Shown here in pieces: positions 1 through 39,509 of a DNA stretch of 39,509 nt. Both the position numbers and the translations under genes were made by a program. The notes beneath the pieces were generated by a model. The model made no database searches, had not been told where the DNA came from, and saw nothing but the letters and a program-made list of their open reading frames with translations. The stretch's first letter is position 1. Every line of letters starts with the position of its first letter. Source of the stretch: a virus; IMG/VR virus record IMGVR_UViG_3300021197_001432, positions 1 to 39,509 of that record; one strand, written 5' to 3'.

Positions 1-7
1 CCACATT

Positions 8-36
8 ATGTTAAATTTATTATGTATACTTATCAA
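8..36 (-). promoter_or_regulatory. Possible promoter reading toward terS across the window junction
   Basis: On the minus strand TTGATA (31-36) is followed after 17 bp by TAACAT (8-13) in very AT-rich DNA. If the molecule is circular, it reads across base 1 into 39509 and the small terminase gene that starts at 39479. The match to a sigma70 promoter is seen; its use and the circularity are inferred. Confidence 0.35.
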
Positions 37-72
37 TGACTTAGCTTTCCCAAGCCGAATTCATGCCAAAAT

Positions 73-114
73 ATAAGTCCAGTTGGACTTATGTTGACCT
101 CAAACTGGACTTAT
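73..114. promoter_or_regulatory. Operator-like cluster: three TGGACTTAT sites
   Basis: ATAAGTCCA (73-81) and TGGACTTAT (84-92) form a perfect inverted repeat with 9-bp arms and a GT centre. A third exact TGGACTTAT follows at 106-114. Site starts are 11 and 22 bp apart, so all would lie on one face of the helix. The cluster is upstream of the possible terS promoter, which fits a repressor or activator array. The GC-rich stretch 120-161 holds a weak imperfect hairpin and no gene. Confidence 0.5.
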
Positions 115-161
115 CGCATCACACGCGCCCGTGCTTCGCTGCGGCTGTGCCTCGCAGAGCC

Positions 162-386
162 TCAATCGCTATCCTCTTGGTTTTGCTCATCATATTCAGA
201 TACTACCTGATCGATCCACTCGTTGACAACAGGGTCAACCTCTTCAGTCCGCTTCCATTTGGTGTGATAATTGGTATCACTAAAGTGCGTCAGGCCGCTC
301 AGCTTATCCAGCAAAGATAAATCCTCTTGGACATCCATGTCCTCCACGATCTCCATCAGTGCGTCATTGACCTTATGAATAGCCAT
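162..386 (-). CDS. Small acidic hypothetical protein (74 aa)
   Basis: Last gene of the leftward early operon. The protein is strongly acidic, rich in D and E, with no membrane segment, no cysteine and no motif I recognise; it ends in a run of Glu, Asp, Ser and Gln. The ATG lies a few bases after the stop of the preceding gene, and the GGTGAG at the end of that gene can serve as ribosome binding site, so translation is probably coupled. Function unknown. Acidic small phage proteins often bind host proteins, but nothing here shows this. Confidence 0.6.
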   Translation of the reverse strand: MAIHKVNDALMEIVEDMDVQEDLSLLDKLSGLTHFSDTNYHTKWKRTEEVDPVVNEWIDQVVSEYDEQNQEDSD

Positions 387-391
387 AACAA

Positions 392-712
392 CTACTCACC
401 GCCAAACGCATCGTCCCAATCAAACTCGCCCTTCGCGTCGCGGCGCAATGCCATGGCGATCACCAAGTAGTTCATCTGATCGAGCAGGCTGTCCTCGCCT
501 GTGTCGCCCCTGTCCATGCGGGCTGCCTTCAGCTCCGCCATGAGGCGCGCCACATCAACGGTGCTGACCTCTGCGCCATCCTTTAGCTTCCCACGCAGTA
601 CAAGCGTCCACCGGGTTGCGATAGCCTGATGCAGGTCAACTGCACTGCCGTAGCTCTTCTGCCTGTCCTCAAGGATGCCCTGAGCTGTTCCCAGGATCTT
701 CTTATAGTTCAT
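392..712 (-). CDS. DUF6378-like phage protein (106 aa)
   Basis: The pattern ILEDRQKSYGSA near the N-terminus, then a central STVDVARLMAELKAARM and a late DSLLDQMNYLVIAMAL helix, resembles the small phage family DUF6378, which has no assigned activity. These proteins are compact and helical, somewhat like MazG-type folds, but no catalytic set can be pointed out. It sits in the replication operon, two bases after the stop of the winged-helix gene, and no independent promoter is visible. Family recognition is from memory of the motif. Confidence 0.7.
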   Translation of the reverse strand: MNYKKILGTAQGILEDRQKSYGSAVDLHQAIATRWTLVLRGKLKDGAEVSTVDVARLMAELKAARMDRGDTGEDSLLDQMNYLVIAMALRRDAKGEFDWDDAFGGE

Positions 713-714
713 CG

Positions 715-1044
715 TTAATGCCTCGTTTTGTAAAATGCCCGCCGACCATCCATGTAGTCGGTGTAAATAAAGTCGCGGCTCTGCAGGATGTGGATGTTGT
801 TGCCGACCACGGTTGAGCGCAGATCGAGCGCGCCCTCTATCTCCGATGCAAATGCACCGCCGTTCCGCCTGATAAAGTTCAGCACTGCCATCGTGTGCTT
901 GCTCAGCGGCCGCACAGCGATCCTACGCGCCTTGTCGTGCGGCAAAGGCTCACGATACCCTAGCTGTGCTTGAAGCCGCTCAAAGTTCACCATGCGCTTA
1001 CCCAGCGCCTCTTCCACATCTCTGGGTGATAACACCTCGTTCAT
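715..1044 (-). CDS. Winged-helix-like DNA-binding protein (109 aa)
   Basis: The C-terminal half (about residues 48-105) reads as a winged helix: SKHTMAVLNFIRRNGGAFAS, then a recognition-helix-like stretch (LRSTVVGNNIHILQSRDFI) and a basic wing ending RRAFYKTRH. The start ATG overlaps the stop of the upstream gene as ATGA. Being close to the iteron cluster and the primase-helicase gene, it could be the protein that binds the repeats, but that is only an inference from position. Confidence 0.55.
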   Translation of the reverse strand: MNEVLSPRDVEEALGKRMVNFERLQAQLGYREPLPHDKARRIAVRPLSKHTMAVLNFIRRNGGAFASEIEGALDLRSTVVGNNIHILQSRDFIYTDYMDGRRAFYKTRH

Positions 1045-1379
1045 CTCTTTGCCTTTCGCTGTAGTTCATATTTTCTGATAAGAATTGCCGCGCGCTGCCA
1101 ATCGTTCCATTTCGGCAGCTCTGGTGCGCTCAGCCAACGCCGACGATTAGCCAAACCCTCCAAGGTTGGCAGGTCATCTATTTCGCCAAGAATGAAGCTG
1201 AATTGTTTTTCACTTAATTCACTGTAATCCACACCAAACTCAGGACAGGACATCAGGACAGGACAGCCAACCTTTAGGGGTTGGCCTGTTGTCCTGAGCC
1301 GTACCTTTATGTCCGCATGTTGTCCTAGTGCTGTCCTCAACCTGTCCTCAACCTCTTTAACCCATTGTTTTTGCTTCAT
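1041..1379 (-). CDS. Basic hypothetical protein overlapping the iterons (112 aa)
   Basis: No family recognised. The protein is rich in K and R, with an N-terminal helix (KQWVKEVEDRLRTALGQ) and a basic C-terminus. I chose the ATG at 1379; the reading frame continues upstream to a GTG at 1415, but those extra residues (SCPESCPE) are simply the translation of two iterons. The left group of repeats lies within the gene and encodes the C-P-V and C-P-E residues near the middle. The ATGA overlap at its end couples it to the winged-helix gene. Confidence 0.55.
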   Translation of the reverse strand: MKQKQWVKEVEDRLRTALGQHADIKVRLRTTGQPLKVGCPVLMSCPEFGVDYSELSEKQFSFILGEIDDLPTLEGLANRRRWLSAPELPKWNDWQRAAILIRKYELQRKAKR

Positions 1380-1445
1380 TTTCTCAGGACAACTTTCAGG
1401 ACACGAGGACAACACCCGACATACGGCAGGACAAAACTCAGGACA
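1240..1445. repeat. Iteron cluster (TCAGGACA), candidate replication origin
   Basis: The hexamer AGGACA or its complement TGTCCT occurs 13 times in 206 bp, and CAGGACA nine times. Forward copies begin at 1241, 1246, 1254, 1259, 1385, 1397, 1427 and 1439, with an inverted copy at 1290-1296. The octamer TCAGGACA occurs six times. The central part (1321-1349) has only inverted TGTCCT copies. The cluster begins about 30 bp after the end of the primase-helicase gene and runs into the next gene. Closely spaced short repeats beside a replication gene are typical of iteron origins. Confidence 0.65.
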
Positions 1446-1476
1446 CTACTTTGCGGTGTGTCCCAGCCTGACCCCC

Positions 1477-3255
1477 TCATGCCACCACCACCAGACCGCC
1501 GCGCAGCGCCAAAACGCCCTTGTCGATCAGCTTTTTGATGTGCCTGTTTGCCGTCCGCTGCGAGCAATCCAACTCCAGCGCAACCGCCTCTTTCAGATCG
1601 TTACGCGCCGCCTCACCAAAGGCGCTGACCGTCCTGATCTGATCCATGATGACCTCTTTGATATACTCTGGGTCTTTCTTGTCCTGCGGCTTGTCTGGCG
1701 TGTAGTCTAGCGCCAGTGAGCTTGTGATACCGCCGTCCGCTGTCTCCAGCTCGTAGCTCACCTTCATAAAGCTCATCGGCTCTGGCTCCTCTGCGTCCTT
1801 CATCTTTGTGGCGGTCAGGACAAGCTTGTTGTCGCCCCAGCTTTCCACGCGATATTCGCAATCGAGCCGCCCGCGCAGCCTCGTACTACCGCGCGCCCTT
1901 TCGGTGTTCTGATGCCCCACATGGTGAACTATCATCACCGTGCAATTGAACTCCTCGCGGAGCTTGTCGCAGACATTGAGGTAAAGCGAGATGTCCTCGC
2001 CGTTGCTGTCGTCACCCATGATTGTGCGGTCAAGCGTATCCAGCACGATCATCTTTGGCGTGCCTGCCTCCTCCGCAATCTCTCGCAGCTCGGCAAGCAG
2101 TGGCTCACCTTTATCCTCGTCATTCAGCAGCACCGTCGTGTTGCTCTTGAAGAACGGCACGCCATCCAAGCTTACGCCGCGCGCCTTCTTCCATGCCGCG
2201 ACACGCCGCGCAAACCCACTGTGCCCCTCACCGGCGACAAAGATGACCGTACCGCCCGACACGTCGCGCCCGTGGTAACTGATGCCCGCCGCAACACTGA
2301 GCGCCACATCCAATGCCAAAAATGTTTTACCGCTGCCCGACGCGCCGAACAGCATGCTCAGCGCATCTTCCTCTATCATGCCGTCCACCAGCCATTTCGG
2401 CGTTGTCATCTGCAACTGATCAACGCGGGTGAACATTTTCTTAACCTCGGCCGCCCTCTGCAATCCCTGCCGCAGCGCCTCTGGGCCTTGCCTCACAAAA
2501 ACGTCGTTCCAGTCGTCACCCTCAATCTCTGGCGCAGCCCAACGCCTGCCGCTCTTTTTCGCCGCCTCAATGCCCTTCTTGTCGTTGTCCGCCGCCACGC
2601 ACAGCGTCAGCTCTGGAAACGCTTTGCCCACCGCCTCCACCACCTTGGGCAGCGTGCCCGCATCCAGCGCAAAGATGCACGGCCTCGGCCACATCGCCAT
2701 TGCCACGGCCGCGCTTGTCGCCCAACCCTCGGCCACCCAAACCTCACCCTCGGTCAGCTTGCCGCAGACGCCGAACACATCACCGCCGCTTTTATCCAAC
2801 CCGGCGTTGAACCTTTTCTGACCATCTGGCGATATACGTTGATACCCCACGCGCTCGCGCTGCGTATTGAACAGCGGCACGACCACGTTGTCGCCATCGA
2901 GCTGCGCGCCCAGCAAATCAACTTGCTTGCGCTCGTGGTAGAGCAGTGACCCGCCATCGTCCGACGCCGCCGCAAACGGGTTGGAATGCAGCGGCACGAC
3001 GTTGGGCGCTCGGATCGGCTCGGCGCTCGGCCAAACCCCGTCGCACCTCATCTCATCCGCCATATCGGCGATTGAGCAACCTTGGCGGCAGAACGCCTTT
3101 ACCAAGCCCTCGCTTTCTTTTATCCAAAAGCGATCCTTGCCCCCGCAGCTTGGACACGGGCCGTGCCACTCGCCCACAGAGGTTTGCTTGAGGCTGTACC
3201 TTGTGATGATCTGCTCGCCCCAGACTGACCACCAAGGTTGTTCAAATTCAGCCAT
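1477..3255 (-). CDS. Primase-helicase, RepA/DnaB-like with zinc and Toprim domains (592 aa)
   Basis: Replication protein expected to prime and unwind DNA. An N-terminal zinc finger is seen as C34-x2-C37 and C56-x3-C60. A Toprim-like domain has EGWATS (175-180) and AADND (221-225). The helicase/ATPase domain has Walker A GASGSGKT (304-311), Walker B MIVLDTLD (402-409) and a sensor stretch IVHHVG (442-447), as in RepA-like AAA_25 ATPases. A C-terminal winged helix (about 530-590) could contact the iterons found just downstream. The gene follows the SSB gene directly, so both are probably made together. With no phage polymerase present, the host replisome must do synthesis. Confidence 0.9.
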   Translation of the reverse strand: MAEFEQPWWSVWGEQIITRYSLKQTSVGEWHGPCPSCGGKDRFWIKESEGLVKAFCRQGCSIADMADEMRCDGVWPSAEPIRAPNVVPLHSNPFAAASDDGGSLLYHERKQVDLLGAQLDGDNVVVPLFNTQRERVGYQRISPDGQKRFNAGLDKSGGDVFGVCGKLTEGEVWVAEGWATSAAVAMAMWPRPCIFALDAGTLPKVVEAVGKAFPELTLCVAADNDKKGIEAAKKSGRRWAAPEIEGDDWNDVFVRQGPEALRQGLQRAAEVKKMFTRVDQLQMTTPKWLVDGMIEEDALSMLFGASGSGKTFLALDVALSVAAGISYHGRDVSGGTVIFVAGEGHSGFARRVAAWKKARGVSLDGVPFFKSNTTVLLNDEDKGEPLLAELREIAEEAGTPKMIVLDTLDRTIMGDDSNGEDISLYLNVCDKLREEFNCTVMIVHHVGHQNTERARGSTRLRGRLDCEYRVESWGDNKLVLTATKMKDAEEPEPMSFMKVSYELETADGGITSSLALDYTPDKPQDKKDPEYIKEVIMDQIRTVSAFGEAARNDLKEAVALELDCSQRTANRHIKKLIDKGVLALRGGLVVVA

Positions 3256-3258
3256 ATT

Positions 3259-3873
3259 TTAAAACGGTATCTCGTCATCTAGATCGAGGGAATTGCCCGT
3301 CTTGATGCTTTCAGCAGCGCTGGGCAGCCCAAACGGGTTGTCGCTCCTTGCTTCACTGGCGAAAGGATTATCACCGCCGTCCATGCGCTCTGCCAGCTCC
3401 ACCACCATCACGTTCTGCGGCCGTAGCGTTACGCCAACTTTGCCCGCGTATGCCCACGGCTTGATCAGCAGCTCCGCATGCACCTTGCTGTTTGTGGTGA
3501 GCTGAAAATCATCTGGCGCACGACTGCCGTCCTGCATCCACTGGCGCGGCTTGCTCCCAGGGTCCCCATATGTTTTCTTTTTGGCCTTCACGATGAAGCA
3601 ACCGCTGTCGTCCTTTTTGAACGTATCGCTTGCCTTGAACTCCTTGCCCTGCGCCGCGCTGTTTTCCTTTTGGAACGCGGCAAAAGCCTCGGTCATCTTT
3701 GCGGCAAGCTCTTTGCCCTGCGCCGCCGTGACCATTAGGTTGATCTCATAACTGCCCTCCGCATCTGTCGGATCAGTCGGCACAGACCGCATTGCTGCGG
3801 CGTCAAATTTATACGCCTTGTCCAACCTCGGCCAAAGCGCCGTCACGTTCTTCAATTGCATCGTATTCGTCAT
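3259..3873 (-). CDS. Single-stranded DNA-binding protein (204 aa)
   Basis: The protein ends in an acidic tail DLDDEIPF, the hallmark of SSB-type proteins that recruit partners through the last residues. The body fits phage SSB families of the DUF2815 type: an N-terminal KNVTALWPRLDKAYKFD strand region, basic central segments (KKTYGDPGSKPRQW) and NPF motifs near the end. The start is preceded by GGAGAG at good spacing. It lies between the exo-type nuclease and primase-helicase genes, so it probably coats DNA during replication and recombination. Confidence 0.82.
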   Translation of the reverse strand: MTNTMQLKNVTALWPRLDKAYKFDAAAMRSVPTDPTDAEGSYEINLMVTAAQGKELAAKMTEAFAAFQKENSAAQGKEFKASDTFKKDDSGCFIVKAKKKTYGDPGSKPRQWMQDGSRAPDDFQLTTNSKVHAELLIKPWAYAGKVGVTLRPQNVMVVELAERMDGGDNPFASEARSDNPFGLPSAAESIKTGNSLDLDDEIPF

Positions 3874-3877
3874 CTGT

Positions 3878-4696
3878 TTAGCTCTCCTCTGATAGCCATT
3901 CTGGTAAGTGCATCACGTTAAACGGCGGCCAATTTGTACTGAACTCTCCGCTTTCCTTAACGCGAGCGATGTCTGGCAAATGAAAATCTATGAGGCGCTC
4001 GGCGCGGCTCATCGCTTCATTGCCAAATATGTGCAGCATTGCTGCGTGCGGCGGTGCTTTTTCCACCACCAGAAATGCAAAATATCTTACGTCCCAACCG
4101 AGTTTCTGCGCGCACATGCGATACCACGCCGCTTGAGCGTCGTAGCCGAACTTGAACGCGCTTTTGGTGAACCCCGCCGGGGAGGCGTCGAGCGCCGTCT
4201 TTACGTCCGCCATAACGCCAGTTCGCTCAATCCAAAGGTCTGGCCGCGCTTTCATCACAACGCCGCTGTCATGCTCCACAAAGATCGAACCCTCGCAGAC
4301 CCTCTGCTTATCTTTCAGAATTTTGCCGCACTGCGGATTGTCCAGCAGCGCCTGCGCCATGGCTTGGCATTGGTCAAAGTCGCCCGCCGTCAGCAGCAGC
4401 TTGCCTGCCGCCTCCGCCGCATCCACGGCCTCGCTCCAGACCTTGCCGCGCCTTGTGTCTGGCCCACGCACCACCATGTCCAGCTCTGGCTCAAGCGTCA
4501 TGTAATGCACCGCCGTGCCCGTCGCTGCCGCCGCTGGACTAATCGTCATTCCGCCAAGCTCGGCGTGTAGCGCCGTCTTGTTGTAATAATTTTTGTAATA
4601 ACTGGACGACACGCACGGCTTGCCGCCCAACTCCTTTAGCGCGTGATAATCTTCGTTGCTGATGTCAGTGTGAAAGCCGAGGCTATATTCGTTCAT
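3878..4696 (-). CDS. PD-(D/E)XK exonuclease, RecE/exo VIII-like (272 aa)
   Basis: The order of motifs matches the exodeoxyribonuclease VIII-like (DUF3799) nucleases. GTAVH (60-64) and an early acidic residue are followed by RPDLW (151-155), DVK (164-166) as the D-x-K metal site, and a distal Q/YR helix (QAAWYRM, 188-194). Such enzymes chew one strand of duplex DNA and feed recombination or replication. It is next to the SSB gene; no separate annealing protein is recognised, so the SSB-like protein may serve that role. The start overlaps the upstream stop as ATGA. Confidence 0.82.
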   Translation of the reverse strand: MNEYSLGFHTDISNEDYHALKELGGKPCVSSSYYKNYYNKTALHAELGGMTISPAAAATGTAVHYMTLEPELDMVVRGPDTRRGKVWSEAVDAAEAAGKLLLTAGDFDQCQAMAQALLDNPQCGKILKDKQRVCEGSIFVEHDSGVVMKARPDLWIERTGVMADVKTALDASPAGFTKSAFKFGYDAQAAWYRMCAQKLGWDVRYFAFLVVEKAPPHAAMLHIFGNEAMSRAERLIDFHLPDIARVKESGEFSTNWPPFNVMHLPEWLSEES

Positions 4697-4860
4697 ACCT
4701 CAACCCCGCTGATCTGCCGCTCTAGCATCAGCAAGAGTTGGAGCAGCCCCTGCGCTCTTTGGCGCTGTGTCGGCCGCTCCGGGTCTCGCCCCAATTCCGT
4801 TTCCAGTGTTTCCAGTTCGTGACGCATCAGGTGCATCGTCGCGTTAAGCTCTTTATTCAT
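4693..4860 (-). CDS. Small helical hypothetical protein (55 aa)
   Basis: The protein is nearly all helix (LMRHELETLETELGRD, then LLQLLLMLERQI), a pattern seen in small dimeric coiled-coil phage proteins. The ATG at 4860 is supported by GGAGG six bases upstream, within the end of the zinc-ribbon gene, which it overlaps by 8 bp. It ends in an ATGA overlap with the exonuclease gene. Function unknown; it may be translated in step with its neighbours. Confidence 0.6.
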   Translation of the reverse strand: MNKELNATMHLMRHELETLETELGRDPERPTQRQRAQGLLQLLLMLERQISGVEV

Positions 4861-5014
4861 CGTCATCCTCCAGCTCGATTTCGCCATCACCGCCACAGGT
4901 TTCGCAGTCCGCCCAAACCTCGCCGAGCCACGCGCCGATCATGGTGGTTCCCATGACGGCCTCGTATTGGACTTGCTGCTCTCCTTGGCATTCAGGGCAA
5001 ATGGCGGCGCTCAT
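4853..5014 (-). CDS. Zinc-ribbon-like mini protein with two CxxC motifs (53 aa)
   Basis: A 53-codon frame that exactly fills the gap between two genes. It has CPEC at residues 6-9 and CETC at residues 37-40, a spacing suited to one zinc site, and ends in an acidic ELEDDDE tail. Its ATG overlaps the stop of the XRE regulator as ATGA and its end overlaps the next gene by 8 bp, so it fits the chain of coupled genes. Probably a zinc ribbon for protein or nucleic-acid contacts; the role is unknown. Confidence 0.72.
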   Translation of the reverse strand: MSAAICPECQGEQQVQYEAVMGTTMIGAWLGEVWADCETCGGDGEIELEDDDE

Positions 5015-5283
5015 GGATTTTCTCCAGCGCTGCTTACGAAGTGAAAATAAACGTGGACATCTAGTCGCCGAGTTTTGTCGGCAGGCGCGCTATAAAGGTC
5101 GCTTGCATTAATGTTCAGATAGTCAGCCATTTGCTGCACTGTCTGATAGCTGACGTTTACGACCTCGCCTCGCTCATATTTAGACAATAGTGATTGATTA
5201 ATTTTTAAATCATACGCCATTTTTGCCTGCGAAATGTGTTTTGTCAGTCGCGCTTTTCGCAGCGCTTCCCCGCAAAATTTCAT
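5011..5283 (-). CDS. XRE/Cro-family helix-turn-helix regulator (90 aa)
   Basis: A classic HTH of the Cro/CI type: ISQAKMAYDLKINQSLLSKY with QAKMA as first helix and QSLLSKYERG as recognition helix, followed by a short region ending near PADKTRRLDV. It has no protease or dimer domain like lambda CI, so it resembles Cro-type regulators. ATG 5283 has AGGA upstream; a GTG at 5310 that overlaps the methyltransferase stop (GTGA) is an alternative giving 99 aa. It may control the divergent region at 7199-7308 or one of the operator clusters. Confidence 0.8.
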   Translation of the reverse strand: MKFCGEALRKARLTKHISQAKMAYDLKINQSLLSKYERGEVVNVSYQTVQQMADYLNINASDLYSAPADKTRRLDVHVYFHFVSSAGENP

Positions 5284-5306
5284 TTTTTTAAATCCTGATT
5301 GCTCAG

Positions 5307-6416
5307 TCACAGCTTATCCACCATCGCTATACGCTCGCCGATCCACCGCATCACCGGCACAGCCATGCTGTTGCCCATGCATTTGTACCTCGGCCCATCG
5401 GGGCATTTTTCTGGCGCTTTGCCGCGCCAAGGGATTTGCGTGTAATCGTCGGGGAAACCTTGAAGGCGCTCGCATTCACGCGGCGTCAGGCGGCGCACTT
5501 GCATGCCCACCAACGCACCATTATGCCGCCGGCTGCCGTTGTTTGCATCAAGCGTGGCGTGTGTATCTTGTAGCCTCACGCCGCTTTGCGACGATTGAAA
5601 AGCCACCGCTGTCTTGTGCGTCACGCTAAGAGCTGGCGACAGCTCGGCCGTCAGCGTACCCATCACGTCGCGCTCTAATATAAGATGCCCGTTTTTCGCA
5701 GACTGGTGCGTCAGCTTTCCACCGCCGCACTCTGTGTCCAAGCTGCCTGCCGTTTCTGGCACAAAATGATTTACGGCTGCGCTTTCTGGTCGTCCGCCTG
5801 GGCCACCGACAAAAGAGCTTGATGCAATTGCACCGGCAACTTTTTGTTGCGCTTCTCTGCTCGGCGGAGAATGCCCTGACAAGCTCTCGCGCTCAAATAA
5901 AACTGCCGCGGCACGTCGCCAGTCTCCAAGACATCCGACAACGAACACACGCTTGCGTCGCTGTGCCAATCCCCAATATTGAGCGTCACAAAGTCTGTAA
6001 GCGAACCCATACCCGATTTTCCCCAGCGCCCCAAGGAAGGTTCCAAAATCTCGTCCTCTGTTAGATGACAGGACGCCGGGCACGTTTTCCCAAACCACCC
6101 ATCTGGGCCGATATTTTGCAGCAATGCTAAGGTAGGTGAGCATGAGGTTGCCACGAGGATCATCCAATCCTTGCCGCAATCCGGCGACGCTGAAACTTTG
6201 GCAGGGGGTTCCTCCAACAAGAAGCTCGATTGATCTGTCACTTGGCCACTCCTTAAATTTTCTCATATCGCCGAAATTCGGCACGTCGGGGTAATGGTGC
6301 TGAAGCACCGCCGACGGAAATTTTTCTATTTCGCTGAACCATTGCGGCTCCCAACCGAGCGGCTCCCAAGCAACCGTTGCGGCCTCTACGCCGCTGCACA
6401 CCGAGCCATACCTCAT
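5307..6416 (-). CDS. DNA (cytosine-5) methyltransferase (369 aa)
   Basis: Transfers methyl from S-adenosylmethionine to cytosine C5. Motifs in order: SAM-site start GSVCSGVEAA (4-13), catalytic PCQSFSVAG with Cys72, ENVPG (110-114), QRRKRVF (152-158), a variable target-recognition region, RECERLQGFPDDYT, and the final GNSMAVPV. All key motifs are intact. No cognate restriction gene is adjacent, so it is most likely an orphan enzyme protecting phage DNA from host restriction, or marking it. The ATG at 6416 overlaps the upstream stop as ATGA; a longer start at 6482 is unlikely. Confidence 0.93.
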   Translation of the reverse strand: MRYGSVCSGVEAATVAWEPLGWEPQWFSEIEKFPSAVLQHHYPDVPNFGDMRKFKEWPSDRSIELLVGGTPCQSFSVAGLRQGLDDPRGNLMLTYLSIAAKYRPRWVVWENVPGVLSSNRGRDFGTFLGALGKIGYGFAYRLCDAQYWGLAQRRKRVFVVGCLGDWRRAAAVLFERESLSGHSPPSREAQQKVAGAIASSSFVGGPGGRPESAAVNHFVPETAGSLDTECGGGKLTHQSAKNGHLILERDVMGTLTAELSPALSVTHKTAVAFQSSQSGVRLQDTHATLDANNGSRRHNGALVGMQVRRLTPRECERLQGFPDDYTQIPWRGKAPEKCPDGPRYKCMGNSMAVPVMRWIGERIAMVDKL

Positions 6417-6601
6417 TTGGTTGGCCTCGCCTGTGGGCGCAGCGATGTGTCGGGCGCAAGTTTTTCCTCGTCGTGCCGCCAATCAAAGATGACGCACTGG
6501 CGATCCAGCCCTTCATAGAGGTGATGCTTTTCCATGAACGCGTTGCAATCATCTGCGTCGGCGAACACGGCGAATGCGATCCAGACAAAGCCGTCAATCA
6601 T
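6413..6601 (-). CDS. Small hypothetical protein (62 aa)
   Basis: The protein starts FVWIAFAVFADADDCNAFM, which looks like a beta strand followed by a helix, and ends with a Lys/Arg/Pro tail. No family recognised. It is joined at both ends by ATGA overlaps (with the nuclease before it and the methyltransferase after it), so it is probably a real gene. An upstream in-frame ATG at 6643 would add 14 residues inside the nuclease gene and is less likely. Confidence 0.5.
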   Translation of the reverse strand: MIDGFVWIAFAVFADADDCNAFMEKHHLYEGLDRQCVIFDWRHDEEKLAPDTSLRPQARPTK

Positions 6602-7047
6602 TGCTCTGCCCTCACCGCCATCAGCTCGCGTGCGAGGTAGCAAAATCCATGCATTGATATGTCGGCCAGCTCTGTGTCCGCCGCTGCCCTTACGCCTGTG
6701 AGTGCTTCGCTGATGGCGGAGAAACTGACGACGGCTCTGGCAGCGCGAAAGTCATATTTATAGATGACGCATGGGTAGCAGGCTGTAAGCCGGGAGGAAG
6801 CTTCACAAGCCTGCTCCCATGCGCCCGCAGGAATTCCGTTTCCAGACTTCCTGCGCTTGCACTCAATTGAAAAAGGGAAGGAGACATCTTCACACTGAAG
6901 ATCATTTTCAAATTGAGTACGAACTTGTTCCAAATTCCGCTTGAAAACCAACCCAAGCTCATCCCACAGAAACGCCGCTGTTTCGCGCTCCAACTCCGCG
7001 CCGCGCTGGCGGTTTCTGCGGCTAATCTGACTGCGCGATTTAGCCAT
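6598..7047 (-). CDS. PD-(D/E)XK endonuclease-like protein (149 aa)
   Basis: Looks like a small phage nuclease of the Holliday-junction-resolvase-like PD-(D/E)XK group: a basic start with RNRQRGAELER (G16, E18), then the core FSIECKRRK with Glu62-Cys-Lys64 as the E-x-K metal site. The rest is compact alpha/beta. The role may be resolving branched replication or recombination intermediates before packaging. The start at 7047 has GGGGAG at good spacing and overlaps the end of the ribbon-helix-helix gene. Confidence 0.72.
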   Translation of the reverse strand: MAKSRSQISRRNRQRGAELERETAAFLWDELGLVFKRNLEQVRTQFENDLQCEDVSFPFSIECKRRKSGNGIPAGAWEQACEASSRLTACYPCVIYKYDFRAARAVVSFSAISEALTGVRAAADTELADISMHGFCYLARELMAVRAEQ

Positions 7048-7198
7048 TTTGCTGCTCCCCAAAGTGGGCGGTCAAAATGCGGTCAACCAGTTTCGCCAAG
7101 GATGTATTTTGGTTGCTTGCCTGACGTTGGAGCTTGTTTTTCAGCTCTGGGGTCACTCTGACAAACATCACAACACGTTGTTTTTTATCGGTTTTCAA
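7040..7198 (-). CDS. Ribbon-helix-helix (Arc/CopG-like) regulator (52 aa)
   Basis: A 52-codon gene at the head of the leftward operon. RVVMFVRVTPELKNKL is a typical RHH strand and first helix, with SNQNTSLAKLVDRIL as second helix; the length matches Arc-type dimers. The start is probably TTG at 7198 (ATG at 7168 would cut the beta strand). Its end overlaps the nuclease gene. First place in the operon, next to the divergent control region, suggests autoregulation and control of the rightward operon. Confidence 0.78.
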   Translation of the reverse strand: MKTDKKQRVVMFVRVTPELKNKLQRQASNQNTSLAKLVDRILTAHFGEQQNG

Positions 7199-7308
7199 TG
7201 CTGTATCTGCTCGCTGTAAAAAAATATTAGGTTTGGGTGTTGTAAATAAATATCAATGAAGCTAGCTTAATCCTACTGAACCGAAACTGAACTTAGATGG
7301 AGGAACTA
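7199..7308. promoter_or_regulatory. Divergent early control region with AAGCTAGCTT palindrome
   Basis: This AT-rich gap separates the leftward and rightward operons and must hold both promoters. It contains a perfect 10-bp palindrome AAGCTAGCTT (7259-7268). A leftward -10 candidate TAATAT is the complement of 7224-7229, and rightward TTGTAA (7240-7245) is a possible -35, though no good -10 sits at the right distance. A strong ribosome site GGAGGA (7299-7304) precedes the ATG at 7309. Confidence 0.5.
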
Positions 7309-7896
7309 ATGAAATTTGAGACAACACACGAAATCATCGTGACGCATATGACCAGAGGCAAAACTGCTTTTGGCGTCTGCACAACCACTGCGGAAAACGC
7401 GCATATTTCGCCCGCCATGGTGCAGAAAAATAACCTATCTGTGGGGTCTGTATGCCGGTGCATTCTGGTCAGCAATATCCACGATCCGAACGGCCGCACA
7501 CCTTGGCGCGTCGCTTGGGTTGGCGAGGTTGGGGAGGTTCAAGCCGCCCCACTTGTTGAACCTGTCCAACCTGTCCAACCTGTTGCGCCTGTCCAAGATC
7601 AAAGGCCGCAACCAAGGCCGAATAAAGACCCTTTTAACCGCCGACAAGAGAATATCACGGCGGCGCACGATGCGCTGATGTTTTTGAAGGAAAACTGCGA
7701 CTGTTACTACCGCACGGGCGAAATCAGCGAGGCTATCGGATTAGGCTCAAGGCGGATGTCCAACGTGATGGAGCAGCTCTACGCCCTTGGACAAGTCTAC
7801 AAGGCGTCAGTGACAAATTCGCCCGATCAGGCGCGCGTCAGCCTCACCTTATGGGCGGCAAACCTAGACCCATTTTTAGCCGAGGAAAGCGCATGA
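7309..7896 (+). CDS. Two-domain regulator: OB/cold-shock-like plus winged helix (195 aa)
   Basis: First gene of the rightward operon. Residues 5-65 look like a small beta-barrel (EIIVTHMTRGKTAFGV, then GSVCRCILVSNI and RTPWRVAWV) in the style of cold-shock/OB folds. A flexible linker of repeated P-V-Q follows (about 75-95). The C-terminal part (about 115-175) is a winged helix with YRTGEISEAIGLGSRRMSNV. It may bind RNA or DNA and switch genes. ATG 7309 has GGAGGA five bases upstream; the ATG at 7297 has none. I do not know a named homologue. Confidence 0.6.
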   Translation: MKFETTHEIIVTHMTRGKTAFGVCTTTAENAHISPAMVQKNNLSVGSVCRCILVSNIHDPNGRTPWRVAWVGEVGEVQAAPLVEPVQPVQPVAPVQDQRPQPRPNKDPFNRRQENITAAHDALMFLKENCDCYYRTGEISEAIGLGSRRMSNVMEQLYALGQVYKASVTNSPDQARVSLTLWAANLDPFLAEESA

Positions 7897-7945
7897 TTTG
7901 CGCTCCGCTAAAAAATCCATATTGTGCTGCGAAGGGAGAAAGCAG

Positions 7946-8647
7946 ATGAAAGTGGGAGCATTTTTGTCGGACGGTTCACGTCCCGACAAACAGGAGACAC
8001 AACGCCGTCAAATTAAGTCGCTCAAGAAGGGCGCGCCTGATTTTTCAGCCAAGTGGTTCATAGAGGCAGGGAGCGCCAAGCGCCCCTTTGACGAGCGATC
8101 CGAGCTGATGGAGTGCCTTGCGTATTGCAAAAGCACTTCCAGCGTTTTGGCCTTGGCATCGCTGAGCGGCTTCGCTGAACGCAAGTGGCAAGCTCTGAAA
8201 TTCCTAGAGCAACAAGTTGCCGAGCTTGGGGTTGACGTGATCGTGGCGGACAACCCTGTTGTCACCTCGGCGTCAGTCGCTGCACTTGCAGGGATGGCCG
8301 AACATCAGCGAAACGAGCTTGTCCAAAAGTCGGGCGAGGCGCTTCAGCGCATCCGCGAACAGATAGACAAGCACGGCGTCCACGTTACGCCGCAGGGCAA
8401 GGAAATCCATACCCTTGGCGCGCCGTCACTTGAAAAGCTTAGCGAGGCAGGCAATGCTGCGCGAGCTAAAGCGGCGGATCAACACGCAGAGGACGTTTGG
8501 CCAATGGTCAAAAGTTTTCTGGATCGTGGACTAGGGTATGCGGGAACAGCTAGGCAAATGAACCGCCTCGGCGTGGCTACGGCCAAGGGCGGCAAATGGT
8601 ATCCAAGCACAATCGTAAATATAAATAAAAGAATGGGTGGTAAGTAA
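7946..8647 (+). CDS. Diverged serine-recombinase-like protein, probably not catalytic (233 aa)
   Basis: The C-terminal two thirds match large serine resolvase-type proteins: VIVADNPVVTSASVAALAGM, AEHQRNELVQKSGEAL, a GAPS hinge, then a final helix-turn-helix with NRLGVATAKGGKW. In this family the N-terminus reads R-V-S and later D-R-L-x-R. Here the first site reads GAFLSDGS (Ser8 kept, no Arg before it) and the second reads SLSGFAER, so the conserved Asp and Arg are gone. It probably binds DNA without cutting. Start has GGGAG upstream. Confidence 0.68.
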   Translation: MKVGAFLSDGSRPDKQETQRRQIKSLKKGAPDFSAKWFIEAGSAKRPFDERSELMECLAYCKSTSSVLALASLSGFAERKWQALKFLEQQVAELGVDVIVADNPVVTSASVAALAGMAEHQRNELVQKSGEALQRIREQIDKHGVHVTPQGKEIHTLGAPSLEKLSEAGNAARAKAADQHAEDVWPMVKSFLDRGLGYAGTARQMNRLGVATAKGGKWYPSTIVNINKRMGGK

Positions 8648-9153
8648 TGTTTAAGAAATTGGATGCCGCAGCTTTAGTCGATACGGAAGAAGAGCTAAAG
8701 AAACGCTATATTGCCTCCGTGTGCGACCTGCACTTAACCTATGCTCGCCGCCGAAACACGCCAGAAAGCTCAACTAGACTACAGCAGTGGCTGCACTCAA
8801 CTTTTCAAAAAGATGCGTTTGCATGGTGTATGGTTCACGCGAAATGTGTCCGTGTGCCTGCAAGCCAAGTTGAAATCATGGCAATGACGAAAATCAGCCG
8901 CCAGAGCATCAGCGAAATGGTTAAACATTGTTTGGCCGAGGGCTGGATTGAGGTTTTTTGCGACGATACTTTTATCGACAAAAGTCAGGCAAAGCATTGT
9001 AAAGGCACGCTGAAATATTGTGCAGGCTTTGAACTTATGCAGCTTGCGTACAAATTTGTAGAGCGCCATATCAAAACCACCGAGGACACCTTTATGAATA
9101 AAAATTGGGATGACCTAATGGCTATCCGTCGGGTTAGAAGCCTTGAGCGATAG
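8647..9153 (+). CDS. HTH protein of unknown role (168 aa)
   Basis: A helix-turn-helix is seen at about 78-110 (VEIMAMTKISRQSISEMVKH), with a following wing (AEGWIEVF), as in MarR-like or replication-initiation-type winged helices. The N-terminal third is helical with a conserved-looking W-x-H-S-T-F pattern. The start overlaps the end of the recombinase-like gene as TAATG, so they are translated together. It might be a partner of that protein or an excision/replication regulator; no family is certain. Confidence 0.55.
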   Translation: MFKKLDAAALVDTEEELKKRYIASVCDLHLTYARRRNTPESSTRLQQWLHSTFQKDAFAWCMVHAKCVRVPASQVEIMAMTKISRQSISEMVKHCLAEGWIEVFCDDTFIDKSQAKHCKGTLKYCAGFELMQLAYKFVERHIKTTEDTFMNKNWDDLMAIRRVRSLER

Positions 9154-9191
9154 TATAGCTTTCTACGCTGAAGGATGCCTAGCAGGCGGCG

Positions 9192-9221
9192 TTGACGCGA
9201 TGCTTTTTGGCAAGCTATCAC
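9192..9221 (+). promoter_or_regulatory. Weak promoter candidate ahead of the AlpA/integrase genes
   Basis: TTGACG (9192-9197) is followed after 18 bp by TATCAC (9216-9221), then by a GGTGGGGG ribosome site and the ATG at 9240. The 86-bp gap 9154-9239 is otherwise empty. The -10 is poor, so this is only a suggestion that the excision and integration genes can be expressed apart from the first genes of the operon. Confidence 0.25.
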
Positions 9222-9239
9222 TTTGGTGGGGGTTACAAG

Positions 9240-9482
9240 ATGAATATGAATAAAGGAAAATTAAACGGCAGTGCGGCTATGAAAAGAGGAATGGCCGCAT
9301 CGCACTTGGGCATCAGCCCTGCACATTTCGACAAGCTCGTCCGTCAGGGGCTTATGCCGTCACCGCGCTCAGCGGCAGGCGTAAAGCTCTGGATCACAGA
9401 AGAGCTAGAAGAGGCTCTGCTAGAGCTTCAGCCAGAGGAGGAAGCCGCGCCATGCGTCGGGGAATACGCCTTAAACATTTAA
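9240..9482 (+). CDS. AlpA/excisionase-like HTH protein (80 aa)
   Basis: MKRGMAASHLGISPAHFDKL followed by RQGLMPSPR is the short MerR-type winged helix found in AlpA and excisionase-like proteins. The acidic second half (EELEEALLELQPEEE) is helical. It sits directly before the integrase gene and overlaps it by 31 bp, the usual place for a recombination directionality factor or a regulator of the integrase. ATG 9240 has a strong GGTGGGGG upstream, so the longer frame from 9192 is rejected. Confidence 0.72.
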   Translation: MNMNKGKLNGSAAMKRGMAASHLGISPAHFDKLVRQGLMPSPRSAAGVKLWITEELEEALLELQPEEEAAPCVGEYALNI

Positions 9483-10510
9483 ATCGCGTTGGCGAATATC
9501 CGTCGGGCAACGCGCGGTTTTACTTTCGGCCGAAAGGTCAGAAGGGCAAACCGTTGCCTGACCTCCCGATGGGTCATCCCCAATGGCTTGCCAAATATGT
9601 TGAGCTGTCAGGCATAAATTTTGCGCCCGACGCAATGCCGAGCGGCGCGCTTGGCAAGGCCATTGTAAAGTATAAAGACAGCGATCATTTTACGTTGCTT
9701 GCGGCTAACACAAAGTCCGTGCGCCGCCGTTGCCTTGACCGAATTGCCAAAGCTTACGGCAACACACGCGAATTGACGCCAGAGGTCATCGCGCGCGATC
9801 TGAAAGGCTTTACGCGCCACGCTCAGCATACGCAGTTAAAGGCGTGGCGTGGGCTGTGCAAATTTTTAAAAACGGAGGGCTTATTGAAAACTGACCCAAG
9901 CCGCTCCGACCAGATAGAGCGCGCACCTGTGCCGCAGAGCGATGGGCATGAGCCGTGGACGCGTGATGAGATTGAGCTGTTCCGAAAGTTCTATCCGTCG
10001 AATTCGCCAGAGCGTTTAGCGTTTGAGCTTTTGTATTTCACAGGGGCGTCCATGGTTGACGCCACGAAGCTAGGGCGCGGCTGCGTTGGCCGTGATGGTT
10101 GGCTGAGCTACAAGCGCCAGAAAACCAACTCCACGGTGGAGATACCATTTGCGCGATCCCTGCCAGAATTCGCCAAGCCGCTAGAGGTTGATTTGCAAAG
10201 CCTTAAGCGCAGCATCGAAGGGCAGGGCGAGCGCCACATGACGTTTATGGTGACAAGGCAAGGGCACAGCAGATCGCCGAAAGCGGCATCGCAGTGGTTT
10301 AGCAAAAAAGCACAGCGCGCAGGCGTCAAGAAGACAGCGCACGGCCTCCGTAAAAGTCGTGACATGGAATTAGCAGAATTGGGCGGCAGTGCCGCGCAGT
10401 TGATGGGGTGGCTTGGTCACGAAACGCTTGAACAGGCGACTCACTACATCAAAAAATTTGATCAGAGGAGGGCATTATCTGATAGTAGATCGGGTAGTAG
10501 GGCAGGATAG
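9452..10510 (+). CDS. int: Tyrosine recombinase (integrase), first catalytic Arg replaced by Ser (352 aa)
   Basis: Expected to integrate phage DNA into the host chromosome. The catalytic domain shows Lys224 (RQKTNS), HGLRKS with His297 and Arg300, LGHETL with His323 and nucleophile Tyr332 (HYIKKF). Box I normally reads TGxR; here it is TGASMVDATKLG, with Ser200 where the first catalytic Arg is expected, judging by related phage integrases that read TGQRRSDVVRMG. The N-terminal 140 residues form the arm- and core-binding region. Full length for the family, no frameshift. Confidence 0.85.
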   Translation: MRRGIRLKHLNRVGEYPSGNARFYFRPKGQKGKPLPDLPMGHPQWLAKYVELSGINFAPDAMPSGALGKAIVKYKDSDHFTLLAANTKSVRRRCLDRIAKAYGNTRELTPEVIARDLKGFTRHAQHTQLKAWRGLCKFLKTEGLLKTDPSRSDQIERAPVPQSDGHEPWTRDEIELFRKFYPSNSPERLAFELLYFTGASMVDATKLGRGCVGRDGWLSYKRQKTNSTVEIPFARSLPEFAKPLEVDLQSLKRSIEGQGERHMTFMVTRQGHSRSPKAASQWFSKKAQRAGVKKTAHGLRKSRDMELAELGGSAAQLMGWLGHETLEQATHYIKKFDQRRALSDSRSGSRAG

Positions 10511-10521
10511 TTGGGGCAAAA

Positions 10522-10703
10522 AGTTCCAACTCGTTGAAAAAAAGTTCCAAATTTTGGAAAAATATAAAGGAAAAACAGATGTTTAAAGAGGTAGTGGCAG
10601 CCCGTAGGGAGGCGCGTCTTTTTGTTAAAAACAAAGGCTTATCGTTAAAAGTTCCAAATTCTCCCGTCGTGGGAGATCATAGGCTTAGCTGGCGCAGTTC
10701 CAA
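10522..10703 (+). repeat. Four AGTTCCAA repeats after the integrase gene, possible arm-type sites
   Basis: AGTTCCAA occurs at 10522-10529, 10543-10550, 10650-10657 and 10696-10703. The first two, each inside AAAAAGTTCCAA and 21 bp apart, are in the 68-bp gap after the integrase. The second copy is part of an inverted repeat TTCCAAA-T-TTTGGAA (10545-10559). Such short direct repeats beside an integrase gene resemble arm-binding sites of an attP region. The last two copies lie inside the next gene. No tRNA-like core is seen. Confidence 0.4.
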
Positions 10704-10806
10704 CTTTATGCACGTTCTCGGCGATTTTGTGGGGGCATTTTGCCTTTTCGCCGCGCTCTACGCTTTGTTGCAGTTTTTACCGCTGATTGCGGAGGTGCTG
10801 AAATGA
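10579..10806 (+). CDS. Small membrane protein (75 aa)
   Basis: The N-terminal half is basic (VVAARREARLFVKNKG) and the C-terminal half is one membrane segment (FVGAFCLFAALYALLQFLPL), so the protein should have its N-terminus in the cytoplasm by the positive-inside rule. ATG 10579 has AAGGA upstream; an earlier ATG at 10534 would lie within the repeat region. Function unknown; small membrane proteins in lysogeny regions can be superinfection-exclusion factors, but nothing here proves it. Confidence 0.6.
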   Translation: MFKEVVAARREARLFVKNKGLSLKVPNSPVVGDHRLSWRSSNFMHVLGDFVGAFCLFAALYALLQFLPLIAEVLK

Positions 10807-11066
10807 GCAAGAAGAAAAAAACTGACAACGTGATCAAAGTGGATTTTGAGGTGCTGAGCAGCGACCTTGACCGTGACATGAACGTCCTCTGCGCGCACAT
10901 CGCCATCGCCATGCTCCAAGTTGATAAGTGGCAACTGGTCAGGGATGAGCTAATGGAAAGCCTCTACGATGCGCTGACCTTGATGGAAAGAGATGAGTTT
11001 GAAATTGAGGGCTACGTTTTTAAGATGATTGACGGCGGTCTGGAAATCGAAAGGAAATTTCATTGA
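10803..11066 (+). CDS. Hypothetical protein (87 aa)
   Basis: Begins with a run of lysines (MSKKKKTDNVIKVDFEVL), then a long helix (AHIAIAMLQVDKWQLVRDEL) and a short sheet at the end (GYVFKMIDGGLEIERKF). No cysteines or membrane segments; no family recognised. The start overlaps the stop of the membrane-protein gene as ATGA and the stop overlaps a TTG of the next gene, so it belongs to the same coupled operon. Confidence 0.6.
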   Translation: MSKKKKTDNVIKVDFEVLSSDLDRDMNVLCAHIAIAMLQVDKWQLVRDELMESLYDALTLMERDEFEIEGYVFKMIDGGLEIERKFH

Positions 11067-11074
11067 AGCCACCG

Positions 11075-11308
11075 ATGACAGACGCACAAAAAGAGGTGCG
11101 CGACTTCATTGCATTGTATTGGGAGGTCAAAGGCCGCAACCCGTACATCCGCGAAATGTGTAAGGGCGAGCTGGACGGCAAGCAGATCATAGCTCGCCGT
11201 GCCTCAAAAAATGCAGTGCATGAGATTGTCTTGCGGTTGGTGGAGAAAGGCCACCTTGTCCAAGATTGGCACAAAAACGTTACGTTTTGGCGAGTGGCAG
11301 AGCCTTAA
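11075..11308 (+). CDS. LexA-type winged-helix protein (77 aa)
   Basis: TDAQKEVRDFIALYWEVKGR, NPYIREMCKG, and a final LVEKGHLVQDW match the N-terminal DNA-binding domain of LexA (T-x-x-Q-x-x-V-x-x-F-I, then the sPTxREI region, then LExKGxI), but there is no protease domain. It ends the rightward operon and could be a repressor. A TTG at 11063 overlapping the upstream stop would add four residues. It ends inside a palindrome and converges with the gene on the other strand. Confidence 0.62.
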   Translation: MTDAQKEVRDFIALYWEVKGRNPYIREMCKGELDGKQIIARRASKNAVHEIVLRLVEKGHLVQDWHKNVTFWRVAEP

Positions 11309-11663
11309 CGTTAAGGCACTCCTCAACTGAAGTGATCATGCCCGCGTGCGTAAAAACTCGCGGGCGTATTCTTTTTTTAACGGCAGATTTTTTTGGTGGC
11401 AGGCTGAACAGCGCGAGCTGACGATCAACCGCGACAAAGCAGTAGAAATCCGCGCCACTTGTGCCGAGGCTAAACGCATAGCTCCTGTCGTTTTTGTTGT
11501 GCTTCGTTTCGGTGGCAGTTTTGACTTGAACCGTGCAGATGCGGTTGTCGGGTAGCCTGCACCATAGATCATCCTGCTGAACATCAACGTGATGCACGGT
11601 GATCCCAAAATAATACTCTAAGACATACGCAACAAAAAATTCACCGGCGCGCCCAACCCGCAT
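11280..11663 (-). CDS. PD-(D/E)XK nuclease-like protein (127 aa)
   Basis: RAGEFFVAYVLEYYFGITVH with Glu8, then DDLW (31-34) and TVQVKTATET with Gln46-Val-Lys48, is the D-x(n)-(E/Q)-x-K arrangement of the very short PD-(D/E)XK fold seen in group I intron endonuclease-like and other small nucleases. The rest carries a basic tail. It is the last gene of the late operon, after the endolysin, where it may trim or degrade DNA or belong to a moron. ATG 11663 is chosen because earlier starts run into the endolysin gene. Confidence 0.6.
   Translation of the reverse strand: MRVGRAGEFFVAYVLEYYFGITVHHVDVQQDDLWCRLPDNRICTVQVKTATETKHNKNDRSYAFSLGTSGADFYCFVAVDRQLALFSLPPKKSAVKKRIRPRVFTHAGMITSVEECLNVKALPLAKT
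11302..11317. repeat. Perfect 16-bp palindrome at a convergent gene junction
   Basis: GCCTTAACGTTAAGGC is a perfect palindrome that contains the TAA stop of the LexA-like gene. It has no T-tract, so by itself it is not a classic terminator, but it lies just before one. A 16-bp perfect palindrome is expected less than once by chance in this window, so its place at the only left-side convergent junction is of interest. Confidence 0.5.
11340..11378 (+). terminator. Rho-independent terminator of the rightward operon
   Basis: GCCCGCG (11340-11346) pairs perfectly with CGCGGGC (11359-11365) across a 12-nt loop, followed six bases later by seven T (11372-11378). It lies 31 bp after the last rightward gene and inside the end of the opposing nuclease-like gene, so it would stop rightward transcription from entering the late region. 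Confidence 0.65.
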
Positions 11664-11676
11664 TCTGTTGTCGTGC

Positions 11677-12189
11677 CTAGTCAAGCATCTTGAGGGACTG
11701 CTCAAGCGTTTCTTTGTTGCGCCGTGTCCAGCCGCGCCCAAATGTTTTGAACGTGCTGAGCCGCTCGTAAAACGCCTGACGCGCCTGGTGCATGTCCTCA
11801 ATGATTTTTCTTGGCTCAACATTGCCCACGGCGCGCAGCGTCATTGGCCCTACTGCGCCATCGGCTGTAACCCCGGCGATGCGTTGCAGAACCTTGGCGC
11901 TGCGCGATACGCCAGAATTTACCGCCCAATCAAAGCAGCTCCAGTCCACCCCGCCGGGCAAGTCGTCAAAGCGCACTCGATCAGCGTAATTCTTGCGGTA
12001 GATCGGCGCAACGTCGGCGTGGGTCAGGGCTTTCATTTCGCCGTCCATGACCTGACGGCCGAGCCATTGCTCATACACGGCGCGCGTCACGCCGTGATTT
12101 GTCTCCCCTCCAGGATCCTCCGGGTGATCGACGTATCCACCTTCGTGGTGCAGCAACATGGCCAAGCACTTGTCAAAGTTCTGTTTCAT
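11677..12189 (-). CDS. Endolysin, GH108 lysozyme with peptidoglycan-binding domain (170 aa)
   Basis: Cleaves peptidoglycan at the end of infection. The N-terminal EGGYVDHPEDPGGETNHGVT is the GH108 signature with catalytic Glu in E-G-G-Y; the C-terminal part (from about 100) with VTADGAVGPMTLRAV is the associated PG_binding_3 domain. No signal peptide, so it depends on the holin. The ATG overlaps the stop of the 29-aa membrane peptide gene as ATGA. Length is normal for the family. Confidence 0.92.
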   Translation of the reverse strand: MKQNFDKCLAMLLHHEGGYVDHPEDPGGETNHGVTRAVYEQWLGRQVMDGEMKALTHADVAPIYRKNYADRVRFDDLPGGVDWSCFDWAVNSGVSRSAKVLQRIAGVTADGAVGPMTLRAVGNVEPRKIIEDMHQARQAFYERLSTFKTFGRGWTRRNKETLEQSLKMLD

Positions 12190-12275
12190 CTGTCTAGCTC
12201 CAAAAGTAGACGATAGCAGTTCGCGGCCGTGTTAATCGCAACAAGCGCAAGCAGAAGCATTTGCCAAACTTCCAT
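12186..12275 (-). CDS. 29-aa membrane peptide between holin and endolysin
   Basis: A frame of 30 codons preceded by GGGAGGCG and starting EVWQMLLLALVAINTAAN: one membrane segment followed by a short charged tail ending LLLELDR. It is linked to both neighbours by overlaps (TGATG before, ATGA after). Position suggests an antiholin, pinholin or spanin-like part of the lysis cassette. Too small for usual gene finders. Confidence 0.55.
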   Translation of the reverse strand: MEVWQMLLLALVAINTAANCYRLLLELDR

Positions 12276-12337
12276 CACCGCCTCCCGTTCCAAACGGATG
12301 TAAATTCATCGTCATCAGAGGTGTCGTAGTTTGTCAT
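12275..12337 (-). CDS. 20-aa acidic micro-ORF in the lysis cassette
   Basis: A 20-codon frame (TNYDTSDDDEFTSVWNGRR after Met) that starts inside the holin stop (ATGA) and ends overlapping the 29-aa peptide start (TGATG). The two exact overlaps suggest it is translated, perhaps only to carry ribosomes to the next start. A functional peptide is not shown. Confidence 0.35.
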   Translation of the reverse strand: MTNYDTSDDDEFTSVWNGRR

Positions 12338-12735
12338 TTGCTGACCTTCTGCACTTTTTCAAAAGTTCTAAGGCCACCAAGGCCGAGCATGCCAAGCAGC
12401 ACTGTCAGCAGCGTGTCCATGTCAAATTCTGGCAGGGGCGGATGCTCTAGGCCAAGCCAACCAGTGACGAACAGCGTGAGGGGCAACCCCAGAAAATGCC
12501 AGAACATTGCAAGGCCGCATGACCACCCTACAAAAGGCCGCCAGCCCGCCACAAATATGTTTCGTGACTTTGCCTCTTCAGCGTTTATTGCGAGCTGACC
12601 TTTGGCAAGCTCTTGAGCGTGACGCTCGGACATTGTGGCAATCTCATGCGCCAGAGCTGCTCTTTGATCTTTGTCCTCAACAAATTTGTCGAGCAATCCG
12701 CTGACTGGGCCGATTAAAGCGCTGACAATACTCAT
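12334..12735 (-). CDS. Three-TM holin, GTA-type (133 aa)
   Basis: Forms the inner-membrane lesion that releases the endolysin. The N-terminal part is helical and charged (EIATMSERHAQELAKGQLAI), then SRNIFVAGWRPFVGW is the signature of the Holin_3TMs family, followed by hydrophobic segments LAMFWHFLGLPLTLFV and LLTVLLGMLGLGGLRT. The family is common in alphaproteobacterial phages and gene transfer agents. It lies in the lysis cassette, just upstream of two micro-ORFs and the endolysin. Confidence 0.88.
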   Translation of the reverse strand: MSIVSALIGPVSGLLDKFVEDKDQRAALAHEIATMSERHAQELAKGQLAINAEEAKSRNIFVAGWRPFVGWSCGLAMFWHFLGLPLTLFVTGWLGLEHPPLPEFDMDTLLTVLLGMLGLGGLRTFEKVQKVSK

Positions 12736-12736
12736 A

Positions 12737-12955
12737 CTAAACCTCCTTGTGACCCACGGCGAAATAAGCTCCCACCAGAGCGCTTAACGCCAGATATTGA
12801 GCCATGAGGATGCTTTCGGCCGCAGCCATCCGGGTGGGATCGTATATCGTCGCTGCGGTACAAAAGAGCATCATGCCCATAGCGCCCCAACACATATGGC
12901 GGCGGTTGCGCTGGTAGACTTGCATATCGAGGTGCTGCTTTTCTTCAATGGTCAT
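12737..12955 (-). CDS. Two-TM small membrane protein (72 aa)
   Basis: After a charged start (TIEEKQHLDMQVYQRNRR) come two hydrophobic segments, MCWGAMGMMLFCTAATI and LMAQYLALSALVGAYFAV, with a short loop and a basic tail. This is the shape of a second holin or antiholin, and the gene is directly before the three-TM holin. ATG 12955 is supported by AAGGTAG; the longer frame upstream is mostly the translation of the preceding mini gene in another frame. Confidence 0.6.
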   Translation of the reverse strand: MTIEEKQHLDMQVYQRNRRHMCWGAMGMMLFCTAATIYDPTRMAAAESILMAQYLALSALVGAYFAVGHKEV

Positions 12956-12959
12956 GCTG

Positions 12960-13040
12960 CTACCTTTTCTTGCCTGACTTTTTGCCTTTTTTCGGTGGTC
13001 GCCCAACTTTTGACCCGTATGTTCCCATTCCTCGCGGCAT
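12960..13040 (-). CDS. 26-aa basic mini protein (GTYG...GRPPKK type)
   Basis: A 26-codon frame with a good ribosome site (GAGGTGA) encoding GTYGSKVGRPPKKGKKSGKK, highly basic with Gly and Pro. Short peptides of this type, with GTYG followed by GRP and a lysine tail, recur in marine phages next to structural or lysis genes, so I think it is real. It might bind nucleic acid. Its stop codon lies within the ribosome site of the next gene. Confidence 0.55.
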   Translation of the reverse strand: MPRGMGTYGSKVGRPPKKGKKSGKKR

Positions 13041-13066
13041 TGCTTCACCTCATGTTTTTGTTGCGG

Positions 13067-13525
13067 TTATAAACTTCGTAGATACAGCGCCATCCAGAGC
13101 AGGCCGCCCATACCGCCAAGCGCGGCGATAGCGACTGCCCCAAGAAGCACCCAAGTTAAAATGTTTTCTTTCTGATCCGCTGCCTCTTGTGCGGCTTGGC
13201 GGCGCTTTTTGCGCGCATCTGCCTCAAACTTTAGAAAATCATCCTTGAGACCAGGACGGCCGTATAGTTGTAGCGTCTGGATCAGCTCGGCGCGCTGCGT
13301 TTTGATTTTCTCCAGCGCCATGAATTCTTCAAAATCGTTGGTGTCCTTGCCCGCCAAGGCCGACCAAATGCTGTTCTGCTTTTTTTCGCCGCGCGCCCGG
13401 AGAGTTTCTTGCGCGCCGATCATATCGCCAATTCCCTTGGCGCAATCCGTAATGTCGCGCCCCGCTGACAGGGCGGCTTTTACAGTGGCAAAAGCGGCGT
13501 TAAAGGCGGCAAGCTCGGCGAGCAT
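13067..13525 (-). CDS. Coiled-coil protein with a C-terminal membrane segment (152 aa)
   Basis: An N-terminal Ala-rich helical part (ELAAFNAAFATVKAALSAGR), a central charged helix (FEEFMALEKIKTQRAELIQT), a basic stretch ADARKKRRQAAQEA and a membrane segment near the C-terminus (ILTWVLLGAVAIAALGGMGG, continuing hydrophobic). Proteins of this build occur in the late region of marine podoviruses. It could be a spanin-like or virion membrane-contact protein. No enzyme motif. Confidence 0.6.
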   Translation of the reverse strand: MLAELAAFNAAFATVKAALSAGRDITDCAKGIGDMIGAQETLRARGEKKQNSIWSALAGKDTNDFEEFMALEKIKTQRAELIQTLQLYGRPGLKDDFLKFEADARKKRRQAAQEAADQKENILTWVLLGAVAIAALGGMGGLLWMALYLRSL

Positions 13526-13526
13526 T

Positions 13527-13763
13527 TCAGCGGCTTTCTATTATTCTATCCAGTTTTGCGTCTAGTGCCTCAAGACGGTTAATCACGCGGCTCATGTCGT
13601 CGCGCAGCTCAGCTTTCGTGACATATTCGCGGGGTATTTCTTCGCGCGTTCTGTTCAGCAGAATTTGCATGCGCTGAATTTCTGAGTAGGTGGCGCGCAA
13701 AGCCCATCCGAAAACCCCCAGCAGCGCGGTGAGGCCAACAGTCCAAAGCGTGGAATATTCCAT
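13527..13763 (-). CDS. N-anchored coiled-coil membrane protein (78 aa)
   Basis: A short N-terminal membrane segment (LWTVGLTALLGVFGWALRA) is followed by a long charged coiled coil (RVINRLEALDAKLDRIIES). This build resembles small phage lysis helpers (Rz/XhlA-like). ATG 13763 puts the membrane segment at the very start; the longer frame from 13799 overlaps the previous gene. Neighbours are lysis and head genes. Confidence 0.6.
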   Translation of the reverse strand: MEYSTLWTVGLTALLGVFGWALRATYSEIQRMQILLNRTREEIPREYVTKAELRDDMSRVINRLEALDAKLDRIIESR

Positions 13764-13764
13764 A

Positions 13765-14073
13765 TCACCAAGTGCCCTCCCAAACGCGCAACGACCCAAA
13801 TTCGTTGCTAAGCATTTTCTTTTTTATGACCTCTTTGATTGCCTGCGTGTCATTCCAAGACACGCCTGCCTCTTTGGCCCATTCGTTCACCATGGCTAGG
13901 TCAACAAACCCAGCGAGCTTGTGTTCAGACCCAAAGGCATTTGGGCTAAGCTCACGCGCTTTGGCGGCGTCTTTCAGCATCTGCGAGCCGTCAAACGTCT
14001 GCTTTACTATAAGCTGATCGCCATCGAGGCTGAGCTGCTGACCAATCTTTGTGCTATGCGCTGGCTTTGGCAT
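13765..14073 (-). CDS. Conserved marine-phage protein after the capsid gene (102 aa)
   Basis: DGDQLIVKQTFDGSQMLKDA, an HKLAGFVDLAM stretch and NEFGSLRVWEGTW at the end form a pattern familiar from small proteins encoded just after the capsid gene in marine podoviruses, of unknown function and often found with the virion genes. Starts 20 bp inside the preceding gene. It may belong to the head or connector. Confidence 0.6.
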   Translation of the reverse strand: MPKPAHSTKIGQQLSLDGDQLIVKQTFDGSQMLKDAAKARELSPNAFGSEHKLAGFVDLAMVNEWAKEAGVSWNDTQAIKEVIKKKMLSNEFGSLRVWEGTW

Positions 14074-14257
14074 TCTTCACCTTGCGTGTCTTTTCTGGCT
14101 TTGCTGGCTCCGCCACATCCTCCAACACGGTGATTGAATCCGCACGATAGTTAATGATGTCTTGCACCTCGGCATCGGGTAAAACCACGGTTTCGCCCTT
14201 CTCAATGCGACCCTTGCTGCATTTTATCTTGATCCTGTTAACCAATATTTTTTTCAT
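14054..14257 (-). CDS. Small basic protein after the capsid gene (67 aa)
   Basis: The first half (ILVNRIKIKCSKGRIEKGE, then VVLPDAEVQDIINYRADSI) looks like a small SH3-like beta barrel; the tail is rich in Lys and Ala. ATG 14257 has GGAG at the right spacing. It follows the terminator after the capsid gene, so its level must depend on readthrough or coupling. Possibly a head decoration or completion protein, unproven. Confidence 0.6.
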   Translation of the reverse strand: MKKILVNRIKIKCSKGRIEKGETVVLPDAEVQDIINYRADSITVLEDVAEPAKPEKTRKVKNAKASA

Positions 14258-14267
14258 CTGAAGCTCC

Positions 14268-14300
14268 AAAAAAAGGGGAGGGGGCAGCAAAGCCGCCCCC
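14268..14300 (-). terminator. Strong rho-independent terminator after the capsid gene
   Basis: On the minus strand a nine-pair stem (GGGGGCGGC with GCTGCCCCC, one G-T pair) with a 3-nt loop is followed by TCCCC and seven T. It lies 10 bp after the capsid stop. It should trim capsid mRNA and lower expression of the lysis genes beyond it. Confidence 0.85.
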
Positions 14301-14309
14301 ACCTAAGTT

Positions 14310-15266
14310 TTAAGATGTGGTGTTGTCGAAAATTCCACCACTTGCTGCTTCATTTTTGCAGACCATTGTGAGTTCTGTGGTGATCTGCCTAGTGGTATTA
14401 TCGCCAGTTTTCGCCAAGGCGACATTTTTAGTGGGGCGCAGCACTGCCACGTTCCACATGTCATCTTGCATTATAAACACGTCCCTGGAGCGGTTTTCGC
14501 GCGATGGCACAAATTCTATGCTCCCCCATGGGGTCACGTAGACCGCTAGCGATTTGATTACACGCTCGTCACCGGCCTGAACGGCTGAACGCTGATTATT
14601 GTTACCCGTAAAGCCGAGGGCTTTATCCATCTGAAACGCAGATAGATACACGGTGTCAGGCTTTCCGCCTTCTTCCCAAATTGACTGCATCACTGTGTCA
14701 AAACGAGCTTGCGAAAACGCGATGAGAGTTGATGTTTCATCTGTACGCGTATTTGCACCAGTGCCCGCTGGGTCGGCGCCCTGATTAGCGCCGTGGACGG
14801 TGTTGGTTTTTATCCAAGCAGGAGCGCCCGCCATTTCACGCGCGGTTGTGGAGTTACCCGCAACCTTTGCGTTGGATGCAAACATCGCCTTTTCTATATC
14901 GAGCTTTTGCTCAACACCTACCTTTAGCACATGATATGCTAAATCACGATTTCGGCCATGCTTATCTGTGCCCTCATCTGTGTCTGGGACGACAACGGCA
15001 TTTTTAAAGATATTTGTGTAGTTACCTAAGCGTGTGGTCGCCGTGCGAGCTTCCGCTGTGGTTGCATCACCTTCAATGTGACTGTTGTTTGCGCTGCTTC
15101 TTAGCGCATCGGTTTGCCACTCATGCAACGTGTTGCTGGCCGTAGTCTTTTTAGACTTGCTGTAAAACGGCGTGTCCTGGGGGCTAATTTGGGTGATCTG
15201 CGAAGAAATGTCTTCCTTCAGACCGACAGCATCATAGCTGTCAAACGTGTTGCTCGGCTGAGCCAT
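14310..15266 (-). CDS. Major capsid protein, SU10-like/DUF5309 (318 aa)
   Basis: Forms the head shell. QPSNTFDSYDAVGLKEDISS, then QISPQDTPFYSKSKKTTASN at the N-terminus and an AGAPAWIKTN segment near 145 match the SU10 capsid (DUF5309) family with an HK97 fold; the C-terminal part has VPSRENRSRDVFIMQDDMW, also typical. Length fits the family. Preceded by AAGGA and followed by a strong terminator, as usual for the most abundant protein. The scaffold gene is directly before it. Confidence 0.93.
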   Translation of the reverse strand: MAQPSNTFDSYDAVGLKEDISSQITQISPQDTPFYSKSKKTTASNTLHEWQTDALRSSANNSHIEGDATTAEARTATTRLGNYTNIFKNAVVVPDTDEGTDKHGRNRDLAYHVLKVGVEQKLDIEKAMFASNAKVAGNSTTAREMAGAPAWIKTNTVHGANQGADPAGTGANTRTDETSTLIAFSQARFDTVMQSIWEEGGKPDTVYLSAFQMDKALGFTGNNNQRSAVQAGDERVIKSLAVYVTPWGSIEFVPSRENRSRDVFIMQDDMWNVAVLRPTKNVALAKTGDNTTRQITTELTMVCKNEAASGGIFDNTTS

Positions 15267-15279
15267 TGGATCGTCCTTT

Positions 15280-16269
15280 CTAGGAGTTCATAATCAGGTC
15301 AATCGCATCTTCAATGCGGCCTGACTTTTGCAGGCGCTGTTGCGCCTTTTTGCGGTTGGTAGCCGCAGCATTTTCTGGACGTTTTTTTGCACCAGCGCGG
15401 ACTGGTTGGAGGGTTTCACCCTGCTCTTTTTTTGCAGCTTTCTTCTTGGCTAAGAGCTGCCGGTATTTGCGCGCATCGTTCAGCGCCAACACATGCCTGC
15501 TATCCTTGACGCCCTGAATTTCCTCTGGGGAAAATCCGTATTCAACGCCTGTGTCGATGAGCTGTTGACGTAATTGAGCGCCCTTTTCCGGGTGCGCAAT
15601 TTCTGGGATCAGCCGTTTAAGCTGCTCCGCTTGATCCGCCAAGTAGGCTTGTTCTTGCTGTTGTTCTTGCGCACTTTGCTGGCGCTGCGTTTGTTGTAAC
15701 GCCGCGACATCTTGGTCATACGCAGCCTTGGCCTCGTCAAATTGGATTTTCTTTTCCATGTAGCCAATTGGATCGGCTGTGAAATCCTCTTTGGACGGTG
15801 GGACAGGGGCTTGCAGACCGCCTTTTTCCGCACGTTGGTACAGCTCCAGAGTTTGCTGTTGCTGTTGGGCTAATGCTTCAAATTGCTGCTTGTATTGCTT
15901 TTCAAGCGCAGCAACTTCCTGCATTCGTTTGTTGATGTACCCCTGACCAGCCGCAGATTGCCGCAATTCATCCAATGTCCAACGCTCTTCTTTGCCGTCA
16001 ATTTTGACGGGGATGAGGTTGGTCGTTTCACTTGGCTCTGCTAAGTCATCGTCATCAATTTCAACGTCTAATTCTTCGCCGGTATCGGCGTCGTCGGACG
16101 CTTCGACAACATCCTCGCTTTCCGCTGTTTCTTCCGGGGCGTCGCTCTGACCGTCGTCAGTTGGCTGAACCTCAGTTTCCGCAGTGTCGCTTGGATTAGT
16201 TTCTTCAGACTTAATGTCTGGGTCTTGTAAGATGCTGTCAACAGCACTTTCTAAGTCAGTCGTTTCCAC
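15280..16269 (-). CDS. Scaffolding protein (329 aa)
   Basis: Acidic N-terminus (about 1-90, mostly D, E, S and T), then Gln-rich coiled coil (about 110-220) and a basic C-terminus (KKKAAKKEQGE, then RKKAQQRLQKSGR) that would contact the coat protein. This is the standard make-up of phage scaffolds, and the gene lies between portal and capsid. The start is GTG at 16269 with AAGGG upstream. No protease motif is seen, so scaffold release probably does not need a phage protease from this gene. Confidence 0.85.
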   Translation of the reverse strand: METTDLESAVDSILQDPDIKSEETNPSDTAETEVQPTDDGQSDAPEETAESEDVVEASDDADTGEELDVEIDDDDLAEPSETTNLIPVKIDGKEERWTLDELRQSAAGQGYINKRMQEVAALEKQYKQQFEALAQQQQQTLELYQRAEKGGLQAPVPPSKEDFTADPIGYMEKKIQFDEAKAAYDQDVAALQQTQRQQSAQEQQQEQAYLADQAEQLKRLIPEIAHPEKGAQLRQQLIDTGVEYGFSPEEIQGVKDSRHVLALNDARKYRQLLAKKKAAKKEQGETLQPVRAGAKKRPENAAATNRKKAQQRLQKSGRIEDAIDLIMNS

Positions 16270-16273
16270 GGTG

Positions 16274-16519
16274 CTAACCCTTTATCTTTTTGCGTTTCAG
16301 AAGCACCTCTGCGGCAATTGCCGCGTCGAGCTGTACCTCAATCAAGTTGACGGCACGCATCATTGCGTGCGCCTCTTCCCGGCCGTCGATGTCGTCGGCG
16401 GCGCTGGACTTAAACGCTTGGATTTGGTTTTCACGCACCAGATCAAGGAAATGCTTGAATGCCGTGTCGCTTTTTAGGCGGCGGGCTTCTTCTGCCTCAA
16501 TGCGGATGTCGTTTTTCAA
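16274..16519 (-). CDS. Small helical head-region protein (81 aa)
   Basis: All-helical (IRIEAEEARRLKSDTAFKHF, then AVNLIEVQLDAAIAAEVLLK), basic at the C-terminus. Small proteins like this often lie between portal and scaffold in marine podoviruses, with no known role. The start is TTG at 16519 with AGGA six bases upstream, following the control region 16520-16606. Confidence 0.6.
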   Translation of the reverse strand: MKNDIRIEAEEARRLKSDTAFKHFLDLVRENQIQAFKSSAADDIDGREEAHAMMRAVNLIEVQLDAAIAAEVLLKRKKIKG

Positions 16520-16606
16520 GGTTTATCCTAGCGATTTCAGTCGCTAAGATAATACCAGAAACACTATATATAGTCTAAAAACGGTGTGAAATACTACATG
16601 TGGTAG
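16520..16606 (-). promoter_or_regulatory. Intergenic control region before the capsid genes
   Basis: The only sizeable gap inside the head genes. It holds a perfect palindrome ACTATATATAGT (16563-16574), a stem TAGCGA-TTTCAG-TCGCTA (16530-16547) and ACTACATGTGGTAGT (16593-16607, imperfect palindrome). On the minus strand TTAGAC, 18 bp and TATTAT make a fair sigma70 promoter for the scaffold and capsid genes, with the TAGCGA hairpin in the leader. Confidence 0.45.
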
Positions 16607-18682
16607 TTATTGCACCTGTTGAGGTTGAGCAATCCCGGCGACTGTGCGCAGCTTTTCTTGCTCTGCTTTCACTCTGGCGATGTCCACGGCAGTGCCGTAC
16701 TGGCCCACGACCTTCGCCGCATCCACCATCAGGTCTTGCGCCATCTGATCGCGCTTCAGATCATCCTCGGCCGCCGCTTTCTGCGCGTCCAGTTGCAGCT
16801 TGGCCATATCGCTCGCCATCTTCGCCTGCGCTTTGACTTGCTCAGCTTGGATAAACGCGGCGTTGGGGTCTTGCTGACCCTGCTGCGCCTGGGCCTGCTG
16901 CTGCATCTGTAGCATCTGCTGCTCTATCTCTGGCGTGATCGGCGCAAAGTAGCGGTCAGCATTTCTGACGCCAGACAGCGCCAAGCTATCCGCCAGAGTG
17001 TTGCGAATGTTGGTCAAACTGACCAAGCCGTTCATCGGCCCGTAATTCTGATAAACCATGGTCTGCATTTGAAGCGCCTGCGCCAGAGCTGCCTGACGCT
17101 CTTCTTCGCGGCCTGTGCCCAGACCCACGTTGATCTGGCAATGCATCGAGGTGTCCCAGACACGCGGATCAACTGGCACAAACTGGCCGTTGAGGCGCAT
17201 CATCTGCTCTTCATCAACATTCTTGTGCATCAGGCGCAGCATAATCCCAAACAGATCGCGCATGCCGTCCGCCAAGTTGCGCACCATCACCTCAATTTGA
17301 CCCGCCGCTGCTTCCACCGTTGCGGTGACGGCGGCCTTGGTGGTGCTTTGCATCGCATCCGGGTTCAGCGCCACGTTCTGCGTCACCCCTGTTTTTTGCT
17401 CAACTAGCGTGTCCATGTAGGAAAGCGCGCTGAGCGTCTGACCGGCGGTAAATGGCACGGCCAAATCCTGCACAGCCCCGGCTTGGCGCATCCGCACAAT
17501 CGCGCCAATTTCGTTGTTCAGCACATCGTCGATCGAGACTTGGCCGTCCACGATCCCAATTCTTGGTTGATTCACCATTGCCACGTTGTCGAGAATTCCG
17601 CGCAGAATTGACGTTGCGGCGTCCTGATCATCCATGACAATCTCGGCTAGGCTGCGGCCGTAGAAACTGTGCGGCTCTGGATCAACCTCAAACTTGGCAA
17701 ATGGCAGCTCATCGCACGGCTCAAAATCCAGCAGCTCATATTTCGTACCGCCAAGCAGAAACTTGTGCAGAATTGGTACGCCCGTGCCGTCCACATCGCA
17801 GCGCATATATGCCTCTGTGATACTGACGTTTTTCATCGACGGGTCTAGGTCATCCTCGTCAACGTCGTGGCTAAATCCGTCGCGCTCAAACTGCTCCGTT
17901 TCAGTCATTTCAGAGCCGCCGTCAAAAGCGTTAAGCTTGTTAATGACCTGCGGGTCAAAGCCCATGCCGATTACGTCCCCGGCGCGCATTTCAGTGCGGT
18001 GCGCGACCACGAATGCGTCCTGCAATGACCGCGCGGAGCGGTTCACGAAGAATTCCTCCGGGGGCACGCTCTCCATGCACAGCTCGCCTTTCATCTTTCT
18101 GCGGCTGAGCTTCACGGCGTGGACAGGCATTTCAACCTCTGCGCCAAATTCGTCAACTGTAATTGACATTTCGGTGGACTGCTCCAGCACGTCAACGCCG
18201 TCATCTGAGGTCAGCAGCATCAGCTCTTCATCAGACAGATCGGTAAACGTGTGAATACTAGCCTCTGGGTAGGTGTGCCAGTATGCCTTGATGATGCCCT
18301 GCTTTTTGACCATGGCGTCGCTGAAAGCGTCATTTAAAGCACGGTATCCCCCCAGGCGGACAAACTCATGGTGCATCATCTCTGTAGCCTGCTCACACAT
18401 CGCCACGTCGTTAGGCGTGCGCGGTACGAATTCCACCGGCCGCGAGCTGCTCAGAAAAACGCGCATCAGGCTCGGCTTGGTGGCGCGCACCACATCCCGA
18501 ACTTTGGTCGCAACCACTTTGCTGCGCCCGTCCTCATGCCCAATATCAACGCGGCCGTCTAGGTAGCGCTGGGCTTTGATCCTGTCCTCGCTGATCTCCG
18601 CCTCAACAAACGATACCGCGTCGTCCACGGCCGCCTGCACAATGCTTTCAATTTCGTCGCGGGTTTTGGGCTTCAGTTCCAT
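16607..18682 (-). CDS. Portal protein, P22-like (691 aa)
   Basis: Dodecameric DNA channel at the head vertex. The N-terminal part (DEIESIVQAAVDDAVSFVEA, RSKVVATKVRDVVRATKPSL) and the middle with ESVPPEEFFVNRSARSLQDA and HSFYGRSLAEIVMDDQDAAT match P22-type portals of podoviruses, as does a long helical Gln/Ala-rich C-terminus that would form the barrel (about 585-690). Length is normal for the family. Its ribosome site AAAGGAATATC lies in a 39-bp tandem duplication. Confidence 0.93.
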   Translation of the reverse strand: MELKPKTRDEIESIVQAAVDDAVSFVEAEISEDRIKAQRYLDGRVDIGHEDGRSKVVATKVRDVVRATKPSLMRVFLSSSRPVEFVPRTPNDVAMCEQATEMMHHEFVRLGGYRALNDAFSDAMVKKQGIIKAYWHTYPEASIHTFTDLSDEELMLLTSDDGVDVLEQSTEMSITVDEFGAEVEMPVHAVKLSRRKMKGELCMESVPPEEFFVNRSARSLQDAFVVAHRTEMRAGDVIGMGFDPQVINKLNAFDGGSEMTETEQFERDGFSHDVDEDDLDPSMKNVSITEAYMRCDVDGTGVPILHKFLLGGTKYELLDFEPCDELPFAKFEVDPEPHSFYGRSLAEIVMDDQDAATSILRGILDNVAMVNQPRIGIVDGQVSIDDVLNNEIGAIVRMRQAGAVQDLAVPFTAGQTLSALSYMDTLVEQKTGVTQNVALNPDAMQSTTKAAVTATVEAAAGQIEVMVRNLADGMRDLFGIMLRLMHKNVDEEQMMRLNGQFVPVDPRVWDTSMHCQINVGLGTGREEERQAALAQALQMQTMVYQNYGPMNGLVSLTNIRNTLADSLALSGVRNADRYFAPITPEIEQQMLQMQQQAQAQQGQQDPNAAFIQAEQVKAQAKMASDMAKLQLDAQKAAAEDDLKRDQMAQDLMVDAAKVVGQYGTAVDIARVKAEQEKLRTVAGIAQPQQVQ

Positions 18683-18683
18683 G

Positions 18684-18761
18684 ATATTCCTTTACTGCAT
18701 TACTGCGTCCAAAACGCCTTGCATATTCCTCTACTGCATTACTGCGTCCAAAACGCCTTGC
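18684..18761. repeat. 39-bp tandem duplication at the portal gene start
   Basis: Unit 1 (18684-18722) and unit 2 (18723-18761) are identical except at 18692/18731 (T/C). Unit 2 is the end of the ejection-protein gene, with its TAG stop; unit 1 is a copy after it, where the mismatch changes the stop to TAA. Each unit has an AGGAATAT ribosome site; the one in unit 1 serves the portal ATG. Confidence 0.95.
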
Positions 18762-20665
18762 GTCTGCCGTGCTCCCACGTTTGTCGCGCCGCTCTGGAAG
18801 GTCTGCGCCAAGCCTTCAATTGCGCGCTGTAGTACAGCCATGCCGCTGGTGTCGTTCAGCGCATTGCGAACCATGTCCGGGTCGCGGCTGATCAACACTT
18901 TGACCACCTGTTCTCTTTCGGCGTCGGTCAGCCCTGGTGCGGCGCGCTGTGTGACTTTTCGCAAAAGCCGGTAAATGTTGATTGGGTTGGGGCTAGTAAC
19001 AACCTCGGCGATTTCGTCGCCGCCGATGTTCATACCTTGCCGTTTCCCCAGCTCCCTCAAGACCTGAGTGTCAGACCCGCCCAAAACCCTGTTTGCAGCG
19101 TTCTGCGCGCCAGCCGCAACGTCAACTTTTTCCAAGACTTGCGGCAGTTGATCCTCTGGTATGACGATGCGCAGGATTGCGCCTAGTTTGTTTTCCTCGT
19201 CAGCGAGGTTTCGCATCAGGCTGGCCTTTGAACCAGTGCCCATTTTGTTACGGTATGCCTGCATCACGCCAGCTCGATATGCGCTGACGGCCGAGCCACC
19301 GAGGGCTTGCACATCTGCAAACTCAATTTCAACCTGATCGGCAGATTTAGCCAAAGCCTTTTGGCCGTCCCGAAAAGCATCGCGCGCGTTACGCACCGTT
19401 GCCGCCTGCGCTCTGGTCGCCGCCATCTCTGGTGAGGCGTCGTCAATTGCTGCGCGCAGCCCTTGCTGTAGATTAGCCGCCTCTTCGCCGACAACGCCTG
19501 CGTCACCTTTGTACAGTTTTGACGTTATTTGAGAGAGCGAACGTCTAACCTGTTCAGCTTCCTCCATGGTGGGCTGCCGCGTGAATATAATGCTGCCGTC
19601 GTCCGCCACGGTAAAATACGGCTTTTGCCCGCTGCGCATAAATAATGCCTGCTCAACCTGTTTTGCCGCCTCTGGCGCGCGTTCTAGCACAAGCTCAAGC
19701 TGTCGGAACAAATCGTCGGTTTCAACTTTAACCTCTCTGAACGGCGCATATGCCTGTTTTTCTAAACGCTTTGCCTCTTCGTCGCTTGCTTTCATTCCGC
19801 GCAAAATGTTGGGGTCTTTAACCTCTGACAAATATTTGTTGATTTCGTTTACTGCGACTTGCCGCGTTTCACCGGGGCGGCGCTCAAGCGTTTCTCTAAG
19901 CATCCCTGCGGCCTTGCCGCCGGTTGCCCTAAAGGTTTTTACAGCATCGAGCAGCGTTCTGTTTTCCGCCATGATCTTGCCGTTGAGGACGCCCTCCACA
20001 ACCTCGTCAACTGTCATACCGCCCTCGGTGGCAAGGCGCTGCAACTCTGTTTCAACCGCTTTGCCGCCAGTGTTGCCAAGCTTGCGCCGCGCAATATCCA
20101 CAAGCGCCACGAATGGCTTTGTCACCATAGGCGCTCCCGCGTAAAGCGCTGTGCCGCCCACACCTCCTAAGCCCGCGCCAACGGCAGTGCCGTACATCCG
20201 ATCTAATGCGTCACCCTCGCCGTGGCCAAACCCCGACAAAGCGCCCTGCGCTGTGGCGGTAATCGCAGCATCGCCAATGCCAGTCGGAGCTGTAAATCCT
20301 GCGATTTTTGCGAGGCGTGGATATTTTGCAGCGAGGCGCGCCAAAGTAGCGCCGCCCGCAGCGCCGCCCGAAAACATGGAGCCAACGATAGCGGGCAAGA
20401 CAGCGCCACCAACCTCATAGCCAATAGCCTCTAGCGGCCGTGCATTTTGGTAATCCTTGAGCTGGCCGCGCACCTCCGCCACAACCTCGTCATAGTCGCG
20501 GCCACCAAGTGAGCGCAGCCATGCCTCCGCCTCGTCAGCTCCGCCAAAGGTCAGCCCTTGCAGGGCTTGTCTGGTGCGCTGGGTTGGGGTTGCGGCCTTG
20601 CGTGCAACCTCTGCCTCGGCAGCTTGCATTGTCTCCGCTAAAATTTCTTCTGCTGTCTTGGCCAT
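18731..20665 (-). CDS. Large internal/ejection protein (644 aa)
   Basis: Gly/Ala-rich, long helical protein without enzyme motifs. A hydrophobic glycine-rich stretch (about 80-190: VGGAVLPAIVGSMFSGGAAG and more) could insert in a membrane; the rest is charged helix (LEKQAYAPFREVKVETDD, then QAATVRNARDAFRDGQKAL). Placed next to two other such genes and the portal gene, it fits proteins ejected before DNA to make the channel. Its 3' end is duplicated. No close named homologue claimed. Confidence 0.72.
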   Translation of the reverse strand: MAKTAEEILAETMQAAEAEVARKAATPTQRTRQALQGLTFGGADEAEAWLRSLGGRDYDEVVAEVRGQLKDYQNARPLEAIGYEVGGAVLPAIVGSMFSGGAAGGATLARLAAKYPRLAKIAGFTAPTGIGDAAITATAQGALSGFGHGEGDALDRMYGTAVGAGLGGVGGTALYAGAPMVTKPFVALVDIARRKLGNTGGKAVETELQRLATEGGMTVDEVVEGVLNGKIMAENRTLLDAVKTFRATGGKAAGMLRETLERRPGETRQVAVNEINKYLSEVKDPNILRGMKASDEEAKRLEKQAYAPFREVKVETDDLFRQLELVLERAPEAAKQVEQALFMRSGQKPYFTVADDGSIIFTRQPTMEEAEQVRRSLSQITSKLYKGDAGVVGEEAANLQQGLRAAIDDASPEMAATRAQAATVRNARDAFRDGQKALAKSADQVEIEFADVQALGGSAVSAYRAGVMQAYRNKMGTGSKASLMRNLADEENKLGAILRIVIPEDQLPQVLEKVDVAAGAQNAANRVLGGSDTQVLRELGKRQGMNIGGDEIAEVVTSPNPINIYRLLRKVTQRAAPGLTDAEREQVVKVLISRDPDMVRNALNDTSGMAVLQRAIEGLAQTFQSGATNVGARQTQGVLDAVMQ

Positions 20666-20666
20666 T

Positions 20667-21959
20667 CTAGTTTCCTAATGCTTGGAGGTAACGTTTGCGC
20701 TGTTCCTCTGTGAAACCTTCGCGCCAATGCTTTTGCCAAGCCTCGTCTGTTGGGAAACTTTGTGCGGCTGCGCCAGTTGTTGGCCGTGGCGGTACGTCTA
20801 AGATTGTTGGTCGTTTTAGCAATTCACCGGCATAGCTGATGTCTGGCACGACTAAGCTGGGGTCTAGCCCTGCCTGCACCGCAAAGTCACGGTATTGGTT
20901 GGCAACTTTGTCATACTGCCCCTGCGCGCTCTTATATAGGCCAGTTGCCCGCGCCACAAAATCAGCTCGCTGTGCCGCTGACAAAAGTGTGCCCGTTTCG
21001 ATTGATCCGACCAACGCCTTAATGCGCTCGCCGTATGAGCCAGCGCTTGCCGCGGCAGAAAATTCGCTTTCCCTTACGACAGAACCGGGATCAAGCATTT
21101 TCATAAAGTTAAATATCAGTGACAAGTCGCCAGCCGCCGTTGGCCCGCCTTGGATCGCTGACGCAATGCGGCCATAGGCAAAAGAAACCTCAGAAAAGCC
21201 TTTTGCCTCCGCGCGGCCAGAAAACTCCTTGCGAGCTTCCATCACCCTCTTAGCCATTTCACCCTGCGTTTTGGGGTCAGTCAGCGTCTGGCTTAAATAA
21301 GTGCTAATTGCGTCTTTAGCGGTAATCGCGCCAGTGTTTAAAGCGCCCAACACGGCGGCCGCCACAGTATCACCGCTTTCCGCCTTTTGCGTGAGCATGT
21401 CCACGGTTCTATTTCGTGATTTGTTGGCAGTCCGCCGCTGCTTCCCAGCGTCCATATTCGCCGCTAGATTTGGGTCAGGATTTAGCGTCATCGAGTTGAG
21501 CCAGTTGGCCATCGTGCCACTGAAATCTTTAAACCTGTCGCGCTCGTAAAACTTTTGTCCAGTTTCACCTTGCGCCCCAGCTTGCATCTTTTGCAGGCCG
21601 AACATTTCCAGAAGCCCGCCGCCGCGTTGCTGTTGTTGTGGAGCGACAGGGCGTGATGCTGTCGATATAGTCGGGTCTTGCAGCGCTGTGCTGGCAGTGG
21701 CCACTGTTTGATCAGCAGTTTGCGGGTTGCTAGCGGGGGCGGCAGGGGGCGGGCTTTGCAGCGCCAGAGCGATTGCCCGCTGGAGGTCATCGACGTTTGC
21801 GTTTGGGTTTGCCGCCAAGGCTGCTTGGGCGGCTTGAATGCTCCGCAGCTCGTTTCCCGCTTGCGCCATTTCTCCAGCAAAAGCGCCTCTGAGCGATGGA
21901 ATGACCGGCGAAAATCTGTCGATGATGTCTTGTGTAAGCGGAAATTCGGACAGAGCCAT
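20667..21959 (-). CDS. Internal virion/ejection protein (430 aa)
   Basis: Ala/Gln-rich N-terminal half with a proline-rich linker (about 65-110), then a helical part with FMKMLDPGSVVRESEFSAA (about 290-310). That LDPGSVVRE-E motif is widespread in internal virion proteins of marine podoviruses. It is probably ejected with the genome. The ATG follows a GGAGCG site. Together with the genes on either side it forms the three-gene ejection block. Confidence 0.72.
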   Translation of the reverse strand: MALSEFPLTQDIIDRFSPVIPSLRGAFAGEMAQAGNELRSIQAAQAALAANPNANVDDLQRAIALALQSPPPAAPASNPQTADQTVATASTALQDPTISTASRPVAPQQQQRGGGLLEMFGLQKMQAGAQGETGQKFYERDRFKDFSGTMANWLNSMTLNPDPNLAANMDAGKQRRTANKSRNRTVDMLTQKAESGDTVAAAVLGALNTGAITAKDAISTYLSQTLTDPKTQGEMAKRVMEARKEFSGRAEAKGFSEVSFAYGRIASAIQGGPTAAGDLSLIFNFMKMLDPGSVVRESEFSAAASAGSYGERIKALVGSIETGTLLSAAQRADFVARATGLYKSAQGQYDKVANQYRDFAVQAGLDPSLVVPDISYAGELLKRPTILDVPPRPTTGAAAQSFPTDEAWQKHWREGFTEEQRKRYLQALGN

Positions 21960-21964
21960 CTTGT

Positions 21965-22735
21965 TTACGCTCCCCCAGCCAACATGAACGGCAGCTTGAG
22001 ATAATCAAACAGCCCCGGATTTTTTTGCTCGGTCATTGACTCTGGCGCGGGCGTCACGCCCATCGTCGTGTTTGGCACGGTCAGCGCATTTGCTGGCGCG
22101 CCGGTGTAGCCTGCAAACTGATTTTTTGCTGCGTCAATCAGAAGCTGCTGTAAGCCCTGCTGCATTGCCCCGTCGCGCATCTGTTGCTGGCTAACCGCTT
22201 GGCCTGTGTTAAACGCTTGATTGCTCAGCGCGCCAAGCTGATTGGTCGCTGACAACCTCTGCTGCGCGCCCTGCAAGCCAGAGTTCACGTCAAACTGTGA
22301 TGCACCGAGCGCTGTGTTGAAGCCCTGCTGACGCATTGCATTTGCCGCATCAGCCGCTGTGCGCGCGTAGTTTTTGCGCGTTTCTGCCTCTGCAATGCCG
22401 TGCCTCGATCCGCCAAAGGCGTTGGCCGCTGTGGCATCTGCGCCCATCTGGTTGAGCGATTGCTGCTGCATGTCGCCAAGATCGCTCAGCGTGCGCTGCA
22501 CCACTTGGTTTTCGTAGGGGTTGGCATAGTTTGCCATGCCAGCCGCAGCGGTCATTGGCGTGTATTGCATCCCTGCCTGCGCGCCTAGCATGGACTGCTG
22601 TAATCCGCCGGCTGCCGCGTTGTTGATGTTGAACCCGTTCTGCGGAGCTAAAGGCTGAACGCCGCCAATCCCGCCTTTGCCTGTCGGCGTCGCGGGCACT
22701 GGCTGTCCGCCACCTGATAAGCCTTGCTGTGACAT
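21965..22735 (-). CDS. Internal virion/ejection protein (256 aa)
   Basis: Low-complexity N-terminus (Gly, Pro, Gln), then YANPYENQVVQRTLSDL and QQSLNQMGADATAANAFGGS (about 70-110), a pattern known from DNA-transfer and internal virion proteins of podoviruses, followed by Ala/Gln-rich helices and a C-terminus with LFDYLKLPFMLAGGA. The start overlaps the upstream stop as TAATG. Confidence 0.7.
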   Translation of the reverse strand: MSQQGLSGGGQPVPATPTGKGGIGGVQPLAPQNGFNINNAAAGGLQQSMLGAQAGMQYTPMTAAAGMANYANPYENQVVQRTLSDLGDMQQQSLNQMGADATAANAFGGSRHGIAEAETRKNYARTAADAANAMRQQGFNTALGASQFDVNSGLQGAQQRLSATNQLGALSNQAFNTGQAVSQQQMRDGAMQQGLQQLLIDAAKNQFAGYTGAPANALTVPNTTMGVTPAPESMTEQKNPGLFDYLKLPFMLAGGA

Positions 22736-23463
22736 TAAAATGGCCCTCTAAATTTATCAAAGAAGCTTGTGGACGCGCCCTCCGCCTTGCTGCGTGGCCG
22801 CAAGCTGCTCCCCGGTGCTGTGTGCGTGCGGTCGTATCCGCCAGTGGTCGGGTTATAGACTGAGCCAGCGCCTGCGTTGTTCGCCATTGAGCTGACCGTC
22901 GGGGTAAAAAACAAACTGTCCAGAATTCCCGGTTGCTCAGCGCCAGCAATGTGGTCTGTGACCAGATCGCTGCCCTTGTAGGTTTGGCCGTTGTGGACGT
23001 AATCAGGCGGTGGCGGCGGGATATACGGGCCAGAGCTGCCGCTTGAGCTGCTCGCCGCCACAGGCGGGGCAGGGGGCGCGTAGTTTGGTTCGCCCGTCAC
23101 AGGGTCAACAAAGAAACTATCAATATATTCAGCCTGTCCTGGTCGCGCCGATCTGAATTCTTCAAGCGCTTGCTCATAAAGTGGCATGGAGGAATAACCC
23201 AAGACACCGCCTGCATATTCGGTTGCTTCTGGCATGCCAGATGTCTCTGGCACATTTAGACCAAAGGCGCTTGCCGTGTCGTTGGTGTTCATCATCGCCG
23301 CTAGTTGGGCTGGCGTGAAGGCGGCAACGTCAGGGCCATAATTAGGGGCATAGCCAACCTCGCTAACCATGTCGGCCTTTTGTAAATTCCGCCTTGCCGC
23401 ATCTTCAATGTACTGCGGCACTGAAACCTCTGAGGTTTGCGATCCGCCTTTGCCACCGCTCAT
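22735..23463 (-). CDS. Virion protein with proline-rich linker (242 aa)
   Basis: VPQYIEDAARRNLQKADMVS at the start and GYAPNYGPDVAAFTPAQLAA after it match the N-terminal domain of marine podovirus structural proteins that precede the internal proteins. A linker rich in Pro and Ser is at about 130-155. No enzyme motif. ATG 23463 is used rather than the longer frame from 23535, which overlaps the preceding gene. Confidence 0.65.
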   Translation of the reverse strand: MSGGKGGSQTSEVSVPQYIEDAARRNLQKADMVSEVGYAPNYGPDVAAFTPAQLAAMMNTNDTASAFGLNVPETSGMPEATEYAGGVLGYSSMPLYEQALEEFRSARPGQAEYIDSFFVDPVTGEPNYAPPAPPVAASSSSGSSGPYIPPPPPDYVHNGQTYKGSDLVTDHIAGAEQPGILDSLFFTPTVSSMANNAGAGSVYNPTTGGYDRTHTAPGSSLRPRSKAEGASTSFFDKFRGPF

Positions 23464-23464
23464 T

Positions 23465-23833
23465 CTATATCTCCTTTTGGTAGGATGCGTGCAGCGGCGT
23501 CCAGCCGTATTCTGCCAATGGCTTTTTCCAACCAAAGCGACCTGTCATCGTCAGAGCCGCGCATTCCTGTTGTTGTGCCCAATTTATCACATCCGCGTGC
23601 ATATCCATAATTTGGCTGAGTTCGCCCCCGCCAAGAAATATGTTTAAAACGCGCTTTTTTGGATAGTTGATAATCTCCGAAATGAGGCATCCATCCGGGG
23701 CAGGCCAGAGCTGCATCGTGCCTTTATAGATGCCCTCGCACACGTCGATAAAATCGTGAGTGCCTGCGGAGTATTCCAGCGCCGCCTCGATCCACGGGCG
23801 GCAACGATCCAGCTCTGATTGCAGCTCTACCAT
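23465..23833 (-). CDS. Small virion-associated protein, possible GNAT-like fold (122 aa)
   Basis: ELDRCRPWIEAALEYSAGTH, GTMQLWPAPDGCLISEI, and LNIFLGGGELSQIMDM followed by GRFGWKKPLAEYGW match a family of small marine phage proteins encoded near internal virion genes; the sheet-helix order is like an acetyltransferase fold, comparable in place to T7 internal protein A. Whether it is an active enzyme is unknown. ATG 23833 overlaps the upstream stop; a longer start at 23896 is possible. Confidence 0.6.
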   Translation of the reverse strand: MVELQSELDRCRPWIEAALEYSAGTHDFIDVCEGIYKGTMQLWPAPDGCLISEIINYPKKRVLNIFLGGGELSQIMDMHADVINWAQQQECAALTMTGRFGWKKPLAEYGWTPLHASYQKEI

Positions 23834-24183
23834 GAACCACCAGTGAGCGCCGCGCGCTTCCATATGTTTGCCGATCCATCGTGTGAAGCCGTGCAAACGT
23901 AGATGTAATTTGCGTCAAACGAGATCATGCCAGATTTATCACCGGCAGCTCCGACGCTTGAAGCGGGCACAGAGACTTTCACAAGCACCTCCAGAAAAGC
24001 GTTGCTTGATGAAACCACTGGATATTTGTTTTGCTCGTCCCACAAAATGACGCCGTTTTCCGATGGGTTGTCATCGCTTGTCTTGGTATAGAGTTTTGCC
24101 GCCTGTCGCTGGATCGCCGCAGTAAATTGGCGCGCCCATGCTTTCCAGTCAGGGCCGAGCGGTGGAAAAACAGGTGACGGCAT
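23827..24183 (-). CDS. Tail-hub virion protein with GDxxGxIxFDxxYIYVC motif (118 aa)
   Basis: The C-terminal segment GDKSGMISFDANYIYVCTA, followed by DGSANIWKRAAL, is a motif repeated in many marine phage structural proteins and looks like a small beta domain for protein contacts. The N-terminus is helical. The start overlaps the stop of the gp10-like gene as TAATG. It is probably part of the tail hub. Confidence 0.65.
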   Translation of the reverse strand: MPSPVFPPLGPDWKAWARQFTAAIQRQAAKLYTKTSDDNPSENGVILWDEQNKYPVVSSSNAFLEVLVKVSVPASSVGAAGDKSGMISFDANYIYVCTASHDGSANIWKRAALTGGSW

Positions 24184-25661
24184 TATCGAGTACCCCGCGC
24201 CTTAGTTTCAACGCGCATCGTCCCGACGCGCCAATCAGCCTGACGTGCCGCGTCTATCCGCATGCGCGCCTGCCGCCCGGTAAATCTGACCGACGTGGGG
24301 TTCGCCATGGTGAAAGGCCCATAGCTGCGCTCGGTGTCGTTGGGGTGCAGCCGCGTCTTGAACGTGGCGGTGACATCGCCCTGCGTTTGCTCATCGGGGA
24401 TCAGCTTGGTGACGCTCATAACTTGCTCGCCAGTGCCAATGGAGAACGGGCCGGTTTCAGCGTAGATCGGCGCGCTGTCATAGTTTAGACCGACCTCATG
24501 CTCAATCACGTTGCCCGTCGTTGTCATCATCAGCGGATATTTGAATATGCCGCGATCCACGCCAGTTGAACGTGACAGCTCGCCTGTCATCCAGTGATTT
24601 TCTTTATAATCAAACGCCACATAGCTGTCGATTTCAGTGCTGTCATTGCTGCAATAGAACCACCAGACCTCACCAAACTGGCTGTTTGTTATCGCCCAAG
24701 TTTTGCTGACTTGCGCGGGGTTGATGTCGGCAAAAACATAATCGTGAACCTCGCAGGGGATTTCCTGCACGCTGTTGCCGTCAAACCCGTAAAAGCCGCG
24801 CTGACCCATCCACAGCACGCCTGTGTCCACGTCCACTGCGGCCTTGCGTGAAATGATCCCACAGGCCGTTCCAACGCGCTCCACCCCAAACACATACGGC
24901 GGCCCTTGGTATCGCATCGTGTGGGCGTCTATATCGGTCAGGACAAGCGTTTGGCCGCGCGTCCTCACCGCAGTCATTATTCGGCCAGATGTTTGCAGCT
25001 CAATGTCACCCGCTTCATTTGTCGCGGCGGCTGTCCAAACAGTGTTGTTTTCGCGGTCACACCACTGCAACTTGCGTGGGTTGCCGCCCGCGCCAAGCGC
25101 CACCAGGAAACGCTCCTCTGTGACGATCAAACCGAGGTTTGAGGTCGGCGCATTGGTAATTGCTGCGGCCACCGCCGAGGTGTTGAGCTGCCATTCGTAC
25201 AGCTTGCCATCGCTGTGCGAGCAGGCGACGAGATATTCGCCCCAGTTGTCTAGAGCAAAGGTGCTGCACTCCGAATAGTTGCCGGTATCCGGGCGCGACG
25301 TTCCGTAATAACTTGTGCCGTAAGTGCTGTTTCCGTACCCCGTTAAGACCGCCGCAGTTAGCAGCCCATTGGTAAATCCTACGGGCGTGATGGTGTACGC
25401 CGTTCCACCTTGGTTTACGACCTTGAGTTGGTTATATGCGCCGATGGCAAGCCAACTGCTAGAGTTGTTTGTGATCCAAGAGTGACTGCCGCGCGCAACT
25501 GTATTTATTGCGCCGGTTGATCGAGTGCGCCAACCGCCAACAGGGCGCAGCGATCCGTCCCTCCACCGCACAAGGCTTGCGTCACGCCAACGGCCAAAGG
25601 CGTCGAGGTCAGTGCCGTTGCGGTAAACCCCTGCGGGTATATCAAGAGGGACTAAAGTCAT
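24183..25661 (-). CDS. Tail-hub/DNA-stabilization protein, P22 gp10-like (492 aa)
   Basis: Starts LVPLDIPAGVYRNGTDLDAF, then RWRDASLVRWRDGSLRPVGGW, a signature of P22 gp10-type tail accessory proteins that close the portal channel and hold packaged DNA. The rest is beta-rich with repeated W and G motifs as in a beta-propeller, for example VLWMGQRGFYGFDGNSVQEI. Length matches the family. It overlaps the collar-type fibre gene by ATGA. Confidence 0.82.
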   Translation of the reverse strand: MTLVPLDIPAGVYRNGTDLDAFGRWRDASLVRWRDGSLRPVGGWRTRSTGAINTVARGSHSWITNNSSSWLAIGAYNQLKVVNQGGTAYTITPVGFTNGLLTAAVLTGYGNSTYGTSYYGTSRPDTGNYSECSTFALDNWGEYLVACSHSDGKLYEWQLNTSAVAAAITNAPTSNLGLIVTEERFLVALGAGGNPRKLQWCDRENNTVWTAAATNEAGDIELQTSGRIMTAVRTRGQTLVLTDIDAHTMRYQGPPYVFGVERVGTACGIISRKAAVDVDTGVLWMGQRGFYGFDGNSVQEIPCEVHDYVFADINPAQVSKTWAITNSQFGEVWWFYCSNDSTEIDSYVAFDYKENHWMTGELSRSTGVDRGIFKYPLMMTTTGNVIEHEVGLNYDSAPIYAETGPFSIGTGEQVMSVTKLIPDEQTQGDVTATFKTRLHPNDTERSYGPFTMANPTSVRFTGRQARMRIDAARQADWRVGTMRVETKARGTR

Positions 25662-26374
25662 GTTTTCATTATATACGCGAGCGCCATGTAGGAAGGGCGA
25701 TTGTCGATTGCATTGCCGGAGCCAGTTGCGCCTGTTATTCCAGAAACCGTATGCGCGTGTGCGCCGCCGCTGGCTATGGATATGCCTGTTGTTGCGCTAT
25801 TGGTTGTTGCGTTTGAGCCAGAGCCGTCCCAGCCGTCACCGCCGCCGCCGCTGTCGCCCTGGTTAATGGTATGACTATGGCCGGGGTCTGTGACGCTGTG
25901 CGTGTGTGCCCCTGCGCTGGCAGCGGCTAGTGAGCCACTACTGTGGGTGTGGCTTGGTAGGTTGCCCTCTGCGATGGTCAGGCTGTTTGTGCCGCCTGTG
26001 CTTAGCTCGTTGCTAGCGCCAGCGCCCATGATAAACTTATCTGTAAGGTTTGGCGTGCTATTCGAGCCGTCGCAAAGAACCCAGCCCGTAGGGATCGCCG
26101 AGGTCTGACCGCTCCACATGACGATCACGCCAGATGGGACAAGTGACGTTTGGCCTGCTAACAAGTTAATTTCAGCCGCTGACGCAGTGACCGCCGTGCC
26201 GCTCACCTTCCAGGATCCGGCAGTGAGATTGGGCGTGATAGCGGCCGCACCTGTCAGCGCGTTGTGCAACGTGCTGTCGATGCTGTCCCAGTTTGCGTTT
26301 AAATCCGTGCCCCAGCTATTCGTTGAGCCGCCAACAGTTGGCTTGTTAAAGTTGTAGTTTGTCGTCGTTGCCAT
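25658..26374 (-). CDS. Tail fibre with phage collar domain (238 aa)
   Basis: A short N-terminal attachment part, then the collar domain: SGVIVMWSGQTSAIPTGWVL followed by CDGSNSTPNLTDKFIMGAG, His-rich repeats (NLPSHTHSSGS, AGAHTHSVTDPGHSHT) and the family end NRPSYMALAYIMKT. Proteins of this family are trimeric fibres, and the His-x-His motifs can bind metal. Probable part of the receptor-binding tail tip. Confidence 0.85.
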   Translation of the reverse strand: MATTTNYNFNKPTVGGSTNSWGTDLNANWDSIDSTLHNALTGAAAITPNLTAGSWKVSGTAVTASAAEINLLAGQTSLVPSGVIVMWSGQTSAIPTGWVLCDGSNSTPNLTDKFIMGAGASNELSTGGTNSLTIAEGNLPSHTHSSGSLAAASAGAHTHSVTDPGHSHTINQGDSGGGGDGWDGSGSNATTNSATTGISIASGGAHAHTVSGITGATGSGNAIDNRPSYMALAYIMKT

Positions 26375-26420
26375 CGGTTTACTCCGTTTGGTCTATTATA
26401 TATCAGAACGGTTAAAACGC

Positions 26421-28250
26421 CTAAGCGGCCTGTGCCCACGTTTCTGATTGGTTTTGCTGGGTAACCCACTCTTCAGCGGTAGACGGCTGCCGTGTCCACG
26501 TTTCACTGCCGCTTGTTTGCTCAGTCCACACTTCAGCGGTAGACGGCTGGTCTGTCCACGTTTCGGCGGCCTCTAGCACACTTACCCAGCCGCCAAATTT
26601 TACATTGTTTGTAATTAACGTAAACTCGCCAGAGGCTAGAATAATTTTGTTTACAAGGCCAAAAGTGACAGCTTGCCCCGACAAAGCAAACGAGGCACTG
26701 CTTGCAGCTATTAATCTTCCAGTATTTAAATTGGCCGCGTTTAAACTTACACTAAACGATCCATTGGCCGCGCTCACCTTTGCGCTTCTATTAAATTGCA
26801 CAGATTGGCCCGTTTTTACAAAAGCCGAGGTTTCTGCGGTTAATTGGATTGCCCTGTTTAAATTCGCTGCTTGGCCCGTCGCTGCAAACGAACCAGACCC
26901 TAGTGAAATGTTTGAAGCAGACCCGAAAGGAATAGATTGCCCAGATAGATTGAACGCTTGGGTTTCTACTTCTAGCGTTAATGATTTTTTAAGAGATACA
27001 GCTTGACCAGAGAGAGAGGTAGAGCCAGAGCCAGCAGTTAGATTAATCTCTCTATTTAAGTTTGCTGCCTGACTAGTAAGAGTAAACGATCCGTTTGCAG
27101 CATCTAGTTTGGCTGCTTCAGTCTGCTCAAAGCTAACCGCCTGACCAGATAAGCTGAAAGAACCACGCTCTGCTTCTAACTTAACTGACTTTTTAAGCGT
27201 AACAGTTTGGCCCGAAAGCGAGAACGATCCTGATGAAAAGCCCTCAGAAATATCTATGTCAATTTGCTGACCGCTTAAACTAAACGTGCCATTGGCAATG
27301 CTTAGTGTTAGCACTTTAGTGCTGCCAAAGTTTACAGCTTGACCAGATAAACTAAACGTACCGCGCGCTGCTTCTATTTTCTTAGCAGCATTTAAGTCTG
27401 CGTCTTTTCCAGAGACAACAAAGGAGCCATTATTAGCTGCAATGTTTAAAGATTTACCAAATGTAATAGATTGCCCAGAAAGGCTAAACGTACCTGAAGC
27501 AACAGATAAAGAATAAGCATTGCCAAATGTTACAGGTCTTCCTGTTAATACAAAACTTCCGCTTGCAGCTATAACCTTTAAACTTTTTACAAGACTTAAA
27601 CTTTGCCCTGTTAATGCAAAAGTTCCAGAGCCAGAGCTAATGACCTTACCTTTATCAAGGTCAACAGCTTGGCCTGTTGCAGAGAAAGAACCATTAGAAG
27701 CAGATAGATTAAGTGACTTTACTAATCCAGTATCTTGACCCGTAACGGTAAAGCCCCCATGCGGCGTAACCTCAGTAATAAGTTTGGCTGCGCCGTGTAA
27801 ACTGAGGGCAAAAGTACCATTGGATGCAGTTATGTTAAGGGCTTTTGCTAGAGAAACAGACTGCCCAGTTAAACTAAATGAGCCATTGCTTGCACTCATC
27901 TTAGGCGATTTGTCTAAATCAACTGACTGACCTGTTAGTGCAAAGCTGCCATTTGACGCGCTTATTTTTTGAGCTTTGTTTAGCCCTGTTGATTGTCCTG
28001 TTAAAGTAAAGCTGCCATTTGAAGCTGAAATCTTTGCTGCTTTGTCTAAGTCTACAGCTTGACCTGTTAGGTTAAATGACCCTGAAACTAGGGCAATCTT
28101 TCTGTTAACATTTAATAAGGCAGCTTGACCAGTAAGAGCAAATGATCCGGCATTAACTGAAAGCGTAAAAAATCTTTCAGTTACCCTTGTATCCCCATTC
28201 TCAAGAATACGGGTGTCTGATGCTTCCGTTATGCGGAACCCATTAGCCAT
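26421..28250 (-). CDS. Repeat-rich fibre/adhesin, about 24 copies of a GSFxLTGQ unit (609 aa)
   Basis: From about residue 32 the protein is built of about 24 units of some 21-24 residues, each with G-(S/T)-F-x-(L/V)-(T/S)-G-Q and an alternating hydrophobic segment, which suggests a beta-stranded stalk. It ends with about five ten-residue W units (AETWTDQPST, AEVWTEQTSG and so on). The N-terminus FRITEASDTRILENG looks like an attachment domain. Codons are richer in A and T than in the head genes. Probably a tail or head surface fibre. Start overlaps a 14-aa frame (TAATG). Confidence 0.7.
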   Translation of the reverse strand: MANGFRITEASDTRILENGDTRVTERFFTLSVNAGSFALTGQAALLNVNRKIALVSGSFNLTGQAVDLDKAAKISASNGSFTLTGQSTGLNKAQKISASNGSFALTGQSVDLDKSPKMSASNGSFSLTGQSVSLAKALNITASNGTFALSLHGAAKLITEVTPHGGFTVTGQDTGLVKSLNLSASNGSFSATGQAVDLDKGKVISSGSGTFALTGQSLSLVKSLKVIAASGSFVLTGRPVTFGNAYSLSVASGTFSLSGQSITFGKSLNIAANNGSFVVSGKDADLNAAKKIEAARGTFSLSGQAVNFGSTKVLTLSIANGTFSLSGQQIDIDISEGFSSGSFSLSGQTVTLKKSVKLEAERGSFSLSGQAVSFEQTEAAKLDAANGSFTLTSQAANLNREINLTAGSGSTSLSGQAVSLKKSLTLEVETQAFNLSGQSIPFGSASNISLGSGSFAATGQAANLNRAIQLTAETSAFVKTGQSVQFNRSAKVSAANGSFSVSLNAANLNTGRLIAASSASFALSGQAVTFGLVNKIILASGEFTLITNNVKFGGWVSVLEAAETWTDQPSTAEVWTEQTSGSETWTRQPSTAEEWVTQQNQSETWAQAA

Positions 28251-28294
28251 TAGTCAGCCTTTTGTATTGTATGTGTACCTGCCTCAACCGTCAT
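28250..28294 (-). CDS. 14-aa micro-ORF at a fibre cassette junction
   Basis: The frame (TVEAGTHTIQKAD after Met) starts in the conserved GCATGA junction and ends overlapping the next ATG as TAATG. It may be the remnant of a lost fibre gene or only a coupling device. Confidence 0.3.
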   Translation of the reverse strand: MTVEAGTHTIQKAD

Positions 28295-28680
28295 GCTAAG
28301 TCTCCCAAGGCCAAGAACTGTGCCGTAGTGTCTGCATAGGCAAGGGCATTGAAATACTGTACGGAATAATGAGCAGTTGTACTACTGTTACAAAAGATAA
28401 ATGCGCCATCACCGTGCGAAAAAGACCCTATCCCTTTAGATTGCCCCGCACCGCCCAAAGCTGGATTTGCAAAGTTGTTTGTATAATTAAACTGCTTACC
28501 ATTTGTACCGTTGTCCGTAACCGAACTTACGTTGAATGACCCTGATGATGTTATTGATCCCGCAGCATTACAGTCTCCCCAAGCCTTAGCTGACCCATTG
28601 ACTACATAGCCAGTAGCAACTGTATCTGTACCATCAGTTACATTGTGTTGAAACTGAGATAGGTTTAAAGCCCTTCCCAT
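28291..28680 (-). CDS. Fibre paralogue 4 of a tandem set (129 aa)
   Basis: Member of the set of four small paralogues that share an AKAWxxx-x(n)-NVSS(I/V)TDN-G core and end in G-D-L-A. Here the core reads AKAWGDCNA then FNVSSVTDN. The rest (from about 60) is unrelated to the other copies and would carry specificity. Small beta-rich phage surface proteins of this type are common in marine phages, as fibre or decoration proteins. Ribosome site GGAG before the ATG; ends in the conserved junction. Confidence 0.65.
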   Translation of the reverse strand: MGRALNLSQFQHNVTDGTDTVATGYVVNGSAKAWGDCNAAGSITSSGSFNVSSVTDNGTNGKQFNYTNNFANPALGGAGQSKGIGSFSHGDGAFIFCNSSTTAHYSVQYFNALAYADTTAQFLALGDLA

Positions 28681-28681
28681 A

Positions 28682-29029
28682 CTATTCTCCTAGCAAGACC
28701 GCCAATGTCAGCGCCTTTAGTGCATCAGGTGTGCTTGCCGCCGCAATACGACTGTCTGCTGTAATGTCACGAAGCGTTGCCTTCTGCGTGGCAATAGCAC
28801 CTGCGCCAGAGCCAGCCTCCAAAGCCTTCATGTAAGACACATCCAATGCTTCCAGACGTGGCTTGCGTTGAGCACGAAGATTGTCTTTGTGGATGTCTCT
28901 GGCCTTTGCCATGTCCACCTCAATGACTGCCTCGTTGTACCGCCAAGCGCCCCGAAAGGTGCGGTCAGTTGGAACTGTAAGAGATGACGCATCACGAACA
29001 TCTCCGTTTATGTTTATGTACGTTGTCAT
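28682..29029 (-). CDS. Tail-fibre-associated protein with PTDRxFRxAW motif (115 aa)
   Basis: The N-terminal beta strand (TTYININGDVRDASSLTV) and VPTDRTFRGAWRYN are followed by a helical part (AKARDIHKDNLRAQRKPR and later helices). Such proteins follow fibre genes in marine phages and may be fibre assembly or tail proteins. The same PTDRxFRxAW motif is at the C-terminus of the next gene upstream. ATG 29029 forms ATGA with the upstream stop. Confidence 0.6.
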   Translation of the reverse strand: MTTYININGDVRDASSLTVPTDRTFRGAWRYNEAVIEVDMAKARDIHKDNLRAQRKPRLEALDVSYMKALEAGSGAGAIATQKATLRDITADSRIAAASTPDALKALTLAVLLGE

Positions 29030-29439
29030 GCTGCAATTCTCCAAGCATTCCTAAAGCTGCGGTCGGTTGGTATTAGTTCAACAGGGACGATCCGCATTAT
29101 CGTTCTGTTGCCTTTGTAGTCTCGCCACACAGAGGGGCAGATGTCTTTCATAATGAGATACTCAATGGCTTCTTCTTCTGACATAGGGCCAATGGGTTCT
29201 GCGTATGGATGCTCTTTGTGCTGTCCGTCAGCCACATCCCTGTCACGTTGATAAGTCTGTATGTCTGGGAGGATGTTGCCAGCTAAAGCACAGGCCAACC
29301 AATTCGGATCAGGGCATAGCACCTTGGCAGGTTCGTCTGGTGTAGAAGGGTCTTCAAACACAACACGATACTTAGACTGCACTGGCGCAAGGCGGCTTTT
29401 AGCTTCTGCTAGTCTATCCCATAGATGTCCGTGGGTCAT
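29026..29439 (-). CDS. Fibre-cassette protein with C-terminal PTDRSFRNAW (137 aa)
   Basis: Starts HGHLWDRLAEAKSRLAPVQS, contains LCPDPNWLACALAGNILPD and an acidic helix (MSEEEAIEYLIMKDICPSVW), and ends with ELIPTDRSFRNAWRIAA. It shares only the last motif with the downstream gene. It lies inside the paralogue array, in the same junction format (GGAG-N9-ATGA at its end). Possible fibre chaperone or assembly protein. Confidence 0.55.
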   Translation of the reverse strand: MTHGHLWDRLAEAKSRLAPVQSKYRVVFEDPSTPDEPAKVLCPDPNWLACALAGNILPDIQTYQRDRDVADGQHKEHPYAEPIGPMSEEEAIEYLIMKDICPSVWRDYKGNRTIMRIVPVELIPTDRSFRNAWRIAA

Positions 29440-29807
29440 GCTAAGTCTCCGTGGATTGAAACGTGAATTGCAGGGGTGTCAAAAGAACTAAAATTTTCTT
29501 TATAAGAAATTATACGAACAGAGCCAACGTATCTTTGGTCATAGTCCATAACACCGCCGTACTGTCCGTTTCTTTCTCGGTTGGCTGTAAAGGCATACCC
29601 AACACTATCCATATTGCTTGTATAGTTAGCAGAGAAATCTCCTGTTGCATTGTCCGTAATTGAACTTACGTTTCCGTTGCTATCACGAATAGCAACCGTC
29701 CCTGTGCCATTAAAATTCACCCAAGCCTTTGCAGACCCATTGACCACATAGCTTGTGCCGACCGTTGTTGTTCCGTCTGTGATGTTGGAAACGTTTAATG
29801 TACTCAT
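29436..29807 (-). CDS. Fibre paralogue 3 of the tandem set (123 aa)
   Basis: Clearest copy of the shared core: AKAWVNFNGTGTVAIRDS followed by NVSSITDNATGDFSANY. The C-terminal half is different from the other copies, and it ends HGDLA inside the conserved junction. Starts at the ATGA of the paralogue before it. The core pattern is widespread in marine phage fibre proteins. Confidence 0.68.
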   Translation of the reverse strand: MSTLNVSNITDGTTTVGTSYVVNGSAKAWVNFNGTGTVAIRDSNGNVSSITDNATGDFSANYTSNMDSVGYAFTANRERNGQYGGVMDYDQRYVGSVRIISYKENFSSFDTPAIHVSIHGDLA

Positions 29808-30211
29808 GCTAAGTCTCCCATATACATAGCGGAAGCATACTCAACATCTAAAGCACCACCATTTGACGAAGCACTTGCGCCATATAATGCACGCATCCTA
29901 CACGCACTAGACGTTAAAGACGTTGCGGTGTTGTCACCGTTTACGGCTAAGCCAAAACCTATTGGCCCTCTTGCGTGAGCGCTTTCACAAGTGCAACTTG
30001 AAGGTATTGAGTAGCTTGCATTTCCAAAGCTGCTAGAGAACGTGACAGTCGTATCTCCATCCGCATTATCCGTTAAACTAGAGGTGTTAAGACTATCACG
30101 GTATGTCACGCCAGTTTGGTCTATATTAACCCAAGCCGCCGCAATTCCTGACACTGCACGACTAGCTGTTTCACCTGTCTTTTTAATATTGGTGACCGTT
30201 ATCGTACTCAT
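29804..30211 (-). CDS. Fibre paralogue 2 of the tandem set (135 aa)
   Basis: Core reads AAAWVNIDQTGVTYRDSLNT then SSLTDNADGDTTVTFSSSF. The distal half has a Cys-containing region (SSCTCESAHARG) not found in the other copies, and it ends MGDLA. Same size and junction format as its neighbours, so probably a recent or maintained duplicate with a changed surface. Confidence 0.68.
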   Translation of the reverse strand: MSTITVTNIKKTGETASRAVSGIAAAWVNIDQTGVTYRDSLNTSSLTDNADGDTTVTFSSSFGNASYSIPSSCTCESAHARGPIGFGLAVNGDNTATSLTSSACRMRALYGASASSNGGALDVEYASAMYMGDLA

Positions 30212-30585
30212 GCTAAGTCTCCGTGAATTATTAGACCAACTCCACCTTGACTGTCATTCGCTACGCCGCCCATGTGCGTAAAAACATGGAATTGCGAGGC
30301 GGTACTTGTGTCAGTAAATGAACTATTTGCTCCTGCATCATCGTTGTGACCACTACCGTCTTTGTTCAGTGCTGCATATGAATACCAAGCGCTGCTAAAA
30401 GCGTTTCCAAAGTTGTATTCTATTCGGCCCGTACCCTCGTCAACTATCGAACTCACGTTCGTGCTAACTTGGATAGTGTTACTTTCTGTCACATTTGCGT
30501 GTACTTTTGCTGCACTCTGCTTTGTCAACGTAACAGGATCAGTACCATTCGCAGCACTTATTGTATTTGTTCTAACCTCAGACAA
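30208..30585 (-). CDS. Fibre paralogue 1 of the tandem set (125 aa)
   Basis: The most diverged copy: AKVHANVTESNTIQVSTNV then SSIVDEGTGRIEYNFGNAF, a different distal half, and HGDLA at the end. The start is TTG at 30585, overlapping the preceding gene by 8 bp. Together with the next three it makes a head-to-tail array. Confidence 0.62.
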   Translation of the reverse strand: MSEVRTNTISAANGTDPVTLTKQSAAKVHANVTESNTIQVSTNVSSIVDEGTGRIEYNFGNAFSSAWYSYAALNKDGSGHNDDAGANSSFTDTSTASQFHVFTHMGGVANDSQGGVGLIIHGDLA

Positions 30586-31039
30586 TGGACAAGTTCCCTC
30601 CGCTTGTGACGGTCAGAGTGACACTTGATGCAACGGCTAACGGCCCTGCTGCTGTGGCATTTTCGTCTGCGTCTATGGTGACGTTTGTGTTTAAGGTTTG
30701 CTCATTGATCCGAAAGATGTCTCCTGCGCCTGTGGTCGGGCCGACTGTGCCACGTTCACCTTTGTATAGCCCTGCTGTTATTTCAGCACTTTCAAATGTG
30801 TTAAAGGCAACAACTTCAACGTAATCACCAACAGTCAGGCCAGAAGCCATGACAACATCTGAGCCATTGGAAGCTGTGTAGTCAGTGCCGTTTTTGAGGT
30901 GTGAGCCGTTGACATATACATCTAGGAACGATGGAGTATAGCCTGTCGTGGCAAAGGTTGTCTGTGATGCTGTAGCTGTGAAGACATCCCTAGTCTGACT
31001 AGCCTGTGGGACAGGTGTTGTGCCTATGTATCCACTCAT
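30578..31039 (-). CDS. Fibre-module protein with beta domain (153 aa)
   Basis: FTATASQTTFATTGYTPSFL, DVYVNGSHLKNGTDY and TVGDYVEVVAFNTF form the well known beta domain of phage fibre and baseplate-like proteins (QTTF-x-GYxPxFLDVYVNG). The end (LAVASSVTLTVTSGGNLSIV) is a repeated shaft-like pattern. The N-terminus SGYIGTTPVPQ is shared in style with the next upstream gene. Structural. Confidence 0.72.
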   Translation of the reverse strand: MSGYIGTTPVPQASQTRDVFTATASQTTFATTGYTPSFLDVYVNGSHLKNGTDYTASNGSDVVMASGLTVGDYVEVVAFNTFESAEITAGLYKGERGTVGPTTGAGDIFRINEQTLNTNVTIDADENATAAGPLAVASSVTLTVTSGGNLSIV

Positions 31040-31881
31040 TCCCCTGCCTCCAAAGCTGCAACTTTAGTTTTTAGTGTCTCAATTTCTGTGATGGCTTCTT
31101 GCAAGGCTGCGGTAAGAAGTGGCACAAGTTTACTTTGGTCTATGCCCTGCATGACAGGGTTGCCATCATCATCAACCTCATTGTGTGTACCTGTGGTTGC
31201 TTCTGGTACGACTGTTTGAACTTCGTGGGCAATGAAGCCATCAACGGTTGTGTCTGCGTCAGCAATGAAGTTGAACCGCTTTGGCTCTAGCTGCTTGAGG
31301 CGTGTTGTTGCGCTTGTTAGGTCAACCACGTTTTCTTTAAGACGATAGTCTGAGGATGTGTTGTAAGAGGTGGATGAACCGCTTGTCTCTATTGCCCCGA
31401 CAACCCCATTTGGGTTGCTGAAACCTAAAATGTCACGGCTTGATGTCGTGCCAGAATGAAACCTGAACCTGTCTCCACTCCCAGTATTCCAGTAGAAATC
31501 ATCACTTGTGCCAGAATAACTGAAGCTGCCGTTTTTAGAAATACCTCCACTGCTGTCGATGCGCATGCGTTCTGTGCCACCATTTTCAATAATGGTATTA
31601 GTTCCGTCATGTTTAATAATGGTAGATGTTCCACCACCACTTGCGTCATCAAGTTCTATTACGGGTAGATAATTCTGAATTAACAGACCACCTGTTCCGT
31701 CACTGGTTGCATCAACAAGAGTTAAGGTGCGACTAGGCGAACTTTCCCCAATGCCAACCCGATTATTCGTCTGGTCAACATACAGAGTATCGTCACCCTC
31801 AACGTACCGTCCATCAGCCTCTGTCTTGGTGTATCCATCAGCCTGAGTGACGGCTGCTTTGCTTCCGATATATCCTGCCAT
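31036..31881 (-). CDS. Tail fibre with C-terminal S74-type intramolecular chaperone (281 aa)
   Basis: N-terminal AGYIGSKAAVTQADGYTK, a beta-rich shaft (RVGIGESSPSRTL and repeats), then from about 177 the endosialidase-type chaperone: SSDYRLKENVVDLTSATTRL, KRFNFIADADTTVDGFIAHE, VQTVVPEATTGTHNE, and a helical tail EITEIETLKTKVAALEAGE. The Ser-Asp-x-Arg-x-Lys-Glu-Asn site allows self-cleavage after trimer folding. A main candidate for the receptor-binding fibre. Confidence 0.88.
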   Translation of the reverse strand: MAGYIGSKAAVTQADGYTKTEADGRYVEGDDTLYVDQTNNRVGIGESSPSRTLTLVDATSDGTGGLLIQNYLPVIELDDASGGGTSTIIKHDGTNTIIENGGTERMRIDSSGGISKNGSFSYSGTSDDFYWNTGSGDRFRFHSGTTSSRDILGFSNPNGVVGAIETSGSSTSYNTSSDYRLKENVVDLTSATTRLKQLEPKRFNFIADADTTVDGFIAHEVQTVVPEATTGTHNEVDDDGNPVMQGIDQSKLVPLLTAALQEAITEIETLKTKVAALEAGE

Positions 31882-32225
31882 TATGTTTGTTCCATAATTG
31901 ATAGGATGACATCAGTTGCACCAGATGCTGACACCTTCAGTATGTCTGTTGTTTCCATAATGATCTTGCCATCTAGGACTGAAAGAGAGCTTGCTGATGG
32001 TATAGGTGCATTGGTGACAATCTCAACATCTTGGTTGGCTTCGTTGTTAGCCCCTGCACGATTGGCTGTGTCGCTCGACAGCGTAACCGTTGCAGTCACA
32101 CTTGAGCCTGTCGTGTTGCCCAAGACAAGTCCCAGAACGACTGTCGTGGTTGACCCTGCCACTGTGTAGATTGTGTCTAGGGACGTAACCCCTGCTTTAG
32201 TTATTGTCTTGAATGTATTTGCCAT
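31881..32225 (-). CDS. Small beta-rich structural protein (114 aa)
   Basis: Alternating strands (TIYTVAGSTTTVVLGLVLGN, SVTATVTLSSDTANRAG) and LDGKIIMETTDILKVSASG near the end match small proteins found next to fibre genes in marine phages, perhaps a fibre hinge or head fibre. No catalytic motif. It overlaps the S74 fibre gene start by one base (TAATG-type) and shares the same module. Confidence 0.62.
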   Translation of the reverse strand: MANTFKTITKAGVTSLDTIYTVAGSTTTVVLGLVLGNTTGSSVTATVTLSSDTANRAGANNEANQDVEIVTNAPIPSASSLSVLDGKIIMETTDILKVSASGATDVILSIMEQT

Positions 32226-32228
32226 ACC

Positions 32229-32540
32229 CTATCCTAACGCAATTGCCAGAGCCGTAGCTTCGTCTGCGGCTGCGGCTGCTGTTGTTACACCCAAGGCTGT
32301 TACAGCAGCCGCCGCAGAGGTTGCGCCAGTGCCGCCCTGCGCAATGCTGAGCGCGGTTGTGAGGCTCGACAGGCTTGTGATGTCAGAGTTTGCGCCCAAC
32401 GCCGCGCGGTCACTGTTCACAAAGGTTTTCACTTGTGCGCCCGTCAGCTTTTTGGACGTGCCGCTGTCGTTAATTTCAAACTCTTGGGCCGCACCGCCAG
32501 CGCTTGCCGCCGGTAACCCTGATATTTTTACGTTAGCCAT
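32229..32540 (-). CDS. Short fibre protein with QGGTGATSAAAA repeat (103 aa)
   Basis: The start VKISGLPAASAGGAAQEFEI and a middle TSKKLTGAQVKTFVN followed by LSIAQGGTGATSAAAAVTAL form a typical phage tail-fibre repeat unit. Ala/Thr-rich C-terminus. Probably a short fibre or the base of the longer ones. Confidence 0.7.
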   Translation of the reverse strand: MANVKISGLPAASAGGAAQEFEINDSGTSKKLTGAQVKTFVNSDRAALGANSDITSLSSLTTALSIAQGGTGATSAAAAVTALGVTTAAAAADEATALAIALG

Positions 32541-32551
32541 TTTACACCCCT

Positions 32552-32977
32552 TTATGCGAGGGTCAGGATACCATTGCTGCCAATGTCGATTGTAAAAGTA
32601 TCACCGTCATTGAGTGTCAGTGAGCTTCCATAATCGTAGTATCCAATTACAGGGTCATTCGTCACAGTGTCATTGTAAATTACAACGTAACGAAACGCTG
32701 CGACTGCCCCGCCAGATGCAGTTAGCGTCAGGTCGGCTGCACCAAGCTTATATGTGCCAGATGACTGAGCGCTTGTTACACTTGCCAGAGTTCTTGAAGA
32801 CAGGTTTGAGTAACTAATCTGTGAGATGTTAGCCAATACACCGTTTCCGTCTGCTGTAACATTTGTTCCCGCAGTTGGGTCTGTATTAGACAGAGCGACA
32901 ATCAGAGTGTCGCTTCCGAGGTTCATGCCCTCAACCGCATACTCTACAAAGTCATTTACTTTTACGAAAGAAGCCAT
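32552..32977 (-). CDS. Structural protein of the fibre module (141 aa)
   Basis: FVKVNDFVEYAVEGMNLGSD and TLIVALSNTDPTAGTN, then DLTLTASGGAVAAFRYVVIY and YNDTVTNDPVIGYYDYGSSL, form a beta-sandwich-like protein widespread next to adaptor genes in marine podoviruses. It may be a head or tail decoration protein. RBS is AGGAAATAA before the ATG of 32977. Confidence 0.65.
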   Translation of the reverse strand: MASFVKVNDFVEYAVEGMNLGSDTLIVALSNTDPTAGTNVTADGNGVLANISQISYSNLSSRTLASVTSAQSSGTYKLGAADLTLTASGGAVAAFRYVVIYNDTVTNDPVIGYYDYGSSLTLNDGDTFTIDIGSNGILTLA

Positions 32978-32986
32978 TTTATTTCC

Positions 32987-33607
32987 TCAATAACTGTTAA
33001 TTTTCATACGGCGGCCTGATCCACCAAATTTTGCCTGTTCATTGTCCGTAAGAATACCACTTACGGCGTTTCCATACAAAGTTTGCCACACGGCCAACCG
33101 GGCATCTTCGCTCAGATATGGGGCGCTGTGGACAAGTGCGCCGTAGAGATATGCGTCGGGAAAATACGTCAGCATCCAGTTTGTCGTGTTGCTGTCGCTG
33201 AGCGCGGCAAGGCGGCTGTAATAATACAGCTCGGCCGTATAGCTGCCGTCTGGCACGGGGTAGACCTCAAACTCACCGGCGGTGATGGCGTAATATCCGG
33301 GTTCGCCAGATGTGTTCAGCGTGTTGGCTTTGCGGCTCAACAGCTCCGACTGGCTGATCAGCTCCAGCGGGCGGGTGTCATTCGATGTGATATAAAAGCG
33401 GATAGCCTCAGCAAAATCGCTAGGCACTGCGCTGTACTGCGTGTCAATCGTGGCAGTGCTGCGCTTTTCGGAGCGCCAGTGCCGAGCCTGCCGATTGAGG
33501 TCAGCCTCGGCGAGCTGGATAAACGTGGGGATGCTAGACGTTAGATCGTCACGATCAAGGAAATCTGCAACCGCTGTTTTAAGCTCGGCAAATGTGGTTA
33601 TGGTCAT
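32987..33607 (-). CDS. Head-tail adaptor, SU10/P22 gp4-like (206 aa)
   Basis: TFAELKTAVADFLDRDDLTS, IPTFIQLAEADLNRQARHWR, the YSAVPSDFAEAIRF segment, and late YFPDAYLYGALVHSAPYL are characteristic of the adaptor protein that binds under the portal in SU10- and P22-like phages. Length is close to the family. It overlaps the polyvalent gene at its start. Confidence 0.82.
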   Translation of the reverse strand: MTITTFAELKTAVADFLDRDDLTSSIPTFIQLAEADLNRQARHWRSEKRSTATIDTQYSAVPSDFAEAIRFYITSNDTRPLELISQSELLSRKANTLNTSGEPGYYAITAGEFEVYPVPDGSYTAELYYYSRLAALSDSNTTNWMLTYFPDAYLYGALVHSAPYLSEDARLAVWQTLYGNAVSGILTDNEQAKFGGSGRRMKINSY

Positions 33608-35943
33608 TGCAAAAGCCCTCTCATGGGTTGCTGCTGTTGTTGTGTATCTGTCGCTGAAAGAAGCCCGACTGAGGCGGCTGGCGCGGAGGCGTTGCTAAAT
33701 ATCGGCATTCCCTTGTCCGCCATTTTGCGCACCAGGTCGTCCGTCAGGCGGATGCCAAGCACCTCTTTTTCACCGTCGGCGGTTAAAATTGAGGTTTTTT
33801 GGAGTTTGGCGTTTTTGTCAAAACTGCGGATAATTTTTTGCAAACGCTGCGGCACGATCTTGCCGTAAAACTCACCTTGGCCGTGGGTTTGACCCATGGT
33901 CATCTTTTGCACCATGTCAGGATTGCTGATGGTCATCCATTCGTTGCCCGACTGCACGGCGTTGCGAAGCTCTTGGCGCAGAGCAAAATCCACCCACTTG
34001 TTGGTGGAGGCAATGAGCGGGCCGCCGGTTTTGGCTTTTTGCTTATCTATGTCTAAGCCCGTGCTGCGCGCTCTTGAAAGCTTTTCGTATTGATCGCCGT
34101 ACTGCTCTTTCATCTTTACAGCGGCGTCTGTTTTGACAGTCGGGTCTAAGAAATAATCTAAAATTTGCTGGCCGGTGGGGTTAAACGGCGCTGCGTCTGG
34201 GGCTCTGGCTGTAATGGGCACGCCATAATGATGCTTGTAAATATCAGCATCCAAGCCGTAGGACGGGTCATTGTGGAGCGTCCAAACATCGTCAAAGCTT
34301 CTTTCGTGGCGGTAAACATTTTTTGCATGCTCGCGCAACTTGAATAGCTCGCTTGACGCCGCAACGCCCTCGGCAATCCCTTTTTGCTCGTCAAACGTCC
34401 TTGAGCGATAGATTTTGCCATGCTCGCCAAAGACTGCCCCCTCTCTGCGTAGCTGCTGCCCCCAGTCTGACTGCACCTCACCAACGTGGTGAACATTGCC
34501 TGAGCGAAGCGACAGCGGAAATTGAGCTGTGCGCGTGTGAACCATTATGTCGCTTTCGTCGTGGTGCGCAGCGTCAAAGGTTGGGCCGCGTGAGGCATGG
34601 TCAGCGGGGCTGTAAACAAAGCGGTTTTCAGTGTAGTCGCGCGCGCCTTTTGTAAACCAATCAGCAAATTTAACGCCGCTGTCAGCTACGTTTGCCATGC
34701 CGCCAAGGCCGAGGTTGTCGGCTAGCTCAACCACATCCATTGAGCGGGCGTGTTCGTATAAACTGTCATGTGCCATTTCGCGCGCCATGTCCTCGTCTAT
34801 GACATAATCAAGCGCGGCATCTTCATCTGCGTGTATTGTGTAACCCCTTGGGCGTGCGCCGCCACCCCAAGTGCTGGGCGACATCCATGTGTCTGCGCCG
34901 TCGTATTCATCCACCAAAAGCTGCTTAAACTCATCTAAGTCGGTAATATCATGCTCGGCCGCAGCAATACGCAAATCCGCTTCGTCCATGTCTCTGGCTA
35001 GCATATGGTCGCCGTCGTTTAGCCACTGATGCCTTACATCATTTAAATAATAATAAACTTCATCAAGTAAATTTGTCTCAACATAACGCTCAATCATGTC
35101 GTCTGGGTCTGCGGAGCTGTCATCATCAAGCATACCCTCGGCGGTGTTGCTTTCAACGTCGATCATCTTGTCACCGGCGTTGTCCATCAGATAGGACAAC
35201 ACGCCTGCCTTGGTCACTCTCTCCTGGTCGCGGAAATAGGCGTCAAAACCGCTCCACTCCAGCTCATCCTCTTTTGCACCTCGATCCAGCAGCATTTTGC
35301 GGAATTGTTCGTAAGTGCCTTTTTCCTGCGGCAGTTGTTCAGCCGCGCGGACACTTGGGGAATAGGTTGGCAGATCGTCAGGGCGCGCCGGTGGGATCAG
35401 CTCGTCTGGCTCAAGCGGCGGGCCTTGGTTATGGCCGACGCCGCCAAAGTTAGTGCCGACGGTTTGACCGCCGGGTTCTGGTACGCGCAGCCGTGCAGGG
35501 ATTGAGCCTGCGCCAAGCATCGCAAAGCCTGCGCTTTCCATGCCCGCCGATGGCATCTCCTCTGGCGACAGCAAGCCCTGCGCAGCGTTGCGTGGGTTTT
35601 CAACGCCGCGCACCACAGCGCCGACGGCATCCGTTGCCCAATCCTTGAACCGCGTTTGGGCTTGGCCAGATTTCAGCGCATCCCAGATGGACATGCCCTG
35701 CGGCCCTGCGAGCGGCAGGAAAGTTGACGTGTTCATGCCGTCCAGCCCTTGCTCGCCAGCGCGGTCTAAAGCGCCGCTCAACGAGTTGTGATGACGATAC
35801 GCTGCGCGCAACTGGTTGATGCGGTCAGGGGTATAACCGTGCATGCTCTGGCTTTCCGCCAGATAGTTGCGGAAATCAGCAGGAGATAAGTCTAAAACGT
35901 TGGCCATCGGTGCGGGCAGCTCTCCAAATAAGCGTTGCCGCAT
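33604..35943 (-). CDS. Large polyvalent, probably ejected virion protein (779 aa)
   Basis: A modular protein. The N-terminal part (about 1-200) is a virion-like region with a proline-rich linker (about 150-210); a middle acidic part follows (to about 440). From about 450 comes the polyvalent domain with HHVGEVQSDWGQQLRREG, PDAAPFNPTGQ, NKWVDFALRQELRNAVQSG, EFYGKIVPQRLQKIIRSFDK and LTDDLVRKMADKGMPIF. Such domains occur in large proteins delivered with phage DNA. Their activity is unknown to me. Starts at ATG 35943 or, less likely, 35907. Confidence 0.72.
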   Translation of the reverse strand: MRQRLFGELPAPMANVLDLSPADFRNYLAESQSMHGYTPDRINQLRAAYRHHNSLSGALDRAGEQGLDGMNTSTFLPLAGPQGMSIWDALKSGQAQTRFKDWATDAVGAVVRGVENPRNAAQGLLSPEEMPSAGMESAGFAMLGAGSIPARLRVPEPGGQTVGTNFGGVGHNQGPPLEPDELIPPARPDDLPTYSPSVRAAEQLPQEKGTYEQFRKMLLDRGAKEDELEWSGFDAYFRDQERVTKAGVLSYLMDNAGDKMIDVESNTAEGMLDDDSSADPDDMIERYVETNLLDEVYYYLNDVRHQWLNDGDHMLARDMDEADLRIAAAEHDITDLDEFKQLLVDEYDGADTWMSPSTWGGGARPRGYTIHADEDAALDYVIDEDMAREMAHDSLYEHARSMDVVELADNLGLGGMANVADSGVKFADWFTKGARDYTENRFVYSPADHASRGPTFDAAHHDESDIMVHTRTAQFPLSLRSGNVHHVGEVQSDWGQQLRREGAVFGEHGKIYRSRTFDEQKGIAEGVAASSELFKLREHAKNVYRHERSFDDVWTLHNDPSYGLDADIYKHHYGVPITARAPDAAPFNPTGQQILDYFLDPTVKTDAAVKMKEQYGDQYEKLSRARSTGLDIDKQKAKTGGPLIASTNKWVDFALRQELRNAVQSGNEWMTISNPDMVQKMTMGQTHGQGEFYGKIVPQRLQKIIRSFDKNAKLQKTSILTADGEKEVLGIRLTDDLVRKMADKGMPIFSNASAPAASVGLLSATDTQQQQQPMRGLLQ

Positions 35944-36092
35944 ATTACCACATGTAGTTTTAAATCGCTATTTTAGCACAATATGTTGCGGTTTTGGCGG
36001 GTTTTCAACTTGATTAAAAGGCACTTCTTTTTTTGTGCGTTAAGAAAATGCTAAAGGCGCAAAAAAAATTGACCTTTTAGCATTTCTACCCC
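35944..36092. promoter_or_regulatory. Divergent control region with TTTTAGCA sites and inverted repeat
   Basis: TTTTAGCA occurs at 35971-35978 and 36075-36082, with a near copy in inverted form at 36049-36055. AAATGCTAAA (36046-36055) and TTTAGCATTT (36076-36085) form a perfect 10-bp inverted repeat spaced by 20 bp. A leftward promoter may use TTGAAA (complement of 36003-36008) with CATATT 17 bp on. It feeds the late genes to the left. The 13-bp TACCACATGTAGT (35946-35958) recurs inverted at 16593-16605. Confidence 0.4.
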
Positions 36093-36120
36093 TTGAACAT
36101 CTGCCCATTGGGCATATATA
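36093..36120 (+). promoter_or_regulatory. Promoter with an operator palindrome in its spacer
   Basis: TTGAAC (36093-36098), 16 bp, TATATA (36115-36120) is a good sigma70 promoter for the rightward cassette. The spacer contains the perfect palindrome TGCCCA-T-TGGGCA (36102-36114) directly abutting the -10 box, so a bound dimer would block polymerase. TTGACC at 36069 is a possible second -35. Confidence 0.65.
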
Positions 36121-36129
36121 GAGTGTATA

Positions 36130-36462
36130 GGACAATGAAGTCCGCCAAACAGGAGAACGGCATGACTAGCGAAGAAAAAAAGTTGCTCAGCAAGATGTAC
36201 GACAAAAAGGGCAACCTGACGCCATTGGGTGAAAAAGTAATGGCGCACGGCAGAAACGAAATTACGTTAAACATCAGCGACCTTGAGTTGAATGTTCTGC
36301 AAATTGCGATCTTGCATATGATTGAGCTTTGCACTGACGAAACTGAGCAAGAGCAAGATGAAGTATGGGCGGAGCGCTTGACCGCCGCAGAAAATCTGCG
36401 GTTGGCGCTGAATGTTCAAACTCACGCCTTAAAATTTCAAACGGACAATGAAGTCCGCCAAA
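36130..36462 (+). repeat. Repeated 20-bp hairpin leader before two genes
   Basis: Identical 20-bp copies at 36130-36149 and 36443-36462, each with the stem GGAC-AATGAA-GTCC and an in-frame ATG (M-K-S-A-K). Each is followed by a strong ribosome site (AGGAG or GGGAG) and the ATG of the next gene. The coordinates span both copies. Confidence 0.85.
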
Positions 36463-36473
36463 GGGAGAAATGA
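36162..36473 (+). CDS. Hypothetical protein of the rightward cassette (103 aa)
   Basis: TSEEKKLLSKMYDKKGNLTP at the start, then LNISDLELNVLQIAILHMIE and an acidic helix; no family recognised. ATG 36162 has AGGAG at ideal spacing. A nine-residue longer form could start at the ATG inside the leader hairpin (36135). Its 3' end contains the second leader repeat. Charged and soluble, possibly a host-takeover or anti-defence protein. Confidence 0.6.
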   Translation: MTSEEKKLLSKMYDKKGNLTPLGEKVMAHGRNEITLNISDLELNVLQIAILHMIELCTDETEQEQDEVWAERLTAAENLRLALNVQTHALKFQTDNEVRQREK

Positions 36474-36474
36474 G

Positions 36475-36966
36475 ATGACAGACACGACACTTAATTTTGA
36501 TCAACTGAATGATTGGTTGGCTTCTAAAATTAAAACTGAGTTGGCCGATAAGCCTGACCCCGATTGGGGTGGCGTCTTTGGTATGTTTTTCGCTGAAAAA
36601 GACACGCCGATTGAATTGGACGAGGCTGAAACGCTTTACAAAGAAGCAGTGGAATATGGGTTGTTTTTGTGCGCCGATGCGCCGACCAAAGTAAAGCGCG
36701 TTTTTGTAGACACGTTGACCAATTACGATGATGAGCCAATGAAAGGCTTTATTTACTTGGAAGAGGGTGAAGAAGTTTATGACGAGTTTATGGAGAGTAA
36801 TTGGCATATTTTGCTTGAGGGCGACAAATATCACCTACTCTTAGAGCGCAGTGAATATGAGCGCGATGCCACGCCAGAGGGCTTGAAGGAGCTTGAAGGG
36901 TTTTTGTTTAAGTGGATCGCCGATGAATGCGGTTACAGCAAGGTTATTTTGGAAGGGGAAGGGTGA
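36475..36966 (+). CDS. Acidic hypothetical protein (163 aa)
   Basis: Very acidic and rich in aromatic residues: LNDWLASKIKTELADKPDPD, WGGVFGMFFAEKDTP, LDEAETLYKEAVEYGLFL and YLEEGEEVYDEFMESNWHIL. No family recognised. The charge could let it mimic DNA, but that is speculation. ATG 36475 has GGGAG; a start at 36448 inside the leader repeat is also in frame. It overlaps the next gene as TGATG. Confidence 0.6.
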   Translation: MTDTTLNFDQLNDWLASKIKTELADKPDPDWGGVFGMFFAEKDTPIELDEAETLYKEAVEYGLFLCADAPTKVKRVFVDTLTNYDDEPMKGFIYLEEGEEVYDEFMESNWHILLEGDKYHLLLERSEYERDATPEGLKELEGFLFKWIADECGYSKVILEGEG

Positions 36967-37316
36967 TGGCTATGGCAAGCAAGCGATACCCAATAGTGTT
37001 TGGTAATTTCGACAACGGTGAAGCGTTTGACAAGATTTTTGCCGCCGTAAGTCAATATGGCTTTGAGGATAATTCATGGCACAACGACACACAGCCTTGC
37101 ATGGTGCAAGATGGTGGTCACGGCTTTCAACTGACAATTTGGGTTGATTATAAAGACCCCGATTTGGCTGAATATGTTGATGCGCGCAAAGATGGATCAG
37201 TGAAGCAATTCATCTTCTGTGAGCAAAATACCGACACGTTTGAGATTACGGAAGAGTGGCAACACGACGACGTTGACGCGCTGATTGCGCACGTCAAAAA
37301 AGTGATGGAGGCGTAG
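36966..37316 (+). CDS. Hypothetical protein (116 aa)
   Basis: Starts ASKRYPIVFGNFDNGEAFDK and has IFAAVSQYGFEDNSWHNDTQ, GGHGFQLTIWVDYKDPDLAE and a C-terminal helix. A small alpha/beta protein of unknown role. The ATG overlaps the preceding stop (TGATG) and is served by GGAAGGG. An alternative internal ATG is two codons on. It is third in the cassette. Confidence 0.58.
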   Translation: MAMASKRYPIVFGNFDNGEAFDKIFAAVSQYGFEDNSWHNDTQPCMVQDGGHGFQLTIWVDYKDPDLAEYVDARKDGSVKQFIFCEQNTDTFEITEEWQHDDVDALIAHVKKVMEA

Positions 37317-37364
37317 ATGGAAAAGAGCAAATTGCGCGAATACATAGATTTGCATAAGGAGTAA
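37317..37364 (+). CDS. 15-aa leader peptide before the HTH gene
   Basis: A frame of 15 codons (EKSKLREYIDLHKE after Met) with a strong GGAGG ribosome site five bases before its ATG. Its last codons, AAGGAG, make the ribosome site of the HTH gene, so translating it could control access to that gene. Confidence 0.45.
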   Translation: MEKSKLREYIDLHKE

Positions 37365-37366
37365 AA

Positions 37367-37582
37367 ATGCAACCACATGAATTCAACAAGGCGCGGCGTG
37401 AGTTGCGCCTTTCTGCACGTCAGTTGTCTGACATTCTGAACGTGCATACGCGCACCATACGCAAGTGGGAGAGCGACGTTGACAGTCGCCCTGTGAACCC
37501 CATAGCGGCGCGTGTAATGCAGTGGATGTTGGACGGCTATCGTCCGCCAGAATGGCCAGAGAAGCCGTCAGGCAATACCTGA
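37367..37582 (+). CDS. HTH regulator of the cassette (71 aa)
   Basis: EFNKARRELRLSARQLSDIL, then NVHTRTIRKWESDVDSRPV, is an XRE-type helix-turn-helix, ending with a short tail. It likely controls the cassette, perhaps by binding the promoter palindrome at 36102-36114. It ends inside the large terminase gene on the other strand, which overlaps it by 15 bp. It has a good AAGGAG site. Confidence 0.75.
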   Translation: MQPHEFNKARRELRLSARQLSDILNVHTRTIRKWESDVDSRPVNPIAARVMQWMLDGYRPPEWPEKPSGNT

Positions 37583-37583
37583 C
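37567..37583. terminator. Hairpin at convergent HTH and terL ends
   Basis: GTCAGG-CAATA-CCTGAC is a perfect 6-bp stem that contains the stop codons of both convergent genes. There is no T-tract on either side, so it may only protect or separate the mRNA ends. Confidence 0.4.
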
Positions 37584-38983
37584 AGGTTGCGCCTGATTGC
37601 GCCGCGCCACTTTGTCAGCGTTCCACTGAGCGCTGTGGTGGCGTCGCTTGCTGCAAGCATACAAACTGCATCTGCAAGGTCAGGGGAGCGCAAACCGCGC
37701 TTACGCATGCTGTCCTTGCTTTCCGCTTGCAGCTTACCGCTTGACGTAAAGCTGTAGCGAATTCCCGTTAAATCAGCGAGCAATTCATCGTCTTTCGGCA
37801 GTTTGCATGCGCGATCCTCAAGCATGGCTTTGGTTTTAAACCACAGCTCCGTGCGGAGGTTGTTATACGTGCCTTTCATAGATGGCGCTTCCGCCACGTT
37901 GATGCCCCTCACAGGCGCGCCAAGCTCCGCCATGCGGTCAACAATACCGCCGCCAAGGCCAATGCTGTCCACCAGAATTTCGGCAGGCTGAGATGAGGGG
38001 GGCAGGGCGTCATATTCCGCCATAACACGGCCGACGGTCTGCATCAGATCAAGGCCGCGCCACGACTTGACCTCAGTGATGACCTTGCCCGTCTGCTTGA
38101 CCAGAGCCGTGCGATCCGAGCCAAAACGGCTTGGGTCTAAAGCCCAGATGCAACGCGCGTCGGGGTCAAGCACCACGTCGCGGTTCTGCGCCGCTTCCAC
38201 CAAGTGATACGGAATGATGGTGTCCTCGTCAGCCCTAGCAAATTCGCCGCGCACACGAATATCGAAAGCTGCACTTTCCTCGCCGTAGCGCTCGCGCATC
38301 TCCTCGATGAACTCCTCGCTGACCAAGGGGCTGTCCATGCAGCTCCAGCGGCGCGTCCACCATTTGTGCGCCATCCGCGTCTGACTTTCGTAGAACGTGC
38401 CGCTGGATCGCGTGGGGTTGCTGAGCAGCACGGTCTGCGTATTTGCGCCAGACATTGAACCGGCGGCCGCTTCAAACACAGCCTCGTCAATCCCCGACGC
38501 TTCGTCGCAAATCAGCAAGACCGTGCCCGCCTCCTGGTGAATACCGGCCAGAGCCTCCGGGGTTTCCTTGCGCGACGTGCGCGCCGAAATAAAGCCCTCA
38601 CTGGGGGCGGCGATCAGCTCCACACGATCTGACTTTACGTTCAACAATTCTTTCAGCGGCTGCGGCAGCTCGTTGATCCATTTCTTCAGCTCGGCAAAAA
38701 GTGCGTCAAAAAGCTGGCCAGTGGTTGGCGCGGTGACGACGATCTTGCAGGGAAACTTAAAGATCAGCGTGTGAAGCATCGCCCAGGACGCGGCGGTTGA
38801 CTTGCCTGTGCCGTGGCCAGAGCGAATGCTGAGCATCCGGGTGCCGTTGGAAATCGCGTCAAGGAACTCCGCCTGATAATCCAGCGGCTCAACCCCAAGC
38901 ACCTCATGGACGAACTTGGCAGGGCTGCTGTGATACGTCTGCACAAACTCCAGCATCGCGTCGTGCGCGGCGGGTTTACTCAT
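37568..38983 (-). CDS. terL: Large terminase subunit (471 aa)
   Basis: Packaging motor and nuclease. The ATPase part has Walker A RSGHGTGKS (about residues 55-63), a coupling region VVTAPTTGQLFDAL and Walker B LLICDEASG (about 155-163). The nuclease part has three acidic sites: ALDPSRFGSD, LVDSIGLGGG and the late SPDLADAV. ATG 38983 overlaps the terS stop by 8 bp. Length is normal. It is followed by the opposite cassette and not by the portal gene, an unusual order. Confidence 0.94.
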   Translation of the reverse strand: MSKPAAHDAMLEFVQTYHSSPAKFVHEVLGVEPLDYQAEFLDAISNGTRMLSIRSGHGTGKSTAASWAMLHTLIFKFPCKIVVTAPTTGQLFDALFAELKKWINELPQPLKELLNVKSDRVELIAAPSEGFISARTSRKETPEALAGIHQEAGTVLLICDEASGIDEAVFEAAAGSMSGANTQTVLLSNPTRSSGTFYESQTRMAHKWWTRRWSCMDSPLVSEEFIEEMRERYGEESAAFDIRVRGEFARADEDTIIPYHLVEAAQNRDVVLDPDARCIWALDPSRFGSDRTALVKQTGKVITEVKSWRGLDLMQTVGRVMAEYDALPPSSQPAEILVDSIGLGGGIVDRMAELGAPVRGINVAEAPSMKGTYNNLRTELWFKTKAMLEDRACKLPKDDELLADLTGIRYSFTSSGKLQAESKDSMRKRGLRSPDLADAVCMLAASDATTALSGTLTKWRGAIRRNLSGIA

Positions 38984-39479
38984 GTTCGATTTCCTTGGTG
39001 CTGTCGCGCACAAGTTTCATCTTGCGCAAAGCATCGAGGTGCAGATCGCCGAGATTGACGGTGACGTTTGCCCCGGCTTTGCCATTGGCATAGCGGTTCT
39101 GGTTCCAGCTTTGCGCGATGAACTTGTGCTGGCTGACCTCTTCGCGCGCCAAAGTGACATCCACTTGGCTGATCTCCGCGAGGCGGCTGCCGGTCTGCGC
39201 ATTGGCGCGCTCGGCGGCGCGGTCAGCTTTCAACTGGCGGATCACGTCAAAGCCAAGCTCGGCGTGGGTGTCGGCGGCAGTTTCGCGGACTTGCTCGATG
39301 ACGGCGTTGTATTCAGGCTTTTTGATAAGGTTGCGGCGGAGATAGCCACGGTCAACCTCCAGCTCCTTGGCAAGGCCGCTGATCGTCCCTCCGCCAAGAA
39401 GATAATCTTGGAAGAATTCAGGGCCACCACGGTTTTGCAGTTGTGTCATAAGGGCGCGCAATTTTGGTCTGCCGGGCAT
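38976..39479 (-). CDS. terS: Small terminase subunit (167 aa)
   Basis: Recognises phage DNA for packaging. GRPKLRALMTQLQNRGG and an HTH (TISGLAKELEVDRGYLRRNL) form the DNA-binding head; the middle is a helical oligomerisation region (REEVSQHKFIAQSWNQNRYA) and the C-terminus is short and charged. ATG 39479 has AGGAGCAG upstream; the frame is open to the right end of the window, but the ribosome site favours this start. Confidence 0.82.
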   Translation of the reverse strand: MPGRPKLRALMTQLQNRGGPEFFQDYLLGGGTISGLAKELEVDRGYLRRNLIKKPEYNAVIEQVRETAADTHAELGFDVIRQLKADRAAERANAQTGSRLAEISQVDVTLAREEVSQHKFIAQSWNQNRYANGKAGANVTVNLGDLHLDALRKMKLVRDSTKEIEHE

Positions 39480-39509
39480 ATCTGCTCCTTCTATTGGTTG
39501 CGCCAAGAT

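Follow-up and report, generated by a model that had tools for sequence, protein, structure and literature searches.

A probable phage replication origin: an iteron cluster immediately past the gene of a RepA-type primase-helicase

Where does a tailed phage start to copy its genome, and which of its proteins recognizes the starting point? The question is raised by a dense group of short repeats in the window, i.e. the whole stretch of viral DNA analysed here, an IMG/VR virus record of 39,509 nucleotides, which encodes a terminase large subunit, a portal, a major head protein, an integrase and an endolysin. The repeats lie beside a set of minus-strand replication genes, namely those of an exonuclease VIII-like protein (3878-4696), a Gp2.5-like single-stranded DNA-binding protein (3259-3873) and a primase-helicase of 592 residues (1477-3255). 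Past the latter, on the same strand, come a short ORF (1041-1415), a 109-aa MarR-like winged-helix protein (715-1044) and a DUF6378 protein.

The repeat cluster and its anatomy

Exact matching finds 13 AGGACA/TGTCCT hexamers within 1242-1445. The density outside the cluster predicts 0.10 for 206 bp (Poisson P(≥13) ~2e-23), and the window as a whole contains 33 copies, against 14.2 ± 3.2 in shuffled sequences. Four copies start on the plus strand in a distal group (1242, 1247, 1255 and 1260), four on the minus strand in a central group (1290, 1321, 1332 and 1343) and five on the plus strand in a helicase-proximal group (1386, 1398, 1406, 1428 and 1440). The octamers TCAGGACA/TGTCCTGA occur six times inside the cluster (1240, 1253, 1290, 1384, 1396 and 1438) and twice elsewhere in the window. 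A preliminary description of this DNA had reported 13 hexamers in 206 bp with about 0.1 expected, two forward groups around a central inverted one and six octamers, all of which the recount reproduces; the count against shuffled sequence that it had proposed points the same way. An unbiased score of word enrichment likewise ranks the cluster first in repetitiveness among all 200-bp stretches of the window (21.0, with the runner-up at 10.5). Short direct and inverted repeats beside a replication gene, as in an iteron-type origin next to its initiator gene, are thus present.

In the minus-strand direction the cluster spans 32-235 bp past the stop codon of the primase-helicase gene (1477). Since it begins 32 bp past that codon, it does not overlap the gene, and the earlier statement that the cluster runs from the end of this gene into the next one fails in its first part; its second part depends on the start codon that is used by the downstream ORF (1041-1415, minus strand). 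This ORF has alternative starts at 1379 (ATG), 1253 (ATG) and 1232 (GTG), so that the overlap is start-dependent and the further claim that the repeats dictate the codons of the gene is not established. Conservation is confined to its C-terminal ~62 residues, an 'ANRRR' domain at about 1041-1229 that ends ...EGLANRRR...RKYELQR and is seen in 23 of the 36 clusters of relatives described below, and in L130, L131, L153, L162, L166, L177 and L182 an in-frame stop pushes the start of the gene past most or all of the iterons. Because of these stops and the other starts available in the window, it seems best to treat the repeats as DNA of the origin and not as coding sequence.

Followed along the minus strand, on which the helicase gene runs, the probable origin at 1242-1445 consists of 13 iterons, an AT-rich spacer and a palindrome. 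The helicase-proximal group of five iterons (1386-1445, plus strand) is followed by the spacer (AAAAACAA...TTA; 1349-1384, minus strand), which carries AAAACAA...TTA and separates this group from a helically phased triplet of iterons (1321, 1332 and 1343 in 11-bp steps; 1321-1348, minus strand). With a GC content of 0.33, compared with 0.55 for the locus and 0.25-0.39 for the spacers of eight relatives, the spacer is a candidate DNA-unwinding element, and an AT-rich element adjoining the iterons, as looked for in an origin, is therefore found in the window. Next comes the palindrome GCCAACC-TTTAGG-GGTTGGC (1266-1285), with one inward-pointing iteron on its helicase side (1290-1295, minus strand) and four on its distal side (1242-1265, plus strand).

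For the palindrome with its flanking iterons, folding prediction gives a hairpin on each of the two DNA strands (z about -5.4). The palindrome is unlikely to be a terminator, because no T-run is present, and a scan for promoters and terminators found no promoter-like or terminator-like site within 1242-1445. Rfam gave no match within window positions 1-8000. EM motif discovery returned degenerate, low-complexity motifs only, and word counts were therefore used instead. The GC-skew minima lie ~1-6 kb from the cluster, near divergent promoters, and speak neither for nor against an origin.

The same place with different letters in relatives

Protein-based searches yielded about 100 relative loci (L-numbers) with an intact helicase 3′ end, which were grouped into 36 clusters at 85% identity. 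In 27 of these a strong repeat cluster (score 9-30) is found at the helicase 3′ end, while the score elsewhere in any relative locus never exceeds 9.8; five more clusters (L007, L131, L166, L171 and L222) have weaker yet visible repeats there, and those of L223 are indistinguishable from background. The words are lineage-specific: AGGACA, AAAGACAT, GCGATGCG, GCGGGACA, TTGGACA, GGCTGGAA, ATACCA, GTAACA, GTACCA, TGTATGAA, ACTACAAA, CGGTACA, GGTTCA and others. What is kept across lineages is the layout, with iteron runs phased at 10-12 bp, an AT-rich spacer and a palindrome with inward-pointing iterons. This is the pattern that the preliminary description had suggested looking for, namely repeats conserved in place but not in sequence. 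It had also named the loss of repeats from close relatives with intact replication genes as evidence to the contrary, and such loss is seen in one clade (L198, L208 and L211; three clusters with 19 loci), where the helicase is present, no iterons are detectable at its 3′ end and other genes come directly after it. In this clade the origin may have moved. In L198 and L211 the gene directly after the helicase resembles, as read by eye, that of the DUF6378 protein of the window.

The geometry is reproduced closely. In the window, L018, L149 and L178, iterons lie at about -68, -57, -46 and -14 from the palindrome centre; in L004, which uses a different word, they lie at -69, -58, -47 and -15, and in L155 at -69, -59 and -48. 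A similar run in the opposite orientation is seen in L177, L182, L135, L173 and L130. When nine origins are aligned, RGGACA is replaced by AAGACA at each phased site of L004 with the spacing unchanged. Runs of at least three iterons in 10-12-bp steps were detected in 19 of the 27 clusters tested, with the words for each cluster picked by eye from word counts, against a mean of 1.5 and a maximum of 6 for random placement (2000 trials). Palindromes that have CT-N(0-3)-AG at their centre and a stem of five or more occur at the site with 10.6 times the density seen in other places (p = 5.5e-13; 20 of 36 clusters), and they typically have inward-pointing iterons on both flanks, for example CGGGACACACCCCTAAGGGGTGTCCCG of L155.

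Three of the relatives (L018, L063 and L125) were first obtained, among the matches listed, by a TGTCCT DNA-pattern scan of viral contigs, and are therefore biased towards the iteron of the window. In L063 the octamer of the window, TCAGGACA, occurs nine times at about -31 to +170 from the stop codon of a RepA-type helicase with an unrelated C-terminus, which is possibly a selection effect or convergence.

In complete genomes the helicase 3′ site is the top repeat in six of seven cases and the second in Salicola phage CGphi29, and beyond the 36 clusters phage Lust of E. coli and phage ST231 have repeats at this position as well. For most tailed phages the origins are unknown; the simple rule emerging here, to look for clustered repeats on the 3′ side of the gene for a RepA-type primase-helicase, points to a probable one in some thirty lineages, among them named phages of Roseobacter, Alteromonas, Idiomarinaceae, Salicola and E. 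coli. RepA-type phages that break the rule exist, as iterons are absent in the more distant Caulobacter GB2A, Vibrio 19E33.1, Corynebacterium phi673, MW202475, Ro145clw and Indlovu.

Several loci deserve separate mention. Phage Lust (L244) has two GCGGGACA clusters with a common palindrome segment (20870-21130 and 37090-37195), one at the helicase 3′ end and the other 16 kb away between tail genes. The same rep-iteron arrangement is found in a Caenibius plasmid with a terminase gene (L237, CTTCCGCA x12) and in a 17-kb circular Klebsiella element with integrase and capsid genes (L238, GTGCGGCA x5). In the genome of Rhodobacterales bacterium LSUCC0387 (L222), GGCGACA repeats extend across the helicase 3′ end, which suggests that part of this phage family has Rhodobacterales hosts.

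Origin or operator, and the protein that reads the iterons

Domain search and an AlphaFold2 model (pLDDT 82) show that the primase-helicase unites a Zn-ribbon, a Toprim_3 domain, an AAA_25 (RepA-type) helicase and a C-terminal winged helix in one chain. The winged helix (residues 529-592; 1480-1671, minus strand), modelled in the order alpha-beta-alpha-alpha-beta-beta, is the proposed iteron-binding domain, with its predicted recognition helix at residues 566-578 (1522-1560, minus strand). A second model, for the L130 protein, which goes with a different iteron, likewise has a predicted winged helix at its C-terminus. By sequence the only close solved relative is RSF1010 RepA (1g8y, profile match with E = 2.7e-10), to which the helicase domain is related, while Foldseek places T7 gp4 first (1q57 and 6n9x) and RepA (1nlf) further down. 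Plasmids supplied many RepA-type helicases, none spanning 80% of the query.

Two natural recombinants, window/L007 and L130/L131, separate the parts of this locus. In both pairs the primase half is about 92-100% identical and the downstream genes mostly 80-98%, whereas the helicase, winged helix and iterons are only 16-60% alike. Between the window and L007, the Zn-ribbon/Toprim half is 92-100% identical and the downstream genes are nearly so, and similarity falls to 19-60% from about residue 265 to just beyond the iterons; L130 and L131 show the same swap pattern with the same two break zones. From these breaks it follows that the iterons travel with the helicase half and winged helix, while the primase half, downstream ORF and 109-aa gene are left behind.

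The cluster is very probably a phage replication origin, the initiator of which would be the primase-helicase encoded immediately before it. The preliminary description had likewise spoken of a probable phage origin, and its reading gains support from the relatives, in which the position and layout of the repeats are conserved and the letters follow the winged helix. Both origin activity and iteron binding are what we infer from these comparisons. One could imagine instead an operator array, on which the primase-helicase or another regulator represses or times the downstream genes while replication starts elsewhere. The genes on either side of the cluster do appear to form one operon, two proteins of the window (109 and 199 aa) are similar to MarR-type regulators, and initiators of iteron replicons often regulate genes as well. 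We nevertheless consider an operator array improbable, since 13 phased sites, together with the AT-rich spacer and the palindrome at the centre, far exceed the needs of an operator, the scan of this stretch found no promoter-like or terminator-like site, as noted above, and the unit moves with the helicase and not with the downstream genes.

Under the preferred reading as an origin, the binder can be sought by comparing proteins with iterons. The window and L004 share 82% identity in the helicase core and 52% in the winged helix, their recognition helices read CSQRTANRHIK and KSQRQADRDIK, and their iterons differ; the window and L018/L020/L152, which use one and the same iteron, share about 52% in the core and 81-83% in the winged helix (CSQRTANR[HY]IK). 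Across 30 clusters, partial Mantel tests of covariation, which is partly confounded by phylogeny, gave r = 0.25 (p = 0.0005) for the winged helix with the core controlled for and r = 0.16 (p = 0.03) for the converse. Since iteron identity tracks the winged helix better than the helicase core, the C-terminus of the primase-helicase, and not the 109-aa protein, is the likely iteron binder.

The preliminary description had offered both of these as candidates; the swaps, the covariation and the AlphaFold2 model favour the former. That the 109-aa protein or the downstream ANRRR protein binds the iterons and recruits the helicase seems very improbable to us. Both genes adjoin the cluster and the 109-aa protein is a MarR-like winged helix, but both are nearly identical in both swaps although the iterons change completely, and a homologue of the 109-aa protein is found in only 5 of the 36 clusters. 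The 109-aa protein is 93% identical in L007 despite wholly different repeats; two of its substitutions between the window and L007 (S to M and G to T) are grouped in what is presumed to be its recognition helix, which can be counted in its favour. Least credible of all is that the cluster serves packaging (pac/cos), recombination or partition. Although terminase genes lie within a few kb on the circular map in the window and some relatives, and phage-plasmid-like elements can carry RepA-type helicases too, the terminase genes are found at varying distances (>4 kb in CRP-811, XX1924 and Lust) and the iteron word tracks the helicase winged helix.

A proposed mechanism and its place among known replicons

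If the cluster is an origin read by the primase-helicase, initiation might proceed as follows. The winged helix would bind the iterons, as the natural swaps and the covariation suggest, and the arrays phased at ~11 bp, a layout that is directly observed, could build up one or two hexamers flanking the AT-rich spacer. The spacer would then melt, allowing the RepA/T7-gp4-type helicase to load itself, and the palindrome with its inward iterons may form hairpins on both strands that offer a site to the Toprim primase; with primase sites on the hairpins of both strands, forks could leave both ways. The specificity unit of helicase half, winged helix and iterons passes between phages as one cassette. 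This model copies what is established for SaPI/PICI replicons.

An iteron origin beside its own initiator is a known kind of replicon, and the parts of the present one have counterparts in several systems. The order of Zn-ribbon, Toprim and RecA-like helicase is that of T7 gp4, the source of the best Foldseek matches; T7 gp4 is not known to have a C-terminal winged helix or to recognize an iteron origin. The P4 alpha protein has an SF3 helicase and acts on two cis regions (ori and crr), whereas the window protein has an AAA_25/RepA-type helicase and no SF3 domain, and the window contains a single iteron cluster instead of two separate iteron regions; the two clusters of phage Lust are reminiscent of the P4 arrangement. 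P4 alpha is similar in that it unites a Toprim primase of bacterial type, a helicase and, at the C-terminus, a domain that binds the origin, and acts on repeats (compared in PMC4234260).

Similar in layout is SaPI/PICI Rep (Pri-Rep), a self-encoded initiator helicase with an iteron origin directly downstream of its gene, in which the Rep C-terminal domain reads two sets of iterons around an AT-rich region and plasmids with rep-ori are able to replicate (PMC7581432, PMC6092414); E. coli DH5alpha supports the replication of a PICI rep-ori arranged in this way (PMC6092414). The window has the same arrangement, with an AT-rich region between two iteron sets immediately 3′ of the rep gene. PICIs, however, are satellites, while the elements described here are mostly tailed phages, and the window, with its terminase large subunit, portal and major head genes, does not fit a satellite, which is without a full virion gene set. 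The described SaPI helicases are of the DUF927 or D5/Primase_Cterm type with AEP primases, in contrast to the Toprim and AAA_25 RepA-type domains here, and the palindrome with inward iterons is an addition of the present origins. The layout has been given as exclusive to PICIs (PMC6092414); our results extend it to tailed phages with a different helicase superfamily.

RSF1010 shares the RepA-type hexameric helicase, by profile (1g8y) and by fold (1nlf), and its oriV and ssiA/ssiB comprise iterons plus hairpins (PMC4234260); in the window a hairpin is predicted on both strands, and might be used by the primase in the manner of single-strand initiation hairpins. RSF1010 divides the work among three separate proteins, RepA, RepB′ (the primase) and RepC, whereas primase, helicase and proposed initiator form one chain here, and the window has no separate RepC initiator or RepB′ primase. 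In pRN1, too, the protein (ORF904) ends in a winged helix and the origin lies 3′ of the replication gene, conserved in structure but not in sequence (PMC4234260), but ORF904 is an archaeal AEP/SF3 protein acting on one 100-bp stem-loop without iterons. In PLE, the RepA initiator and its cognate iterons swap as a module, which has been proposed as an escape from the origin-directed nuclease Odn of ICP1 (PMC8263062), although the RepA_N initiator there has neither primase nor helicase.

In the open-licence literature, we found no description of a T7-gp4/RepA-type primase-helicase with a winged-helix tail, fixed geometry and exchangeable cassettes in tailed phages, and the analogues found there were limited to SaPI/PICI, P4, pRN1, RSF1010 and PLE; a roseophage paper (PMC12629253) gave no match for primase, repeat or iteron. 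We regard as evenly balanced the broader proposal of a one-protein replicon class not previously described as such. In it, a T7-gp4/RepA-type primase-helicase would be its own initiator through the C-terminal winged helix, on an origin of fixed geometry with freely changing iteron letters, and the helicase-winged helix-iteron cassette would be swapped, perhaps escaping origin-targeting parasites or incompatibility. If this is true, the paired iteron and recognition-helix sequences would constitute a natural specificity code. Since nature offers many pairs of winged helix and iteron, and two swaps of the module, the specificity between initiator and origin is directly testable.

Two other repeats were seen in the window. 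Near its left end (71-112), the inverted repeat ATAAGTCCAGTTGGACTTAT then CTGGACTTAT is possibly an operator. Four copies of AGTTCCAA just past the integrase gene (10521-10700) form the second most repetitive stretch of the window and are possibly integrase arm sites or attP.
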